Assembly: GCF_010092985.1 (NCBI RefSeq)
Contig: NZ_CP048106.1
Span: 310,001 to 374,000 of the forward strand
Length of the DNA: 64,000 nucleotides
DNA from: Pontibacter pudoricolor
Lineage (GTDB): Bacteria > Bacteroidota > Bacteroidia > Cytophagales > Hymenobacteraceae
Direction: 5' to 3'
Shown in pieces: positions 1 to 64,000 of the stretch (positions are counted from its first letter, which is position 1; each line of letters opens with the position of its first letter). The position numbers and the translations under genes are program-made. The notes beneath the pieces are model-generated. The model saw nothing but the letters and a program-made list of their open reading frames with translations, did no database searches and was not told the DNA's origin.

Positions 1-57
1 AGTTCTTTTTTTTTGTATCCTAATGTTCCAACGTCTTGCATTTGGTATTCCACTTTC

Positions 58-387
58 TTAAAATTCAGATGTCCGTTCTGATAAATTACCTTCTGGGTTT
101 TTCCAAGCTGACGATGAAAACGCAATTTTTAAAGGTCCAATTATCAAAATTCCAATTAAGGTCAATGTCGGAAGTGTCGAGCCAATTATTTTCCATTTTC
201 TTGATTTGAAAGTCCACAGGTTCCAAATCAAAGTAAGTGGAGTCAAAACCATAATTCCAAAATAAGTAAACGCCTTTATCGTCTGGCTTTTAATTTCATA
301 TGATGTCAGTCCGTCAAGAATAAAAAGTAGAATTGTCAGAATGAAAATTCCGTTCAAAAGTGTCAATATATATTTCTTAATCGGCAT
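58..387 (-). CDS. Small hypothetical membrane protein
   Basis: A 109-residue protein not recognised as a named family. It has a short basic N-terminus and three hydrophobic stretches (about residues 6-25, 39-57 and 69-90), so it is probably an inner-membrane protein with three helices. The gene is visibly more AT-rich than its neighbours and lacks the AACTATAG octamer, which may point to recent acquisition. No operon partner is visible because the window begins 57 bases beyond its stop. Confidence 0.6.
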   Translation of the reverse strand: MPIKKYILTLLNGIFILTILLFILDGLTSYEIKSQTIKAFTYFGIMVLTPLTLIWNLWTFKSRKWKIIGSTLPTLTLIGILIIGPLKIAFSSSAWKNPEGNLSERTSEF

Positions 388-763
388 TTTTCAAATACGC
401 CACTACTATTTATATGCCTTAATGCTGCTTTACTAAAAGTTATTTCTTAATGTAAGGTAGGTGTAAATTGTTAAAATACTATATAGGCTGCCGTTTTTAT
501 AACTTAAATTCAGTAACCAGTAAGCAGGTGAGGTAACTGAAAGCTATTAGAATTATTCGAAATTGAATTAAGGAGGGATAAGTATGAATGGGCATATAGC
601 AGCATGGTGAAAATAGCCGCTATAATAAGTATGTTTTCGGTTATAAACGGCTAGAATATGAGTTCATGCGGTGTCGTTTGTTTTATAGCCAATAGGTTAG
701 GTAATGAAGCGAATTTTTAAGAAGTTGAAAACAGAACTACCCTGGAATTGTATGTAACGAAGC
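388..763. other. Intergenic stretch without recognised gene
   Basis: About 375 bases between the small membrane gene and the pgk terminator. I see no open frame with coding character, no tRNA and no clear promoter. It is AT-rich, like the gene to its left. Confidence 0.5.
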
Positions 764-799
764 AAAACGCCCCGTCACTTTTCAGTAGCGGGGCGTTTT
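764..799 (-). terminator. Rho-independent terminator of pgk
   Basis: The arms AAAACGCCCCG and CGGGGCGTTTT pair perfectly around a 14-base loop. The run of T follows the stem on the minus strand, 20 bases past the pgk stop. The symmetric A/T tails would let it act in both directions. Confidence 0.85.
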
Positions 800-819
800 A
801 TAACTATAGTAACTATAGT

Positions 820-2019
820 TTAGTAATCGTCGCGCTCAATGGCGGCTACACCTGGCAGAGTCTTACCTTCCATGTACTCCAGCAGCGCACCGCCACCCGT
901 GGATACATACGATACCTTATCGGCATAGCCAAACTTATTAACGGCTGCAGCCGAGTCGCCACCGCCAATAAGTGAGTAGGCACCCATACGCGTAGCGTCT
1001 ACTACGGCATCAGCCACAGCTTCGGTACCTACCGAGAAGTTCGACATCTCGAACACACCCATCGGACCGTTCCAGAGGATGGTTTTGGAGTTGCGAATCA
1101 CATCGGCATACATTTCGCGGGCAGTAGGTCCTATATCCAGGCCCATCCAGAGCGGTTTAATGTGGTGGCTCAGGCTGGTGTCAATATTAGCCTCGTTACT
1201 GAAAGCATCGGCTACCACTGAGTCTACCGGTATCATCAGGTTCACGCCTTTTTCGCGGGCCATACCAATAAGGCGCTTCGCCAGATCAATCTTGTCTTCT
1301 TCTACCAACGATGAACCTATCTCGCCACCATCTGCCTTCACAAAGGTATAGCTCATGCCCCCACCAATCAGCAGGTTATCTACGCGGTCCATCAGTTTCT
1401 CGATGATCAGGATCTTGTCCGAGATCTTGGCACCACCCATGATGGCCGTGTAAGGACGCTCGGCATTACCCAGCACGCGACGGGCATTTTCCAGTTCAGC
1501 GTTCATCACATACCCCATCACTTTGTCTTTCGGGAAGTAGCGGGCAATAACCGCCGTAGAAGCGTGCTCGCGGTGAGCCGTGCCGAACGCATCGTTCACG
1601 TACACATCGCCTAGCGTCGCCAGTTCTTTCGCAAAGTCAGCATCGCCTTTTTCTTCGGCCTTATGGAAACGCAGGTTCTCAAGCAGTAATATTTCGCCCG
1701 GCTTTAACTCCTGCGCAAGCTGTGCCGCCTGTGGACCAACACAATCTTCCGCAAAAAGCACGTTCGTGTTAAACTCCTGCGACAGACGGCTTACCAAATG
1801 CTTTAATGAGTATTTTTCTTCGGGGCCGTTCTTTGGTCTGCCCAAATGCGACATCAGGATAACAGCGCCGCCATCGGCTAATATTTTCTGTATAGTTGGC
1901 ACGGCCGCACGGATGCGGGTGTCGTCAGTGATGCGGTACTCTGCGTCGAGGGGCACGTTAAAATCAACCCGCACCAGCGCCTTTTTGCCGGCAAAGTTAT
2001 ACTCGTCTATCGTTCTCAT
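820..2019 (-). CDS. pgk: Phosphoglycerate kinase
   Basis: Reversible transfer of phosphate between 1,3-bisphosphoglycerate and ADP in glycolysis and gluconeogenesis; cytosolic. The 399-residue length is normal for bacterial Pgk. The N-terminal substrate motif ([13 protein letters not shown], about residues 13-25), the SHLGRPK segment near residue 57, the hinge-region GGAKISDK, and the C-terminal GGGDSAAA and STGGGA nucleotide-binding loops are all present. The gene stands alone with its own terminator. It carries no copy of the AACTATAG octamer, unlike most genes here. The identification is secure. Confidence 0.98.
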
Positions 2020-2099
2020 GAGGTAAGGTTATAGTTTTATTTCTTGTTTACGTTGTTCGTGTTTCAGCTTTTTTTGTTGCTGAAAGTTATAAAGATGAA

Positions 2100-2107
2100 C
2101 AAATATA
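2100..2107 (-). promoter_or_regulatory. Possible Bacteroidota -7 element for pgk
   Basis: Read on the minus strand this is TATATTTG, a match to the Bacteroidota TAnnTTTG element, about 80 bases before the pgk start. The matching TTTG at -33 is not evident, so the assignment is tentative. Confidence 0.4.
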
Positions 2108-2164
2108 GTAAAAACAGTATAGTTTGTCTGAAGCAGCATTTTCAGGATTAATGGATTTCCAGGG

Positions 2165-3025
2165 TTAAACCTCCCCCAGCCTTCTTCTTTTGAAGAAGGC
2201 CCCTCCCCCAAAATAGGAGAGGGAGTTTAAGGTGGAGCTATAGTTTGATCAGTAGTTTTAATAGTACTAAAATCTATGATGCTGGCGGGAGCGTCCTCGC
2301 TCGTGACTTATGATGGCGTTGGGTCTCCTGACGCAACTGGCCCGGCAGGGACAGGAGTTGTCTGAACCGGGATTAAGTGGGATTTGGGGGATTTTTGGGA
2401 TAAAGGGTATTGCTATAGTTGCAGCTATAGTTGTATAGTTGCCGTTTTACCCCTTCCCAGCCTTCCCCTAAAAACAGGGGAAGGAGCTTTTGGCCTTTGC
2501 TATAGTTTAGGTTACTGTTTTATGGTTGCTGTTTTAACCCACCCCTACCCCTCCCAAGAGGGGGATTTCTTTTGCTGCTATAGTTGAGGACATCGTTTTA
2601 TAGTTTCCGTTTGTCATCCCCTGCCCCCTTCAAAGGGGGACTTTCTGCTACTGCTTGCCCTACTGTCATTTCGACTATAAGGAGAAATCTGAAATTGCTA
2701 TAGTTACAGACCAAGATCGGACAGGTCGCGACCTGTCCCTACGGAACTATCACCACGATAAGGCAATGCAACTATAGCCTTTCAAACTATAGCTATCGAA
2801 CTGATCTCAGTCTTTGGGTTGAGCGCCTTTGATTTGTTGCGGTGCCGCCAGGCAACCCGAGGAACGAGGGTAGCAAGAAAGCAGCAGCGCGATGCCCTTA
2901 TCGAGGGCCCCTACCCCCAAGACGGGGCCTCCCGGCCGTGAGGGCGCCAAAGCCAACTATAGAACTGTAGGTAAGTAAAGCTCCCAGGATTAAAAGTAGC
3001 TATAGAAGAAAAGGCTTGGTTCAGG
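2165..3025 (+). repeat. Long non-coding mosaic repeat, copy A
   Basis: A roughly 0.85 kb non-coding block made of short palindromic modules, many separated by AACTATAG-type octamers. Modules include a CTCGCTCG/GAGCG segment near 2285-2315, a CCCCTTCC...GGGGAAGG hairpin near 2450-2490, a CCCCCTT/AAGGGGG hairpin near 2625-2640, the palindrome at 2719-2738, and a CGGGGCCTCCCGGCC stretch near 2920-2940. The whole order of modules is repeated in inverted orientation at 33762-34610 with high similarity. Weak open frames inside it follow the GC-rich hairpins and do not look like genes. Confidence 0.85.
2719..2738. repeat. Perfect 20-base palindrome in mosaic repeat
   Basis: GGACAGGTCGCGACCTGTCC is a perfect 20-base palindrome. 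The copy at 34033-34050 keeps the same arms (GGACAGGT/ACCTGTCC) but has a different centre. This suggests the hairpin arms rather than the exact sequence are maintained. Confidence 0.7.
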
Positions 3026-3258
3026 TTGCAACTATAGTTGACTATAGAATCCAGCCTTCCCGACTAACGTTCGAAATGACAGAGGAGAAACTATAGGATG
3101 TATAAGCTACTTCACAACTACACTGGCTCTTTTCGACTCTCATCTCAAGAATGCTCGAAATGACAAAAGAAACTATACTAATGAACCTATATTCCCGGTT
3201 ATAAATTCTAATTAAAACCCTTACCTTTTAACCCTATTAATAAACGCTTCCAATTTAT

Positions 3259-3266
3259 TACCTTTG
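3259..3266 (+). promoter_or_regulatory. Possible -7 element directly upstream of the double ddl
   Basis: TACCTTTG matches TAnnTTTG exactly and ends five bases before the ATG. If used, the transcript would start at or next to the start codon, giving a leaderless or nearly leaderless mRNA. No good TTTG is seen 19 bases further upstream. Confidence 0.35.
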
Positions 3267-3271
3267 CAGGA

Positions 3272-5974
3272 ATGAGAGTAGGAATAATTTTCGGTGGGCC
3301 GTCGCGTGAGCGTGAGATCTCGTTTGCAGGTGGCCGTACGGTTTACGATAACTTAGATAAAGCCCTTTTTGAAGCTGTTCCGGTATTTGTGGATAGTTTA
3401 GGCAATTTTATATTGCTGGACTGGCAGTACATTTACAAAGGCACGATCCGTGACTTTTACCCACCTGTTGCTACGCTTCCTGAGAGCGAGCATGGTTTGC
3501 AGGTGTATTTAGAGTCGTTGGGTGAACTGAGCATTGAAGAGCAGGACAAGATCATAGCCAAAGCCGGAAAGCGACTGCAGCCAAACGAGTTCAGAAACCA
3601 TTTCGATTTTGCATTCCTGGCGCTGCATGGCCCTTATGGCGAAGATGGCAGCATTCAGGGTTTGCTGGAGTGGTATCATATTCCTTACTCTGGCTCGGGT
3701 ATACTTCCGTCGGCTATCGGTATTGATAAGGTAGCGCAGAAGGAGATGCTGAAACAGCACGGTTTCCCGACACCGGATTACCGCATTATTAATTATACAA
3801 CCTGGTCTGATAAGCAGAGCCGCCCGCAGATATTCGAGAAACTGGTAGCTGAACTTGGTTTACCGCTAGTGTTAAAAGCGCCGCATCAGGGTTCGTCTAT
3901 CGGGGTTTCTATCATAAAAGAACAGGATTTTACTGCTTTTGAAGCAGGCGTAGAGCGCAGTTTCTTTACCAAAACCATCTACAAAGCACAGTGGCTGGCG
4001 ATGGGCGAGGAGAAGCAGCTCATGAGCATCAAGCAGCTGGTAGATATCCGTGAAGGTATCGGGATGCCGGTGCAGCTGGAAGACGGAACTATAGTTTACC
4101 ACCCGGAAGAGCTGCTTAACCACATCAACAAAACCTTTACTTCATCTGCCACCGACAGCATCACGCTTACCAACATTGAGCATGAGCAGCAGGTGTTGGT
4201 GGAAGCCTTTATACGTGGTAAGGAGTTCTCTTGCATCGTGGTGCAGGATGAGCAGGGGCAGCCGATTGCGTTGCCGCCAACCGAGATCGTGAAAGGCAGC
4301 GAGGTTTTTGACTATAGATCCAAATACCTGCCGGGTCTGAGCCGCAAAATCACGCCAATCAACCTGCCAACAGAACAGATACAAAGTATAAGACAAGCTA
4401 CCAGCCGACTGTTCACAGCCTTCGGGTTTAACGTGTATGCGCGACTGGATGGCTTTATTACCGATAACAACGAAATTTTCCTGAACGACCCGAACACCAC
4501 GTCAGGTATGTTGCCGTCGTCGTTCTTTTTCCACCAGGCAGCTGAGATTGGGCTTAACCCGTCGCAGTTCCTGACCTATATTATCCGTACCTCGGTAGCC
4601 GAACGGCTGAAATCCGGCAAGGACACGGTGAAGTTTACAAAGCTGCTTGCTGAGCTGGATAAAAGCATAAGAGAAGAGCAGGCGCATCGCCACGATAAGA
4701 TTCGGGTGGGTGTGATCATGGGTGGTTATTCTTCGGAGCGCCATATTTCGGTGGAAAGCGGCCGTAATATTTACGAAAAACTTTCTTCGTCTGTAAAGTA
4801 TGAGCCGGTTCCGATCTTTTTAACAGGCAGCAACGAAGTACACCGTCTGTACACTATCCCGATCAACATTATGCTGAAAGATAATGCGGACGACATAAAG
4901 GAAAAGGTGTTGTACTTTGAGAACGGTGGCGAGCCGCACCCGGTGCTGGCCCAGATCGCAAAAGAAGCAGAAAGTATTACCCGAAAGTATACCGGCAGTT
5001 CGTTACAGGAACCACAACGCATCAGCTATAGTCAGTTGAAGAATCTGGTGGATGCTGTGTTCATTGCGCTGCACGGTCGTCCGGGCGAGGATGGCGCGCT
5101 TCAGGCTGAGCTGGAGAAATTGTATATTCCATACAACGGTTCTGGTATCCGCTCGTCGCAGATCACGATAAACAAGTACGAGACAAACGAAATACTTGCC
5201 AAGCATGGTGTGCCGGTGGCCAAGCATACGATGGCGATGAAGGAAGTCTGGTTACGTGATAAAGAAGCTTTCTTCCAAAGTATAGAAAAGGAGTTTCCTT
5301 ACCCATTCATTGCCAAGCCAGCCGACGATGGTTGCAGCTCTGCCGTGAAAAAGATAAAGACTCGCGCCGAACTGGAAGCCTTTACGACCCTGATCTTCCG
5401 GGAAATGGAAGAGCTGGACACAGATTGCGCCCGCACCTTGGCGCTTGGTTTTAAAGAAGAATTCCCAAACAAACAGGGCTTTTTAGTAGAAACACTGATC
5501 TCCAGAAACGGAGCCAAGCATTTCCTGGAAATTACCGGTGGTCTGCTGACCACGCATGCACCGGACGGAAGTGTGAACTACGAAGTGTTTGAGGCATCGG
5601 AAGCACTGGCAGAAGGTGAAGTATTGAGCTTAGAAGAGAAATTTTTGGCTGGTGAAGGTCAAAACATTACACCTGCGCGTTATGCTGCTGATCCCGAGCG
5701 TCGTCAGAACATATCGGACCAGGTAAAAGAAGATTTGAAGCGTGTAGCCCAGATTTTGAATATTGAAGGCTACGCCCGTATCGATGCTTTTGTGCGCGTA
5801 CTGGAGAACGATGAAGTGGAAACGATCATCATAGAAGTGAACTCGCTGCCAGGTATGACCCCGGCAACCTGTATCTTTCACCAGACTGCCATTAACGGGT
5901 ATAAACCATACGACTTCATCGACCGCATCCTGACCTACGGCGTGGAGCGAACCAAGATGAAAGCCACGGTTTAA
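3272..5974 (+). CDS. ddl: Tandem D-alanine--D-alanine ligase fusion
   Basis: ATP-dependent ligation of two D-alanines for the peptidoglycan stem peptide; cytosolic. At 900 residues it is more than twice the usual Ddl length because it holds two complete Ddl units (about 1-445 and 475-900). Each begins with the glycine-rich motif (GIIFGGPSRERE; GVIMGGYSSERH) and has an ALHG..GEDG segment before its ATP-grasp domain. The second unit ends with the canonical metal-binding motif EVNSLPGMTP. The first has DPNTTSGMLP there, with Glu to Asp and Pro to Ser, so its activity may be altered. A PASTA protein follows 122 bases downstream, consistent with a cell-wall role. Confidence 0.92.
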   Translation: MRVGIIFGGPSREREISFAGGRTVYDNLDKALFEAVPVFVDSLGNFILLDWQYIYKGTIRDFYPPVATLPESEHGLQVYLESLGELSIEEQDKIIAKAGKRLQPNEFRNHFDFAFLALHGPYGEDGSIQGLLEWYHIPYSGSGILPSAIGIDKVAQKEMLKQHGFPTPDYRIINYTTWSDKQSRPQIFEKLVAELGLPLVLKAPHQGSSIGVSIIKEQDFTAFEAGVERSFFTKTIYKAQWLAMGEEKQLMSIKQLVDIREGIGMPVQLEDGTIVYHPEELLNHINKTFTSSATDSITLTNIEHEQQVLVEAFIRGKEFSCIVVQDEQGQPIALPPTEIVKGSEVFDYRSKYLPGLSRKITPINLPTEQIQSIRQATSRLFTAFGFNVYARLDGFITDNNEIFLNDPNTTSGMLPSSFFFHQAAEIGLNPSQFLTYIIRTSVAERLKSGKDTVKFTKLLAELDKSIREEQAHRHDKIRVGVIMGGYSSERHISVESGRNIYEKLSSSVKYEPVPIFLTGSNEVHRLYTIPINIMLKDNADDIKEKVLYFENGGEPHPVLAQIAKEAESITRKYTGSSLQEPQRISYSQLKNLVDAVFIALHGRPGEDGALQAELEKLYIPYNGSGIRSSQITINKYETNEILAKHGVPVAKHTMAMKEVWLRDKEAFFQSIEKEFPYPFIAKPADDGCSSAVKKIKTRAELEAFTTLIFREMEELDTDCARTLALGFKEEFPNKQGFLVETLISRNGAKHFLEITGGLLTTHAPDGSVNYEVFEASEALAEGEVLSLEEKFLAGEGQNITPARYAADPERRQNISDQVKEDLKRVAQILNIEGYARIDAFVRVLENDEVETIIIEVNSLPGMTPATCIFHQTAINGYKPYDFIDRILTYGVERTKMKATV

Positions 5975-6060
5975 GGAGTTAGAAAGTTAAAAAGTTATAA
6001 GTTAGAAAGTTGGTTTATAGTTAAGAGTTAAAGGTTTAGAGTTTATACTTTAGTCGATTA
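5975..6060. repeat. Short AT-rich tandem-like repeat AGTTAGAAAG
   Basis: Just after the ddl stop the sequence runs through imperfect units of AGTTAGAAAG / AGTTATAAG. A similar run lies at 45106-45137 after another gene. These look like degenerate intergenic simple repeats; no function can be read from them. Confidence 0.5.
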
Positions 6061-6096
6061 ACAATTTAACAATACAGCAATTCAACAATCAAAAAA

Positions 6097-6873
6097 ATGT
6101 TAAAAGCGAATTCATTTGCCGATGTAGTGAAGCACCTGGCCATTATGGGAGCTATAGTAGGAGTGCTGGTTATCGGCTTCTTTTACTTTTACCTGCCATC
6201 TACAACCAACCATGGCGAGAGCGTGCCAGTGCCTAAAATAACAGGTATGCAGTTACAGGATGCTGAAGCTTTTCTGGAAGAAAAGAACCTGCGTTATTTT
6301 ATAAACGACTCCAGCTACAACTCAGACCATAAACCTTTCGAGATTCTGACCCAGGACCCGGCACCGGGTGCGCAGGTTAAGGAAGGCCGCAAGATATATA
6401 TTTCGGTGAACATGAAAAATCCGCCGATGATCAAGATGCCAAAGCTGATAGATGGTTCTGTTAAGAATGCTGAGCTTATCCTGAAAAGCTACGACCTGAA
6501 GGTTGGCAAAATTACGCCGGTGCCCGATCTGCAGAAAAATGCGGTGCTGAAGCAGTTCGTAAATGGCAAAGAAGTAGCTCCGGGCGAAAATATAGCGAAA
6601 GGATCTATAGTTGACCTGCATGTGGGCGATGGTTTGGGCAACACAGAGTTTGAGGTTCCGGAGGTAATAGGCATGCCAGTAGATGAAGCCTCGGTGCTGT
6701 TGGTAGGACAGGGGCTGCAGATCGGTAACATACTATATGTGCAGGGCAGCGGTGAACCGGACGGCACAGTGCTTAAGCAGCGTCCGTTTGCAGAAGTAGG
6801 AGCCAAGATACGTGTTGGCGAACTGGTTGACCTTTGGGTGGCCGGAACCGAGCCTGTGGAAACAATAGAATAA
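6097..6873 (+). CDS. PASTA-domain membrane-anchored protein
   Basis: PASTA domains bind peptidoglycan fragments or beta-lactams in Ser/Thr kinases and penicillin-binding proteins. Here the 258-residue protein has a single N-terminal membrane anchor (about 12-33) followed by three PASTA units (about 40-112, 113-183 and 185-252). Each holds the typical Pro-x-hydrophobic-x-Gly start (VPKITGM, MPKLIDG, VPEVIGM) and GxxV-type turns. There is no kinase or transpeptidase domain. Its position behind the double Ddl and its own terminator suggest a periplasmic wall-sensing or wall-binding role; this is inference. Confidence 0.85.
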   Translation: MLKANSFADVVKHLAIMGAIVGVLVIGFFYFYLPSTTNHGESVPVPKITGMQLQDAEAFLEEKNLRYFINDSSYNSDHKPFEILTQDPAPGAQVKEGRKIYISVNMKNPPMIKMPKLIDGSVKNAELILKSYDLKVGKITPVPDLQKNAVLKQFVNGKEVAPGENIAKGSIVDLHVGDGLGNTEFEVPEVIGMPVDEASVLLVGQGLQIGNILYVQGSGEPDGTVLKQRPFAEVGAKIRVGELVDLWVAGTEPVETIE

Positions 6874-6887
6874 AATAAGAACTATAA

Positions 6888-6917
6888 GCAACGCCTGCCA
6901 GCAATGGCAGGCGTTGC
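6888..6917 (+). terminator. Terminator after the PASTA gene
   Basis: The arms GCAACGCCTGCCA and TGGCAGGCGTTGC pair perfectly around a GCAA tetraloop, followed by TGTTTTAT. It lies 15 bases past the stop. Confidence 0.85.
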
Positions 6918-7024
6918 TGTTTTATACCAGTACGGCACACCAAAACGTTATTATTGCGTACAGGCGATGGCTTTTAAACTAAAAACACCTATCTTCTTAC
7001 CATAATACCTGATACCCTGACTCT

Positions 7025-8839
7025 ATGAAAAAAACCTTACTGTTTGCAGTTATACTTTGGAGCTATAGTTTGGCAGCTTTGGCGCAGGCTGTATTGGTAC
7101 CGTTAACCTCAGAAAAGCGTAGCAAAACAGGTACAAACTATAGAACATCGGCAACTATAGCGGCGGTCAGTCTCCCTTTTTTCGATGATTTTGCTACAGT
7201 AAACACTACTCCCGACCCGGCGCGCTGGGTAAACGGCGGCGTGTTTATAAACAACCGGTTTGCGTTTGAGCCATTAACTAAAAATGTAGCCACGTTCGAT
7301 GGCTTAAATGACGCAGGGCAACCCTACCTGGCAAACGCTACCAGTCCCGGTCCATCTGATACGCTGACATCGCAACCTGTTCGCTTAGGCGCGCTTTCGC
7401 CTTCGGATTCTGTTTACCTGAGCTTTTACTGGCAGGCAGGCGGATTGGGTACTGTCCCTATAAAAACGGTTGAGAACGCCTTTTACCTGGTTCTCGAGTT
7501 TAAAGATAACGCCGGCAACTGGCAACAGGTCTGGCGGCAGAATGCAACCGGTGAGGCGACGGATTTCAGGCAGGTTTTTGTTGGACTAAAGGATGCACGG
7601 TATTTCCATAACGACTTCCAGTTCCGGTTCCGGAATATTGGCCGGCGAAGCGGTTTGCAGGATATCTGGAATCTGGATTATGTGGAGCTGGACAGGAATC
7701 GGAAGAAAGGGCAGAACACTACACGTGATATTGCCATCAGTAAACCCGTAACGCCCTTACTGAAGAACTATACTGCCATGCCCGTGCACCAATTCCTGGA
7801 AGACCCGGCTGCGGCGATTGCTGATTCAGTTTCTGCAACTATGAATAACCTGGGCAATGTGCCTGGTGCCATCAGCTGGCGTGGTTTTATTAAACGGACA
7901 AACGCTGCAACTGCAGATACTTTCCTGGTAGAACAGGGACTTATTCCGGCTAATGTGCGGCAATATAAGATCGCGGGTAAACCAACTATAGAAAACATGG
8001 CACTGCCTTCTGAAAGCTTTAGTTTAGTGCATGGTTTCAGGTTGAATACCCGGGAACAAAACCCATTGCAGGTCGCCAATGATACCACTTTCCGGATCAC
8101 CACTTTTGCCGATTACTTTGCCTTTGACGATGGCAGCGCAGAAGCCGGTTTTGGTTATCCTGCCGAAGGAAATACCACGCAGGTTGCGCAGCGTTTTGAG
8201 CTGGCAAGACCAGACCAGGTACGCGGTTTTAAAATCTACTTCCCGAGGGTTGGGGCAAGCATGGAAGGCAAGGTTTTAGCAGCCCGCATCTGGGAAGACG
8301 CAAATGGCTTGCCGGGGCGCGTGCTCCACCAACAGAACTTCGAAATAAAATACACGGAAGGCAACAATGAATTTTATGAAGTGGAGTTCAGTGAGCCGGT
8401 TTCGGTGAAAGACGTTTTTTATCTGGGATGGAGCCAGCCGGCCAACCAGTTCATCGTATTCGGTTTCGACAGGAACACCAACATACCTAATAGCCGTTTT
8501 TTATGGAACAGCCAGAGCAACTGGCACCCGGACACGTTTCTGGAGGGTGCTGTGATGATGCGACCGCTGATGACCGGCCTGGCTTTAGGCATTGAAGACG
8601 AATACCCTGTAGCTGCAACTATAGAACTATACCCGAACCCAAGTAGCGGAATTATGCAGCTGTATGGCAACTATAAAACGCTTTCGGTATTCGATATCAC
8701 AGGCAGAAAGGTGCATAGTCAGCAGCGAAATTCTTACGGAAATACTGTAGATTTGCGCCATCTGCCGGCAGGTATGTATACTTTCCGGGTAGATACGGGT
8801 AAAAAGATTATCACCAAGAAAATTATAATAATACTATGA
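7025..8839 (+). CDS. T9SS-sorted secreted protein of unknown function
   Basis: A 604-residue protein with a signal peptide (about residues 1-20, ending ALAQA). Its C-terminal type IX secretion sorting domain (last ~75 residues) has the YPNPSSG start, the FDITGRKV strand and the DLRHLPAGMYTFRV segment. The central ~500 residues are Ser/Asn/Asp-rich beta-type sequence without a motif I recognise, so it is a surface or secreted cargo of unknown activity. Its stop overlaps the start of the rhodanese gene by four bases (ATGA), indicating coupled translation. Confidence 0.85.
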   Translation: MKKTLLFAVILWSYSLAALAQAVLVPLTSEKRSKTGTNYRTSATIAAVSLPFFDDFATVNTTPDPARWVNGGVFINNRFAFEPLTKNVATFDGLNDAGQPYLANATSPGPSDTLTSQPVRLGALSPSDSVYLSFYWQAGGLGTVPIKTVENAFYLVLEFKDNAGNWQQVWRQNATGEATDFRQVFVGLKDARYFHNDFQFRFRNIGRRSGLQDIWNLDYVELDRNRKKGQNTTRDIAISKPVTPLLKNYTAMPVHQFLEDPAAAIADSVSATMNNLGNVPGAISWRGFIKRTNAATADTFLVEQGLIPANVRQYKIAGKPTIENMALPSESFSLVHGFRLNTREQNPLQVANDTTFRITTFADYFAFDDGSAEAGFGYPAEGNTTQVAQRFELARPDQVRGFKIYFPRVGASMEGKVLAARIWEDANGLPGRVLHQQNFEIKYTEGNNEFYEVEFSEPVSVKDVFYLGWSQPANQFIVFGFDRNTNIPNSRFLWNSQSNWHPDTFLEGAVMMRPLMTGLALGIEDEYPVAATIELYPNPSSGIMQLYGNYKTLSVFDITGRKVHSQQRNSYGNTVDLRHLPAGMYTFRVDTGKKIITKKIIIIL

Positions 8840-9138
8840 TCACGACAGACATTACGGCTGAAGAACTGAAAGAACGCTTAAGCAAAGGCGAAACCCCGGT
8901 TATTATAGATGTGCGCGAGGATTGGGAACACCAGGAAGGAAATATTGCAGGTGCTCAGAACATACCACTTGGCACGCTACCTCAGCGCCTGGAAGATCTG
9001 GAGGATCTGAAAGAGCAGGAAGTAATTGTACATTGCAAATCCGGTGCGCGTTCGGCTTCCGCAAAAGCTTTTATGCAGCAACAGGGCTTCACCAATGTCA
9101 GAAACCTGTTAGGCGGATTCCAGAACTATAAAGGGTAA
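8836..9138 (+). CDS. Single-domain rhodanese-like protein
   Basis: A 100-residue rhodanese fold with the active-site loop CKSGAR and nucleophile Cys67. The typical IIDVRE.WE..GNIAGAQNIP block is present near residues 23-44. Such proteins carry sulfane sulfur as a persulfide, and the specific acceptor is unknown. There is no signal peptide, so it is cytosolic. It overlaps the T9SS gene by four bases and ends at a bidirectional terminator. Confidence 0.92.
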   Translation: MITTDITAEELKERLSKGETPVIIDVREDWEHQEGNIAGAQNIPLGTLPQRLEDLEDLKEQEVIVHCKSGARSASAKAFMQQQGFTNVRNLLGGFQNYKG

Positions 9139-9155
9139 CTATAAGCTAAAACTAT

Positions 9156-9196
9156 AAAAGCCCGGAATAGCTAAACTATAGTTGTTCCGGGCTTTT
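9156..9196. terminator. Bidirectional terminator between convergent genes
   Basis: The arms AAAAGCCCGGAA and TTCCGGGCTTTT pair perfectly. The loop contains a full AACTATAGTT palindrome (9174-9183). It separates the rhodanese gene from the convergent protease gene and has T-runs on both strands. Confidence 0.85.
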
Positions 9197-9218
9197 GCGT
9201 TTCAGCTAAACTATAGAC

Positions 9219-10526
9219 CTATTCGATCACAAAAGGGGTAGGGCTGAAGCAAAGCAGGAAAATTACGAACGCCAGAATTCCCAGCACTTTACGGAAAGGA
9301 GTAAGCGGCCGCTCGTTAGGGCAGGAGGGATGAAAAAGCCCCATGACCCTGGAAAGCAATAAACTATACACCAGCCAGCCGCTATATCCATCAGCTTCCG
9401 GGAAAAAGAAGGAGATCAGTACCTGCACCACAACTATAACTATAGCCGCATAAAGCGCGAATTTTAATTTAGGCGCAGCTGGTTGCAGCACAAATATCAG
9501 GTAAAGCGCATACGTTGGCCAAACCCAGATATAGCCTGCAAAGTCGGGTAGGGTAGTAGCTAAACTATACTGGAACAGGAGCATGAACAATGCCGCACCC
9601 ACACTATAGCGTCGGTTTTCCACTAATTTCCGGAAAGCCCAGTACGTGAACGGAACAAACACCACCATCAGCTCATCAGACCAAAGCGGCTCATTGTACG
9701 GCGATATCACCCCCAAACCGGCATAGAGTACGAAGAACGCAAAGAAGATAGGAGAGAGCCTGTTAAAACGCGTATAACCTAACAAACCATAGAGGATGTG
9801 CCCTCCGTCCAGCTGCCCGATCGGCAACAGGTTCAGTGCCGTGAAAAACAAGGCCAGGTAACCTGCAAATAAAATCGGGTAATGGATGATCTCATAGGCA
9901 TTGGGTACCAGCGACGGGTCTGTGGCTACATAGTGCTCAAAGAACGTAAACAACAGGTTCTTGCCCAACGAAAAATTGCCAGCACCCTGTTCGTATACAT
10001 GCGCTGCATAGTCCAGCCCGTATTTCTGATACTCCGGGTGGATGGTGAAAATATGTTCCGGCGCAGGCAGGTGCGTAAAGCCGTACCACAGCAACGGAAT
10101 GGCAACTATAAAACCAGCCAGTGGCCCGGCAATACCAATATCGTAAAACTGCTGCCGTGAGTAAATGCGGCTTTTAATGCGAATAAAAGCACCCATAGTG
10201 CCAATTGCAGCTGTAATGCCAAACCACAACGGAATGTAGTAGGGCAGCGTAACCTGCGTCCGGTAATGCCTGGCTGTAAAATAATGCCCGAACTCATGCA
10301 CCGTCAGTACCCCGAGAAACGGAACAGAAAAGTAAAGTCCAGCCAGAAACTCAGCCCAGGTTATAGTTCCTGTCCAGGTAAATTCTTCCGGCCCCAGGAA
10401 AAACAGTTTGCCCGTCATCCACTCGGCCCCGGCTATAGTTGTGGTAATAAAGGTAACTATAAACAGCAGGAGGTGCAGGCCATACTGCCGTTGCTGCTTA
10501 GTTAACAACATCCTTAAAAAACGCAT
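9219..10526 (-). CDS. Site-2 protease family (M50) intramembrane metalloprotease
   Basis: Intramembrane zinc protease. The first metal motif is HEFGH (residues 77-81), inside a hydrophobic helix. The second is the LLPIGQLDGGH segment, which supplies the Asp ligand. The 435-residue protein has about ten hydrophobic stretches and lacks a PDZ domain, resembling the short M50 class. The substrate is unknown. The start overlaps the upstream HAD gene by 29 bases; a second ATG at 10511 reduces the overlap to 14. The two genes are probably one transcript. Family assignment is firm; the exact start is not. Confidence 0.9.
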   Translation of the reverse strand: MRFLRMLLTKQQRQYGLHLLLFIVTFITTTIAGAEWMTGKLFFLGPEEFTWTGTITWAEFLAGLYFSVPFLGVLTVHEFGHYFTARHYRTQVTLPYYIPLWFGITAAIGTMGAFIRIKSRIYSRQQFYDIGIAGPLAGFIVAIPLLWYGFTHLPAPEHIFTIHPEYQKYGLDYAAHVYEQGAGNFSLGKNLLFTFFEHYVATDPSLVPNAYEIIHYPILFAGYLALFFTALNLLPIGQLDGGHILYGLLGYTRFNRLSPIFFAFFVLYAGLGVISPYNEPLWSDELMVVFVPFTYWAFRKLVENRRYSVGAALFMLLFQYSLATTLPDFAGYIWVWPTYALYLIFVLQPAAPKLKFALYAAIVIVVVQVLISFFFPEADGYSGWLVYSLLLSRVMGLFHPSCPNERPLTPFRKVLGILAFVIFLLCFSPTPFVIE

Positions 10527-11151
10527 TTATAGTTAACGGCGGCTGCAGGTGCAACGTGTTTATGCCCAGGCTATCGGCACTTTTAATATGCTGAATGCTG
10601 TCGTCTATAAACAACGTCTCTGCTTTATCCAGATCATTCTCTGCCAGTATCTGCTCAAAAATGGCCGCATCCGGCTTGCGCTTGCCAACTAAATGCGAGT
10701 AATAGGTCCGCTCAAACAAAGAGTCGAGGCTGGGAATGGTAAAACTGTGCGCTACTATCTCGTTGAATTTTTTCAGGTGGATGGCGTTGGTGTTGCTGAG
10801 CAGGAAAAGCCTGTACTTTTTGCCCAGTTCCTGCAGCAGGTCTATGCGCTCTTTGGGGATGTCGAGCAGCATGGCGTTCCAGGCGGCATCTATTTCCTCA
10901 TCGGTAGCCTCCAGGTTGTATTCACGGCGCAGGCTATCGCGGAACTGCCCGCAGGTGCTGTTGCCCGTTTCGTATTGGTCGAACAGCTCAGATTGTGCTT
11001 TTTGGGTAAATTCCATGGCACTGCCTGTCTTACTGTACTTTAGCAGTTCCTGTATACTTTTATGATAGTCTATGTTGATGATAACGCCACCCAGGTCGAA
11101 GATGATGTTTTTAATTTTTTGTAAATCCACGGAAAAATTTTTGCGTTGCAT
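10498..11151 (-). CDS. HAD-family hydrolase
   Basis: Haloacid dehalogenase-type phosphatase of about 217 residues. It has motif I FDLGGVI (nucleophile in DLGG near the N-terminus), motif II LLSNTNA, a lysine in GKRKPD, and motif IV LFIDDS. The substrate is not predictable; the best resemblance is to the HAD-IA phosphoglycolate/epoxide-hydrolase-like group. The reading frame stays open further upstream to 11244, but that extension overlaps the divergent tRNA at 11230-11303. I therefore chose the ATG at 11151. It is co-transcribed with the site-2 protease. Confidence 0.88.
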   Translation of the reverse strand: MQRKNFSVDLQKIKNIIFDLGGVIINIDYHKSIQELLKYSKTGSAMEFTQKAQSELFDQYETGNSTCGQFRDSLRREYNLEATDEEIDAAWNAMLLDIPKERIDLLQELGKKYRLFLLSNTNAIHLKKFNEIVAHSFTIPSLDSLFERTYYSHLVGKRKPDAAIFEQILAENDLDKAETLFIDDSIQHIKSADSLGINTLHLQPPLTINAFFKDVVN

Positions 11152-11229
11152 TTGAAAATCTCGATACAAATATGTAGAATTGCACTCCCAAATCAAAGAA
11201 AGCACATTTTTGCGCCGACTTTCAGGGAC

Positions 11230-11303
11230 GGGCCTATAGCTCATTCGGTTAGAGCAACTGACTCATAATCAGTAGGTGGCTGGTTCGATTCCAGCTGGGC
11301 CCA
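11230..11303 (+). tRNA. tRNA with CAT anticodon (elongator Met or Ile2)
   Basis: A full cloverleaf: the acceptor GGGCCTA pairs with TGGGCCC (one G-T wobble), followed by a D-arm, an anticodon stem CTGA/TCAG around loop CTCATAA, and a T-arm GCTGG/CCAGC with TTCGATT. The discriminator is A and CCA is not encoded. The CAT anticodon can mean elongator Met or, after lysidine modification, Ile2. The normal G-C first pair argues against an initiator. Confidence 0.93.
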
Positions 11304-11313
11304 CTTTATATTC

Positions 11314-11351
11314 AAGCACTTACGTAGAGAAATCTGGTAAGTGCTTTTTTG
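11314..11351 (+). terminator. Terminator of the tRNA
   Basis: The arms AAGCACTTAC and GTAAGTGCTT are followed by TTTTTTG, 11 bases past the tRNA. A closely related stem (AGCACTTATC...GATAAGTGCTTTTT) occurs at 13323-13358. Confidence 0.85.
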
Positions 11352-11639
11352 TTTGCACACCATTTGAATACAGGCTGGCTTAAAAACAAAAGGCGCCTGC
11401 CAGTAGGTGATACCGGACAAGTGCCTTCCTTTTATTAGTAGTCTTCTCTCTTCTAAGTCAGCAGCGGCCTTTTTAGTCTTCTTTTTCTTTTCTTTCTCTT
11501 TTGCAAATAATCCGGGTATGGCAGTAGTTCGACTTCAGCCTTTAAAATGTTTAATATTAACAAGAAATATTCAATAAGTTTAATGTTATAGCTGTGGCAA
11601 GGCAACGTAAATCAAATATATGGTTTGTAGAATATATAT

Positions 11640-11670
11640 CTTGTGTTATATTCTTGAAATAGTAACTTTA
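11640..11670 (+). promoter_or_regulatory. Bacteroidota-type promoter of the beta-barrel gene
   Basis: CTTG at 11640-11643, a 19-base spacer and TAACTTTA at 11663-11670 fit the TTTG-N19-TAnnTTTG pattern. The predicted start of transcription is near 11677, about 30 bases before the ATG. The rest of 11352-11639 shows no gene. Confidence 0.6.
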
Positions 11671-11705
11671 CCGAAAATTATTTAACCAACTATCATTCCA
11701 AGCTA

Positions 11706-12386
11706 ATGAGAAAATTATTACTTATTGCGGCATTAGGTTGCCTTAGTTACACTGCATCTGCACAAGGTGGTGAAAAACAGTCCCGCATCATGTTAAACAT
11801 TGGTGCTGCCAGCCCTTCAGGTGATTTTGGCGGAAAAAATATTGAAGGTGAAAAAGACGGTTTCGCAAAAACAGGTGCGCTTATTTCAGCTGGTTATGCG
11901 ATGGACTTGAATAAGAACTTCGCTTTTGGTGCTACCCTAGGCTGGAGAAACAACCCAACCGATATAGATGCCATTGTTGCTGAACTGGGTGGTGAAGAAG
12001 CAGGTATGACAAAAGCCGAAGCTACTTCATGGAGAACAACTTATTTAACGGCGGATGCTTATGCGCAATTACCATTAGAGAAGTTGAATCTATATGCAAA
12101 AGGCTCTGTTGGTTATGGCTTTTCAAATTCTTCAGGCCTTGACCTGGAAGGAGAATCCGAATGGGGTTCTTATGAAATTACGCAGTCAGAAGCCAAATCA
12201 AATGCGCCGGTATTCGGGTTAGGCGTTGGCTTACGTTATGATTTTGGCAAGTTTGGTTTAGGCGCAGAAGTAGGAATGTTTTCTACTACTCCTGAATTTG
12301 AATATGAATATGATGGCGAGAAAGAAACGCTGAAGCAGCCAATGACAACTGTTAACACTACCCTACAACTGTCGTATCGTTTGTAA
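11706..12386 (+). CDS. Outer-membrane beta-barrel protein
   Basis: A 226-residue exported protein with a signal peptide ending TASAQ (about residue 20). Alternating hydrophobic/polar strands, many Gly/aromatic positions and an ending in ...TTLQLSYRL match small porin-like barrels of Bacteroidota. There is a Glu/Asp-rich loop near residues 90-105 (ELGGEEAGM). The ligand or function cannot be read. It has its own promoter and terminator, and no AACTATAG octamer lies inside it. Confidence 0.82.
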   Translation: MRKLLLIAALGCLSYTASAQGGEKQSRIMLNIGAASPSGDFGGKNIEGEKDGFAKTGALISAGYAMDLNKNFAFGATLGWRNNPTDIDAIVAELGGEEAGMTKAEATSWRTTYLTADAYAQLPLEKLNLYAKGSVGYGFSNSSGLDLEGESEWGSYEITQSEAKSNAPVFGLGVGLRYDFGKFGLGAEVGMFSTTPEFEYEYDGEKETLKQPMTTVNTTLQLSYRL

Positions 12387-12410
12387 AATACAGCCCTTTA
12401 TAGCTAATAA

Positions 12411-12439
12411 AAAGCCCTTGCAGTAGCAGGGGCTTTTTT
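12411..12439 (+). terminator. Terminator of the beta-barrel gene
   Basis: Eleven paired bases (AAAGCCCTTGC with GCAGGGGCTTT, one T-G wobble) around an AGTA tetraloop, then TTT. It lies 25 bases past the stop. Confidence 0.8.
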
Positions 12440-12456
12440 GTTGGCTATAGTTTAAG

Positions 12457-12887
12457 TTAAACAAAATTATTAGCCTGCTTGCTTCGCTCTATTAAGATGT
12501 AATTGGCATTATACTCATTCATTTGGTAGAGCGCTTGCAGGGCGGATATCAGCGATTCCAGCGGGCTTGCTTTCTTGTTTAAGTTACGGTTGATTTCGAG
12601 ATAATTCCGGTAGCCCCCGTTCCGCCGATATGCTCAACATAATGATCGGCTTCGATGGGTTTTATTTGGTTGAACTCTTTTGCCAGTACAACATGCGCCA
12701 ATTTCGACTTCGCTGCTGTTCTATCCTGATAAGTGGCAAATGCATACAGCCGGTACTTATAGGTTAACTCAGTGGAATGGGGTACCATGATGGATGGAAA
12801 GAAGTAAGCTGGAAACGGATACAGCTGGCTGATAATTCTTTTCAGGGAGATGTACCTTTCAAAAAATAATAAAATTGTACGCGGCAC
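12457..12887 (-). pseudogene. Frameshifted gene of unknown function
   Basis: Two reading frames join into one protein-like sequence. The upstream frame reads through ...KYRLYAFATYQDRTAAKSKL... and ends in a short junk tail. Restoring one G in the G5 tract (C5 on the plus strand, 12614-12618) instead continues as GGYRNYLEINRNLNKK... to a stop at 12457. With one base restored the length is exactly 144 codons. The upstream end has no ATG (only GTG after a stop), so the 5' part may also be lost. I do not recognise the family. A sequencing error in the homopolymer is an alternative for the frameshift, though not for the missing start. Confidence 0.6.
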
Positions 12888-13006
12888 TTAGGTCTAACAT
12901 TTTAATAGGTCAGGGGTAATCCGGTTTTCTGACTTGTAGACTTTCAGGGAAGCGTACATAGTGGATTGCTGCTTCTTACATATTTCCCATGCTTGCCTTT
13001 AGGAAC

Positions 13007-13150
13007 TCAGTCCTGCTTTTTCACAGAGTAAACCAGAGTTACCCGTCTGTTATTCTGGTCAGAAGTAATTCGGGTCATGATCTTGTATGACTCTTGCCGT
13101 GTAGGTTTGTTATTGAGGTCAGCGTTATAAGTCCAGGACATATATAGCAT
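13007..13150 (-). pseudogene. Small open frame, possible gene fragment
   Basis: A 47-codon frame from an ATG at 13150 with protein-like composition (MSWTYNADLNNKPTRQE...VTLVYSV). It lies upstream of the frameshifted gene at 12457-12887. Between them, near 12960-12895, another short frame (MYASLKVYKSENRITPDLL) also looks coding. Together they suggest debris of one or more decayed genes. It could also be a genuine small protein. Confidence 0.3.
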
Positions 13151-13299
13151 TCTAAACAAATATGCGTTTTTAATGCGATTGCTGTAACTATACTGAAATT
13201 TTTTTGTAATATATTTATACGTAATGCTTTGGGGTATTATGAAATATGGCTTTATTTGGTTTAAAGCAAGTACTTGAAGGTGTCAGAATTTAATTATTC

Positions 13300-13320
13300 G
13301 GTTCCGGCTGGGGTCATATT
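13300..13320 (+). other. Possible tRNA 3'-end remnant
   Basis: GGTTC followed by CGGCTGGGGTCA resembles the T-arm and acceptor end of a tRNA and is directly followed by a terminator like that of the tRNA at 11230. No D-arm or anticodon arm can be found upstream, so it is at most a fragment. It might be an attachment-site duplication. Confidence 0.3.
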
Positions 13321-13322
13321 TT

Positions 13323-13358
13323 AAAAGCACTTATCTCACAAAGTGATAAGTGCTTTTT
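13323..13358 (+). terminator. Rho-independent terminator with no gene upstream
   Basis: The arms AAAAGCACTTATC and GATAAGTGCTTTTT pair strongly. The stem sequence closely matches the tRNA terminator at 11314-11351, but no intact gene on this strand precedes it. Confidence 0.75.
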
Positions 13359-13463
13359 GTTTTAAATGTAACGTTAGTCAATTACCCGGAAGGTCTGGGA
13401 GCTATAACTTCTTGGTTATAACTATAGTTAATTGTAACCCCAAAAGCGCCTTCCGGCCAAGGT

Positions 13464-13655
13464 CTATAAGGAGTCAATCCACTTCTTTAAATCGTGTTTT
13501 GCTTTGCCTGTTTTTTGCTGAAGCTTGCCCAGCCATTCGTCCTGTTTGCCTTCGTCGTATGTCAGGTCATCATCGGTCATGTTGCCGTACTGTTGCTTTA
13601 TTTTGCCTTTCAGTTCGTTCCAGTTGCCACGCGCTCTATATTCTGTTTCGTTCAT
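13464..13655 (-). CDS. CsbD-like stress protein
   Basis: A 63-residue acidic/basic hydrophilic protein with the CsbD pattern: MNETEYRARGNWNELKGKIK at the start, then GNMTDDDLTYDEGK and a lysine-rich helical end. CsbD proteins are induced in general stress in other bacteria; the molecular function is unknown. The frame is open further upstream to 13727, but conserved CsbD proteins begin at the methionine used here (13655). Confidence 0.88.
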   Translation of the reverse strand: MNETEYRARGNWNELKGKIKQQYGNMTDDDLTYDEGKQDEWLGKLQQKTGKAKHDLKKWIDSL

Positions 13656-13974
13656 AATCGTAGGTTTAATAGTTAAACATGCTGTACTATAGTTTACGCG
13701 TGTAGCCCAAATCTGGTAGCAAATCATTCTAATAAAAAAGCCTTCCTGGCATTGTTATTACAAGAGGCAGCTCTTACGCTTAAGCTCACACAGTTGATCA
13801 ATTTTGGCGAAACAGGAATTGAAAGTTACTCTGGATAGCGACGAATTCGCAGGTTAAGTAAGAGACAAGTATATTCGGGCCTTAGTCAGATAAGTGCCTG
13901 TCCGTATTCTCTGCATGGTTTTCCTTTTTTGAGGTTAATTGCAAGTTGGGTAGAAGAGGTAATTCCGGAAATGC

Positions 13975-14361
13975 TTATTTATTAAACTGTTTCAGCCATT
14001 CCAGGGCACTTTTTTTGTCAGTAAACATGCGGGTAGGGTTCTGCGGCTTATTTACCATTATATAAAAATTAGCCATCATTTTTGTAACCGTGGAATTGAT
14101 AAGTATAGCATTAGCTGTAATCCCTTCGTTACCTTCATTCGCAAAATAATCGCGGGCTTCCTTAGTAAAGTTTTTAATACTGATAACATCTACCAGGCAT
14201 GGGTAATCCTTATTTTCGGTAAATGCTTTGCGGGCTTGTACGCAGGCTTCTGCCACATGCTGGTCAAGGTTCTCAATCTGTTTATAATAGAAGTGCAGGA
14301 TACCTTCTTCTATAAACATCATTACATACGGTGTTTCATGTTTTTTTATGGCCTTCTTCAA
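13975..14361 (-). CDS. STAS/SpoIIAA-like protein
   Basis: A 128-residue cytosolic protein. It has the alternating strand-helix pattern of SpoIIAA/STAS-related domains: CLVDVISIKNFTKEAR around residues 56-71, and a last helix FTDKKSALEWLKQF. I believe it belongs to a Bacteroidota STAS-like family of unknown function, but no catalytic motif confirms it. It is divergent from the AONS-GNAT gene with 75 bases between the starts, so shared regulation with that gene and the kinase is likely. Confidence 0.6.
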   Translation of the reverse strand: MKKAIKKHETPYVMMFIEEGILHFYYKQIENLDQHVAEACVQARKAFTENKDYPCLVDVISIKNFTKEARDYFANEGNEGITANAILINSTVTKMMANFYIMVNKPQNPTRMFTDKKSALEWLKQFNK

Positions 14362-14436
14362 AATACTCTTTTAAAATGAAATAAATTTTGTTATAATCTT
14401 GTTACGTCATTTAAACTAACAATTTTACTAAACTTT

Positions 14437-16878
14437 GTGGCAAAAATAAGACACAATAACATTATTGATACGGTAGATTCGGTTCTTTCTTTATCAAAGA
14501 AAAAAGGAATTATCCATTTACATGCCGAAGACAAGGTATTAACTGGTGAGTCACTTATACTTAACGGTAAAAAGGTATTACATTTCGGTACATGCGGGTA
14601 TCTTGGCCTGGAGCATCACGCCGCTTTAAAACGGGGAGCTATAGATGCTATTGAGCGATTTGGGACCCAGTTCCCGATGTCACGTACCTATATTTCCAAT
14701 CCCTTATACAGCGAGCTTGAATCCCTGATTCAGGAAATGTACAAGGTACCGGCTGTTATCTCTAAAAACTGTACACTGGCGCACCAGACCACCATACCAG
14801 GTATTATCAGGCAAACCGACCTGGTTATACTTGATCATCAGGCGCATGCCAGCATACAGGAAGCTGTTAAAAAATTACTGGGCCAGGGCGTTGCCGTGGA
14901 GATGATCAGGCACAACAACCTGGAAATGCTGGAAGACCGCATTAAAAAGCAGCGCAACAAGTACAACCGTATCTGGTATATGGCCGATGGAGTATACTCA
15001 ATGTATGGCGATTATGCTCCTGTAAAAGAAATGATTGCACTGGCCGAAAAGTATGAACAACTATACCTGTATGTTGATGATGCCCACGGCATGAGTTGGG
15101 CTGGTAAACATGGCACCGGGTATGTTATGAGCCAGATGGACGGCGTGCTTTACCGTAAAATGGTACTTACTGCAAACTTGGGCAAAGGCTTTGGGGCATG
15201 TGGCGGCTTGTCTTTGTTTCCGGATGAGGAGTGGTACAACAAGGTAAATAACTTTGGCGGGCCACTTACTTTTTCGGTACAGATAGAGCCTGCGACACTT
15301 GGAGCAGCTATTGCCTCAGCTAAACTGCACCTTAGCGACGAAATTGTTACGTATCAGCAGGAATTGCAAAAAAGGATCGACCACTTTAATACACTGCTTC
15401 AGCAAACCGACCTGCCGCTGGTACACGAAAATAACAGCCCGATCTTCTTTATTGGAACCGGCACTATGGAAATGGGCAATTACCTTGTAAAAGCCCTGCT
15501 GAACGACGGTATTTATGTAAACCTGGCTACTTTTCCGGCTGTGCCTGCCAAAAATATCGGTATCCGGATTACGATATCTCTTAAAAACTCTTTTCAGGAT
15601 ATAGAACAGTTGGTCGCTAAACTCAGCTATAACTTTAAGCAGGCTTTAGTTGAAACCGGGCAGACTGATGAGAAGATTCGGAAGGCGTTTAAAATGCCTA
15701 TGCCAGCAGCGACACTGCTACAAGCGCCACCAGCAACTATAGACCAGACGGTTAACCTGAAAAGCTATATAACAATACAAAGTATAAAAGAGTCGGACTG
15801 GAATACTTACCTGGGGCATGAAGGTATGTTTGACTGGCAGGGGATGTTGTTTCTGGAAAAATCTTTCAGCAATAACAAGCAGGAAGAGAACAACTGGAAA
15901 TTCAGGTATTTTGTAGTCACCGATAATAAGGAGCGCATACTACTTATGACGTTTGCAGCAATTGCGTTATACAAAGAAGATATGTTTGCCCCATCATCGG
16001 TATCAAAGGTAATTGAGCAGGAGCGTGAGCTTAACCCAACCTACTTAATGGCAAAAGGTTTAATGCTGGGTAGTTTCTTTACTGAAGGCAAGCACATGTA
16101 CCTCGATAGGACCAGTGGAGTTTGGAAACTAGCCCTTACGATGTTGATACAGGAGCTCTTTAAAGAACAGGACAGAGAGCAGGTAAGTAATGTTATGCTG
16201 CGCGATTTTGATGCTGACGACCAGGAAATGCATGAATTTATGGTTGATCAGGGCTTTATAAAGATTGATCTGCCGGAATCCTGTGTGGTTGAAAACCTGC
16301 ATGGGCAAACAGAAGAGGCCTATGTAAATGCCCTGTCGCGGAAAAACAGGCGCCATTATGTACAGAAAATAAGGCGGAACCAGCATTACTTCGAAGTTGA
16401 AGTTAAGAGCAGCTTAACTGATGAGGAGCTTACCCATGCCTTCCTGCTTTTTAAGAAAGTGAAAGATAATAATCTGGCCATCAACAATAGTTTGTTCCCT
16501 GAAAAGTTATTTAAGGAAATAAACATAAATCCGGACTGGGAGTTTATAGTACTTTATCTGAAAGAAGAGTTCAGCACTAACCGGGATAGTGTAGCAGTTT
16601 GTTTTTGCCATAAAAATTCTGCTAAAGTATATAGCCCCATGCTTATCGGTATGGATTATGATTACCTGGCGGAATTTGGAATATACAGGCAGGCCATTTT
16701 TCAGGTGATAAACAGGGCTAACGAATTAAACTGTACAAAGATCAACTTCGGTATATCGGCGACTATTGAAAAACAGCGGATCGGTGCAACCACTTATGCT
16801 AAAGTAGGTTATTTTCAGGCAAAAGATAACTTTACGATGGAATTAATAGAAGCTACTTTCATGATTGATAGAGAGTAG
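14437..16878 (+). CDS. AONS-family PLP enzyme fused to a GNAT-like domain
   Basis: Residues about 1-405 form an alpha-oxoamine synthase of the KBL/BioF/serine palmitoyltransferase type. They carry the ADGVYSMYGDYAP block, the cofactor-binding DDAHGMSWAG segment, and the probable PLP lysine Lys250 in NLGKGFGACGG. These enzymes condense an acyl-CoA with an amino acid. Residues about 430-813 resemble a BioF2/FemAB-type GNAT acyltransferase (RRHYVQKIRRN, then FGISATIEKQRIGA near the end). The start is GTG at 14437. A hybrid histidine kinase follows 36 bases later. The substrate is unknown; a lipid or small signal molecule is possible. Confidence 0.8.
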   Translation: MAKIRHNNIIDTVDSVLSLSKKKGIIHLHAEDKVLTGESLILNGKKVLHFGTCGYLGLEHHAALKRGAIDAIERFGTQFPMSRTYISNPLYSELESLIQEMYKVPAVISKNCTLAHQTTIPGIIRQTDLVILDHQAHASIQEAVKKLLGQGVAVEMIRHNNLEMLEDRIKKQRNKYNRIWYMADGVYSMYGDYAPVKEMIALAEKYEQLYLYVDDAHGMSWAGKHGTGYVMSQMDGVLYRKMVLTANLGKGFGACGGLSLFPDEEWYNKVNNFGGPLTFSVQIEPATLGAAIASAKLHLSDEIVTYQQELQKRIDHFNTLLQQTDLPLVHENNSPIFFIGTGTMEMGNYLVKALLNDGIYVNLATFPAVPAKNIGIRITISLKNSFQDIEQLVAKLSYNFKQALVETGQTDEKIRKAFKMPMPAATLLQAPPATIDQTVNLKSYITIQSIKESDWNTYLGHEGMFDWQGMLFLEKSFSNNKQEENNWKFRYFVVTDNKERILLMTFAAIALYKEDMFAPSSVSKVIEQERELNPTYLMAKGLMLGSFFTEGKHMYLDRTSGVWKLALTMLIQELFKEQDREQVSNVMLRDFDADDQEMHEFMVDQGFIKIDLPESCVVENLHGQTEEAYVNALSRKNRRHYVQKIRRNQHYFEVEVKSSLTDEELTHAFLLFKKVKDNNLAINNSLFPEKLFKEININPDWEFIVLYLKEEFSTNRDSVAVCFCHKNSAKVYSPMLIGMDYDYLAEFGIYRQAIFQVINRANELNCTKINFGISATIEKQRIGATTYAKVGYFQAKDNFTMELIEATFMIDRE

Positions 16879-16914
16879 CGAACTTTACTTTTTAGTAGTG
16901 TAATAGGAAAATAC

Positions 16915-18603
16915 GTGGAAGTTCTACAGAAAAGAATTGAGGAGGTTATTACGTTCATTGCTGAAATAGCAAATGGAAACTTTGATTACCGGATGGAGGT
17001 CTCTGAAAACGGCGACGAGTTGGATGCCGTTATTTTGGGAATAAGCATGCTAGGGCAGGAACTTAAAAATTCTACTGTTTCCAGGGATTTTATGCAGAGT
17101 ATTTACCAGGGTGTGGTAGATATGCTGCTTGTGCTAAATACAGACTATACCATCCGGAATGTAAACGATGCTTTTGAGGAGTTAACCGGCTACACGCAAG
17201 ATGACCTGGTGGGCAGGCATTTTACGGAGATTTTCAGTGACAATGAGAACCTGCGCCTGCTGGAGGCTTTATTTAAGCTCGAAAATGAAGGCAAATGCCT
17301 GAATACGGAATTCCTGTTGTTAACGGCAAACCAGACTACCATCCCGGCATCCTGTTCATTTTCTTTTCTTAAAAATAACCTGAAAGAAACAGACGGCATT
17401 CTGATTATAGCGAAAGATATTACCGAACTGAAAAATAAGGAGCGGGAACTGCATATAGCGAAAGAAAATGCTGAAGCTGCCAACGAAGCTAAAAGTAATT
17501 TTCTCTCCAGTATGAGCCATGAAATCCGGACGCCGCTGAATGGTATAGTAGGTTTTACCAACTTGTTGGTCAATACTGATCTGGATAATACGCAGGCACA
17601 CTATGTAAAGCTGATTCAGAGTTCGGGATCTACACTTACCAAACTCCTGAACGATATACTGGATCTGCATCGCATTGAACAGGATAAGATAGCGATTGAG
17701 ACTATTCCGTTTGATCTGAAAGCGACCATGGCTTCTCACCTGGAACCTTACAAGTATATTGCCGAAGCAAAGAAAGTCAGCTTTAACTATAGTTTCGATG
17801 ATGCAATTCCCCAGGTAGTTATCGGCGACCCGACCCGTATAAACCAGGTACTTATTAACCTGGTGAGCAATGCTATAAAGTTTACTGAAAAAGGAAGTAT
17901 TGATGTACACTGTTCGCTGGAAAATTTAAACGAGCAGGCTGCTGAGGCTACACTCTATTTTACAGTAACTGATTCGGGAATAGGTATACCGGCAGAAAAG
18001 CAGGAAATTATCTTCGAGTCGTTTACACAGTCTGACCAGTCTACAACGCGTAAGTATGGCGGCTTTGGGCTTGGGCTGGCAATCAGTAAAAAACTTGTAA
18101 AGCTGATGCAAGGCGAAATGGGCATAATAAGTGGTAAGGAAGGGCAGAAAGGTACTTCTTTCTGGTTTAAGATCAGTCTGAAGTACGACACAAAACCAGC
18201 CATTAACCCTGCCGAAGACGAGGCCGATGCACTTTTCTGTTTGCCAAACGAGCCGAAGATACTGGTAGTTGATGATAACCCCATGAATGTGCTGCTGATG
18301 CAGGATGTATTGGAGCAGATGGGAGCAGCAGTAACCAGCGCAAAAAGCGGCGAAGAGGCTTTACAGCTTGCCACTAAACAACCCTTTGAACTGATCTTTA
18401 TGGATATCCAGATGCCGGGAATGGATGGCCTGCAAGCGACAAAGCAACTCCGTAGGCAGAACTATAGCCAACCTATAGTTGCTTTCTCGGCCAATGCCTA
18501 TAAAGATGATATTACCCAAAGTATGAACGCCGGTATGAATGACCATTTATGCAAACCGTTTACCACAAAAGAGTTGGTAAATATGCTGCGCAAGTGGTTG
18601 TAA
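16915..18603 (+). CDS. Cytoplasmic PAS hybrid histidine kinase
   Basis: A 562-residue phosphorelay protein. Domains in order: a HAMP-like helix (about 1-55), a PAS domain (60-180, DMLLVLN...FEELTGYT), HisKA with phosphorylated His202 in SHEIRTPLNG, an HATPase domain (NQVLINLVSNAIKF, DSGIGIP, GFGLGLAIS), and a C-terminal receiver with DD and phosphoacceptor Asp497 (FMDIQMPGMDG). No transmembrane segment is present, so it senses a cytosolic cue. The start is GTG, 36 bases after the AONS-GNAT gene, implying one operon. No DNA-binding regulator is adjacent. Confidence 0.92.
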   Translation: MEVLQKRIEEVITFIAEIANGNFDYRMEVSENGDELDAVILGISMLGQELKNSTVSRDFMQSIYQGVVDMLLVLNTDYTIRNVNDAFEELTGYTQDDLVGRHFTEIFSDNENLRLLEALFKLENEGKCLNTEFLLLTANQTTIPASCSFSFLKNNLKETDGILIIAKDITELKNKERELHIAKENAEAANEAKSNFLSSMSHEIRTPLNGIVGFTNLLVNTDLDNTQAHYVKLIQSSGSTLTKLLNDILDLHRIEQDKIAIETIPFDLKATMASHLEPYKYIAEAKKVSFNYSFDDAIPQVVIGDPTRINQVLINLVSNAIKFTEKGSIDVHCSLENLNEQAAEATLYFTVTDSGIGIPAEKQEIIFESFTQSDQSTTRKYGGFGLGLAISKKLVKLMQGEMGIISGKEGQKGTSFWFKISLKYDTKPAINPAEDEADALFCLPNEPKILVVDDNPMNVLLMQDVLEQMGAAVTSAKSGEEALQLATKQPFELIFMDIQMPGMDGLQATKQLRRQNYSQPIVAFSANAYKDDITQSMNAGMNDHLCKPFTTKELVNMLRKWL

Positions 18604-18632
18604 GCTATAGGTATCTGTTTGCAATAAAATAC

Positions 18633-18664
18633 AAAAGCCCTTCCTGAAACAGGAAGGGCTTTTT
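18633..18664. terminator. Bidirectional terminator
   Basis: The arms AAAAGCCCTTCCT and AGGAAGGGCTTTT pair perfectly around a 5-base loop. It separates the kinase gene from the convergent TonB-dependent receptor gene. Confidence 0.85.
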
Positions 18665-18687
18665 CTATCAATAAACAGGTAGTAATT

Positions 18688-21207
18688 TTATTGCATTCCG
18701 TTACCGTCGCCTTGCTTGGCATCATCGTTGCGGATTGATTTTTTACGTTTAGGCGGACGCTGCTGGTCCATTTTGCCAAAGCTATAGTTAAAGGTCACTT
18801 TGGCGCCACGGTTATAGTTGTTGATACGGATGTGCTGCTCGTAATTTAAAGCGTTCACGTCAATCTCCATTTTCATGCTCTTACGGAATGGGTTGTCCAA
18901 GCCAAGGGCCAGGCCACCTTTACCACCAAACATCTCCTTTTTGAAAGCTAAACTATGGTAAGAGAACGATGCGGAATTACCCTGCAACTGAAGTCTCTTT
19001 GAGTTAAACCCGCCGTTAAACTGAGCGCTAAAGCCTTTCCCAAAGTTGTAAGATGAGTTTGCATTGATGTTGTACATCCAGCCACTGTTGGAGTAATCTC
19101 TGCTCTCCAGGCTTACAAAGTAGATATTAGAGCTACCCCCAATTGTCCAGGCAGTCACCGGCTTAACCGAACCAAACAAGCTCATGCCGTAGGTTTTGTT
19201 CTGAGCAACGTTAGCAAAAGTCAGGATAGTTGTGTTTGTTGCTTTATCATAATCCGGCAATGTTTCAATGGCGTTATCTGTCTGGCGCATGTATAAGCTG
19301 GTACTGATAGATGCTGTTTTAAAGTAAGTGCTATAGCCCAGTTCAAACAGGTTGGTGAGTTCTGGATCTAGTTTTGGATTACCTTTTACAACCGTGCCCG
19401 GTGCCTGGTCCTGCTTAAATGGGTTCAGGTAAAACAACGACGGACGCTGGATACGCTGCGTATAGTTTGCTTTTAAAGTATGCTTCTCTTTAATAGTATA
19501 AGAAAGCGCTACACTTGGGATCAGGTTATGGTAATCGTCTTTATAGCCATCCCTTTCTTCCGGATCGCTGTTCTCTGTTCTTAAGTAGTCGCCAGTGATA
19601 TCGGTTTGCTCAAAACGGGCGCCAAGTTTTACGTTCATCTTTTTCTGAATAGCAAATCCGTAAGTTAAGTAAGAGGCGTACACATTCTGGCCGTAGTCGA
19701 ATGCCATTTCTTCTTCGTTTCTCGAAACACCAACTGTATCAGCGATGGAAAGACCATAGCTGGTCACATCCCTGAAAATTGATTTGACACCAATCTCCAA
19801 CATGTGCTTATTCTCGAACGGATGCACGTAGTCGGCCTGTAAAGTCAGTTCCTTGTTACCGCCATCGTTGTTATTACGCTGCAGGTAAAAAGGAGCTTCG
19901 CTGAAACGGAAACGGTCCTGGTCGTTACGGGTATCTGCATCTGTTACCGAGTACTGCGACAGGATGGAAAGCTCCTGCTGTGGTTTTGCAAAAGTATGCA
20001 CAAAATCCAGGTTATAGTCAGTTCCTAATCGTTCGTTTCGGTTTCTGATGTCAGTAGAAAAGGTCTCTGTTTCTTCTTCAATGCCGCCTTCAGTTACTTT
20101 TTGCTCCTGGTCGTTATTCATTTTAAAGTTGCCACCGTTGCTTCGCACACTTCCCGATAGGGTATTCTTTGGCGTAAAGTCATAATCGAACCCTAACTGC
20201 CCGTTCATAAACATCCCGTTAATAGAGGTGTTGCCATACTGGCTTCTGATCATACGGTTTACAGAGGGTTCGCTGCTTCTTGGCGAAATGGTAATATTAC
20301 TCATGTCACCTTTGTTGTAAAACGTATGAGCACCCAGATTCGCAGTTATTCCTAGTTTGCCACGGCGCACGTTCAGGCTGGCATTGCCATTGCTGGCTCG
20401 CGTACCAGCTGTTAGCGCCACCGAACCAGTTACACCCTGCAGGCCACCATCTTTTTTGGTGATGATGTTGATGATACCTGCTGTACCTTCGGCATCGTAC
20501 TTGGCAGATGGGCTTGTAATTACTTCTACCGATTTGATCTGGTCGGCAGGTATCTGCTTCAGGGCGTCGGCAATGCTACCAGCCATAATAGCGGAAGGCT
20601 TGTTATTGATAAGTACACGCACGTTAGAGCTACCACGCAGTTGCACGTTGCCATCTGTATCCAACGACAGCGAAGGTACTTTTTGCAAAACATCGGCTGC
20701 GTTGCCACCGGCGTTTGTAATGTCTTTTTCTGCGTTGTAAACGGTGCGGTCAATCTTTTCTTCAACCAGTGGTTTTTCGCCGGTAATCACAACTTCATTC
20801 AGCCTTTTCGCATCCGAAGCCAGGGTAATGCTACCCATATCCAGGTCCTGGTTATCAGAAGTAATGCTAAACTCGTTCAGGGTTTTCTGCTGATATCCTA
20901 TAAACGACACAAGCAGTTTGTATTTGCCAACACCCACTTTGCTTATCGTAAAACGGCCTTTTTCATCGGCCATGGTTCCGTCTATCGGTTTGCCGGTGCT
21001 TACACTTACCAGGGCAACGGTGGCAAATTCCACCGGGTTTTTAGAATCGGCATCAACCACTACACCACTAATTTTAGCGTTGCCTTTTGGCGCTGTAGTG
21101 CCCGGTATAGCTGCTGCCTGCTGCTGTGCCGGACGAGCCTGCTGACCTTGTGCAAACACAGGAACCGTGCTTAAGCCAAGGAGTAAAAGGAGTACATTCT
21201 TATTCAT
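18688..21207 (-). CDS. TonB-dependent receptor family outer-membrane protein
   Basis: 839 residues: a signal peptide (ending PVFAQG), a carboxypeptidase-regulatory-like domain (about 43-130), a plug domain (about 140-250, with NAADVLQKVPSLSLD and the AEGTAGIINIITKK segment), then a large beta-barrel. It belongs to the outer-membrane beta-barrel family often annotated next to TonB receptors. A C-terminal hydrophilic basic tail (QQRPPKRKKS...) follows the barrel, which is unusual because such barrels normally end on an aromatic residue. The ligand is unknown. No SusD partner lies beside it, so it is not a classical glycan-uptake pair. Confidence 0.88.
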   Translation of the reverse strand: MNKNVLLLLLGLSTVPVFAQGQQARPAQQQAAAIPGTTAPKGNAKISGVVVDADSKNPVEFATVALVSVSTGKPIDGTMADEKGRFTISKVGVGKYKLLVSFIGYQQKTLNEFSITSDNQDLDMGSITLASDAKRLNEVVITGEKPLVEEKIDRTVYNAEKDITNAGGNAADVLQKVPSLSLDTDGNVQLRGSSNVRVLINNKPSAIMAGSIADALKQIPADQIKSVEVITSPSAKYDAEGTAGIINIITKKDGGLQGVTGSVALTAGTRASNGNASLNVRRGKLGITANLGAHTFYNKGDMSNITISPRSSEPSVNRMIRSQYGNTSINGMFMNGQLGFDYDFTPKNTLSGSVRSNGGNFKMNNDQEQKVTEGGIEEETETFSTDIRNRNERLGTDYNLDFVHTFAKPQQELSILSQYSVTDADTRNDQDRFRFSEAPFYLQRNNNDGGNKELTLQADYVHPFENKHMLEIGVKSIFRDVTSYGLSIADTVGVSRNEEEMAFDYGQNVYASYLTYGFAIQKKMNVKLGARFEQTDITGDYLRTENSDPEERDGYKDDYHNLIPSVALSYTIKEKHTLKANYTQRIQRPSLFYLNPFKQDQAPGTVVKGNPKLDPELTNLFELGYSTYFKTASISTSLYMRQTDNAIETLPDYDKATNTTILTFANVAQNKTYGMSLFGSVKPVTAWTIGGSSNIYFVSLESRDYSNSGWMYNINANSSYNFGKGFSAQFNGGFNSKRLQLQGNSASFSYHSLAFKKEMFGGKGGLALGLDNPFRKSMKMEIDVNALNYEQHIRINNYNRGAKVTFNYSFGKMDQQRPPKRKKSIRNDDAKQGDGNGMQ

Positions 21208-21450
21208 AGTTTTTTATCGGAAAGGTTCTTAAAATCCATCCACCGCGAGTTATTCCAAACTTCACATTACAAAGTAAGCCTGCTTTTCTGAACTGCTAAA
21301 ACAGATTATACCAATGCACTTCATTTCCATATAAAGAGCCATAAGAACCCGATGAGTTTTTTGTCGGAACGAATTACAAATTGGTCGGCAAATGCGGGGA
21401 GCTATAGTTGTATTTTTATAAATGCTGAGAACTATATTGGGCAGGAATAT

Positions 21451-21481
21451 TTTGAGCAGAAGGGCAGAGTTTATACTTTCG
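21451..21481 (+). promoter_or_regulatory. Bacteroidota-type promoter of osmC-like gene
   Basis: TTTG at 21451-21454, exactly 19 bases, then TACTTTCG at 21474-21481. This is one of the best promoter matches in the window, about 15 bases before the ATG at 21496. It rules out the longer upstream reading frame from 21352 as the true start. Confidence 0.7.
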
Positions 21482-21495
21482 TGAAAAGAAGAATA

Positions 21496-21909
21496 ATGGA
21501 AGTTAACTTAACAAGAATAGACCAGGATTATCATTTTGCAGCAACCGGCAATTCGGGCGTAGCAGTGCACATGGATGCCAACCCCGAAATTGGTGGCCAC
21601 AACATGGGTGCCCGCCCCATGGAAATGCTATTAATGGGACTTGGCGGCTGCAGCGCTATCGATGTGATCATGATCCTGAAAAAACAGCGTCAGGAAGCTA
21701 CCACCTTCGATATTAATGTAACTGCCGACCGCGAAAAAGTGGAGGAACATACCGAGTTTCGGAACATAAACGTGCACTTTAAACTAAGCGGCGACCTGAA
21801 CGAAGACAAAGTACGCAAAGCCATCGAGCTGTCGCTGGAGAAATACTGCTCTGTTGCCATGGTACTTTACAAGACATCGACTATAACCTATAGTTTAGAG
21901 CTGCTATAG
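21496..21909 (+). CDS. OsmC family protein
   Basis: A 137-residue OsmC/Ohr-fold protein. OsmC-type enzymes reduce organic hydroperoxides with two cysteines; here both are present, in LGGCSAIDV and LEKYCSVAMV. The PEIGGHNMGARPMEML block is typical of the YhfA-like subgroup, whose natural substrate is not established. I chose the ATG at 21496 because a good promoter ends 14 bases before it. The stop codon itself lies in a CTATAGTT octamer. The stop is one base from that of the convergent gene. Confidence 0.9.
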   Translation: MEVNLTRIDQDYHFAATGNSGVAVHMDANPEIGGHNMGARPMEMLLMGLGGCSAIDVIMILKKQRQEATTFDINVTADREKVEEHTEFRNINVHFKLSGDLNEDKVRKAIELSLEKYCSVAMVLYKTSTITYSLELL

Positions 21910-21910
21910 T

Positions 21911-22639
21911 TTAAGCACTGAGCCTGGCCACATACTTTACCAGCGTACGTTTGGCAATAGGCAGCAGGCTTTGTTCCAGTGGTACCGGCACTTTGGATAT
22001 AACAGCAAAGGTAGCGGGGTTAGGCAAGTCTTTCCGCTCTTTTATTAGCTGTACTTTCAGGTTTTCGTGGGTCAGACTAAGGCCGCGGCGCACGGTTTGT
22101 ACATGCTCTGTATTGATGCCCCGGTATTGCTCGTAGGTGTTTTTAAAGACTGTGATGCGGTACAGGTATACCTGCGTTTCTTTGCCCGGAAAAGCATCCA
22201 GGAAAAGGTAGCCCTCGTTGTGATAAATTGGCGTGATACCAACCGGGGTTATTTCCAGATGGCTTTCTACAAACTCGTAAAGCTCTTTGCCTTCTTCCAG
22301 GGTTTCGCTGAAAAGGGGAGAAGCGTATTGAATGATCTCTTCGATCTGCGCCATGGTCTCGTCGTCTTCCACAATTTTCTGGTAAACAAGCTCCAGTTTC
22401 TCAAAATCGGCACGGCTGATGCGCTGCGGAAACTGTTCATATACCAGCTGCTTGTGCTCTTTTATCTGCACCAGGTTGCGGTAATGCATGATCAGGTCTG
22501 AGAAAACAGGGTAAAGGCGGTGTTGCCCGAACTCGGATTTTACAGCTTGCAGGTAGGCCAGCAGTATGTATTTTTTGTACTCAAAATCCAGTAAGCCTTC
22601 GGTAAGCCAGTTGATGGGTAGGGTGTTCATTGCCTTCAA
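21911..22639 (-). CDS. Conserved hypothetical protein
   Basis: A 242-residue soluble protein, rich in charged helices in its first 120 residues, with a beta-type second half (GYLFLDAFPGKETQVYLYRI). No signal peptide or membrane segment. I do not recognise a named domain; it looks like a family confined to Bacteroidota. It ends one base from the convergent OsmC gene with no room for a terminator. Confidence 0.75.
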   Translation of the reverse strand: MKAMNTLPINWLTEGLLDFEYKKYILLAYLQAVKSEFGQHRLYPVFSDLIMHYRNLVQIKEHKQLVYEQFPQRISRADFEKLELVYQKIVEDDETMAQIEEIIQYASPLFSETLEEGKELYEFVESHLEITPVGITPIYHNEGYLFLDAFPGKETQVYLYRITVFKNTYEQYRGINTEHVQTVRRGLSLTHENLKVQLIKERKDLPNPATFAVISKVPVPLEQSLLPIAKRTLVKYVARLSA

Positions 22640-22882
22640 CTTTAATGGTTTAATCTTGCTGTATTTAACGTAGCATACAGAAAGTAAGGTTATAGTTCAG
22701 GTCAATTTTATGTTCTACAACTATAGTTATGGTCAGCGGTTTGGCACTAAAACTATAGTTGCTCTGCACCTGTTAGATTAACTAAACCACAGCCTTTACG
22801 TTAGTTATGCATAGCCAAAAGGCATAGAATGCCGGAATGACTGCATTTGTACCTTATTTGACAAACTTAACTAATAGCAAAC

Positions 22883-23194
22883 ATGAATAATAACCACACA
22901 GAGAATTTTGAAGGCATAAAACTGGACATACAAGCTGTTGGCGTTGAATTATCAGATGTGATACATGAGAACATCCGTGAGAAGATCTCAAAACTGAAGC
23001 GCCATGGCAGCAAAATAGATTCGGTTGATGTTTATTTTAAGGAAGAAGCAAACCATGCCACCAATACAAAAAGTGTTAGAATGCGTGTGGGTGTGCCTGG
23101 TAACGATGTTTTTGCCCAGGATGAAGGCGACAACTGGTACCAGTTGCTGGATAACGTAGAAGAAAAACTGAAGCGCCAGTTAGGTAAAAAATAA
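22883..23194 (+). CDS. hpf: HPF/RaiA-type ribosome-associated factor
   Basis: A 103-residue short-type hibernation-promoting factor. It has the beta-alpha-beta-beta-beta-alpha pattern (IKLDIQAVGVELSDVIHENI, then VDVYFKEE), and ends with the helix NWYQLLDNVEEKLKRQLGK. It would bind the 30S decoding region and block translation in stationary phase. The first ten residues (MNNNHTENFE) are an extension. It is monocistronic with a terminator after it. Confidence 0.9.
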   Translation: MNNNHTENFEGIKLDIQAVGVELSDVIHENIREKISKLKRHGSKIDSVDVYFKEEANHATNTKSVRMRVGVPGNDVFAQDEGDNWYQLLDNVEEKLKRQLGKK

Positions 23195-23230
23195 GGAAAG
23201 ATCTTTAGTTGCGCACTTCAGTAACTATAA

Positions 23231-23271
23231 AAAAAAAGCCTTCCCGCTACTATAGCAGGAAGGCTTTTTTT
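23231..23271. terminator. Bidirectional terminator after hpf
   Basis: The arms AAAAAAAGCCTTCC and GGAAGGCTTTTTTT pair perfectly around a 13-base loop. It serves hpf and the convergent nuclease gene. Confidence 0.85.
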
Positions 23272-23287
23272 GTGATGCAAACTATAG

Positions 23288-24082
23288 TTACCCGAAGATC
23301 TCGTTCAGCAGGCCGGCCAGGTGAATGCCACCTTTCAGCAATTGCTGGTTCAGGGTTTCTACGTTGTCGTAGTTGTAGCGGTAGCTCAGTTTTTGTTCCG
23401 GCTGCACTTCGCTGTAAATTTTGTTGCTTATCAGGTAAGATTCGTACAACCACTCGCTAACCGGCTGTTTCATCCACGCTTTGCGCTGGGCTTTGGTGGT
23501 GTGGTTCAGGTGTGTGCTGTACTCGGTATAGCTCAGGTCCTGCGACTCGATCAGGTCGCTGTCCCAGAGGCGGTGCAGGTTGGTTGGCTCTCCGAACCAG
23601 AACAGTTTTACACGGTTTCCGCCCAGGTCATCGGGGCGGCCGGTGTGCATGGGCTGGTGTATATCACCCACCATGTGGATCACCAGGCGCAGGTACATCT
23701 GAGCTTTGTCTTTTGGCAGGTCCTTTTTCTTCAGTTCAGCTACCAGCATGTTCAGTTTGGTGTGTATGTTGGTAGTGGTATCGGCCATCAGGGTAGCGGT
23801 AAACTCGTCCTTGCTCATGCCCGATTTAAAGTTTACATAGTGCCAGGTGTCCAGGTACTTGTAGCTTGGCTCCGATTTTACGAAGTCTGCCCAGTTGCTG
23901 GCCATGGCTACCGACTCCGTGCCCAGAATTTTCTTTACTTGTTTTTTAGCCTTGCAGCTCAGGTTGCGTTCTGCAATTTCGCCTACCACGCGGTGCCCCA
24001 GCATGCCCCAGGCCATCGACTGAAGCGGCAGATACAGGAACAAACCCACTAAAAGTAATTTTTTAAGCGCGTTAAAGATCAT
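23288..24082 (-). CDS. S1/P1 nuclease
   Basis: A secreted zinc-dependent nuclease that cuts single-stranded DNA/RNA and removes 3'-phosphates. The signal peptide is followed by mature N-terminal Trp25 (MA|WGMLGH), whose amino group is a zinc ligand in this family. His30, the DTWHYVNF region and HMVGDIHQPMHTG (His and Asp ligands), then GGNRV and NLHRLWDSDL, complete the trinuclear site. The 264-residue length is usual. It probably acts in the periplasm or outside the cell in nutrient scavenging. Confidence 0.95.
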   Translation of the reverse strand: MIFNALKKLLLVGLFLYLPLQSMAWGMLGHRVVGEIAERNLSCKAKKQVKKILGTESVAMASNWADFVKSEPSYKYLDTWHYVNFKSGMSKDEFTATLMADTTTNIHTKLNMLVAELKKKDLPKDKAQMYLRLVIHMVGDIHQPMHTGRPDDLGGNRVKLFWFGEPTNLHRLWDSDLIESQDLSYTEYSTHLNHTTKAQRKAWMKQPVSEWLYESYLISNKIYSEVQPEQKLSYRYNYDNVETLNQQLLKGGIHLAGLLNEIFG

Positions 24083-24151
24083 TGATGTAAGAAACTATAG
24101 GTTAGATGAATTCGGCAACAAAGGTCTTAAATTTCTGCAGAAACACGGTAC

Positions 24152-25531
24152 CTATAGTTGAGAATTGTTTAATGGCGCTGTCTGCGTTGTGGTGGCGTGG
24201 CTATAGTTGTTCTGGTTTTCGATGATGGTAACTATAGCTTCCGGTAATTCCTGCTTTTGCGCAACTGTTACATTTATTAACCTGAATTTGGCTTCCCCTT
24301 TCAGCATGCGGCTGCGCCAGTCCCATTGGTCTATGGTTCTGTGTTGCCCGTTATCCATCCACCAGGCGGTGTAAAGGGTATCTTTCCCTTTTTGTAGTTC
24401 CCCTATGTACACGCTATAGTTGCCGACCTGCCGCTGCTGCACATGCCTGAATTTATAGCCGCTTCCTTCCCAGCAGATTAAGGGGTGATGCTCGGTGGAG
24501 TAAAAAGCCTGCACCGGCTTCAGGTAAACCAACACGTTTTCGTTGCTGTACCTGGTAACGCCGTTCTCCAGCGTGTCAGCCTGAAATCCGTTTAGTTGTG
24601 GTATAGTTTGTTCCAGTGCTAATACCGGTTTTTCACTTTTAATCGTCAGCCCGGTTCCGGTCAGCATCAGAAGCATCAGGTAATTCAGTAGCAACGAGCC
24701 TCTTAAACTGATACCTGACCTTCGGGGTACATTCTGGGTTGTTTCAGACAGGTATTGTGCCAGCCATTTTGCCGTAAAATAAAAGGGCACGAGGGCATAG
24801 ACCAGTAAGCAAAGCAAGCCTAACACCTCGTGAAGCGGGTTTCCGGGCAAGATCTTAAACCAAACCAGCAGCAGAATGCGCAGTAAGTTGGCTACCAGGT
24901 TCAGAAGCAGCATAAAACCCAGCATCATCCCGATAAACCAGATTGGCAATATTTTCTGATAAGTCTTTTGCAAATGCGCCAGTATAAATACAGCCAGGAT
25001 CAGGGCCAGCGACAGCATTGACAATCCTGCACAAGCCGGGTCCACAGAAAATTCTTCTCCGTTTACCAGGATGATGTTACCAGCAGCTTCGGCCTGTTTC
25101 TCCATGGTGTTGAGCATGGCTACAGCCCAGGTAGTTAACTGCATCCGGAGTGGGAAACTGATAATTTTAGCGATGTACTTAAAGATAGGCGAGGCCACCA
25201 CAAGCAAAAGAACCGGGTAAATGGAAATCCTGCCAACTATAAGCTGAGTTCCACACCAGAGCGCCACCACCAAAGTAAAGAAGTATATGGTGCTGTTTTG
25301 CAGCGTAGCCGCCAGCATAGCAAGTGCTATAGTTGCAATTAACAAGATTGGTGAGAAGGACTTTTGCGACTGCACCTGTGCAACAAAAGGCACAAGAACT
25401 ATAGCCAGCAACCATTGGCTGTCCCAGAGCAGGTACCCGCCCAGGAAAAAGCCCCCAATCAACAGGTACAGACCCAAAACAATCGCAGGAATCAATAGTT
25501 GCTCCTTAGGCCTCAAAGCGGTTAACTTCAT
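24152..25531 (-). CDS. Exosortase N-type transpeptidase
   Basis: A multi-pass exosortase that processes a C-terminal PEP-type sorting signal. The catalytic Cys lies in DPACAGLSM, the Arg in NLLRILL, and the His in LHEVLGLL. A periplasmic EpsI-like C-terminal domain follows (about residues 300-459, with HHPLICWEGSGY). The start at 25531 overlaps the stop of the upstream VIT-domain gene by four bases (ATGA); an earlier in-frame methionine at 25597 would overlap that gene further. The pairing points to exosortase N rather than the related exosortase K. Confidence 0.8.
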   Translation of the reverse strand: MKLTALRPKEQLLIPAIVLGLYLLIGGFFLGGYLLWDSQWLLAIVLVPFVAQVQSQKSFSPILLIATIALAMLAATLQNSTIYFFTLVVALWCGTQLIVGRISIYPVLLLVVASPIFKYIAKIISFPLRMQLTTWAVAMLNTMEKQAEAAGNIILVNGEEFSVDPACAGLSMLSLALILAVFILAHLQKTYQKILPIWFIGMMLGFMLLLNLVANLLRILLLVWFKILPGNPLHEVLGLLCLLVYALVPFYFTAKWLAQYLSETTQNVPRRSGISLRGSLLLNYLMLLMLTGTGLTIKSEKPVLALEQTIPQLNGFQADTLENGVTRYSNENVLVYLKPVQAFYSTEHHPLICWEGSGYKFRHVQQRQVGNYSVYIGELQKGKDTLYTAWWMDNGQHRTIDQWDWRSRMLKGEAKFRLINVTVAQKQELPEAIVTIIENQNNYSHATTTQTAPLNNSQL

Positions 25532-28053
25532 CTCAGAAAATATGGTTTTAAGGTGAAGTACCCAATGATGAGTGCTGCCAGGATGATGAGTGCCCATTCT
25601 TCAGGTTCCGGTACTGCGCCCGAGCCGTTCATACTGGCATTTCCCAGGCTGTCTTTACTTTTCTGGATGTCGAAGCGCTCGTAATCTGCCTGTGTTTCCA
25701 GAACGATCAGGCTGGATACCGGGCTCACGATGTTGGCCTGAGTAGCTTCCGCTATCAGCTTATCTTCTATAAAATCTTTGCTGAAATAACGGGCCCCGAT
25801 CTGCTGTAACACATGATTGTAAGCAAACAGGCGTAGCAAATGGTCCGGGGCAGTACCTCCGGCTATCGTTGTGTTTTCTTTAACTATAGCTAATCCCGAT
25901 TCTCCTAATCGTACCGTGTTTTGATCTATAGTTGTGTTTATGAATTGCTGTTGCTGGAGTAACGTTACCAGTTGTCCGGCGTCGCCGTGCATTGGTGCAA
26001 TTACGCGCAGCTCTTTCAGGCTTTTAAAATATGGCGACAGTTGCTGGCTAAGAGAGAAAATTCTTATAGTTGCCTGTTGAGGTAATGTCTCAGCCATTTG
26101 CTCTGCAAACGGGGTATCCTTCAGGTCGCTGAGGTTAGGGGAAATGCCGTTGCTTTTGCTGATGACCAGTGCCTGCTCCGGGTTTCTGATCTTGTGCAAC
26201 GGGAAGAGGGAGTAGTTCTGTTGCTTGAGCAAACTGAACAGTTCTGCTTTGTTCAGCTCGTTCAGTTGCACCTGTTTACCGTCCCAGGCATACACCTGCT
26301 TTTGCTTTGCGATCTCCCAAATCTGATTAAACTCATTCTCTGACCAGCTGGCATTAATATCTAAGTAAAGTTGTTGCGGGGCAAAGGGTACAAGCTGTTG
26401 CGGGAGTTCTGTGATCCTATAGTTGTTACCGGCAAAACCGAAACTGCCACTTGCCAACGTAGGCGTGCTAAACTGAAGGCTCCATTCCTGGTTATAGTTT
26501 CCCTGGCGTTTGTACGCGTTGCTGCGCGTTAGTTTATAGTCTGTAGGCATTTTCAGGCCGCTCACGTTGTCATTCAAATACACCACAGAGGTTTCGGTGG
26601 CGCCCAGCGTACTTGGCCCGGTAAAGTAGATATTTTCATAAATGAGATTGTCGCCTTGCTGCTGAAGGGGAGAGGTTACCCCGATCTTAAACTGGCGTTC
26701 TTCTTCAGGCGTGCACGGGAACACCCTGACAGAAACCCTGTTGCCTTCCTGCCAGTGTACCACCGACGGGTCGCGGGCTTCTACGCCAACTATAGTTTTG
26801 TAAGCGGTTTGTGCTTTGCTTTTTGTCGTAAGGTACCCTTTTTCTTCGCGGCCATTTATCCAGAGCGAGAGCGAGGTAACTACGCTGCCTTCCGGCAGAA
26901 AGAAGGTATAGATCGCTTCCTGCTGGCTGTTGCTGTTGGTCATGTTGTTGTGCACGCGCAGTACCTTTTCGGTGTAAGCCATTCTATAGTTCGGGTAAAT
27001 ACGCACCTGGGATACCACATTGGCAGTACGCAGGTTATTGCCCGACCAAAGTCGCTCCTCGGCCTGGTGACGCGCATCGTACATGCTTTCCAGAATCTTT
27101 ATCTTTTCCTTTCTGTCCAGGCTCGGCTCACCCAGCAACAGCACCGATAAGATCACCAGCGGGTCGTGGCGCTTTACTTCATCAAAATTCTCGCCGGGCA
27201 TATCCCACATACTGAATTCAACAGCAGGCACCTGGTAAACTAGGTCGGTCTTCATGATGCGTTCAGTCAGGTAATCGGCTGGCAGTTGCTGGCTTAACTT
27301 CACCCAACGTGGCAGCGTTTCATTCTCCTGGATCACATAATCGTTGCCGCTGAAAGTTATCTGTTCGTTGCGGTTCTGCCACTGCCAGATGTAAAAGACC
27401 CCGAAAAGAATAGGGAAGGCAGCACCCGCCACAAAACTTCGCAGGTATTGCCGTTTCTCGGAAGCAGCTTTGTACACACTAAAACCCAAGGCAATTACCA
27501 CCCAAAGCGGAACATAGGTATGCAACGAGATACCTAATGCCAGCACCCCGAAAATACTGACAATGTAAAGCGGCAGCAGGTAAATGGCATAATAGACCCA
27601 AAGGATTGATCCGGCACCAAGTATAAAAAGCAAAAATTGATTCAGGCGTTTCGGGAACCGCTCTCGGAAACTATAGATCATTAGCGACACGCAGAAGAGC
27701 GTAATAAACGCCTCCAGCCAGGGAACAGAATCCTGGAAAATACTCATCTGCCGGTTAAGCGAGTAACAGCTGATGATAAAAAGTACCAGGTACAGATTTA
27801 GGTATTGCAGGTGCTGGAAAGGCCTTTTAAAAGAGAACACCCCCTGCGAGAGCATCATTACAAAATAGACGGCTGTCAAACTATAATTTATCCAGAAAAG
27901 GCCGAAAGCTGCTTCATCAGTAGCACCAATGCCCCACTCCGGTAACATAAATAGCAGGAAGGAAACTATAATCAGCCCGACGCCAATAAACTTCAGTTTA
28001 AGGTCGGTTTTAACAGGGGTTTCTTTGGTCAGAGTTTTCATTTTTTTAGACAT
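25528..28053 (-). CDS. XrtN-system VIT domain protein
   Basis: An 841-residue membrane protein: about six to seven N-terminal membrane helices (25-235), then a VIT domain (about 345-490, with YTFFLPEGSVVTSLSLWING and VGVEARDPSVVHW), and further extracytoplasmic sequence. It ends in a sorting signal: VPEPEEW, a hydrophobic helix (ALIILAALIIGYF) and a basic end (LKPYFLR). It is the natural substrate candidate of the adjacent exosortase, translationally coupled to it. The biological role of the pair is unknown. Another ATG at 28041 is possible. Confidence 0.85.
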   Translation of the reverse strand: MSKKMKTLTKETPVKTDLKLKFIGVGLIIVSFLLFMLPEWGIGATDEAAFGLFWINYSLTAVYFVMMLSQGVFSFKRPFQHLQYLNLYLVLFIISCYSLNRQMSIFQDSVPWLEAFITLFCVSLMIYSFRERFPKRLNQFLLFILGAGSILWVYYAIYLLPLYIVSIFGVLALGISLHTYVPLWVVIALGFSVYKAASEKRQYLRSFVAGAAFPILFGVFYIWQWQNRNEQITFSGNDYVIQENETLPRWVKLSQQLPADYLTERIMKTDLVYQVPAVEFSMWDMPGENFDEVKRHDPLVILSVLLLGEPSLDRKEKIKILESMYDARHQAEERLWSGNNLRTANVVSQVRIYPNYRMAYTEKVLRVHNNMTNSNSQQEAIYTFFLPEGSVVTSLSLWINGREEKGYLTTKSKAQTAYKTIVGVEARDPSVVHWQEGNRVSVRVFPCTPEEERQFKIGVTSPLQQQGDNLIYENIYFTGPSTLGATETSVVYLNDNVSGLKMPTDYKLTRSNAYKRQGNYNQEWSLQFSTPTLASGSFGFAGNNYRITELPQQLVPFAPQQLYLDINASWSENEFNQIWEIAKQKQVYAWDGKQVQLNELNKAELFSLLKQQNYSLFPLHKIRNPEQALVISKSNGISPNLSDLKDTPFAEQMAETLPQQATIRIFSLSQQLSPYFKSLKELRVIAPMHGDAGQLVTLLQQQQFINTTIDQNTVRLGESGLAIVKENTTIAGGTAPDHLLRLFAYNHVLQQIGARYFSKDFIEDKLIAEATQANIVSPVSSLIVLETQADYERFDIQKSKDSLGNASMNGSGAVPEPEEWALIILAALIIGYFTLKPYFLR

Positions 28054-28138
28054 AGTTCCGGCATCCCACCACTTAAGCGCCGGGTAGATTGATACCTTAT
28101 TTTGGAAGTGGTAAGGGAGTAGTTTTAAGTACTGCTAT

Positions 28139-29383
28139 TTACTTAAACCCGAACAGCACCGGGAAGAGGAACACCACGATAACCACCCAGATAAAATACA
28201 CCGGAAGGTAAGCGGCAATGGCTCTGCCTAAACTGGCAATGTCAGCTTTTTTGTTAATTGCCCTGAAAAGGGAGCCGGTAACCAGAATCAGGTTAAATAG
28301 TATCAGGATGTTGCTGCCCAAAACAGCCAGCCTGTTTGGCGTAATACCCCATTCCGAGATCCGGAACATGATAGCCGACAAGGCAATGCTGTTTACAACA
28401 ATAGTAACTATAGCCAGCAAAAACAGGATCCAGGTACTGGTAGCGTCCCGCTCTTTCCCGGAGTTATCGGCAATCGAGAAAAAGATAAGTGCCATTACGC
28501 CAATCAGCAGCACATTGAACAGGATCAGGAAATCGCGGTCGTTGTAAGGATCTTTGCCGGAGAAGGGAATTGCGATGAGGTAAACGGTTAGCATGATGAG
28601 CACCAGCGGACTGAAAATTTTGGCGATGACCGGAGATACTTTGTTTACCAGTTGGGGGTTGGTTTGGGTAAGGTGCGTGGCAACTACAGGGATGGCAGCA
28701 GCCCCGAACACGGCAATATATTCCGCATAAAACTGCTCAATCTGCAGACCGATAATGGCGAAAAGGCCAATGGTAATGCCTGTCAGGAGCACGCCGGCAA
28801 TTACCAGTAGCGCCGTCATTACCAGCAAATCACCATTGAACTTAAGATACCCCAGCCGCCTGCTATAGTTGCCGAATTCATTGCCGGTATAGGCAGCGCC
28901 CAGCACTGCCCAGAGCAGCAACGGAAGATGCAGACACGCAAGCATCAGCGTATCACTTTCTGTTGTGCCGGGCAGCAGGTTAATATAGATCAGTGACACA
29001 ACTATAGTAGCGGCAAGTAGCACGATCCTGTTTGTTTGCAGGTTGTTCTTCCAGGCAAAGTAAGCCGTCAGCAGTGGGAAAACGATGAAGCCGATGTTGC
29101 GGGAATAAAAAAATTCTTCCTCTACAGGCAGGTAAGCCGGTATTTTGGCTATTAATCCTGCCACCAAAGATGCCAATACTACCAGCAGCAGATCCCGTCG
29201 GGTGCCCCAGGAAATATCGTCGCTCTCGTAACGGAGACGTTCGTGCCAGAAATCTGCAAGCGGGTTGCCTTTCAGGTCGGGGTAAATTGCTCTGAACTCC
29301 TGTGTAAAAGGTGCCCGGTTGTTTCGGTATAGTTTTTCGAGCTGGCCCGGGTCGTTGAGATGGGTTCGTATTTCGTTTTTCAT
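28139..29383 (-). CDS. DUF4153 membrane protein
   Basis: A 414-residue polytopic protein. A soluble N-terminus of about 60 residues (ending FWHERLRYESDD) is followed by about eleven hydrophobic helices. This matches the DUF4153 family of unknown function. It lies at the distal end of a same-strand run of small membrane-protein genes that begins with a regulator at 31244. No catalytic motif is visible. Confidence 0.8.
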   Translation of the reverse strand: MKNEIRTHLNDPGQLEKLYRNNRAPFTQEFRAIYPDLKGNPLADFWHERLRYESDDISWGTRRDLLLVVLASLVAGLIAKIPAYLPVEEEFFYSRNIGFIVFPLLTAYFAWKNNLQTNRIVLLAATIVVSLIYINLLPGTTESDTLMLACLHLPLLLWAVLGAAYTGNEFGNYSRRLGYLKFNGDLLVMTALLVIAGVLLTGITIGLFAIIGLQIEQFYAEYIAVFGAAAIPVVATHLTQTNPQLVNKVSPVIAKIFSPLVLIMLTVYLIAIPFSGKDPYNDRDFLILFNVLLIGVMALIFFSIADNSGKERDATSTWILFLLAIVTIVVNSIALSAIMFRISEWGITPNRLAVLGSNILILFNLILVTGSLFRAINKKADIASLGRAIAAYLPVYFIWVVIVVFLFPVLFGFK

Positions 29384-29442
29384 GGCTGATGCTTCTGTGC
29401 TGTAGAAAGTATAGTTTGCCTGAACCTGTTAATTCCCTGGTT

Positions 29443-29733
29443 CTATAGTTTATCGATCATATCTCCCAGATCACTTACACCCAGGGTAAACATGATCAGC
29501 ACGATGCCCAATATGATCTTAACTATAGCGGGAAGCGCAAAACCAAGCTTCTTTCTGAAATAGGTATTGACAGGCGGAAGGTAAATCAGCGAGATGAGCA
29601 GGTAGGCAATTCCCGGAACAGGATGCACCAGGAACAGATTCAGAATGCCGATTATGATAACGAGGAGTCCAAAGAGCCAGCCGGCAATATTCCATATAGT
29701 TGGTTTGTTATCCGATGCCATTTTATTTTCCAT
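29443..29733 (-). CDS. Small membrane protein, paralogue 1
   Basis: 96 residues with three membrane helices. It shares with the protein at 30140-30472 the order PTI..(8-10)..FGLL..IGI.N, then SLIY.PPVN, then RKK.GF..P, so the two are paralogues. Function unknown. It belongs to the tandem membrane-gene run between the exosortase locus and the winged-helix regulator. Confidence 0.75.
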   Translation of the reverse strand: MENKMASDNKPTIWNIAGWLFGLLVIIIGILNLFLVHPVPGIAYLLISLIYLPPVNTYFRKKLGFALPAIVKIILGIVLIMFTLGVSDLGDMIDKL

Positions 29734-29798
29734 GAGCTTTTAGTTTTAATGTTGTATGAATTTCAGTTTACTTTAGTCTTTTAACTTCTGGTTTAAGC

Positions 29799-30089
29799 TC
29801 AGCTTCCGGCAAATGGCGACCCGAAAATACCGACTGCCAGTTCAGCCCAGATCAGGAAGAGCACCACCAATGCCAAAGCAATCAGGCCAATGCGATAATC
29901 CCTGTTTCGTACTTTCCTGATTACCAGCTCTACCACCAGCCCCGTACTGAGCAGCAGCACGCCCATCACAATAAAATCAAACACACCCCAGTCTACTTCA
30001 TTTGTAAACTGCATCGCTATCAGCGGAATAGATAGAATAAGTGCTACTCCGAGCACAATACCGATAAGTCTTTTGTTTTGCGTTACCAT
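29799..30089 (-). CDS. Small hypothetical membrane protein
   Basis: 96 residues with three hydrophobic helices (about 8-25, 35-57 and 68-90) and a basic loop RKVRNRDYR between the second and third. No recognised domain. It sits between the two paralogous small membrane genes on the same strand. Confidence 0.72.
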   Translation of the reverse strand: MVTQNKRLIGIVLGVALILSIPLIAMQFTNEVDWGVFDFIVMGVLLLSTGLVVELVIRKVRNRDYRIGLIALALVVLFLIWAELAVGIFGSPFAGS

Positions 30090-30139
30090 AATTATTCTGT
30101 TTTAAGTTTTAAAATTGTTTTAGTTATTGTTACTATAGT

Positions 30140-30472
30140 TTAGAATGAATTTGTCATCAACTCGACCTTATCGAATAGTTCACCCACGCCCGTGGCCGCC
30201 CAGATAATAAAGAGCCCCACCAATGTCTTTACTAACCACATTTTAGGAATCGTAAAGCCAGTCATTTTCCGGACGATATCATCATTTACAGGAAGGAAAT
30301 AGAGGAGGGAAAGCAGTACTATAAAAATCCCGAAACCCGGGTCGTTTCCCCAGAAGCAGTTCACGATGCCTATGGTAAAAAAGAGCAGGCCAAAAGTCCA
30401 GCTGATGATCGTTGGCGCAGTAAAGCCGTCGTTGGCTGCTGTTTCATGCGGGAGTTTTTCTTCGGTTGTCAT
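30140..30472 (-). CDS. Small membrane protein, paralogue 2
   Basis: 110 residues, three membrane helices, paralogous to 29443-29733 (shared PTI..W.FGLLFF.IGI.N and YFLPVN...RKMTGF). It has a longer polar N-terminus (MTTEEKLPHETAANDG). Function unknown; probably co-transcribed with its neighbours, gaps being 50-60 bases. Confidence 0.75.
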   Translation of the reverse strand: MTTEEKLPHETAANDGFTAPTIISWTFGLLFFTIGIVNCFWGNDPGFGIFIVLLSLLYFLPVNDDIVRKMTGFTIPKMWLVKTLVGLFIIWAATGVGELFDKVELMTNSF

Positions 30473-30529
30473 GCCATTGTGGTTTTAAGGTTAACCCGAT
30501 GTTTTTGAGGTAGATGAGCAGGAGAGTGG

Positions 30530-30865
30530 CTAGTCCCACATAGTGCCTGCTAACCCCAGAACAGTCCCGAGCCAGAGCACAATCATAAATACCACCAGGC
30601 TGATTAAATAGGCTATTATCTCTCTCCAGCCACCCTGAGCCCGCAGATGGTCCATGTTGTAATAGAACAATCCGCCAAGTGCTCCTGCAGCCGGAACAAC
30701 AAGCACTGGTCTTATCCACCATAGTTGAGGCCAGTTCGGTTCAGGCTCTCCTCCAAGCACGAAGAACAGGCTTACAAACAAACCTACTCCTGCGCCTATC
30801 AGCATCAGTTTTCCTACTGCTACCGGATGAACCGGCTGGTTTTGGTATTCACTTTTTTCTTTCAT
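30530..30865 (-). CDS. Small hypothetical membrane protein
   Basis: 111 residues with three hydrophobic helices (about 18-38, 51-69 and 82-105) and a Trp-rich loop (EPNWPQLWWIRP). I do not recognise the family. It is directly downstream of the winged-helix regulator gene. Its distance and lack of terminator suggest the same transcription unit. Confidence 0.72.
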   Translation of the reverse strand: MKEKSEYQNQPVHPVAVGKLMLIGAGVGLFVSLFFVLGGEPEPNWPQLWWIRPVLVVPAAGALGGLFYYNMDHLRAQGGWREIIAYLISLVVFMIVLWLGTVLGLAGTMWD

Positions 30866-30935
30866 GGGAATCGTGTTTAAAATTTTTAGATTCTTAAAGT
30901 ACTTTGAAATGCAAAGTTAATCTGCAAAAAAAATA

Positions 30936-31244
30936 TCAGTTGTCTTTCCGGTTGTTTAAAATCAGCTGCTCCAGTGCATCTAAATGGTTATTAAAAGCTT
31001 TGCGGCCGGCCTCAGTTGCGTGGTAGGTGGTGTTCGGCTTGCGGCCTACAAACTGTTTTTCTACACGCAGATAATCCGCTTCTTCCAGGGCACGCAAGTG
31101 GCTGGCAAGGTTCCCGTCTGTTAATTGCAGGGTATCTTTCAGTGTACTAAAGTCCACACGGTCTTCCACCATCAACACCGACATAATGCCTAGTCTTGCC
31201 TTACTTTCGAAGGCCTTGTTTATATTTTCAAGATAATCTTTCAC
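30936..31244 (-). CDS. Winged-helix transcriptional regulator
   Basis: About 102 residues, a single winged-helix DNA-binding domain: KARLGIMSVLM (helix 1), VDFSTLKDTLQLTDGNLASHLRALE (helices 2-3) and a wing YLRVEKQFVGRKPNTTYHAT. It resembles the DUF/MarR-ArsR-like regulators found next to membrane proteins in Bacteroidota. The chosen start is GTG at 31244, seven bases after the stop of the upstream gene. The earlier in-frame start at 31307 would overlap that gene by 56 bases. No effector pocket is evident. Confidence 0.82.
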   Translation of the reverse strand: MKDYLENINKAFESKARLGIMSVLMVEDRVDFSTLKDTLQLTDGNLASHLRALEEADYLRVEKQFVGRKPNTTYHATEAGRKAFNNHLDALEQLILNNRKDN

Positions 31245-31251
31245 AGGTCTG

Positions 31252-31875
31252 CTAGCGTTCGTATTTGAAGTACACCAGCGTACCATACACAATGTGCAGT
31301 ACTCCAAAGCCCAATGTCCAGGCTAATAAACCATACCCCACAAAAAAGCTGGCTACAAGCCCAACTACAATCTCCATTATTCCCAGATACCGAATGTCGC
31401 TCAGGGTATACTTGCTGGCGTTCAGCAAAGCAAAACCATAAAATATAAGCATTACCGGAGCCACCAGATACAGCAGATCATGATAGAACAACACGGCACA
31501 AAAAACGCCGCCAGCTGCCAACGGTATAAACAGGTTTATCAGCATGCGCTCCGTTTTGCTATCCCAGACGCGGTGGCTGTTCTTTTTTGCATTTCGTGCC
31601 GTAAAATACGTAGCCGAGCTAAGCGCAAGTATAAACACGATGCCCGCTACCGATAGTATAAAAAAGATGGCTTCTCTTGTAAGCGTAAGCCCCATGATCT
31701 CATTGTATACTATATTATGCGTAACCAGGTACCACTTCACAACCGCTGCCCCCAATAGCGCCGAAACACCCGCTGCTACGCCCGAAAGTCCGCTAAGCGA
31801 AATAAACCGGGAAGAGCGATCCATGATCTTTCGGATCTCGTGCAGTTCTGCTAATTGGTCTTGCTGTTGGTTCAT
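31252..31875 (-). CDS. Membrane protein coupled to the regulator
   Basis: 207 residues: a soluble N-terminal helix (QQQDQLAELHEIRKIMDRSSRF) followed by about six hydrophobic helices. No named domain recognised. The tight 7-base gap to the winged-helix regulator argues that both are translated from one mRNA. It might act as a membrane sensor for that regulator; this is inference. Confidence 0.75.
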   Translation of the reverse strand: MNQQQDQLAELHEIRKIMDRSSRFISLSGLSGVAAGVSALLGAAVVKWYLVTHNIVYNEIMGLTLTREAIFFILSVAGIVFILALSSATYFTARNAKKNSHRVWDSKTERMLINLFIPLAAGGVFCAVLFYHDLLYLVAPVMLIFYGFALLNASKYTLSDIRYLGIMEIVVGLVASFFVGYGLLAWTLGFGVLHIVYGTLVYFKYER

Positions 31876-32026
31876 GTTTAAAGTGCTTTGAGTTTCAAAG
31901 TTAATAATCCTTTACGTAATGTCAAGTATCGTGGATGAAATATTTTATAAAATCTATACCTTATGCTTGTTATTGATAACCCAAAGGCTAAACTATAGTT
32001 AGTATACCATACACATCTAAGGATTT

Positions 32027-32809
32027 ATGACCACTGCATACTATAAAAATAAAACCGTTTTAATAACCGGAGGTGCGCAAGGCATTAGCCTGGGCATGGC
32101 GCAGGCTTTTGCCCGCGAGGGTGCAAATGTAGTTATAACCGATGCCGATAAAGAAGCCGGACAGGAAGCTGTGGAAAGATTGCTGAAAGAGAAGCTGAAG
32201 GTTGTTTTTATGGCTTGCGACATCAGTCAGGAGCATGAAGTGGCAGCGTTGATGCAGCAGGTAGGGGAGAACTATACGCAATTGGATGTGCTCATTAACA
32301 ATGCTGGCATCGCTGATCCGTTCATAGGCGATCTGGATGAAATGCTGCTTTCGGAGTTTGATAGCATTCTGGCAGTTAATCTGCGTGGTCCGGTGCTGTG
32401 TTGCAAGTATAGTTTACCGCTATTGCGTAAAGCTGAACATGGGGCCATACTCAATATAAGCAGCACGCGGGCGTTTATGTCGGAACCCAATACGTTTGCC
32501 TATTCTGCCTCTAAAGGCGGCCTTGAAGCGCTAACCCATTCGCTTGCCATAAGCCTGGCCCAGGACAGGATAAGAGTAAATGCCATTGCACCTGGCTGGA
32601 TAGAAACAGGAGAGTGGCAGAAAAAAAGCCGGAAATATAAACCGCAGCACACCAAAGACGACAAAGAACAGCACCCGGTTGGCAAGGTGGGTACCCCGGA
32701 AGATGTAGCCGAAGCAGCCCTTTTTCTTTGCTCCGATAAAGCAGGTTTTATTACCGGTCAAAGTATAACTATAGACGGAGGCATGTCCGTAAAAATGATC
32801 TATAAGTAG
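32027..32809 (+). CDS. SDR-family oxidoreductase
   Basis: 260 residues, classical short-chain dehydrogenase/reductase. It has the nucleotide motif TGGAQGIS (14-21), an acidic residue at the end of strand 2 (ITDAD) favouring NAD(H), NNAG near residue 90, the catalytic Ser in LNISSTRA, YSASK for Tyr and Lys, and the C-terminal ITGQSITIDGGMS. The substrate is unknown. It stands alone. Confidence 0.93.
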   Translation: MTTAYYKNKTVLITGGAQGISLGMAQAFAREGANVVITDADKEAGQEAVERLLKEKLKVVFMACDISQEHEVAALMQQVGENYTQLDVLINNAGIADPFIGDLDEMLLSEFDSILAVNLRGPVLCCKYSLPLLRKAEHGAILNISSTRAFMSEPNTFAYSASKGGLEALTHSLAISLAQDRIRVNAIAPGWIETGEWQKKSRKYKPQHTKDDKEQHPVGKVGTPEDVAEAALFLCSDKAGFITGQSITIDGGMSVKMIYK

Positions 32810-32950
32810 AATAACGGATTCATTTTCTTTAACAACTATTTAATTTTTAAGGCTGAAACACCGATACAAATAACCGTCTTCCGTTCAATTCATAAAACCT
32901 ACCTGCACCTGCTCTGGTACACTATAGGCAACACAAGAACAGCTTAGTTT

Positions 32951-33580
32951 ATGGTACAGTCTGCTACAACACCTGCTATAATGTACGTTACCAACCCGAT
33001 GTGTGCCTGGTGCTATGGTTTTACAGCTGTGGTGCGCAGGCTGGCCGCCTTGTGGCGGGGCAGGTTACAGGTGCAGGTGCAGGTAGGCAACCTGCAGGCA
33101 TATGCCACAGAGCCACTTACCCGCGAAGAACGGGAGCGCCTGGCTACCAACTGGCACTGGGTGCAGCAACGAACACACCTCCCGTTTGATTTCCGGTTTT
33201 TCCTGCAAAAAAACTACATATTTGCTACCGAACCCGCCTGCAGGGCTTTGTTATGTATGCGTTTGCTAAAGCCGGTACTAACCCTGGAGGTACTTCGTGC
33301 CATGCATTCGGCTTTCTTTGCCGATGGCCTGGATCTGAAAGACACAGCAGTCCTGGTGCGTATTGCCGGAATTTTTGGTGTATCAGAGAATCTGTTTCTT
33401 GCTTTGTTTGAGTCGGATGAAGTGATGCAGCAGTTAGATAATGAGTTTGATTTTATTGCCAGTTTGGGGGCTACTAATTTCCCAAGTGTTTACCTCCAGA
33501 CCCGGTATGGTGCACAGCTGATCGCAAAGGGTTTTTGCCAGTTGGATGAGTTGGAACAAAGGCTTTTAACACATTTATAG
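32951..33580 (+). CDS. DsbA-family thioredoxin-fold protein
   Basis: 209 residues with the CxxC motif CAWC (18-21) at the start of the thioredoxin fold, a helical insertion, and the cis-proline loop TNFPSVYL near residue 178. There is no signal peptide, so it is a cytosolic DsbA/FrnE-like disulfide oxidoreductase. The partner is unknown. The gene is bounded downstream by the mosaic repeat. Confidence 0.88.
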   Translation: MVQSATTPAIMYVTNPMCAWCYGFTAVVRRLAALWRGRLQVQVQVGNLQAYATEPLTREERERLATNWHWVQQRTHLPFDFRFFLQKNYIFATEPACRALLCMRLLKPVLTLEVLRAMHSAFFADGLDLKDTAVLVRIAGIFGVSENLFLALFESDEVMQQLDNEFDFIASLGATNFPSVYLQTRYGAQLIAKGFCQLDELEQRLLTHL

Positions 33581-33602
33581 TTTTCCTATGATATAGCTTT
33601 CC

Positions 33603-33735
33603 TCTGTCATTTCGAGCAAAGTGAGAAATCTGAGTCTATAGTTCCTGGTTTGTTATCCTAAGCGTTAGCCGAAGGATCTTATGTGTGCTATAGTTTCACT
33701 TTTGTCATTTCGACGTCAGGAGAAATCTGGGTTCT
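33603..33735. repeat. GTCATTTCGA...GAGAAATCTG module, partial copies
   Basis: Two copies of a short module, GTCATTTCGA plus 5-10 variable bases plus GAGAAATCTG, lie at about 33608-33634 and 33705-33732, each followed by a CTATAGTT octamer. Other copies occur near 2668-2695 and inverted near 34084-34110. This module type is widespread in Bacteroidota intergenic DNA. Confidence 0.65.
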
Positions 33736-33761
33736 ATAGTTTGCCACTCTACTTTTCAAAC

Positions 33762-34610
33762 CTAGCCTTTTCCTTCATAGCCTTCTTTAATCCTGGGAGC
33801 TTTACTTACCTATAGTTCTATAGTTAGCTTTGGTGCCCTCACGGCCGGGAGGCCCCGTCTTCGGGCATCGCGCTGCTGCTTTCTTGCTACCCTCGCTCTG
33901 CTCGGGTTGCCTGACGACACCGCAACAAAGCAAAGGCGCTCAACCCAAAGACTGTGATCAGTTCGATAGCTATAGTTGCTATAGTTTGAATTGCTATAGT
34001 TGCATCGCTTTATCGTGGTTATATTTTCGTAGGGACAGGTAAACCTGTCCTGTCTGTGGCTGGACTGCAACTATAGCTAATTCAGATTTCTCCTTATAGT
34101 CGAAATGACAGTAGGGCAAGCAGTAGCAGAAAGCCCCCTTTGAAGGGGGCAGGGGGATGACAAACGGAAACTATAGAACTATAAAACCAACTATAGCAAC
34201 AGCCGGAATTCCCCTCTTGGGAGGGGCAGGGGTGGGTTAAAACAGCAACTATAAAACAGTAACCTGAACTATAGCGACAGCTCAAAAGCTCCTTCCCCTG
34301 TTTTGGGGGTAGGGGCCCTCTTTTAAAGAGGAAGGCTGGGAAGGGGTAAAACGCCAACTATAGAATTATATCTGCAACTATAGCAATTCCCTTTATCCCA
34401 GAAATCCTTTAAATCTCCCTTAATCGCGGTTCAGACAATGCCTGCCCCTGGCGGGCCAGTTGCGTCAGGAGACGCAACCCCATCGTAAGACACGAGCGAG
34501 GTCGCTCGCGCCAGCGCTACGTAACTATAGAACTATGGCTCCTCTTTAATTTTCTTTCCTGTTTTGGGGTTGGGCCCTATTCGAAAGGGAGAGGGACGGG
34601 CTGGGGTAAA
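33762..34610 (-). repeat. Long non-coding mosaic repeat, copy B (inverted)
   Basis: Read on the minus strand, this block repeats the module order of 2165-3025: the CTCGCTCG segment, GCGTCTCCTGACGCAACTGG, the CCCTTCC/GGGGAAGG hairpin, CCCACCCC...GAGGGG, the CCCCCTT/AAGGGGG hairpin, the CATTTCGA module, the GGACAGGT palindrome, the GGGTTGAGCGCC segment and CGGGGCCTCCCGGCCGTGAGGGC. Similarity is high with indels. About nine octamers of the AACTATAG type are interspersed. No gene is supported here; 33581-34750 is otherwise empty. Confidence 0.85.
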
Positions 34611-34750
34611 GCTCCGGGAGAGACGGATTAAAACAGCAACTATAAAATGAATGCCTCAGCAATATCAAGATGCAGAAATATTGACAATAATATTAAAAAA
34701 GCCGTATATTTAGGTGTTAGTAACAAGCTTACAAACCACTGCGGATAACT

Positions 34751-35110
34751 ATGAGAACCAAGGCTACCACAAATCAGGTGGATGAATACATCGAGAAACT
34801 GAATCCTGAAAAAGTACATTTGGCGCAGGAAATCCGCCGCATCATACAGGGGTCGGTGTCGCACCTGGAAGAATGCGTGCGCTGGGATTACCCGTGTTAT
34901 TTCTTCTATGGTCCTGTTTGTTATTTCGCATCATCACGCAGTGGCATTCACTTTGGCTTCTTCAGGGGCAAAGAGCTCTCAGACCCGGCCCGCCGACTGG
35001 TTAGCCGCAATGGCCAGCCTTTTCACATCAAGATCCGCACAACCGATGATATTGACGAAGCCTACTTTGGCGAGCTGATCCGCGAAGCCGTACTACTTAA
35101 TCAGAATTAG
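34751..35110 (+). CDS. DUF1801 family protein
   Basis: 119 residues with the YdhG/DUF1801 pattern: a helical start (QVDEYIEKLNPEKVHLAQEIRRII), then EECVRWDYPCYFF and a SGIHFGFFRGKEL block. The function of the family is unknown; the fold resembles frataxin-like/steroid-binding small proteins. Its 3' end overlaps the convergent CDF gene by 14 bases, so the two antisense-overlap at their ends. Confidence 0.85.
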   Translation: MRTKATTNQVDEYIEKLNPEKVHLAQEIRRIIQGSVSHLEECVRWDYPCYFFYGPVCYFASSRSGIHFGFFRGKELSDPARRLVSRNGQPFHIKIRTTDDIDEAYFGELIREAVLLNQN

Positions 35111-36011
35111 GATTACTGCAGTCCTCGTGCTCGCACTCATACCCCGGCACTTCCAGCTCTACTGTTACATGTTGCACAGCCAGGTCAGCCATTAATTCCC
35201 GAATCCTGGTTTTTATAGTTTCAGTTTGCTCCAAGAGCAGGTTTTCTGATATTACAGCGTGTAGTGTCAGTACATTGTAGGTTCCATCCAGTGTCCAGCT
35301 ATGCAGGTCGTGTATCGATTGTATTTCCGGTAGCGCAAGCAACCGTTTCTGCACTTCATCGAGGTTAATATTCAGGGGCGTGCCCTGCAGCAGTATCTTC
35401 ATACTCTGGCGCAGGTTCTTTACTACATTGTAAAGTACGTAACATGTAATGCCTATCGATAACAGTGGATCAATAGCAGGCCAGTTAAAAAAATAAAGAA
35501 AAATACCGCCAACCAGCACCGCCACCCAGCCAAGTACATCTTCCATTAAATGCAGGCGCACTACCCGCTCGTTTATAGAACTATCGCCTTTTAACCTGAG
35601 CACCGCAGCCCCATTCACAACTATACCTAAAATGGCAAAACCGATCATGCCGACAGCATTCACCGGCTCCGGGTTCCAGATGCGTGGAATAGATTCGGAG
35701 AGGATAATAAAGGAACCTGCCAGCAGGATAACCGAATTAACAACGGCACCCAGTAGCGAGAAACGTTTGTACCCATACGAGAAACTACGGTCGCTCCCTT
35801 TCTTGGATAGCTTCTCGAAGTACCAGGCCAAACCCAGGGAGAGCGAATCACCCAGATCATGCAGGGCGTCTGACATTACGGCAACGCTGTTTATCCAGAA
35901 ACCACCTATAAACTCCAGTATGGTAAAACCCAGGTTCAGGAAAAAAGCTACTTTTATGTTGCTGCCGCCATGGTGGTGATGTGCGTGGTCTTGAGAATGG
36001 TTGTGTGCCAT
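35097..36011 (-). CDS. Cation diffusion facilitator (Zn/Cd efflux type)
   Basis: 304 residues, a proton-coupled divalent metal exporter of the CDF family in the inner membrane. There are six membrane helices. The metal site is DALHDLGD in helix 2 (HxxxD) with HLMEDVLG in helix 5. The His-rich N-terminus (MAHNHSQDHAHHHH) and Cys/His tail (ECEHEDCS) suit zinc or cadmium. The cytosolic C-terminal domain (about 205-290) is present. It is monocistronic. Confidence 0.95.
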   Translation of the reverse strand: MAHNHSQDHAHHHHGGSNIKVAFFLNLGFTILEFIGGFWINSVAVMSDALHDLGDSLSLGLAWYFEKLSKKGSDRSFSYGYKRFSLLGAVVNSVILLAGSFIILSESIPRIWNPEPVNAVGMIGFAILGIVVNGAAVLRLKGDSSINERVVRLHLMEDVLGWVAVLVGGIFLYFFNWPAIDPLLSIGITCYVLYNVVKNLRQSMKILLQGTPLNINLDEVQKRLLALPEIQSIHDLHSWTLDGTYNVLTLHAVISENLLLEQTETIKTRIRELMADLAVQHVTVELEVPGYECEHEDCSNPNSD

Positions 36012-36180
36012 AGTTTAAACAACGTAACGAACGTGCTTTTGATGTTTGCGCTTAACTTTAGTAGCTGTAAAGGTAAGATGCTATAAATGCGGATATAGCC
36101 CATAAGCATTACAAATACAATTAAAGTGTTAGCCAAAGAAAGCGAATTGTTTTGATTTTTTAGCCAAAATCAACAGTAAA

Positions 36181-36215
36181 CAGAAAAGCCCCGGTTTATG
36201 GCCGGGGCTTTTCTG
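36181..36215. terminator. Terminator of the small beta-barrel gene
   Basis: The arms CAGAAAAGCCCCGG and CCGGGGCTTTTCTG pair perfectly around a 7-base loop, 34 bases past the stop of the gene at 36250. It can act on both strands. Confidence 0.85.
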
Positions 36216-36249
36216 TTTTTATGATCAGCAATTTCTGCGTGAAATCTTA

Positions 36250-36843
36250 TTAATAGAACAGGTAGCTCAGCATCAGGAAAATAGTAGAGTTACGACGCTC
36301 CTGGCCTACAAACGGTCCTTCATCATCAATATCTTTCAGACCACCGGTATAGCGAACCTCCAGGCCAATATTGCTTGCGCCACGGTAACCAATACCAGCT
36401 GCATAACCCAGATCTATGCTATATGGATGGTCTGTTATATCGGTTTTTGTAGAAACTGTAGTATTGTTGTTAGTGGTTTCGGTTACACGTTTTGCTTTAA
36501 CCATGAACGATGCCTGTGGGCCCAGGTCAAAGAACAGGCCGCCAGCCGAAACATGCAGCAACAAAGGAACATCTACATAGTTTAATCTGAATCTGTCTTC
36601 GGTGCTGGCCGCTTCTCGCTGAGCTCCGCGGGAAGTATAGATCGCTTCCAGCTGTATTCCGATCAGTTCGTTTATGTGCTGCTGATAAAACAAGCCGGCT
36701 GCATAACCTACACGGTGATCATAGTTCTTTGCGTCATCGCCTTTGAAAGTAGCATACGTGCCACCAGCTTTAATGCCAAGCTGTTGTGCTGATACTGCAA
36801 ACGTGAGCGAGAAAAAGCAAAATAATAGTACAATTTTTTTCAT
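36250..36843 (-). CDS. PorT-like outer-membrane beta-barrel protein
   Basis: 197 residues with a signal peptide ending AVSAQ (about residue 19), then barrel strands with the features of the PorT/outer-membrane beta-barrel family (LGIKAGGTYATF, GYAAGLFYQQ, YVDVPLLL, GIGYRG), ending in aromatic SYLFY as expected for BAM insertion. Function unknown. An inverted repeat lies about 60 bases upstream. Confidence 0.85.
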   Translation of the reverse strand: MKKIVLLFCFFSLTFAVSAQQLGIKAGGTYATFKGDDAKNYDHRVGYAAGLFYQQHINELIGIQLEAIYTSRGAQREAASTEDRFRLNYVDVPLLLHVSAGGLFFDLGPQASFMVKAKRVTETTNNNTTVSTKTDITDHPYSIDLGYAAGIGYRGASNIGLEVRYTGGLKDIDDEGPFVGQERRNSTIFLMLSYLFY

Positions 36844-36900
36844 GAGTGTAATTTCTGATAGTTATGTATTCCACAGTCGTAGCCCTTGCTAAGGCATCAA

Positions 36901-36919
36901 TTACATTAAAATAATGTAA
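36901..36919. promoter_or_regulatory. Operator-like inverted repeat
   Basis: TTACATTA and TAATGTAA are perfect 8-base arms around AAA, 58 bases upstream of the beta-barrel start. The size and symmetry suit a dimeric regulator. In AT-rich DNA such repeats also arise by chance. Confidence 0.35.
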
Positions 36920-36945
36920 ATTTTAAGGGCAGCAAAAGTGCAAAT

Positions 36946-36982
36946 AAAAAAGCCTTGCTGCAAAAATCAGCAAGGCTTTTTT
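36946..36982 (-). terminator. Terminator of the low-complexity protein gene
   Basis: The arms AAAAAAGCCTTGCTG and CAGCAAGGCTTTTTT pair perfectly around a 7-base loop, 75 bases past the stop of the minus-strand gene at 37058. Confidence 0.85.
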
Positions 36983-37057
36983 GTGGAGTTTCATCCACTA
37001 TTCAAATGTAGAAGCTACCATTGGTACCCGTAAGAATAACGGGGCCGGTTGTAAGCT

Positions 37058-38065
37058 CTACCACTCATAGTCTCTGCGCGATGATGATCCGTAAGAGTAG
37101 GGAGGCCCGCTATAGCTGCCTGATGACGATGATCTGCCGCTCCCATAGCGGTTGTAGTCGGTGTCATGTTCGCGGTCTCGCATCTCATCCATTCTTCTTC
37201 TGCGTTCTGCTTCTTCATCCCCGAACCATGATTTTATCTCATCGCCGGCACGGTCAAAAAAGCCACGGTCTTCGTCTCTGTCGCGGTAGCCTCTGCTATA
37301 GTCGCTGATGTTGCGGTCTCTGTCGTAGCTGCCTGATCCGTAGCTAGATGAGCCATAGCTTGAGCCTCTGTCTCTGTCATGGCTGCCTGAGCCATAACCG
37401 GTGCTCATGCTGCCATAAGAAGAGCCGCGGCCATAGTTAGAGGAACCTGATCCATAGTTGGAACTACCATAACCTGCGCTTCCAGAGCCATAGTTTGATG
37501 AACCATAGTTTGAGCTGCCAGAGCCGTAACGGTTGCCATGACTAGTGCCTGCACCGTAACTGCTGCCATATGAGCTTCTGCTTCTGTTATCGTCATCATC
37601 TGTCATGCGGTCCCAGGCATTCGAAACGCGGTTTTTTGTACGATCCCATGCATTTTCGATCTTGTCGCCTGCTCTGTCCCAGGTGTCGTGGCTGCTGCGG
37701 TCGTAGTCACTGCCGTAGCGGGAGCCTGATGTACCCATGTTTCTGTTATAGTTTGATGAGCCGTAGCCAGAAGAGGAGCCGTAACCAGAAGAGCCATAGC
37801 CCGAAGTACCGTAGTTGCTGCCCGAGCCATAGTTACTACCAGTAGATCCGGCAGAACGACCATACGTAGAACCGCTGCCATAACCTGAGCCTGAACTATA
37901 GTCGCGGCCGGTAGTTAGATTAGAACCTGTTCTGTTAGCTCTGTTTCTATAATCACTGCTGCTGCTATTTAAATTGTCGGAATAATAATTTCCGGACGAG
38001 CCTCTGGACTCAGTTCGATAGTTGTCGCTGTACGGGTTGTAACCCGAGTTTTCATAGCTTCTCAT
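37058..38065 (-). CDS. Ser/Tyr/Gly-rich low-complexity protein
   Basis: 335 residues, mostly intrinsically disordered: dozens of GYGSS, SNYGSG and SYGSG units, resembling the low-complexity domains of FUS-type proteins. Three short amphipathic segments interrupt it: DRAGDKIENAW, DRTKNRVSNAW and DRAGDEIKSWFGDEEAERRR near the C-terminus; the last is a recognisable SWFGDEEA motif. No signal peptide. The start was set at MRSYENSG (38065); the frame is open to 38131, but that extension has no low-complexity character. Function unknown. The repeats also open long false frames on both strands. Confidence 0.8.
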   Translation of the reverse strand: MRSYENSGYNPYSDNYRTESRGSSGNYYSDNLNSSSSDYRNRANRTGSNLTTGRDYSSGSGYGSGSTYGRSAGSTGSNYGSGSNYGTSGYGSSGYGSSSGYGSSNYNRNMGTSGSRYGSDYDRSSHDTWDRAGDKIENAWDRTKNRVSNAWDRMTDDDDNRSRSSYGSSYGAGTSHGNRYGSGSSNYGSSNYGSGSAGYGSSNYGSGSSNYGRGSSYGSMSTGYGSGSHDRDRGSSYGSSSYGSGSYDRDRNISDYSRGYRDRDEDRGFFDRAGDEIKSWFGDEEAERRRRMDEMRDREHDTDYNRYGSGRSSSSGSYSGPPYSYGSSSRRDYEW

Positions 38066-38488
38066 AGATTTTTTGGGTTTTCGATTAATAAAAAATACAA
38101 AACAATTGCTGCCCGGCAGTTGCCAATGCAACGTGCTTTTTTACGGTTCATTCAGCATTAAGTTATCTGAAGAACCAGTGGTCGGGTGTATTCATGAGCA
38201 GGTTACAACGATAGCTTTTGCACTGTAAACGGAGGGATTTAGCCATTTCAGTCAAATAAATCATGCACTGCTTTTACCGAATAAGCTGAACTACCTACCT
38301 GCTAATTACACGATACATAACAACTGACAAACCTTTATTTGAATTATTGTACTATGCTAACAATATAGTTTCTTTTGGATGGTTTTTTTAAAAATAATGT
38401 TCTTCTTAATTGACTGTAAATTAAATGGTTTGTACTTTGGTTTCACTTAAAAAGCGCGCGAACTTGAACTATTAAATGGTATTTTATA
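38066..38488. other. Divergent intergenic region
   Basis: About 420 bases between the starts of the low-complexity gene and the lipoprotein gene. It is AT-rich towards its right end. I see no gene or structured RNA, and presumably it holds both promoters. Confidence 0.5.
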
Positions 38489-38519
38489 GTTGTAAGCTCT
38501 TTGAGAAGATTAACTTTTA
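38489..38519 (+). promoter_or_regulatory. Bacteroidota-type promoter of the lipoprotein gene
   Basis: GTTG at 38489-38492, 19 bases, then TAACTTTT at 38512-38519, 14 bases before the ATG. Its geometry is the same as that of the promoters at 11640 and 21451. Confidence 0.55.
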
Positions 38520-38532
38520 GCCAATACATACC

Positions 38533-38925
38533 ATGAGATTGAAAACAATACTGGCTTCTATGCTCGCCATAGTAGCCTTATCAGGTTGCGACGACCTGCT
38601 GGAAGAGGATAATATGGCACCAGATGGTTCTAACCCCAGCTTAACTATTAATAACCCAACTAATAACCAGTCTGTAAGCCAGGCAAAGGGACTTCGCATC
38701 TATGTTACAGCCGTAGATAAGGATGCCGTAAAAGTAGATGTTGCTGTAAAAGGTGATGAAACAAGTTTTATCACATACAGCAAAGTGTCACGCAAACATG
38801 TTGTTGATTTTGATACGCTTGTTTCTGTTGAAAACCTGGCACCTGGTACCTACCAGTTGGTGGTTCGGGCAACCGATGGCCGTACAAACGTTTCGGAAGA
38901 GCAGGTAAATTTTACCCTTCAATAA
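38533..38925 (+). CDS. Small lipoprotein with Ig-like domain
   Basis: 130 residues. A lipobox ALSGC ends the signal peptide (Cys19). A short acidic linker (DDLLEEDNMAPDG) follows, then a single beta-sandwich of about 95 residues (TINNPTNNQSVSQAKGLRIYV ... TYQLVVRATDG). The fold resembles bacterial Ig-like/cadherin-like domains. The acidic residues right after Cys fit the surface-export signal of Bacteroidota lipoproteins. Function unknown. Confidence 0.82.
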   Translation: MRLKTILASMLAIVALSGCDDLLEEDNMAPDGSNPSLTINNPTNNQSVSQAKGLRIYVTAVDKDAVKVDVAVKGDETSFITYSKVSRKHVVDFDTLVSVENLAPGTYQLVVRATDGRTNVSEEQVNFTLQ

Positions 38926-38948
38926 AGGCAAACAACTTTACTATACAT

Positions 38949-38987
38949 AAACAGAATGGGCAACTATAGCAGTTGCCCATTCTGTTT
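38949..38987. terminator. Terminator with octamer in the loop
   Basis: The arms AAACAGAATGGGCAACT and AGTTGCCCATTCTGTTT pair perfectly around ATAGC. An AACTATAG octamer spans the loop and the top of the stem (38962-38969). It separates the lipoprotein gene from convergent topB. Confidence 0.85.
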
Positions 38988-39001
38988 ATGTGCCAGGCGG
39001 A

Positions 39002-41449
39002 TTAGAATTGGTATACTACCTGCCACTGGTCATTTATAGTTAGCGCTGCTTCAAAGGCATTACCGGTTTTATGCGATATAAAGCCTTTAATTTTCCCTGT
39101 TTTGCCTTTGGTAAGTAAAGTGGTGATCTGTTTTTCAGAAAGCGTTTTGCCGCCAATCTCAAATGGTACCTTAAACTGGCAACCTTCCCGGAAGCGACTG
39201 CAACCATACGCCGTACTTCCTTTCAGCATTTTGCCTTGCTTGCATCGCGGGCAGGTCGCAAACGGGTCGGCAGCAGGTTTCTTTTCCGCTACTTCTACCT
39301 GTATCTGCTGGCTATTCAGTTTCAGTATCCCGTCAAAGCTATTCCCATCGGCACCCTGCAAACCTTTTATAGTTGGCGTTTTGCCTTTTGTGAGCAGGGC
39401 GGTCACCTGTTTCTCGTTCAGCGGCTTGCCAAACTGCTCAATCGGAATTAAGAAGCGGCAGCCGTCTTTGTAGCGGATGCAGCCATACGCTGACGACCCT
39501 TTCACAATATAGCCTTGCTGGCAGGCAGGGCAGGAGCCAAGTCCCTGTGTTGGTGTTGCTGTTTTCTCTTTTGCTGCGGCTGGTTTTTTAGTTTTGGCTA
39601 TAGTTGTGTTAGCTTTTGCCGGTGCAGCGGTGCTTGCCTGTGGTTCTATAGTTACCGTGGCGGTATCGTATTTTACTTCCTGCACCAGGCTAATTACAAA
39701 GTTCTGTAGTTCCTGCAAAAAGGCTTCAGCTTTAAACTCACCACCCTCAATCTGGCGCAGCTTCTTTTCCCATTGCCCGGTCATCTCCGCCGACTTCAGT
39801 GTCTGGTTTTTTATCACGCCAATCAGGTCAATGCCCATTTGTGTCGGGATGATCTTCTTTTTGTCTTTGCGGATGTACTGGCGTTTATAAAGTGTTTCGA
39901 TAATAGCAGCACGGGTTGACGGTCGTCCGATTCCGTTCTCTTTCAGGGCATCTTTCAGCTCTTCGTCTTCCATCTGTTTTCCGGCAGTTTCCATGGCGCG
40001 CAGCAGTGTTGCTTCCGTGTACTCCTTCGGCGGATTGGTCATTTTCCTCTCCAGCAAAGGCTCGTGCGGCCCGTGTTCGCCTTTATCGAAATGCGGTAAT
40101 ACGCCGGTTGTTACTTCTTCAGCTTCGCCTTCTTTGGCAGGTGCATCCGGTTTAATATCTTCCGCACCATACAACACGCGCCAGCCCGGTTCCAGAATTT
40201 GCTTACCTCTAACTCTGAACGCATAGCCCGCCGACTCTGCATTAACAGTTGTGTTACTAACTATACAATCCGGGTAAAAAGCTGCTAAAAAACGACGCGT
40301 AATAATATCATATACATCCGCTTCGCGGCCATACAGTCCGTTGGCCGATGAACCGGTTGGAATAATGGCGTGGTGATCGGTTACTTTGTTATTATTGAAT
40401 ACTTTCTTGGTCTTCCGGATCTTATCCTGCAGCAGCGGTGCTACTTCATTTCTATAGTTGTCCAATCCCTGCAAAATGCCCGGAATTTTCGGGTAAATGT
40501 CATCCGGCAAATAGGTGGTATCTACACGCGGATAGGAAACCACTTTTTTCTCGTACAGGCTCTGCACGGTTTTCAGGGTCTCATCAGCAGACATACCCAG
40601 TTTGTTGTTGCATTCTATCTGCAGCGAGGTCAGGTCGAATAGGTTACGCGGTGCTTCGGTTCCTTTCTTGGTCTCTACGTCAGTTATAGTTAGTTCGGCC
40701 TGTTTAATGGCCTCCATAATCTTCTGGGCATCCTCCTCTTTCTGGAAACGGCCGTTGGTGCTGGCAAAGGTTACATCGCGGTAAACAGTTTTCAGTTCCC
40801 AGAAAGGCTGCGGCACAAAGTTGGCGATCTCGTGGTGGCGGTTAACCAGCATGGCCAGTGTAGGTGTCTGCACGCGACCAATAGATAAGGTCTGGCGACT
40901 ACCGTTTGCATATTTCAGCGTAAACAGACGGGTAGCATTTAAGCCAAGCAACCAGTCGCCGATGGCGCGGCTTTTACCAGCCTGGTACAACAAGTCGAAC
41001 TCAGAACCTTCACGAAGTTTGGCAAATCCCTGTCGTATGGCTTCCTCCGTAAGTGACGATATCCAGAGCCGTTTGAAAGGTTTTCTGTATTTGGCTTCGG
41101 TCAGTACCCAGCGCTGAATCACTTCTCCTTCCTGGCCGGCATCCCCGCAGTTTATTACTTCTTCGGCGTTATCTAAAAGTTGTTTGATGATCTTGAACTG
41201 CTTCTGCACGCCGCTGTCCTGCATCAGCTTAATGCCATACTGTTCCGGCAGCATAGGCAGGTCGTGTATGCTCCAGCGTTTCCATTCAGGGCGGTAATCG
41301 TCGGGTTCGCGCAGGGTGCAGAAGTGCCCGAACGTCCAGGTTACCTGGTAGCCGTTACCTTCAAAATAGCCGTCCTTCTTTGTTCTGGCCCCAATTACGT
41401 TGGCAATTTCGCGGGCCACACTCGGTTTTTCAGCAATGCAAACTTTCAA
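39002..41449 (-). CDS. topB: DNA topoisomerase III
   Basis: Type IA topoisomerase that relaxes and decatenates DNA. It has the TOPRIM N-terminus (CIAEKPSVAREIA; CGDAGQEGE with the acidic metal site), a single-strand-binding arch, and the active-site Tyr in VVSYPRVDT near residue 310. Two C-terminal Zn ribbons (CPACQQG...C...C and CPRCKQG...C...C) carry topoisomerase C-terminal repeats. 815 residues. The start is TTG at 41449: an in-frame stop lies just upstream, and MKVCIAEKPS is the expected N-terminus. Four octamer sites lie inside. Confidence 0.95.
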   Translation of the reverse strand: MKVCIAEKPSVAREIANVIGARTKKDGYFEGNGYQVTWTFGHFCTLREPDDYRPEWKRWSIHDLPMLPEQYGIKLMQDSGVQKQFKIIKQLLDNAEEVINCGDAGQEGEVIQRWVLTEAKYRKPFKRLWISSLTEEAIRQGFAKLREGSEFDLLYQAGKSRAIGDWLLGLNATRLFTLKYANGSRQTLSIGRVQTPTLAMLVNRHHEIANFVPQPFWELKTVYRDVTFASTNGRFQKEEDAQKIMEAIKQAELTITDVETKKGTEAPRNLFDLTSLQIECNNKLGMSADETLKTVQSLYEKKVVSYPRVDTTYLPDDIYPKIPGILQGLDNYRNEVAPLLQDKIRKTKKVFNNNKVTDHHAIIPTGSSANGLYGREADVYDIITRRFLAAFYPDCIVSNTTVNAESAGYAFRVRGKQILEPGWRVLYGAEDIKPDAPAKEGEAEEVTTGVLPHFDKGEHGPHEPLLERKMTNPPKEYTEATLLRAMETAGKQMEDEELKDALKENGIGRPSTRAAIIETLYKRQYIRKDKKKIIPTQMGIDLIGVIKNQTLKSAEMTGQWEKKLRQIEGGEFKAEAFLQELQNFVISLVQEVKYDTATVTIEPQASTAAPAKANTTIAKTKKPAAAKEKTATPTQGLGSCPACQQGYIVKGSSAYGCIRYKDGCRFLIPIEQFGKPLNEKQVTALLTKGKTPTIKGLQGADGNSFDGILKLNSQQIQVEVAEKKPAADPFATCPRCKQGKMLKGSTAYGCSRFREGCQFKVPFEIGGKTLSEKQITTLLTKGKTGKIKGFISHKTGNAFEAALTINDQWQVVYQF

Positions 41450-41558
41450 GCTCTTGTATCCTTTCTGGTATAACTATAGAATTCAAATTTAACGCTTTTA
41501 TGCGGGAATCTGTACCTTTTAACTAAATTGCACGCTTACATCAGGCCACATTTTACAC

Positions 41559-42431
41559 ATGAAAGTAAGCGGTTTTACCTTTGTCCGGAATGCTATCAGG
41601 TACGACTACCCTGTAGTGGAAGCTATTAAATCTATACTTCCGGTGTGCGACGAGGTAGTAGTTGCAGTGGGCAATTCTGAAGATGACACGCTGGGCCTGA
41701 TCCGGAGTATAGCTTCCCCCAAGATCCGTATCATTGAAACTGTCTGGGATGATTCGTTACGGGAGGGTGGGCGTGTGCTGGCCGAGGAAACCAACAAAGC
41801 TTTTGCCGCCATCTCGCCGGATGCTGACTGGGCCTTTTACATACAGGGTGATGAAGTAGTGCACGAGCAGTACCTGCCGGCAATAAAAAAGGCGATGGAA
41901 CAGTATAAGGATGTTGCGAAAGTGGATGGCCTGCTGTTCAACTATAAGCACTTCTATGGATCTTACGACTTTGTTGGCGAATCGACGCGCTGGTACCGCA
42001 GGGAGGTACGGATAGTGAGAAACCGGAAAGATGTTTTTTCTTACCACGATGCGCAGGGCTTCCGGAAGGGAGAAAATGTGAAGCTGAATGTGAAGCTGAT
42101 CGACGCTTTTGTGTACCATTATGGTTGGGTAAAAGACCCGCGTGCCATGCAGGACAAACAAAAAAGCTTTAACCGCCTGTATCATACCGACGAATGGGTT
42201 GAAAAGAACATTGCCACTGCCGATGAATTTGATTATTCAGGTGTAGACGCACTGGGGCTCTTTAAAGGTACACACCCGGCTGTTATGCAGGACCGCATAA
42301 ACAGGATTAACTGGCAGTTTGATTACGACCTGAGTTTCCGCCGTTTCAGCCTGAAAGATAGGATCAGATTATTTGTAGAAAGCCTGACCGGTTACCGCCT
42401 GTGGGAATACAAAAACTATAAGCATATCTGA
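41559..42431 (+). CDS. Family 2-type glycosyltransferase
   Basis: 290 residues, GT-A fold: FTFVRNAIRYDYP at the N-terminus, CDEVVVAVGNSEDDT, and the DxD-like metal site in FYIQGDEVVHE. Domains of this kind transfer a sugar from a nucleotide donor to an unknown acceptor, possibly a surface glycan. No membrane helix. Not in a polysaccharide cluster. No AACTATAG octamer lies inside. Confidence 0.85.
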   Translation: MKVSGFTFVRNAIRYDYPVVEAIKSILPVCDEVVVAVGNSEDDTLGLIRSIASPKIRIIETVWDDSLREGGRVLAEETNKAFAAISPDADWAFYIQGDEVVHEQYLPAIKKAMEQYKDVAKVDGLLFNYKHFYGSYDFVGESTRWYRREVRIVRNRKDVFSYHDAQGFRKGENVKLNVKLIDAFVYHYGWVKDPRAMQDKQKSFNRLYHTDEWVEKNIATADEFDYSGVDALGLFKGTHPAVMQDRINRINWQFDYDLSFRRFSLKDRIRLFVESLTGYRLWEYKNYKHI

Positions 42432-42517
42432 TTTTAGGCTATTCCGGAGAATTATTTAATAACCGCCCAAACAAATAATTGCACTGCAGGTATATACTAT
42501 CAAATATATACTTGTTT

Positions 42518-43342
42518 ATGCATTTCAATAATTCCTTATCTGCCTGGCTCACTAAATTTTTAATGGTTGTGTTGGCTCTGCCAATGCTGTCCTGCGAAAA
42601 GTTTGAATACAGCCCCTATGAAGTACGGCTCGACAAAGATGAGCTACAGATAAATCAGCGTAATATCGACAAGATACAGGCACTGAACATTTCACCTTCC
42701 GAAGTCCTGCGATTTATACTCATCGCCGATACACAGGGTTTTTATGAAGAGAATGAAATACTGGTAAGTCACATTAACCGTAATTTTCCTGATGCAGATT
42801 TCCTGTTACTGGGCGGCGATATCACTGATTTCGGGCTGGTAAAGGAATTTACGATGGTGAACGACGAATTTAAAAAACTGAAAATGCCGTATGTGGCGGT
42901 AGTTGGCAACCACGATGCAATCAATAATGGCAAAGAGGTTTTTCAGGCGATGTATGGCAAATTCGACATCAGCTTTAAAGTAGCCAATAAAAAGTTTATT
43001 CTTCTGAACACCAACTACCTGGAGTTCGATAAAAAAGTGCCTGACCTGGTGTGGCTCGAAAATGAACTGAAAGATGCAGCCAGCTACGATCATGTTTTCG
43101 TAATGTCTCATATCGCACCTATCAGCAACGAATTTGGTAAGGAAAAAGCTGAAATTTATGAACGCCTCCTGAGCCAGTACAATGTTAGTTTCTCGTTGCA
43201 CGGGCACAGCCATACCTACCAGTTTTATACCCCCGAAAACAGCACTGTTCCTCACCTTATAGCTGGCTCTACTGAAAAGCTGGAGTACATTGTTTTTACA
43301 GTGGCAGGGGATAAGGTGTCATTTGAACGCGTAAAAATTTAA
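42518..43342 (+). CDS. Metallophosphoesterase lipoprotein
   Basis: 274 residues. A signal peptide with lipobox MLSC is followed by a calcineurin-like fold: ADTQG (motif I, with Gln where His is common), LGGDITD, VGNHDA, MSHIAP and LHGHSH. The five metal-binding blocks are complete except for that His to Gln change. The likely role is hydrolysis of phosphoesters at the cell surface or periplasm. The start was set at the ATG at 42518, since an earlier TTG adds no signal-like sequence. It is followed 4 bases later by the next gene. Confidence 0.88.
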   Translation: MHFNNSLSAWLTKFLMVVLALPMLSCEKFEYSPYEVRLDKDELQINQRNIDKIQALNISPSEVLRFILIADTQGFYEENEILVSHINRNFPDADFLLLGGDITDFGLVKEFTMVNDEFKKLKMPYVAVVGNHDAINNGKEVFQAMYGKFDISFKVANKKFILLNTNYLEFDKKVPDLVWLENELKDAASYDHVFVMSHIAPISNEFGKEKAEIYERLLSQYNVSFSLHGHSHTYQFYTPENSTVPHLIAGSTEKLEYIVFTVAGDKVSFERVKI

Positions 43343-43346
43343 TACC

Positions 43347-43961
43347 TTGAAAGCGACTATAAAACAACTGCTGCTTTTTTTTACCTTTTCAGTAGCAGCC
43401 TTTACAAGTACTGCCGGTACCCTATCTGACAGCACAGATACAAAAAAACGAAAATGGTATGCTCCCGATGCGTTAACACTGCAATATGCCGGTAACCTGG
43501 GTATGTTTTCGGGTGGCGCAAACTATAAATTTTTGCATGATAAACTCAATGCAGAATTATTGTATGGGTACGTTCCCCGGTTTGATGCGGAAGAAGCACT
43601 GCACCTTCTCTCCTTTAAAGTGATTTATAAACCCTTAAAGAAAGTAGAACTCGGGAACGATTTTACTCTTACACCACTTCGAGCTAATCTTGCAGTCAGT
43701 TACCATTTCCGTAGCCAGTTCTCGTCTTCATGGGACAGTTCATATCCCGAGAATTATTACTGGTGGATAAGTAGTTTCAGGATGACAGGTGGGTTGGGCA
43801 CAGCTATAAACAAGCGCATTGATGTTGGTCATTTTAAAGAGATCAGCTTGTATGGCGAAGTAGGAACCTATGACCTTATCGTAACCTCGGCCGTAAAAGA
43901 TAAAACCGTAACAGCCTGGGATATTATGAGCTTTGGAGTAGGAACCAGCCTTAGTTTTTAA
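43347..43961 (+). CDS. Exported protein, probable beta-barrel
   Basis: 204 residues, TTG start four bases after the phosphoesterase stop. It has a signal peptide (about 1-23, ending STAG), then barrel-like strands (LQYAGNLGMFSGGANY, NAELLYGYVP, LAVSYHF) and an end in LSF. I do not recognise the family. The operon context with a phosphoesterase lipoprotein suggests an envelope function. Confidence 0.7.
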   Translation: MKATIKQLLLFFTFSVAAFTSTAGTLSDSTDTKKRKWYAPDALTLQYAGNLGMFSGGANYKFLHDKLNAELLYGYVPRFDAEEALHLLSFKVIYKPLKKVELGNDFTLTPLRANLAVSYHFRSQFSSSWDSSYPENYYWWISSFRMTGGLGTAINKRIDVGHFKEISLYGEVGTYDLIVTSAVKDKTVTAWDIMSFGVGTSLSF

Positions 43962-43964
43962 AAT

Positions 43965-44186
43965 ATGCAGCCTGCTGGAAAATATATAGTTATAGTTGGT
44001 GTGGTTATAGTTGTAGTCGGGTTACTGGTTTGGTTTGCAGGCGACAAGCTGAACTGGTTTGGCAACCTGCCCGGCGATGTAAAAGTGGAAAGGAAAAATG
44101 TCAGAGTTTATTTCCCCATCACCACTATGCTGCTGCTGAGCGCACTGCTTTCGTTGCTGTTATGGGTTTTCCGGAAGTTCTTCTAA
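43965..44186 (+). CDS. DUF2905 small membrane protein
   Basis: 73 residues with two helices (about 8-25 and 51-68) separated by the DUF2905 signature WFGNLPGDVKVER. Family function unknown. Three bases after the previous stop, so same operon. Confidence 0.85.
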   Translation: MQPAGKYIVIVGVVIVVVGLLVWFAGDKLNWFGNLPGDVKVERKNVRVYFPITTMLLLSALLSLLLWVFRKFF

Positions 44187-44247
44187 ACTATAGCTGTTTT
44201 CAGGTTTAACTATTGTTTCCTATCTTGGCAGGGCAAAATGAGCCTAC

Positions 44248-44334
44248 ATGTTTCCAAAGTTTAAACTGCATAAAGACGTAATTGCCATTCTGGTAATGCT
44301 GCTTGTCTTTCTGCTGCTTTGGCTAATCTTTTAA
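44248..44334 (+). CDS. Possible 28-residue membrane peptide
   Basis: A short frame, MFPKFKLHKDVIAILVMLLV and a further eight hydrophobic residues: a basic start followed by one membrane helix. It ends six bases before the next gene's ATG and lies in an operon of envelope genes. No homology can be claimed from sequence alone. Confidence 0.4.
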   Translation: MFPKFKLHKDVIAILVMLLVFLLLWLIF

Positions 44335-44340
44335 CCTGCT

Positions 44341-45105
44341 ATGTTTTTCCTGTTATCCAAGCTGCTGAACTTTTTTCTGATGCCCATTCTGTGGGTGTTG
44401 CTGTTCCTCTTCCTGGCCCTGATTCTGAAGAAACCTAAGTATAAGCGCGGCTTTTTACTGGCGTCGTTAGCGCTGCTTATTGTTTTCTCGAATCCGTTTT
44501 TAGAGAACGAAGCCTGGCGCGCCTGGGAAGTTAAAGCCACCCCGGTGAAAGAAGTAGGGCAATATGATGTGGCCATTATACTGACTGGCGTAACCGGCTA
44601 CCGCGAAGACTTGCCAGACAGAATTCATACTCATAAAGGCGCAGACCGTTTTTTACATCCTTTGCAACTATACCGCCTGGGCAAAATCGAGCAGTTCCTG
44701 ATTTCAGGGGGCGACGGACGTATAACCGGGACAGCCGTACCCGAAGCGGAACAGCTCGAAAAAATATTGCTGATGGCCGGTGTGGCCGAAGAAGATATTA
44801 TAACGGAAGCCAACAGCCGCAACACGCACGAAAATGCTGTAAACACAGCCAAGCTGCTGGCAAAACACCCTGAATGGGAAAAGCGTTTGCTGGTAACTTC
44901 AGCTTTTCACATGCGCCGCTCCCAGGCCTGCTTTAAAAAAGCAGGTGTAGCAGTTGATGTATATAGCACAGACTTTTATTCGGCTCCAAGGTATCTGACT
45001 CCCGACGAAACTATAGTTCCCAATGCAGGCTCGTTCAGTAACTGGCACCTGCTCATCCACGAAATCGCCGGGTATATAGTTTACAAGCTCATGGGATACC
45101 TTTAA
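44341..45105 (+). CDS. YdcF/ElyC-like DUF218 membrane protein
   Basis: 254 residues: two N-terminal membrane helices (about 4-28 and 36-52), then a DUF218 domain. It has DVAIILTGVT, FLISGGDGR, the ANSRNTHENA block and LLVTSAFHMRRSQACF. ElyC of Escherichia coli affects envelope biogenesis and lipid-carrier use. The substrate here is unknown. It follows the small envelope genes on the same strand. Confidence 0.88.
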   Translation: MFFLLSKLLNFFLMPILWVLLFLFLALILKKPKYKRGFLLASLALLIVFSNPFLENEAWRAWEVKATPVKEVGQYDVAIILTGVTGYREDLPDRIHTHKGADRFLHPLQLYRLGKIEQFLISGGDGRITGTAVPEAEQLEKILLMAGVAEEDIITEANSRNTHENAVNTAKLLAKHPEWEKRLLVTSAFHMRRSQACFKKAGVAVDVYSTDFYSAPRYLTPDETIVPNAGSFSNWHLLIHEIAGYIVYKLMGYL

Positions 45106-45243
45106 GTTAGAAAGTTATAAAGTTAGAAAGTTAGAAGGGGAAAGAATAGGAGTGAAAAAAAGTAAGAGTTGTAAATTCTTACCTGAGAAAACTTTACAAC
45201 TCTTTAAATCCTAAACTTAAAAACTCCTAAACTCACTAACTCC
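45106..45243. repeat. AGTTAGAAAG-type simple repeat and weak hairpin
   Basis: An imperfect tandem run AGTTAGAAAGTTATAAAG lies at 45106-45137, as after ddl at 5975. Then the arms AAGAGTTGTAAA (45164-45175) and TTTACAACTCTT (45193-45204) could form a terminator between the convergent genes, though the T-tail is poor. Confidence 0.5.
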
Positions 45244-46608
45244 TTACCCTACCCAGATACTTTTCTGGTTCACAAATTCCCGGATGCCCACATAAGACAG
45301 CTCACGCCCGTAACCGGATTTTTTAATACCACCAAATGGCATCTCCGGCGAAGAAGCGACCATGGCATTTACAAACACAGCACCGGATGCTACCTGGCGG
45401 GCTACTTTTATACCGCGATCATGGTCTTTTGTCCATACGGAGCCGGCTAAACCGAAACGGGAATCGTTTGCAATCCGGATGGCGTCGTCTTCGTCTTTGG
45501 CAACTATAAAAGCGGCTACCGGGCCAAACATTTCTTCGTCGTAAGCAGGCATGCCGGGCTTCACATTGGTCAGGATCATCGGTTTAAAGTAGGCGCTGTC
45601 TTTGCCTTCGCGTCCGCCATCCAACACAACTTTGGCTCCTTTCTCTATTGATTTTTTCACCTGTTCCTGCAACTCTTCGGCCAGGTCAGGGCGTGCCATT
45701 GGCCCGTAATCGCAATCGTCTTTTAGTGGGTCTCCGGTTTTGAGCACAGCCATTTTCTGCTTCATCTTTTCTAAGAAAGTATCGGCTATAGTTTCTACAA
45801 CTATAAAACGCTTGGCCGCAATACAGCTTTGCCCGGTATTCACCATTCTTGATTTCATCGCGTTCTCAGCCGCCAGTTCCAGGTCCGCATCAGCCAACAC
45901 TATAAACGGGTCGCTGCCACCCAGCTCTAACACTGTTTTCTTGATCTCTTTACCTGCCGTAGCCGCCACGTGTGCGCCTGCTGCTTCGCTTCCGGTTAAG
46001 GTTACAGCTTTTACGGCCGGGTGTTGTATTACGGCATCCACTTCTTTGGAGCCGATCAGCAAGGTGTAAAATACCTCTTCGGGGAAGCCGGCTTTCCGGA
46101 TTATCTCTTCTATGGCCAAAGCGCATTGCGGCACATTAGAGGCATGTTTCAGCAGGCCGGTATTGCCGGCCATAAGCGCAGGAGCCAGGAAACGGAACAC
46201 TTGCCAGAACGGGAAATTCCAGGGCATAACAGCCAGTATAACGCCCAGCGGCTCGTACGCGATCAGGCTTTTTTCTGCCTTGGATGCTACTACTTCATCC
46301 TTTAAAAAGTCTTCTGCATTTTCAGCGTAATACCGGCAGGCAAGGGCGCATTTTTTAACTTCCGAAATACCGTCTTTCAAAGGCTTTCCCATTTCCAGGG
46401 TAATGATGCGGCCGTATTTTTCTGCTTCGTTTTCGAGTATGTCGGCGCATTTCTGCATCAGTTTGGCGCGATCTGCAAAAGTTGTTTTTCGCCAGCTGCT
46501 GAAGGCTTTGTCGGCAGCTTCTATTTTCTGGCTGACTTCCTCTGAAGTGTGGGGCTCAAATGTTTTTACCACCTCGTTGGTGGCCGGATTCATAGTTTGG
46601 ATGGCCAT
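45244..46608 (-). CDS. NAD(P)-dependent aldehyde dehydrogenase (succinate-semialdehyde type)
   Basis: 454 residues, aldehyde dehydrogenase superfamily. It has cofactor segment PWNFPFWQV, ...LTGSEAAG, general base Glu in LELGGSDP, and the nucleophile Cys in NTGQSCIAAKR. The short N-terminus and GVILAVMPWNFPF match the Sad/YneI succinate-semialdehyde group rather than the longer GabD. The likely reaction is oxidation of succinate semialdehyde to succinate. It stands alone and is divergent from the arsenosugar cluster. Confidence 0.9.
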   Translation of the reverse strand: MAIQTMNPATNEVVKTFEPHTSEEVSQKIEAADKAFSSWRKTTFADRAKLMQKCADILENEAEKYGRIITLEMGKPLKDGISEVKKCALACRYYAENAEDFLKDEVVASKAEKSLIAYEPLGVILAVMPWNFPFWQVFRFLAPALMAGNTGLLKHASNVPQCALAIEEIIRKAGFPEEVFYTLLIGSKEVDAVIQHPAVKAVTLTGSEAAGAHVAATAGKEIKKTVLELGGSDPFIVLADADLELAAENAMKSRMVNTGQSCIAAKRFIVVETIADTFLEKMKQKMAVLKTGDPLKDDCDYGPMARPDLAEELQEQVKKSIEKGAKVVLDGGREGKDSAYFKPMILTNVKPGMPAYDEEMFGPVAAFIVAKDEDDAIRIANDSRFGLAGSVWTKDHDRGIKVARQVASGAVFVNAMVASSPEMPFGGIKKSGYGRELSYVGIREFVNQKSIWVG

Positions 46609-46826
46609 AATATCGTGTTAGTATCAAAAGTAAATATACGCAACGCCTGCCTTACAGACCATAAACTATAGCGGTTTAAACTATAGTTTGTAGCAGTGCG
46701 GCATGGTGGCAGGCAGGTGTTTTTTATGAATAGTTTAGTTTTAAGTCTAGCCTGACGTAGCTTTACATATAGTAACCGGAAACAATGAGGCTTGTTACTG
46801 CTTTATATCATACGCAACTATAGATT

Positions 46827-47162
46827 ATGGAAAAGACATATTACGACCCGGCCGATCTGAAAAAGTTTGGCGACATAACACAATTACAGCCTGAGATGGG
46901 CAACAAGTTTTTTGATTATTACGGGGAGGTTTTTAAAGAAGGCGCCCTGACTGCCCGTGAAAAAGCGTTGATCGCCCTGGCGGTGTCGCATGCAGTGCAG
47001 TGCCCGTATTGCATTGACGCCTATACCTCGGATTGTTTGCAGAAAGGCGCTGATGAAAACCAGATGATGGAGGCGGTGCATGTGGCGGCTGCTATAAAAG
47101 GAGGCGCGGCGCTGGTGCACGGCGTGCAGATGATGAACAAGATCAAAGAACTTACCATGTAA
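46827..47162 (+). CDS. Arsenosugar-associated peroxidase-like (CMD family) protein
   Basis: 111 residues, AhpD/carboxymuconolactone decarboxylase fold with the redox pair CPYC (59-62) and the usual EKALIALAVSHAVQ helix. The sequence matches the small peroxidase-like protein found beside arsS in arsenosugar clusters. The start of arsS is three bases downstream. Its role in the pathway is not established. Confidence 0.85.
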   Translation: MEKTYYDPADLKKFGDITQLQPEMGNKFFDYYGEVFKEGALTAREKALIALAVSHAVQCPYCIDAYTSDCLQKGADENQMMEAVHVAAAIKGGAALVHGVQMMNKIKELTM

Positions 47163-47165
47163 TTT

Positions 47166-48220
47166 ATGGCGCTTTCCGTTACATCGCTTCACAGGCAAAA
47201 ACACGAATTTTCAGAACCGGCTTACCAGCTTACAGTGCTGCAACAGGGCGCGCAGTTTCCGGAGTTTGCCGCGCAGTTACACCAGCATAACCTTTACCCC
47301 CTAAAGCCAACCGGCGCAACTATATTACAGGTAAATGTGGGCAAAATGTGCAACCAGACCTGCCGCCATTGCCACGTCGATGCAGGCCCTGACCGCAAAG
47401 AGATCATGACGCGCGAAACGATGCAGCTTTGCCTGGATGCGTTGGCATTATCCCCGAGATCACCACTATAGACTTAACCGGCGGCGCTCCAGAAATGAAC
47501 CCGGACTTCAGATGGTTTGTAGAGCAGCTTTCGAAGCTTGAGAAACAGATTATTGTGCGCTGCAACCTGACTATCATCCTGGCAAATAAAAAATACCACG
47601 ACCTGCCGCTTTTTTTTAAAGAACATAAGGTGCAGGTAGTGTCGTCGTTACCATATTTTGCTGCCAGCCGCACCGATGCACAGCGTGGCGATGGCGTGTT
47701 TGATAAATCCATAAAAGCGCTGCAACTGCTGAACGAAGTGGGATATGGCAAAGCTGATTCCGGTCTGCAACTCGACCTGGTTTACAATCCGTCGGGCGCA
47801 TTTTTACCGGCCGCACAACAGGCCCTGGAAGCAGAATTTAAAAGAAGGCTGAAATCTGGTTTCGGTATCGAGTTCAACAACCTTTTCTGCATTACCAACC
47901 TGCCCATTAGCCGCTACCTGGAGTACCTGGTGCAAAGCGGCAACTATGAAAACTACATGGAGAAACTGGTGGATGCCTTTAACCCGGCTGCCGCAGCAAG
48001 CGTTATGTGCCGCAACACGATCTCGGTTGGCTGGGACGGGTATCTATACGATTGCGACTTCAACCAAATGCTTGCGTTGCACGTTAGCCCAACTGCCCCG
48101 CAACATATCCGTGATTTTAACCTGGCAGCCCTTAACAAACGGGACATCATCCTGAATCAGCATTGTTATGGTTGCACAGCAGGAGCCGGCTCCAGTTGCG
48201 GCGGACAAACCGTTGCTTAA
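47166..48220 (+). pseudogene. arsS: arsS, arsenosugar radical SAM enzyme, frameshifted
   Basis: The N-terminal part has the radical SAM cluster motif CNQTCRHC (Cys62, 66 and 69). The frame is then lost near 47452-47455, where C4 should be C5. Adding one C gives LDALALSPEITTIDLTGGAP and one 351-residue protein to 48220, including the C-terminal Cys-rich motif CYGCTAGAGSSCGG. ArsS forms the arsenosugar carbon-arsenic linkage using S-adenosylmethionine. It could be a real inactivation or a homopolymer sequencing error; all later residues still look under selection, which favours the latter or a very recent event. Confidence 0.85.
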
Positions 48221-48234
48221 CTTATAGTTGCTTC

Positions 48235-48738
48235 ATGCCGAAACGAATACTCTTTTTAATTTTATTTATAGTTGTGGCCATCGTTTTTACAGACATAGGC
48301 AAGCACTATAGTTATAGTTTACTGACCAATATCGTCTCAAACCAGGCGGTGCCCAACATCGATTCTGAAGAGCTTTATAGGTTAGATAAACCCTACGTGT
48401 TGCTGGATGTACGAACCCCTGCAGAGTATAAAGTAAGTCATATAAAAGGGGCAAGGCATGTGAACTATAACACTTTTCAGGTAAATGATCAGGCTGATAT
48501 ACGGAAAGATGCGCGGGTTGTCGTTTACTGCTCTGTCGGGGTGCGTAGTTCTAAGGCGGGATTACAATTGCTTGAGGCAGGTTACACAGATGTGCAGCAA
48601 CTACATGGCGGCATATTCAACTGGGTTAATAATGGCTATCCTGTTTTTGATGCCAATGGCCAGACAAATCGTATACATGGCTATACCCGCTTCTGGGGTT
48701 ACTGGCTAACGGAAGGTGTTAAAGTATATGGACCATAA
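48235..48738 (+). CDS. Membrane-anchored rhodanese-like protein
   Basis: 167 residues: an N-terminal membrane anchor or signal (about 4-20), then a rhodanese domain with VLLDVRTPAEY, active-site loop CSVGVRS (Cys99) and LHGGIFNWVNNGYPV. Located 14 bases behind arsS and overlapping the next gene, so part of the arsenosugar operon. It presumably acts outside the cytoplasm in sulfur transfer; the substrate is unknown. Confidence 0.85.
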   Translation: MPKRILFLILFIVVAIVFTDIGKHYSYSLLTNIVSNQAVPNIDSEELYRLDKPYVLLDVRTPAEYKVSHIKGARHVNYNTFQVNDQADIRKDARVVVYCSVGVRSSKAGLQLLEAGYTDVQQLHGGIFNWVNNGYPVFDANGQTNRIHGYTRFWGYWLTEGVKVYGP

Positions 48739-49330
48739 AAGACTGCTTTTACTGTTTGTGCGTGCTCCGGAGCTTGGCAAGGTAAAGACCCGCCTGGCTG
48801 AAGCCGTTGGCCCCGAAGTAGCCCTCGAGATTTACATACACCTGCTGCAGCACACCCGCCTGGTAACCGAAAAACTGCAAACCGACAAAGCTGTTTATTT
48901 TGCTGATGCTATAGTTGATGATGAACTATGGCCTAAGGCAATTTACCAGCATCATTTGCAAACGCAGGGAGATCTGGGCCGGAAAATGCAGGCTGCTTTT
49001 GAAGATGCTTTTGCTGCAGGTTATAGTTCGGTCGTAATTATCGGGAGCGATTGCAAGCAGCTGACGCAGGAAATAATTGAACAGGCTTTTGATGCATTGC
49101 AGACACATGAAGTAGTGATCGGTCCGGCGCTGGATGGCGGGTATTATTTGCTGGGCATGAACAAACTATACCCGGAGCTTTTCCGGAACAAACCCTGGAG
49201 CACATCAACTGTTTTTGCCGAGACATTGTACGATGTGGAGCGACTCCATTTATCGCATAAATTGTTGCCTGAGCTCTCGGATGTAGACCACATGGAAGAT
49301 GTGGATTTTGACTGGCTGGCGGATTCCTGA
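48728..49330 (+). CDS. Arsenosugar biosynthesis glycosyltransferase (TIGR04282 type)
   Basis: About 200 residues of GT-A nucleotidyl/glycosyl-transferase fold: LLLLFVRAPELGKVKTRLA near the N-terminus, VVIIGSDCKQLT, and GPALDGGYYLLGM, the hallmark of the TIGR04282 family. The ATG at 48728 is preferred; a GTG at 48716 is also possible. It overlaps the rhodanese gene by 11 bases and ends the cluster, convergent with the L,D-transpeptidase gene with one base between stops. Confidence 0.88.
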   Translation: MDHKRLLLLFVRAPELGKVKTRLAEAVGPEVALEIYIHLLQHTRLVTEKLQTDKAVYFADAIVDDELWPKAIYQHHLQTQGDLGRKMQAAFEDAFAAGYSSVVIIGSDCKQLTQEIIEQAFDALQTHEVVIGPALDGGYYLLGMNKLYPELFRNKPWSTSTVFAETLYDVERLHLSHKLLPELSDVDHMEDVDFDWLADS

Positions 49331-49331
49331 A

Positions 49332-50468
49332 CTATAGATTCGCACTTTCATAGCCATACACATCATTCCTGAACTGAACTTTGCCATCCTGGTCCACCCA
49401 GCAGGTCTGGTAAATAATGTATAGTGGCATCGGCTTCCTGATTCTCAGGTACAGGTTTCGGTCCCACCTTGCCAGTAGTTCCTTCGCTTTCTTTTCCGGC
49501 TGGTCTGAGCGTTGCTGCAGCAGGTATAAGGCCAGTTCGTACGGTTTCTCCACCCTGATACAGCCATGACTAAAATCGCGTTGCTCGGACTTGAACAGCT
49601 CTTTTCGTGGTGTGTCGTGCATATACTGATCTACCTTGCTGTTGTACAGAAACTTAAGCTTACCCAACTCATTTTGTTTACCCGGCAGCTGCACGATCTG
49701 GTAGTTGAAATTAGCCGCATTTACCTTACGCCAGTTTACCCGCCATGGGTTTATCTGCCTGCCATGCAGGTACACGCGCATGTTGCGTTTGTACAGGTAA
49801 TTGGGGTTCCGGCGAAGAATAGGAACGATCTCGTTCACGGAAATAGACTTAGGCAGATTCCAGTTAGGGTTAACAACTATACTAAGCAGTTCGGTTTTGT
49901 TCAGGTAGGTAGGCGACCTTTTTTTACCAACTATAGCGCGCATTTGCAGCAGCACTTTATTACTATCTGCCAGGTATAGTTTAAAATCCGGGATATTGAT
50001 GATAATGGCTGGAAAGTCGATATCAGTACAGGTTGTTTGCCAGCGTTGCAGGTTTGCCTGCAGCAATTTAAGCTTCTGGGATGGCCGTACATTTAAAGCA
50101 GCCACCGTTTGCGGGCCTATCCGCCCATCAGCTTTAATGCCGTGCCGTTTCTGAAAATTTATAGTTGCCGCCACTAACAGCGAATCATACACCAAAGTTG
50201 AATCAAAGTTCTCTGCCAGAAGGTCTTTGGTGAGCAATAAGTTGTGCTGAAGTTTGGGCACAGCCACATTCGTATCGCCGGGGCTCAGGCGCAGGTCCGA
50301 CGGTAAGGTATTCCATTCATTTACATCAGCGATGCAGGTGTAGAGTTCGATGGCCTGCTGCATTAGCTGCGCCTGCCGCTCCGGGTTTAACCAGGCCGGT
50401 TCGGCAAGTTGCGCCATACCCCGCAAAGGGAGCAACAACAAAAGCACCGCTGCAAACAGGTAAAACAT
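49332..50468 (-). CDS. YcbB-type L,D-transpeptidase
   Basis: 378 residues: a signal peptide (about 1-19, ending GMAQ), a peptidoglycan-binding segment (INFQKRHGIKADGRIGPQT), and a YkuD catalytic domain with SHGCIRVEKP (nucleophile Cys). It crosslinks peptidoglycan via 3-3 bonds or attaches proteins. Mature length fits the YcbB group found in Bacteroidota. It acts in the periplasm. The stop is one base from that of the convergent arsenosugar gene. Confidence 0.93.
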   Translation of the reverse strand: MFYLFAAVLLLLLPLRGMAQLAEPAWLNPERQAQLMQQAIELYTCIADVNEWNTLPSDLRLSPGDTNVAVPKLQHNLLLTKDLLAENFDSTLVYDSLLVAATINFQKRHGIKADGRIGPQTVAALNVRPSQKLKLLQANLQRWQTTCTDIDFPAIIINIPDFKLYLADSNKVLLQMRAIVGKKRSPTYLNKTELLSIVVNPNWNLPKSISVNEIVPILRRNPNYLYKRNMRVYLHGRQINPWRVNWRKVNAANFNYQIVQLPGKQNELGKLKFLYNSKVDQYMHDTPRKELFKSEQRDFSHGCIRVEKPYELALYLLQQRSDQPEKKAKELLARWDRNLYLRIRKPMPLYIIYQTCWVDQDGKVQFRNDVYGYESANL

Positions 50469-50610
50469 GATTTATAATGAGAGAGTCCGTAATTTTGTCT
50501 ACGGAGTTACGCATCTATAGTATAGTTTTGTCCTGATAACCTTTTGGTTTTAACCTGGTTACTGATTAAGCTATAAATATCAGCGCGTATTATTTCAATC
50601 AAATAGCTAC

Positions 50611-51471
50611 ATGCACTCTATCAAACTATACGGTTTCTGTTTTATATTTTTTATGCTGGCCGCCTGCTCGACCCCGGATGCATCAGAGCAGGAAACTAAT
50701 AGGCACGAAACTATAAAGGCGCACTTCAATACTGACTGGGCGATGAACAAACTATGGGACGATGGCCTGGCGGAAGTTGCGGTCTATGATGCGGAGCGGG
50801 TGGTGTATGGCAATAAGCGGGAATTCGAGTTTACCATGATCACGGTTAAAGAGGATTTTAACAGCGAATACAACGTAAAAACCGAAAACTATAACCGCGA
50901 TGACCTGTTCCCGGTGATGAAGATAAACCAACTCTGTCGCATCCCTACGGATAACTATCCTTATCATTACCTGACTTCCGTATTTGTGCATCGCCAATAC
51001 CCATGGGATCTGCATAAACTTACCACATCGTCGCAGGAGTGGTGCGGCAACACGTTTAAGTCTATCACCAGGGGCCGGAATTTCATCCTGAACTATAGTT
51101 CTTATTTTGATGGGCAAGGCGAAGGGACCTGGCAGCTCCCAACTGATTTGTTATTTGAAGACCAGTTACCATATAGTTTGCGTGCGCTTCGATTTGAAAA
51201 CAAGCCTACCTTTAACGTAACTATAGCCGAAACGCAGCAGACCAACAAAGCAGCACAGCCGAAAGAATATGACGCCACTGTTACAACCATTGCCGCAACT
51301 ATAGCTGGCAAAGCGACCTGGCTGGTAAATGTGCATCTGGCACCAAACAAAGTAAACCAGTACTGGTTTGCTACGGCATATCCGAACACATTAATCCGGC
51401 AAAAAACCTGGGATGGCCGTACACTGGAACTGAAAAAAATAAGCCGCTACGCCTACTGGCAAGGAAATTAA
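50611..51471 (+). CDS. Hypothetical lipoprotein
   Basis: 286 residues with lipobox LAAC (Cys19) followed by an unstructured STPDASEQE stretch. The body (FNTDWAMNKLWDDGLAEVAVYDAER and later QYWFATAYPNTLIRQKTWDGR) looks beta-rich and conserved. It resembles a Bacteroidota septum/lipoprotein-like family but I cannot name it. Ten bases separate it from the DUF2461 gene. Confidence 0.7.
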   Translation: MHSIKLYGFCFIFFMLAACSTPDASEQETNRHETIKAHFNTDWAMNKLWDDGLAEVAVYDAERVVYGNKREFEFTMITVKEDFNSEYNVKTENYNRDDLFPVMKINQLCRIPTDNYPYHYLTSVFVHRQYPWDLHKLTTSSQEWCGNTFKSITRGRNFILNYSSYFDGQGEGTWQLPTDLLFEDQLPYSLRALRFENKPTFNVTIAETQQTNKAAQPKEYDATVTTIAATIAGKATWLVNVHLAPNKVNQYWFATAYPNTLIRQKTWDGRTLELKKISRYAYWQGN

Positions 51472-51481
51472 AAACAGCAAT

Positions 51482-52165
51482 ATGTCAGCAACTATAGCTA
51501 AAAGCACAATCAATTTTTTAAGCGACCTTAGCCGCAACAACACCCGCGAATGGTTCGCCGAAAACAAGCCGCGTTACGAAACCGCCCGAAAAGATCTCCT
51601 TGGTTTCCTGGATGAGATGCTGAAAGAGATGGCGCATTTTGAGCCAATAGCCAGCACACAAACAGGCAAAGACCTGGTCTTTAGAATCTATAGGGATGTG
51701 CGCTTTTCGAATGATAAACGGCCTTACAAAGATCATTTCGGGGCGTATGTGGCAGATGGTGGGCGTAAATCCATACTTCCGGGCTACTACCTGCACCTGG
51801 CGGGCAACAACAATTCTTTCCTGGCCGGCGGACTCTGGATGCCACCTGCCAATTACCTGAAAGCAGTGCGACAGGAAATAGACTATAGCCTGGATGAGCT
51901 GAAAGGAATAGTGGAGGCGCCAGCTTTTAAAAAGAAGTTTGGTGAACTACAGGGGGAGCAACTGAAAACCACACCAAAAGGCTACGACAAAGAAAACCCG
52001 GCCATCGAATACCTGCGCTTTAAAAGCTGGAATGCCGTCATGCCACTCTCTGATAAAGTTGTGTTGGGTAACGATTTTATGGATGTGGTACTGGATGGTT
52101 TTAAAAGCCTGAAACCATTTAACGATTTCCTGACTGCACCTTTAAAAGAGATAGGAAAAGACTAG
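51482..52165 (+). CDS. DUF2461 (TIGR02453) family protein
   Basis: 227 residues. The family motif is complete: NNTREWFAENKPRYE, VFRIYRDVRFSNDKRPYK and the ILPGYYLHLAG block. The function of the family is unknown; it is cytosolic and common in Bacteroidota. It is co-directional with the lipoprotein gene and ends one base from the convergent mannosyltransferase-like gene. Confidence 0.92.
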   Translation: MSATIAKSTINFLSDLSRNNTREWFAENKPRYETARKDLLGFLDEMLKEMAHFEPIASTQTGKDLVFRIYRDVRFSNDKRPYKDHFGAYVADGGRKSILPGYYLHLAGNNNSFLAGGLWMPPANYLKAVRQEIDYSLDELKGIVEAPAFKKKFGELQGEQLKTTPKGYDKENPAIEYLRFKSWNAVMPLSDKVVLGNDFMDVVLDGFKSLKPFNDFLTAPLKEIGKD

Positions 52166-52166
52166 G

Positions 52167-53501
52167 CTATTTCAGGTTTACGTGATGGCGTTGCTGGCGG
52201 TAGAGGTAAATCTCTACCACTAGCCAAAGCACAACTATTGTATATTCCAGTATAATCAGGACGGTATCTTCAGAATAAGTGCTGGTGCGATAAGCGCTGT
52301 AACTTAAAATGGCCAGACCCGACCAAACGATAGCAAACCTGAAATTACTGGCTGCTGTGAGCGCAACCAACGTGGTGATGTACCACGGATGTACCGTTGT
52401 GGCAAGCAGCAAGTAAATAGTAAGCGCAGCAGCCATGTAGCCGGTAAGCCTTTTCACGGAGCCCAGTTTCTTCACTGCCGCCATCGACATAACTATAGCA
52501 AAAGTAGCCAGCGAAAGTAAGGGGCCGATCACAGCGATCTGGTTATAGCCTGTTACCTGTATGCCAACCCATCGCAGCAGATAATACACACTTGCATTAA
52601 ACTCAAATTTCAGAAAGTAGAGGTTCAGGCTGCTGGCGAAGAGCTCTATCACGGCCAGGTTTATCAGCGGTAAACAAATTACTAAAAGCGTAAGCCCGAC
52701 AGCCGTTAAAAAGTACACAAACTGCCTGGTTCCCAGCTTGCGCCACATAAATGGCAGAAATAAAAGGGGCAGTAACTTAACCCCGACCGCAAGACCGAAA
52801 GCGCAGCCCGCCCATACCACACGCTGGTAAAAAAGCTGGTACAGGCCAAGAAGCACAAAAAATATCGTCAATGCTTCGAAGTGCAGGTTGCCAGTCAGCT
52901 CCAGAATTACGAGTGGGTTCAGGGCATACAGTAATACATAGCCATCCGGCAAGCCCATTTTGCGCAATAACCGCAAAAGCAGAAACATATTCAGCACCTC
53001 TGCAATCAGGATCACAACCCGAATGACAACAACGCTGCCGGTAATACTTTCTGGGGAGAGCTTTGCTGACAACCAGAAAACAGCCTGCGCAACAGGGGGG
53101 TACACACTATAATATTCTGGTGAGTTGAGTTGTCGGAAAAGCGCATCGTTAATGCCGGAAACTATAGTTGCACCTTCCTGCATAAAATAGCTGGGCAAGT
53201 ATAAGTAAGGGTTTACACCCGCCGCCAGCAGCCTTCCATCCCAGATAAAACGGAAATAATCATCAGACAGCAGGGGAGTGGCCAGCAGCAAGATCACCCT
53301 GAAAACGATGGCAGCACCTATGCCATGCCATACAGGTAAACGCTGGTTTACGACATATACATATCCCAAAAAGCAGGCAGCAAACAACCATACCAGCTGT
53401 GCGAAATTCTCACGCGGTGTAGCATACCCAAGCACAGCATACACGACCGCCGAAACGCCTAGTACACTATAAGCCGCTATAGTTCGCTTTTGTAAGGTCA
53501 T
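52167..53501 (-). CDS. GT-C type membrane glycosyltransferase
   Basis: 444 residues with about ten membrane helices. The loop after helix 2 has SDDYFRFIWDGRLLAAGVNPY, typical of polyprenyl-phosphate-dependent mannosyltransferase-like GT-C enzymes, with the metal/sugar-binding DD. The substrate is unknown. It overlaps the preceding GT2 gene by four bases, and together with the small GT2 (a dolichol-phosphate-mannose synthase type) forms a plausible lipid-linked sugar pathway. Confidence 0.8.
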   Translation of the reverse strand: MTLQKRTIAAYSVLGVSAVVYAVLGYATPRENFAQLVWLFAACFLGYVYVVNQRLPVWHGIGAAIVFRVILLLATPLLSDDYFRFIWDGRLLAAGVNPYLYLPSYFMQEGATIVSGINDALFRQLNSPEYYSVYPPVAQAVFWLSAKLSPESITGSVVVIRVVILIAEVLNMFLLLRLLRKMGLPDGYVLLYALNPLVILELTGNLHFEALTIFFVLLGLYQLFYQRVVWAGCAFGLAVGVKLLPLLFLPFMWRKLGTRQFVYFLTAVGLTLLVICLPLINLAVIELFASSLNLYFLKFEFNASVYYLLRWVGIQVTGYNQIAVIGPLLSLATFAIVMSMAAVKKLGSVKRLTGYMAAALTIYLLLATTVHPWYITTLVALTAASNFRFAIVWSGLAILSYSAYRTSTYSEDTVLIILEYTIVVLWLVVEIYLYRQQRHHVNLK

Positions 53502-54958
53502 GCTTTTTTATGATGTGCCAAGGTATAAAAAAACACCAATCCGAAGCCAGTTGCCAGCATAAAATGGAAAGGCAGTAAACCATAGTCTTTCAGGTGCAGA
53601 CCAAGCCAGATCGCCCAGGCAAAATAGAGCGCCAGCAAACCTTCGAGCCATGTAACTATACTTATGCCGGGAAGTGTGTAAAGCTTCTTTTTCCAATTGT
53701 CCTGCGGCTGTACCAGGTTGTATTTCGGAGTCCGGATGAAAGGGGTTTTGCGCCCCAGATACCCTTCCAGCACAGCCACGCTGTTGTGCAACGACATTCC
53801 CATCGACATGGTCAGGAACAGTAGAAAATCAGGTATAAAGCGGAGGCCGGCTTTACCTGTTTGCCGGCTTGCAGAAACCCAGTAAAAAATGACAAGCGCC
53901 AGCAGGCTAACTATAAAAAGTGTACCCAACTGAAACAGCCACTGCAATTGCGGATTATGTTCTTTAATAAGCAGCACCGGAACAGAAAGTATAGCGGTAA
54001 GCAACACGCAAATAAAGACACTGCTGTTTAATAAATGGAACAGTGCATGCAGTTTAGCTTTTACGGGCTTTGGAGAGAGCAGCACGTTGGATAGATGTTT
54101 ACGGGCAGTCTCGGCAGCCCCTTTGGTCCAGCGGTATTGCTGCGATTTAAGGCCGTTCATTTCGGCTGGCAACTCCGCCGGAGATACTGTCTGCTGCTGA
54201 TACACAAATTTCCAGCCTTTCAGCTGTGCCCGGTAGCTCAGGTCCAGGTCTTCGGTTAGGGTATCGGCTTGCCAGCCACCTGCATCAACTATACAGGCTT
54301 TGCGCCAGACACCGGCCGTGCCATTAAAGTTTATAAAGTAGTTGCCGTTGCTGCGGCCTTGCTGCTCTACCGTAAAATGTGCATCCAGCCCGAAGGCCTG
54401 CAATCGGGTAAGCATGGAGTAATCTCTGTTCAGATGTCCCCAACGGGTTTGCACAACACCAATCTCCGGGCTTGTAAAGGCAACTATAGTTCGCATCAGA
54501 AAATCAGGGGAAGGCACAAAATCAGCATCAAAAATAGCAATGAACTCCCCAGTTGCCGTTTGGAGGCCATGTTGCAGGGCGCCCGCTTTAAAGCCCGTGC
54601 GGTCGCTTCGTCTTACATGTTCTATTGTTAAGCCATTTTTCCGCAGCAGCTTTACTTTTTCAGAGATTATAGTGGTGGTGTCGTCGGTAGAGTCATCCAG
54701 GAGCTGTATCTGTAGGTTTACTTTGGGATAATCAAAAGCGGCAACAGCATCTATTAACCGCGAAATAACATAGCGCTCGTTGTAAACGGGCAATTGCACC
54801 GTTACAGCTGGCCATTCCTGTGGAGCTATAGTTGGAGTTTGTTTTGGAGAACGGGTTAGATACAACCAGGTAAGGTGCAGCTGCACCAGGCTGTAACAGA
54901 ATATAAAGGCCAGGCAAAGACTATAAATCACTATTACTATAGTTGCTACCAGCGTCAT
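53498..54958 (-). CDS. Processive membrane GT2 glycosyltransferase
   Basis: 486 residues, cellulose-synthase-like: an N-terminal helix, GT-A domain with LDDSTDDT, IFDADFVP (DxD), TEDLDLSYR (TED) and QQYRWTKGA (QxxRW), followed by four C-terminal membrane helices. This class makes beta-linked polysaccharides or glycolipids on the membrane. It shares its 5' neighbour with a GT2 of the Dpm type (11 bases gap) and its 3' neighbour with a GT-C (ATGA overlap). The exact glycan is not predictable. Confidence 0.9.
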   Translation of the reverse strand: MTLVATIVIVIYSLCLAFIFCYSLVQLHLTWLYLTRSPKQTPTIAPQEWPAVTVQLPVYNERYVISRLIDAVAAFDYPKVNLQIQLLDDSTDDTTTIISEKVKLLRKNGLTIEHVRRSDRTGFKAGALQHGLQTATGEFIAIFDADFVPSPDFLMRTIVAFTSPEIGVVQTRWGHLNRDYSMLTRLQAFGLDAHFTVEQQGRSNGNYFINFNGTAGVWRKACIVDAGGWQADTLTEDLDLSYRAQLKGWKFVYQQQTVSPAELPAEMNGLKSQQYRWTKGAAETARKHLSNVLLSPKPVKAKLHALFHLLNSSVFICVLLTAILSVPVLLIKEHNPQLQWLFQLGTLFIVSLLALVIFYWVSASRQTGKAGLRFIPDFLLFLTMSMGMSLHNSVAVLEGYLGRKTPFIRTPKYNLVQPQDNWKKKLYTLPGISIVTWLEGLLALYFAWAIWLGLHLKDYGLLPFHFMLATGFGLVFFYTLAHHKKA

Positions 54959-54969
54959 CCGTTATGCGG

Positions 54970-55659
54970 TTACATGTACCTAAATATCGTGAAAATAATC
55001 TTATAGCCGGCCAGCACCGTGCCTTTTATCGTTCCGGACACTTTAGAAACTCCAATGCGTTTACGATACGACACAGGAACTTCAACGGACCGGACATGCT
55101 GCTTAGCTGCTTTGGCCTGCATTTCTACGGTCCAGCCATAGGTACGGTCCTGCATATTCAACCCCAGAAGCGTGTCCAGTTTTATTGCCCGGAAAGGCCC
55201 GAGGTCAGTATAGGTAACCCCGTAAAGTAAGTGCAATAGTTTTGTAGCCAGCCAGTTACCAAATAATTGCTGTGGCAGCAACGAGCCGGCCTCCCTTTTA
55301 CCCAGCACACGCGACCCGATCACCATGTCGGCATCACCGTCAACTATAGGTTTTAAAAGTACATCCATCTCCTGCGGAAAATCTGAAAAATCACCATCCA
55401 GGAAAACAATTATATCAGGACGCAACGCTGATGGTTTAGCTGACGCATAGGCAATTCCTTTCAGGCAGGCATGACCGTAACCCGCTTTTGGCTCGTGCAA
55501 AACGGTGGCCCCGGCCAGGCGGGCTGTCTCGGCGGTGCGGTCGCTGGAGTTGTTGTTTACCACGATCACGTCTGCTACAAACGCAGGAATGGCTGCTACT
55601 ACTTTGCCAATAGAAAGCTCTTCGTTATAGGCCGGGATGATGACGTTTACGCGTAACAT
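54970..55659 (-). CDS. Polyprenyl-phosphate sugar synthase-like GT2
   Basis: 229 residues, GT-A fold without membrane helices: NVIIPAYNEE, VNNNSSDRT, FLDGDFSD (DxD) and VIGSRVLG. This is the pattern of dolichol/undecaprenyl-phosphate mannose synthases. It probably feeds a lipid-linked sugar to the GT-C enzyme encoded two genes downstream; this is inference. It is the first gene of the operon. Confidence 0.88.
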   Translation of the reverse strand: MLRVNVIIPAYNEELSIGKVVAAIPAFVADVIVVNNNSSDRTAETARLAGATVLHEPKAGYGHACLKGIAYASAKPSALRPDIIVFLDGDFSDFPQEMDVLLKPIVDGDADMVIGSRVLGKREAGSLLPQQLFGNWLATKLLHLLYGVTYTDLGPFRAIKLDTLLGLNMQDRTYGWTVEMQAKAAKQHVRSVEVPVSYRKRIGVSKVSGTIKGTVLAGYKIIFTIFRYM

Positions 55660-55801
55660 AGTTCAGGTTGATCTGCAAAGATGTCCATTTATAGTTAAGG
55701 ATGCCAAAAACCAACTTACCTTTAGCATTATTAAGTAATTACTATATATTGGCAACCTTTACTGCAGAAGTTTGTTTAAGTATGCAAGTAATTAACCCCA
55801 T

Positions 55802-56269
55802 ATGAGCGAAAAAATAAATGTCGGAGATAAGGCTCCGGATTTTGAATTGATTAAACCGGACGGCAGCATGTTCAGGCTAAAGGATCAGCTGAAAGACACC
55901 AACGTGGTGCTGTACTTTTACCCGAAAGACAATACGCCCGGCTGCACCAAACAAGCCTGCGGGTTCCGCGATCAGTATGAGGTGTTTAAAGAGCACGAAG
56001 CTGAAGTGGTGGGCATCAGTTCAGACAACTCCGACTCGCATGATAAATTTGAGCGCAGCCATCGCCTTCCGTTCGTGCTGCTGAGCGATACAGATAACAA
56101 GGTGCGCAACCTGTTTGGTGTACCACGTAAATTTGGCATTATCCCCGGTCGTGTTACCTATGTTATAGATAAGAATGGTATAGTCCGTTATATTTTTAAC
56201 TCGATGACCAGGCCGCTGGAACACGTTAAAAATGCGCTGGATGTGCTGAAAGACATAGAAAAGAAATAA
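55802..56269 (+). CDS. bcp: Thiol peroxidase, BCP-type peroxiredoxin
   Basis: 155 residues. Peroxidatic Cys48 in DNTPGCTKQACGF, with Cys53 as likely resolving Cys five residues on, as in atypical 2-Cys PrxQ/BCP. It reduces H2O2 and alkyl peroxides with thioredoxin; cytosolic. Single gene with its own terminator. Confidence 0.95.
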   Translation: MSEKINVGDKAPDFELIKPDGSMFRLKDQLKDTNVVLYFYPKDNTPGCTKQACGFRDQYEVFKEHEAEVVGISSDNSDSHDKFERSHRLPFVLLSDTDNKVRNLFGVPRKFGIIPGRVTYVIDKNGIVRYIFNSMTRPLEHVKNALDVLKDIEKK

Positions 56270-56270
56270 A

Positions 56271-56307
56271 ACAAAAAGGCCTGCAAATGAGATGCAGGCC
56301 TTTTTGT
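56271..56307. terminator. Bidirectional terminator after bcp
   Basis: The arms ACAAAAAGGCCTGCA and TGCAGGCCTTTTTGT pair perfectly around a 7-base loop. It lies between bcp and the convergent lipoprotein gene. Confidence 0.85.
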
Positions 56308-56336
56308 CTTAGGGTTCAACTATAGTTTGTAACCGG

Positions 56337-56903
56337 TTAACGTACCAGTTTCAGTTGTTTCTTGTTGTAGTAATCAACCTGTAAGAAACCATACTGCTTG
56401 TTGAAAAGAACTTTCTTTACGCTATTTATCTTTATGCTATCTGCTTTAACCTCAAACACATCCGTATACACTTTGCCTCCCACTTCTAAGGTTTGGTATG
56501 TTGGTTTATTCTGATCTAACGTCCAGGCGTTTACGTTGTCTACAGCAATTTTTACCTGCAAAGAGTCAGGCCGCTTTAAGATGTAAGTGTAAAAGGTAGA
56601 GTATTTCCCGGTAGTGTCTGCAAGTTGGGCAGTAACCTGGGTGTCAAGCTTTTCCAGGCAATCGTCTGATACCGAAGCACCTTCTCCGGGAACATTCTGG
56701 CCCAGAAAACCAACGAATTTATAAGATCTGATCAGGGTGTCTCTTTCGTCCTTGTACACAGGTTTGTCTCCGGGTTTGTAAACAAGCCATTCGTTGTCTG
56801 CCAGAGTAGGATAGGTTATAGTTGGGTTCTCGCACGTTTCGCAGGAGTAAAGAAATAAGCTGCCAAATAGTAAAGAGAAAATAGTGGTAATAGTTTTTTT
56901 CAT
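56337..56903 (-). CDS. Hypothetical lipoprotein
   Basis: 188 residues, lipobox LYSC near residue 20, then ETCENPTITYP. The rest is beta-rich (DSLQVKIAVDNVNAW, VYTDVFEVKADSI, YGFLQVDYYNKK). Unknown function. Monocistronic; it ends beside the bcp terminator. Confidence 0.75.
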   Translation of the reverse strand: MKKTITTIFSLLFGSLFLYSCETCENPTITYPTLADNEWLVYKPGDKPVYKDERDTLIRSYKFVGFLGQNVPGEGASVSDDCLEKLDTQVTAQLADTTGKYSTFYTYILKRPDSLQVKIAVDNVNAWTLDQNKPTYQTLEVGGKVYTDVFEVKADSIKINSVKKVLFNKQYGFLQVDYYNKKQLKLVR

Positions 56904-57097
56904 GGGTAGTGTTAATTTTTAAGAGATGCAAAATACAGTATAATCAGCTATAAATGAAATATTTTACATAAAGCTACGAATTTTGCAAAAACAAAATGTT
57001 ATAACATTGTTCTGAATATTAAATATTGCTGATACTTACTGGAGGATTCAGATTTGAAGGCCTGCAATTATAGGAAAGAGAGGAGAATACAGAGCAT

Positions 57098-57197
57098 AAA
57101 AAAACTGCCGGCTCACAAAAGCTTCAGCAAAAAAAGTAATATCAACACTACCCAACAATCTGCTTTTTCCGCTAAATGCTCTGCTCTGCCGGCAGTT
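57098..57197 (-). terminator. Terminator with wide loop
   Basis: On the minus strand AACTGCCGGC (57197-57188) can pair with GCCGGCAGTT followed by TTTTTT (57112-57098). The loop is about 75 bases, so confidence is limited. It lies downstream of the small membrane gene at 57210-57446. Confidence 0.45.
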
Positions 57198-57209
57198 ATA
57201 TCTTACTAC

Positions 57210-57446
57210 TTATTTCTGGTTTACAGGTACAGGTTGTGGTTTAAGTTTCGGGCGAAGAACCAGCCATAGAAATGTACCGGCTATAGTACCCGAGAAAAAT
57301 GTAAACACTGTAACTGCCCAGCCATTAATTCCGCGCAACTCTGCATCGTAATAAACCCAGGTTAAAATAAAACCCAGTAAAGCGATGTATATTAAAAAAG
57401 TTGCCAGTATTACAGCCGACGTAATATAAGGCATCAAAAATTCCAT
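57210..57446 (-). CDS. Small hypothetical membrane protein
   Basis: 78 residues, two hydrophobic helices (about 7-30 and 44-64), and a proline-rich tail (RPKLKPQPVPVNQK). The acidic/Trp pattern WVYYDAELRGINGWAV between them resembles small conserved PLDc_N-like membrane peptides. Unknown function. No partner is evident. Confidence 0.7.
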   Translation of the reverse strand: MEFLMPYITSAVILATFLIYIALLGFILTWVYYDAELRGINGWAVTVFTFFSGTIAGTFLWLVLRPKLKPQPVPVNQK

Positions 57447-57652
57447 TTTATAAACGTATTAGTTAACTATAAGCAGCACAAAATTGCACTGGCATTTGTA
57501 TGTTAAACTAACAGGAAGCGGAATAGTTTAGGATATTTTAAAGAATATAGTAGGAATGTGAGTATTGTGCAACAAGATTCATTGCATTATTCTATAGTAT
57601 AAGCTTTTGGTAATTGAATGAGTTGCCGGAAGTTTAGCTGAAACCACTGAAA

Positions 57653-59101
57653 CTATAGTTGCTGTTTTGCTGCTTTTGGCTGCTGGTATGCCTGTAGTAC
57701 CTTTTTAAATATTTCCGTAAGATAATCTCCTCCCCATTTTCCATAAAAGTTCATATCGCGCACTTCATATTCATCTAAATTATAATGCCGCGACGGCGTT
57801 AAATAGCCCATGTAACCACCGTTAAAGCCGGTAACTATAAGCTTCTTGTTTTGCTGCGCGGCCAGCGGTTCCAGGTCTTTCATAAACTCACCGGAATAAT
57901 CGGCGGGAGCACCCAGGAGTAGAATATTACCTAACTGTAACGAACTTACAAACGAAGGGTAATTGCCAAACAAACTATAGAAAAGCCAGGGTGACAGGTG
58001 GTAATTATCGCCGAGTCTGAACTCAGGTTCCGGTAACGATAAGGGCAACCTGCTGTAGCCAAGCGTATTTACGTAGCTCATTTCTATAGTTGGCAACTCC
58101 GGAACTATAGTACGCGCCAGTTGCGTACCCAGCGAGTCTACACTCCGGAAAGAGTCCTGATGGTGGTAAATGGGCTTATGGCTGGCAACGGCTCCTGCCG
58201 AAAAAGCAGCAAAATCCACGTGTTTTTCCAGCGCATCCACAAAGGCACCCGGGTAATCCCTGGATAAAATAAGCTGTTTGGAAGGAAGTACGGTTGCATG
58301 CGCTGAAAAAGTAGCCAGTACAGCCACATCACCATCTGCCTGCTCAAACTTTAAAAACCGAACCGTAGTGTCGCGCACGCTTTCCTCCCCGTTCAGCCTG
58401 TTGCCTACCAGGTGCCCGGCGTAGGCTTTTCCGTAACCTACTTTAGCAATTTCAGCATTGGCACGGGCAAGTTGTATACTTTGGATGATCTGCTCTGTGG
58501 TTTTGTTCAGCTGCTCCTGGCTATAGTTTCCGGCCATCACCCAACCCATTAATTTCTCGCCCCATCCGCCAAAACTGGTGTGCGTGTGCGTAGCCGAAAG
58601 GTATAGTTGCGCTGGTTTAAGCCCGGCTTTCACACTTGCCTCATTAAGGGCAGCGGTTAAGGTCATGGGCGTTATCAGCATATCCAGCGCTATAAAATAA
58701 GCTTCCTGTTTGCCGTTGTTAAAGGCAAAAGTGCGCACGTAGGCTGAGTCGTGCACTTCGGTGTATTTTTTACCTAACCGTTTGCCGTACCCTGCCAGCG
58801 GGAACGGAGGAGGAGGTGTGATGCTCAGCTTTGCCCAGCCAACTTTAAGCGTATCGCCCTCCGAAATTACCGGTTGCTGTTGCCGGAGTGTCGTTACCGT
58901 TTCTTTATAGTAAGCGGTCTCGGTATAGGGCGTAGCATCATTACGACGGATTGCGCAGGCCAGCAGCAACAGCAGAGGCAGCACGAAAAAAAGCGCTTTC
59001 CGCAAAAATCTATAGTTGGGTCTCTTTTTCAAACAATGCAAGTTACTACAATTTTTTAGCTCACTTTGCAGGCACTTTATACAATTTTCCGGTCGAAACA
59101 A
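57653..59101 (-). CDS. Neutral ceramidase-type hydrolase, lipoprotein
   Basis: About 450 mature residues of a neutral/alkaline non-lysosomal ceramidase N-terminal domain: VGWAKLSITPPPPFPLAGYG near its start, ATHTHTSFGGWG with the zinc-binding His residues, and FSAHATVLP. It would hydrolyse N-acyl bonds of ceramides or related lipids, which fits the sphingolipids/sulfonolipids of Bacteroidota. A lipobox-like LLLLACAIRR lies near residue 49. The start is uncertain: TTG at 59101, or a TTG near 59041 closer to the signal sequence. Confidence 0.82.
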   Translation of the reverse strand: MFRPENCIKCLQSELKNCSNLHCLKKRPNYRFLRKALFFVLPLLLLLACAIRRNDATPYTETAYYKETVTTLRQQQPVISEGDTLKVGWAKLSITPPPPFPLAGYGKRLGKKYTEVHDSAYVRTFAFNNGKQEAYFIALDMLITPMTLTAALNEASVKAGLKPAQLYLSATHTHTSFGGWGEKLMGWVMAGNYSQEQLNKTTEQIIQSIQLARANAEIAKVGYGKAYAGHLVGNRLNGEESVRDTTVRFLKFEQADGDVAVLATFSAHATVLPSKQLILSRDYPGAFVDALEKHVDFAAFSAGAVASHKPIYHHQDSFRSVDSLGTQLARTIVPELPTIEMSYVNTLGYSRLPLSLPEPEFRLGDNYHLSPWLFYSLFGNYPSFVSSLQLGNILLLGAPADYSGEFMKDLEPLAAQQNKKLIVTGFNGGYMGYLTPSRHYNLDEYEVRDMNFYGKWGGDYLTEIFKKVLQAYQQPKAAKQQL

Positions 59102-59254
59102 GTTTACGGTTTGGCTTTTAAACTATAAATTTGGCTTTCTGATAATCCGGTAACGACCAGGTGAGCTTGAGACTGCGGGTAATAGCGCCGGATAAACGAT
59201 AACAGACATTTACTTAACCTTACTTAATAAACTGAGCTTTTCAGTTACTTGCCT

Positions 59255-61522
59255 ATGGAGTTCAATATAAACCATTTGCTTAAGATCTCTTCTGAGCTGA
59301 ACATTACGATCAAACAGATCGAGGCGACAGCTACGTTGCTGGATGAAGGTGCTACCGTACCATTCATTTCCCGTTACCGGAAAGAAGCTACCGGCTCCCT
59401 GGATGAAGTACAAATCGCTGCCATCCGCGACAGGATGGAGCAATTGCGTGAGCTGGATAAGCGCCGCGAAAGTATCCTGAAATCAATCCGTGAGCAGGAA
59501 AAACTGACGCCGGAACTGGAAGAGCAGATTATGGCTGCCGAAACAATGGCTGTGCTGGAAGATATTTACCTGCCTTATAAGCCAAAGCGCCGTACCAAAG
59601 CAACTATAGCCCGCGAAAAAGGACTGGAGCCATTGGCACAGCGCCTGTTTGAGCAGGAAAATTTTGACGTGGAAGGGGAAGCGGCTAACTATATTTCGGA
59701 AGAGAAAGAAGTAAAAGATACTGCCGAAGCCCTTGCCGGTGCCCGTGATATCATGGCCGAGTGGATGAACGAGAACGCTGAAGCACGCGCCAGTATGCGC
59801 CAGCTTTTCGAGAAGAATGGCGTGTTTAAGAGCCGGGTGATGCTGGGCAAGGAAGAAGAAGGCCAGAAGTTCAAGGATTACTTTGAGTGGGAAGAGCCGA
59901 TCGAGAAAGCTCCGTCGCACCGCATACTGGCCATGCGCCGCGGCGAAACTGAAAACGTGCTGATGCTGAGTGCCCAGCCTGAAGAGGAAGCAGCGATCGA
60001 AAAACTGGAGGCCATGTTCGTAAAAGGCAATAATGCGGCATCGGAGCAGGTTAGGATGGCAGCTAAAGATTGTTATAAGCGCATGCTTAAAATGAGCATG
60101 GAGACCGAAGTACGCCTGAGCTCAAAAAAACGCGCCGACGAAGAAGCCATACGTGTATTTGCCGATAACCTGCGCCAGTTGCTTCTTTCTTCGCCGCTTG
60201 GTCAGAAAACAGTATTAGCCCTCGATCCTGGATTCAGAACGGGTGTAAAGTCGGTTGTACTGGATAAACAAGGCAAACTGCTGCACAACGAAACGATTTA
60301 CCCGCACACTGGGCAACATAAAGAGCAGGAAGCAGCACAAGCTGTACGCTACATGGTTACCCGCTTTGAAGTGGAGGCCATTGCTATCGGTAACGGTACT
60401 GCCAGCCGCGAAACAGAAGCATTTGTGAAGAGCCTTAAATTGCCGGCTTCGGTTATGGTAGTAATGGTGAACGAGAGTGGTGCATCTATTTATTCGGCTT
60501 CAGAAGTTGCCCGCGAGGAGTTCCCTAATCAGGATGTGACGGTTCGTGGCGCTGTTTCCATTGGGCGCCGTTTAATGGACCCGCTTGCCGAACTGGTAAA
60601 GATCGACCCGAAAAGTATTGGTGTAGGCCAGTACCAGCACGATGTGGATCAGTCTGCGCTTAAACACTCGCTGGATGATGTGGTGATGAGCTGCGTGAAT
60701 GCCGTGGGTGTGGAAGTGAATACTGCCAGCAAGCAGCTGTTAACCTATGTTTCAGGCTTAGGTCCTGCTTTGGCCCAGAATATAGTGGAGTACCGCAACG
60801 AGAACGGACCGTTTAAAACCCGCACCGAACTGAAAAAAGTTGCCCGCCTGGGCGAAAAGGCTTTTGAGCAGGCAGCTGGTTTCCTTCGTATCCGAAATGC
60901 TAAAAATCCGCTGGATGCATCGGCTGTACACCCGGAAAGCTACCCTATAGTGGAGCAAATGGCAAAAGACCTGGGTGTAACCGTTCTGGACCTGATGCAG
61001 AAAGATGAGCTTCGCAAGCAGATCAACCTGAAGAAGTATGTAACCGAAACCGTAGGTTTGCCAACGCTACAGGATATAGTTAGCGAGTTAGCAAAGCCAG
61101 GACGTGACCCGCGCCAGACCTTTGAGGCTTTCAGTTTTACAGAAGGCGTGAACGAGATAAAAGACCTGCGTGAGGGCATGAAACTGCCGGGCATTGTTAC
61201 CAACATAACTGCTTTCGGCGCTTTCGTGGATATCGGGGTGCACCAGGACGGCCTGGTACACGTGAGTCATTTATCTGACCGCTTTGTAACCAACCCGCAT
61301 GATGTGGTAAAAGTTGGGCAGAAGGTAGAAGTTACGGTGCTGGAAGTGGATGCCAACCGCAAACGCATATCCCTTAGTATGAAAGGCGATCCGGCTGCTC
61401 CTAAGCCAGCCAGAGATGGCGGTAATAGAGACCGTAACAACAAAACTGCGGGCAAAAAAGAAGAAGAGCCGATGGATGACTTCCAGGCGAAGCTTGCCAA
61501 GCTGAAGGGGATGTTTAAGTAG
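59255..61522 (+). CDS. tex: Tex family RNA-binding protein
   Basis: 755 residues from the ATG at 59255 (a TTG lies two codons earlier). Domains in order: N-terminal Tex helices (FISRYRKEATGSLDE), a YqgF-like RNase H fold (VLALDPGFRTGVKSVV), helix-hairpin-helix units, and a C-terminal S1 domain (GAFVDIGVHQDGLVHVSHLSD) ending in a charged tail. Tex proteins act in transcription and RNA turnover. The length is usual. Confidence 0.95.
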   Translation: MEFNINHLLKISSELNITIKQIEATATLLDEGATVPFISRYRKEATGSLDEVQIAAIRDRMEQLRELDKRRESILKSIREQEKLTPELEEQIMAAETMAVLEDIYLPYKPKRRTKATIAREKGLEPLAQRLFEQENFDVEGEAANYISEEKEVKDTAEALAGARDIMAEWMNENAEARASMRQLFEKNGVFKSRVMLGKEEEGQKFKDYFEWEEPIEKAPSHRILAMRRGETENVLMLSAQPEEEAAIEKLEAMFVKGNNAASEQVRMAAKDCYKRMLKMSMETEVRLSSKKRADEEAIRVFADNLRQLLLSSPLGQKTVLALDPGFRTGVKSVVLDKQGKLLHNETIYPHTGQHKEQEAAQAVRYMVTRFEVEAIAIGNGTASRETEAFVKSLKLPASVMVVMVNESGASIYSASEVAREEFPNQDVTVRGAVSIGRRLMDPLAELVKIDPKSIGVGQYQHDVDQSALKHSLDDVVMSCVNAVGVEVNTASKQLLTYVSGLGPALAQNIVEYRNENGPFKTRTELKKVARLGEKAFEQAAGFLRIRNAKNPLDASAVHPESYPIVEQMAKDLGVTVLDLMQKDELRKQINLKKYVTETVGLPTLQDIVSELAKPGRDPRQTFEAFSFTEGVNEIKDLREGMKLPGIVTNITAFGAFVDIGVHQDGLVHVSHLSDRFVTNPHDVVKVGQKVEVTVLEVDANRKRISLSMKGDPAAPKPARDGGNRDRNNKTAGKKEEEPMDDFQAKLAKLKGMFK

Positions 61523-61550
61523 TAAGTGTTTTAAAATTTATAGTTTATTT

Positions 61551-61580
61551 AAGGGCATAGCTGCAGCTATGCCCTTTTTT
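61551..61580 (+). terminator. Terminator of tex
   Basis: The arms AAGGGCATAGCTG and CAGCTATGCCCTT pair perfectly and are followed by TTTT, 28 bases past the stop. Confidence 0.85.
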
Positions 61581-61713
61581 ATTGCCACAAATTGTAACAT
61601 AAGGTATAAAATTGAGTCTTATCAAAAATATAAGGCATAGCGTATATCACATATTGTGGCTTTAACCGTTTAAGTATTGATATGCAGGGATTCAGGCTTG
61701 CGTTTATAGTTAT

Positions 61714-61744
61714 TTTAGTTCATCAGTCTAATTCAATACTTTTC
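61714..61744 (+). promoter_or_regulatory. Possible promoter of the PorT-like gene
   Basis: TTTA at 61714-61717, 19 bases, then TACTTTTC at 61737-61744, ten bases before the ATG. One mismatch to each consensus element. Confidence 0.4.
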
Positions 61745-61753
61745 TAACCCTTT

Positions 61754-62407
61754 ATGAATATCAGATTTATTCTTGCACTGCTGTTTATGCTAGGTTTTGG
61801 ATTTAATTCAATGGCACAAACAATTTCAGTTGGACCCCGCCTGGGCGTTAACTTTGGTACTCAGAAAATTCCAGGATCAGATGCTGACTTTGCCAAAAAC
61901 TGGAATGATAATGCTGAAGCTAATACCGGCCTGCAGATTGGTGGAGTAGCTAATATTAAATTTAACGAAACATTTTCTGTTCAGCCGGAGCTGTTGTTTA
62001 CCCAGAAAGGCTACAAGTATGAAGGTGATACCAGGTCGGTGACTGGGAAGTACGATTACCTGGAGCTACCAGTATTGGCTAAAATATCGTTTGGCTCACC
62101 CGATTTTCAGGGGTTTATAACGGCAGGGCCGACATTTGGGTACTGGGCAAGCGGTAAAGATACCTACAAAATTGGCGGCTCTGAATTCAGCGAAGATGTA
62201 GATTTTGATAATGATAATTATATTGAGAACCGGTCAGAAATTGGTGGAAGTATTGGTGTCGGGTTTGCAGCTTACTTAGGCGGCGGCTCACTAAATTTTG
62301 ACGTACGCTATGGTGCTGGCTTTTCGAGTGTTTATGATTCTTCCGATGACGATAAGTTAAAGAACAGAGGCATCAGCGTTTCTTTAGCTTACCTGTTTAG
62401 CTTGTAA
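61754..62407 (+). CDS. PorT family outer-membrane beta-barrel protein
   Basis: 217 residues, a signal peptide ending NSMAQ (about residue 22), then typical PorT-type strands (VGPRLGVNFGT, VQPELLFTQKGYKY, YLELPVLAKISF, FITAGPTFGYW) and an end in SLAYLFSL. It has an Asp/Asn-rich loop (EDVDFDNDNYIENRS). PorT is needed for the type IX system in Porphyromonas, but the wider family is diverse; the role here is unknown. Confidence 0.85.
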   Translation: MNIRFILALLFMLGFGFNSMAQTISVGPRLGVNFGTQKIPGSDADFAKNWNDNAEANTGLQIGGVANIKFNETFSVQPELLFTQKGYKYEGDTRSVTGKYDYLELPVLAKISFGSPDFQGFITAGPTFGYWASGKDTYKIGGSEFSEDVDFDNDNYIENRSEIGGSIGVGFAAYLGGGSLNFDVRYGAGFSSVYDSSDDDKLKNRGISVSLAYLFSL

Positions 62408-62430
62408 ATTGTAATTGATACAATAGTTAA

Positions 62431-62459
62431 AAAGGCCTTGCGAAAGCAAGGCCTTTGTT
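62431..62459. terminator. Terminator of the PorT-like gene
   Basis: The arms AAAGGCCTTGC and GCAAGGCCTTT pair around a GAAA tetraloop, followed by GTTGTTTT. It lies 24 bases past the stop. Confidence 0.8.
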
Positions 62460-62639
62460 GTTTTCACCGCATCTGACTTGTTATAAAACTATAGCAGGTG
62501 TATTTTCTGTTGGCATACTTAAATTATGCAAACGAATTAGAATAATAAGATAAGTTTTTGGGCTGCTGGTAACTATAGGTAATTTCTGGCGCAAGCAGCC
62601 CAATGCTATAAACTATAAAGAAGGAGTTGTAACCAGGAG

Positions 62640-64000
62640 CTAGAATACTACAAGCTTTTGCGTCCAAGAAGCTTCTTTCATATCAACTCTGATGTAAAAC
62701 ATACCACTGCCATAGGCGCTAAGGTCTAGTTGCTGAGCCTCTGATGTATCGGTTATTACCTGACTAAGCAGTACAATTCCCATCGAATTTGTGATAGTTA
62801 CCTGGAAAGAGAAAGATAGCGGCGGAAAATCGATCATAAAGCGTCCGTTCCGGCTCGGGTTTGGGTAAATTGTTATGGGACCCAACCGGGTTGGCTTAGG
62901 TTTTTTGTCTTTAACAATCTTGTCGCTAATTTCTACGGTAAGTTCCTGTAAGGCTGTCATCCCTGTTTCGCTGGATGCCCGGAGGGTTACGGTGTAGGTG
63001 CCCGGCGAACTATAGTTGTGGGTTGGGTCCTCTTCATTACTGACATTTCCATCTCCAAAAGTCCAGTAATATAGTACGGCCCCACTAGTATTGTTAGTAA
63101 AAGTTATGGTTCTGCCTGACACTGTATAATCCACAACTATAGTTGGTACCTGGCCGGTAACGGGTAAATTAACTACATCTGCATCATAAATCTGTGTAAG
63201 CTCAATGCCTTGCATAAAAAATGGGTTACTCCATAAATGTGTGCGCTCAACTGTAAGCAATCCCCAGGGACTTTCTTCGGGTGGTGCGATGTCGGGGTAA
63301 TTCCAATGGGTTCTCATCAGGCTATGGAAAGCCACTTCACGGATTTCTTCCGTATTCTCCGGTATAGTGGGATCGTCTGGGTGAGGTAAGCCAAAGGCAT
63401 GGCCAAGCTCATGAGCCATAGTTCCATGCGGGACACAAGGCCATGCATAGCCACCAGGTATAGCAGTGCAAATCCCCGAATCATTAAATTCAGGGAAGTT
63501 CTCTACACCTGCCAGTGCTACTCCGCAATAACCATCACAAGATTGCATTCCTAAGCCTATACCTGTATTACTGCCGGTCTTTATCCAGATACTGGCTATT
63601 ATTCCAGGTTGCCAGAGAGGTATTCCCTGGCTTTGCATTTCTGGCAGAAGTTTGTCCCACCAGTTGTCCTGGTAATAACTGGTGCTCTGCAGGGCATGGT
63701 AAAAAACAACTGTGTCTGGCAGTGCAAAAGTATAAGTAACTCCGCCGGTATTTATCTGGTACCAGGCCTGTATCTCACGACTCGCTTTAAGAATGGCGTC
63801 ATACTCAGCCTGGTTAAATGCTTCATCTCGTGCTACTACATAATACACTGCTACCTCGTTTTCAGTAACTGTAGTAAGCCTTTTCTCACCAATGTATTTC
63901 TGAATTGGATTAGGTGTTCTGTAGCAATCTAAGGCTGTTGGTTTTACCTGCGCATTGGCTGGCAACCAAAAGGCAAAAGTTAATACATGCAGGAATAGTA
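62640..64000 (-). CDS. T9SS-sorted zinc metalloprotease with PKD domain (5' end cut)
   Basis: At least 441 residues. The frame continues past the window end, where the codons still read as a signal peptide (LFLHVLTFAFWLPANAQ), so the true start lies outside. It has a zincin catalytic motif HELGHAFGLPH near the middle, a PKD domain (YYWTFGDGNVSNEEDPTHNY) and a C-terminal type IX sorting domain (YPNPSRNG...YIRVD). A secreted or surface protease; the metzincin-like HExxHxxGxxH is complete. Confidence 0.88.
   Translation of the reverse strand, partial: LFLHVLTFAFWLPANAQVKPTALDCYRTPNPIQKYIGEKRLTTVTENEVAVYYVVARDEAFNQAEYDAILKASREIQAWYQINTGGVTYTFALPDTVVFYHALQSTSYYQDNWWDKLLPEMQSQGIPLWQPGIIASIWIKTGSNTGIGLGMQSCDGYCGVALAGVENFPEFNDSGICTAIPGGYAWPCVPHGTMAHELGHAFGLPHPDDPTIPENTEEIREVAFHSLMRTHWNYPDIAPPEESPWGLLTVERTHLWSNPFFMQGIELTQIYDADVVNLPVTGQVPTIVVDYTVSGRTITFTNNTSGAVLYYWTFGDGNVSNEEDPTHNYSSPGTYTVTLRASSETGMTALQELTVEISDKIVKDKKPKPTRLGPITIYPNPSRNGRFMIDFPPLSFSFQVTITNSMGIVLLSQVITDTSEAQQLDLSAYGSGMFYIRVDMKEASWTQKLVVF

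Follow-up and report, generated by a model that had tools for sequence, protein, structure and literature searches.

A conserved cassette linking a fused alpha-oxoamine synthase to a candidate soluble sensor in Pontibacter and other Bacteroidota

Introduction

The described systems closest to the locus reported here are Cqs of Vibrio and Lqs of Legionella, in which an alpha-oxoamine synthase (AONS)-type PLP enzyme is linked to a histidine kinase, a hybrid one in the case of CqsS (PMC3376566). The present locus shares with CqsA/CqsS and LqsA/LqsS the linkage of a synthase gene to the gene of a candidate cognate sensor kinase, which was seen in all 31 loci of the host's family. However, its enzyme falls outside the CqsA/LqsA model and is fused to a probable acyltransferase part, its sensor is soluble whereas that of Cqs and Lqs is trans-membrane, and it possesses an extra protein, DUF7793, together with an output that varies by lineage. 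A second comparison is with serine palmitoyltransferase (SPT) and with cysteate C-fatty acyltransferase (CFAT)/SulA, which likewise perform an AONS condensation and in whose sphingolipid and sulfonolipid pathways N-acylation comes next (PMC9386255, PMC9304779); the acyltransferase for dihydroceramide synthesis in E. coli is given as YghO (PMC9386255). Unlike SPT and CFAT/SulA, the enzyme described here belongs to a separate clade, has Cys or Thr in place of an active-site Asn, carries the probable acyltransferase part fused on and has no detectable match to YghO.

The locus lies within a window of 64,000 nucleotides, the whole stretch of DNA that was analysed, corresponding to positions 310001-374000 of the 4.34 Mb, single-contig genome of Pontibacter pudoricolor. 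To our knowledge, little has been described in Bacteroidota in the way of dedicated small-molecule signalling. Literature searches, with most subscription papers and preprints outside their scope, returned no recognised description of such an enzyme-sensor unit (one may exist), and the names DUF7793, PF25056 and PRK07505 were absent from the literature searched. The best reading of the locus, and one that we consider on balance probable, is a sensor-controlled enzyme cassette which makes an N-acylated aminoketone.

Organisation of the locus

An initial annotation had placed here an AONS-GNAT enzyme, a hybrid kinase 36 bases downstream of it and a divergent STAS-like gene. All three genes (DUF7793, the fused AONS-GNAT enzyme and the hybrid kinase) were confirmed at those places, the coordinates, the 36-base spacing and the divergent orientation being exact, and 75 bases separate DUF7793 from the enzyme. 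The features, numbered from the first base of the window, are as follows.

13975..14361, minus strand: DUF7793 (PF25056) STAS-like protein, 128 aa (Pfam E 1.2e-43)
14362..14436, no strand: divergent promoter region between DUF7793 and the enzyme, 75 bases, read from the sequence and aligned over 18 family loci
14437-16878, plus strand: fused enzyme gene, 813 aa, GTG start
14437..15636, plus strand: alpha-oxoamine synthase domain, aa 1-400 of the fused enzyme (Pfam, NCBIfam)
15184-15186, plus strand: codon of the PLP lysine K250 of the fused enzyme
15724..16875, plus strand: probable C-terminal tandem GNAT / FemAB-like acyltransferase part, aa 430-813 (weak Pfam matches here, stronger in relatives)
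16915-18603, plus strand: hybrid kinase gene, 562 aa
16915..17073, plus strand: HAMP-like N-terminal part of the kinase, aa 1-53 (HAMP 16.2 bits, under cut-off; common to sensors with other outputs)
17089..17433, plus strand: PAS domain of the kinase, aa 59-173 (PAS_9 E 8.4e-17)
17488..18588, plus strand: kinase output, comprising HisKA aa 192-256, HATPase_c aa 304-422 and REC aa 449-558 (Pfam)
18633..18664, no strand: terminator-like hairpin and T run 3' of the kinase gene, found by eye

The 75-base divergent region is poorly conserved in the alignment of 18 family loci, with the exception of a CAA..TA element just 5' of the enzyme start. A tRNA was the only match in an Rfam scan of the window.

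The fused enzyme

Residues 46-392 of the fused enzyme match Pfam Aminotran_1_2 (E 2.9e-22). The best NCBIfam model for the AONS domain was PRK07505 (NF005697, 'hypothetical protein') at 293 bits, below its cut-off of 342, with BioF, SPT and KBL scoring 174, 156 and 146 bits; the PRK07505 model is 405 positions long and stops short of the C-terminal part of the enzyme. On the CqsA/LqsA model (NF005526) the fused enzyme reached 84.7 and 87.2 bits in two scorings against a cut-off of 428, and the KBL, BioF and CFAT enzymes of its own genome all scored higher (186, 178 and 159 bits), and membership of CqsA/LqsA was rejected on both grounds. The analogy with Cqs and Lqs drawn in the initial annotation therefore holds for the tight synthase-kinase linkage (31/31 loci) but not for the enzyme itself.

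Across the 60 fused rows of the alignment (the window protein and 59 others, five genomes being entered twice) K250, H137, D214, H217 and R377 are invariant. The PLP lysine, stacking His, Asp and carboxylate Arg of the AONS family are all present, as K250, H137, D214 and R377, roles which we take, partly from PMC9304779 and partly from general knowledge of the family, to apply here. At the position two residues N-terminal to the YLG tyrosine, where an active-site Asn is usual, the window protein has Cys (aa 53). The 60 fused rows hold 48 Cys, 11 Thr and a single Tyr in this column, 8/10 AONS-only relatives also have Cys, and the Asn is kept in 4/4 reference enzymes. We presume the column to be equivalent to Asn53 of SulA. 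In the Spt family Asn53 is one of four active-site residues described as conserved, together with Arg376, His140 and Lys251, and the Arg and Asn are proposed to act on the carboxylate of the substrate (PMC9304779). Judged by its family, the fused enzyme would be a working alpha-oxoamine synthase with PLP and substrate residues intact save the Asn and, because that residue is replaced, its substrate may differ.

Three other AONS enzymes are encoded in the same genome: a KBL (698 bits, above cut-off), a BioF-type enzyme (under the BioF cut-off) and one of the CFAT type. The last of these was rejected as a serine palmitoyltransferase on the strength of its profile matches to PDB 7u7h (E 3.9e-188) and 28eh (E 4.4e-181), which exceed that to the SPT 3a2b (E 1.8e-70). 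In the AONS tree, which left out Bacteroidota SPT, CqsA and LqsA sequences, the genome's own KBL, BioF and CFAT enzymes and the E. coli SPT split from the cassette enzyme at support 100/100, so that the tight grouping with housekeeping KBL or SPT for which the initial annotation had allowed did not appear. The fused clade received support of 86/92, which is not decisive; nested inside it at 99/96 is an AONS-only relative (G270, locus L084), which from this position has probably lost the C-terminal part.

A housekeeping enzyme (KBL, BioF, SPT or sulfonolipid CFAT) with chance neighbours would agree with the membership of the AONS family and with the intact residues of PLP chemistry. It is nevertheless a highly improbable explanation, given that the genome has its own KBL, BioF-type and CFAT-type enzymes elsewhere and the cassette enzyme groups with none of them, and given that it is absent from 23 of 50 Pontibacter genomes (20 identified individually and the other three by remainder) and has conserved neighbours.

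The extra part of the enzyme is probably a tandem GNAT/FemAB-type acyltransferase, to judge from its sequence matches. The GNAT-like domain of the initial annotation falls short in the window protein itself, where Acetyltransf_6 (PF13480) scored 17.2 bits at aa 635-776 against a cut-off of 22, but all eight relatives scanned were at or above that cut-off (22.1-31.5 bits); FemAB_like (PF04339) was reported in 5/8 and reached its cut-off of 27 in three of them. A structure model of this part attained a pLDDT of only 46.5. Identity with the bacterial ceramide N-acyltransferase (YghO / CC_1154 type) was not supported by hhalign, which gave no detectable match between the C-terminal part and E. coli BL21 YghO (probability 0.4%, E 0.16), and with YghO unmatched it is the weak GNAT/FemAB matches which point to N-acylation.

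The hybrid kinase and DUF7793

In the kinase, Pfam recognised PAS (aa 59-173), HisKA, HATPase_c and REC domains and, weakly, HAMP at aa 15-40 (16.2 bits, cut-off 25); the motif HEIRTPL lies at aa 202. No membrane-like stretch was found, the highest 19-residue Kyte-Doolittle mean being 0.96, in agreement with the earlier description of a kinase without a membrane segment.

The divergent protein scores 148 bits on PF25056 (cut-off 26, E 1.2e-43) and the copy adjoining the enzyme is the single PF25056 match in the genome; its start codon is uncertain, being either a TTG or an ATG about 14 codons inside. A STAS-like fold is probable. The SpoIIAA-like Pfam score was 17.8 bits, under the cut-off of 25, and the profile matched PDB 3bl4, titled just 'uncharacterized protein', at E 1.4e-16 and RsbR weakly at E about 0.1. 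A low-confidence model (pLDDT 64) matched SpoIIAA and RsbS among unrelated folds with a best E of 0.02, the Foldseek search yielding nothing at E 0.001 or better. DUF7793 would in this probable fold resemble SpoIIAA/RsbS/RsbR and 3bl4, but unlike SpoIIAA/RsbS/RsbR it pairs with HAMP-like/PAS effectors and is without an invariant Ser/Thr: in an alignment of 24 rows Ser or Thr is invariant nowhere, and F113 is the sole invariant residue.

Co-occurrence and loss in the family and genus

At a threshold of E 1e-60 or better the fused protein was found in 31/150 genomes of the window's family, representing two of six genera, and all 31 loci (L001, L005-L033 and L188) have the same order of divergent DUF7793, enzyme and kinase. 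The linkage of the three genes is not a matter of chance; the random gene neighbourhoods that the initial annotation had considered were not seen, the association being tight through divergence and rearrangement. When the wider flanks of five enzyme-bearing loci besides L188 were compared, two (L101 and L066) were as in the window, one (L104) had two genes several kb off and two (L102 and L103) shared almost nothing.

Within the genus, the sensor part (E 1e-12) is present in 32 of the 50 Pontibacter genomes sampled, and DUF7793 exceeds 130 bits in exactly these 32, one further genome having just a 58-bit copy. The enzyme occurs in 27 genomes, all within the sensor-bearing 32, and in none of the other 18. 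The Fisher tests run in the analysis take no account of relatedness. The sensor and DUF7793 are thus found without the enzyme in five genomes, G038 (L138), G079 (L185), G097 (L184), G107 (L187) and G117 (L186), where the two genes are still divergent and lie 260-790 bases apart. Decayed enzyme pieces were detected in the gap of L184 and L187 (best tblastn E 2.7e-17 and 3.5e-11), and none at E <1 by tblastn in the gaps of L138, L185 and L186. A kinase tree (37 rows) puts each of the five enzyme-less genomes on a branch of its own, and five changes are required by branches with good support. The remnants indicate that the enzyme was lost in two of these genomes, whereas the kinase tree alone would fit loss or gain alike.

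The kinase dN/dS was 0.078 (window/L184) and 0.083 (L019/L187), the range in four wider comparisons being 0.087-0.124, with an enzyme-less locus included in two of them, and that of DUF7793 was 0.131 and 0.152 in the close pairs versus 0.092 and 0.108 in wider ones (two more being saturated), all of these being pairwise values over a divergence that partly predates enzyme loss. From the gene content of these genomes the enzyme-plus-sensor cassette appears to be readily lost or moved, with the sensor often outlasting the enzyme.

Interchangeable outputs beyond the family

Matches were obtained in 32/341 genomes of the order sample, eight of them from the window's family, and in 9/395 of the phylum sample, one being the window's own; two candidates were scored per genome, and the loci per genome are lower bounds. 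The 26 fused homologues outside the family comprise 18 from the order and eight, in seven genomes, from another family of the class (here f26), with L047 cut by a contig end and L099 split over two frames. The three-gene arrangement, which the initial annotation had proposed to look for in other Bacteroidota, recurs among them with varying outputs: DUF7793 is the divergent neighbour in 22/26, and 19/26 loci contain a HAMP-like/PAS protein according to a local profile that was seeded partly from the same loci and whose matches in output-less proteins are weak (E 3e-6 to 6e-20). At L074 a 215-aa neighbour, unmatched by the profile, resembles the HAMP-like/PAS protein by eye. L040 and L047 sit on small contigs of 4.7 and 3.4 kb. 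Neither partner accompanies the enzyme in four of the 26 loci, L071, L080, L081 and L082, the last three of which form one clade. Among the AONS-only relatives of the order sample, DUF7793 adjoins in 1/10 (G270, L084).

The part attached to the HAMP-like/PAS protein differs between lineages. It is a hybrid kinase at L067 and L068, a HisKA kinase at L069, a HisKA_3 kinase at L075 and an AraC helix-turn-helix at L092-L099 (by Pfam on L095 and by sequence cluster on the others). Seven loci, L070, L072, L073 and L076-L079, encode an output-less HAMP-like/PAS protein (by Pfam on L070 and L078, by length and similarity on the others), and such a protein cannot regulate genes alone.

That output-less sensor proteins adjoin the enzyme in several loci favours a direct protein gate, in which DUF7793 and the HAMP-like/PAS protein would putatively bind and switch the enzyme in stressosome-like fashion, the kinase and AraC parts being later additions; the match of DUF7793 to 3bl4 (E 1.4e-16), its weak match to RsbR and the resemblance of the low-confidence model to SpoIIAA and RsbS would fit as well. 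We hold this to be improbable, as the sensor pair persists without the enzyme and, with no invariant Ser/Thr in 24 DUF7793 rows, a SpoIIAA-like phospho-switch is not indicated.

DUF7793 itself is more widespread, with 104 places of at least 31 bits in the order sample, an AONS gene being no more than 1.5 kb away from 28 of them, and with 5 to 13 copies in six genomes. Forty additional DUF7793 loci were taken from the order. One of them (L171, genome G325) has another fused enzyme, an extra copy that came to light among the DUF7793 loci; in the other 39 the sensor directly adjoins in four (L138, L143, L144 and, weakly, L166), leaving 35 without. Ten loci from the phylum search include three (L195, L196 and L201) in which DUF7793 overlaps a kinase gene with a HAMP-like part and two (L193 and L194) in which an AraC-type sensor lies downstream of DUF7793 and the enzyme is broken or absent, whilst the remaining five have no HAMP-like partner adjoining. 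Because pairs are seen without the enzyme, DUF7793 and a HAMP-like effector can be a unit in their own right, joined by the enzyme. Many DUF7793 genes have neither the enzyme nor a HAMP-like effector adjoining.

Operator-like repeats in f26

A repeat written TCCYRAWTTGAYAA was found in the aligned enzyme/DUF7793 regions of ten f26 loci, two of which are without an intact enzyme and so add to the five loci of the genus in which the sensor pair is kept without it. Allowing up to two mismatches, 16 copies occur in the 2,439 bases of these regions, and 9/10 loci have at least one, L098 being the exception; 50 shuffles gave 0.5 on average and never more than 2. A further 38 copies lie in the 139,137 bases beyond these regions. 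Copies often stand at a 21-base spacing, which is known for AraC-family sites, and the repeat recurs in several loci just 5' of a MauE-like gene downstream of the AraC-type sensor gene. When eight whole genomes were scanned for the 21-base tandem, three mismatches at most being allowed, 14 matches were obtained, in 7/8 genomes, and the reversed control gave 0. Eleven of the 14 are in the cassette, seven in the enzyme/DUF7793 region and four before the MauE-like gene, and three lie about 12-13 kb away; the pattern was derived from the enzyme/DUF7793 regions, and independent support comes only from the MauE-like and distant places. The three distant matches are followed, 1.4-2.7 kb downstream, by genes judged SusC-like by eye.

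These repeats suggest that the sensor may regulate the enzyme gene, at least in f26, and it is on their account that the hint of wiring runs from the sensor to the enzyme gene. The f26-type repeat was not seen, by eye, in the alignment of 18 loci from the window's lineage, where control in the same direction would be presumed.

Discussion

In the reading that we prefer, a sensor-controlled cassette, the AONS domain would condense an amino acid with an acyl thioester and the C-terminal acyltransferase would most likely acylate the amine without delay, yielding an N-acyl alpha-aminoketone in a scheme that is ceramide-like in logic. DUF7793 and the HAMP-like/PAS protein would form a physical complex and work as a single soluble sensor whose output can be exchanged. 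The hybrid kinase that provides the output in the window would have to hand its phosphate to an unlinked partner; in f26 the output would be an AraC regulator, with operator-like repeats both in the enzyme/DUF7793 region and ahead of a second operon. Upon a cytosolic cue the sensor pair would control the enzyme gene and further genes. What the sequences establish is the parts, their linkage, the varying outputs and the recurrent absence of the enzyme beside a retained sensor, and the biochemical activities are deduced from the protein families.

The same components could instead constitute an autoinducer or second-messenger loop, the enzyme making a small signal, DUF7793 and the HAMP-like/PAS protein being its cytosolic receptor and the outputs giving different responses, which we consider possible but rather unlikely. 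The synthase-sensor linkage is as in Cqs and Lqs (PMC3376566). In the genus the enzyme always occurs with the sensor (27/27), and the sensor is without the enzyme in 5/32 genomes and appears from pairwise dN/dS to be under purifying selection, the pattern of a receptor solo; moreover, the sensor part is kept while outputs vary. However, the enzyme is outside the CqsA/LqsA family and a sensor with other target genes would likewise outlast it. It is a guess that the enzyme's product is what the sensor reads. The sensor-only genomes, and the absence of enzyme-only ones from the genus, raise its appeal; the lack of a sensor beside four of the 26 distant fused enzymes lowers it, as do the pairs of DUF7793 and HAMP-like kinase with no AONS nearby (L143, L144, L195, L196 and L201), which argue that the pair is useful without the enzyme. 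A signalling class of the Bacteroidota, with an N-acyl aminoketone messenger, a soluble receptor of DUF7793 and HAMP-like/PAS protein, exchanged outputs (phosphorelay, AraC or protein-only partner) and frequent receptor solos, is put forward as a tentative and doubtful generalisation.

Should the product prove to be the cue, the cassette would represent a new class of messenger with a two-protein soluble receptor. If it is not, there would still be an enzyme that combines two steps in one protein, whose active site is altered and which stands under a two-protein sensor of its own, and the cassette would still give DUF7793 its first testable role. Related genomes with the full cassette, the sensor pair only or nothing, and one sensor with several outputs, amount to a natural experiment.

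A known anti-phage defence was rejected for the locus, as none of the three proteins matched a PADLOC family at 1e-5, and pattern scans of viral contigs found no relatives of the enzyme or of DUF7793. A scan of genome contigs returned a single locus, in Pontibacter sp. Tf4.

Genomic context and copy number of the cassette

In f26, a family other than that of the window, the cassette (the STAS-like DUF7793 gene divergent from the fused AONS-GNAT enzyme gene, together with a sensor gene) is flanked on one side by genes for RteC (a Pfam assignment, with one of them tested), for an AAA ATPase and for HTH proteins resembling excisionases. The other flank holds a MauE-like gene, genes for small secreted peptides that contain Cys, and genes that by eye look S9-peptidase/SusD/SusC-like. 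Possibly an integrative element carries the f26 cassette as cargo, and the operator-like repeats that lie between enzyme and DUF7793 may govern a second operon there as well.

Loci and features described in this section
L092-L099, L193, L194, L217-L220: f26 loci with described cassette flanks
L099:6434-8861: split fused enzyme, single-contig genome G484
L197:5869-8607: DUF7793 and glycosyl hydrolase family 20 pair, family f23
L198:3885-6292: DUF7793 and glycosyl hydrolase family 20 pair, family f23

At least three fused enzymes are found in the single genome G325 (L070, L073 and L171), each with a divergent DUF7793 gene next to it, and DUF7793 itself has expanded to 5-13 copies per genome in G164, G325, G281, G245, G292 and G270, where most of the extra copies that were fetched have no directly adjoining sensor gene. 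In G484, two overlapping frames replace the single fused-enzyme ORF, the split falling inside the acyltransferase part.

Two f23 genomes carry a weaker DUF7793 gene abutting a glycosyl hydrolase family 20 gene, on one side of it at L197 and on the opposite side at L198. Two of the four fused enzymes that lack DUF7793 have lipid-related genes next to them (L080:5840-7015 and L081:5199-6845); the products are a phosphatidate phosphatase of the APP1 type and an FAD-dependent enzyme resembling a glycerophosphate oxidase.

Sequences upstream of the genes

In the window, inspection by eye of 14399-14439 showed a TTG...CAA..TA pattern common to the family's loci, shortly before the GTG start of the enzyme gene, and no obvious ribosome site. 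The enzyme message looks, from its sequence, as if it were leaderless or short-leadered. In G038, a genome of the genus in which the enzyme is absent, many short repeated elements of the CCCCTCAAGGGG type were observed by eye between kinase and DUF7793 (L138:6361-6920).
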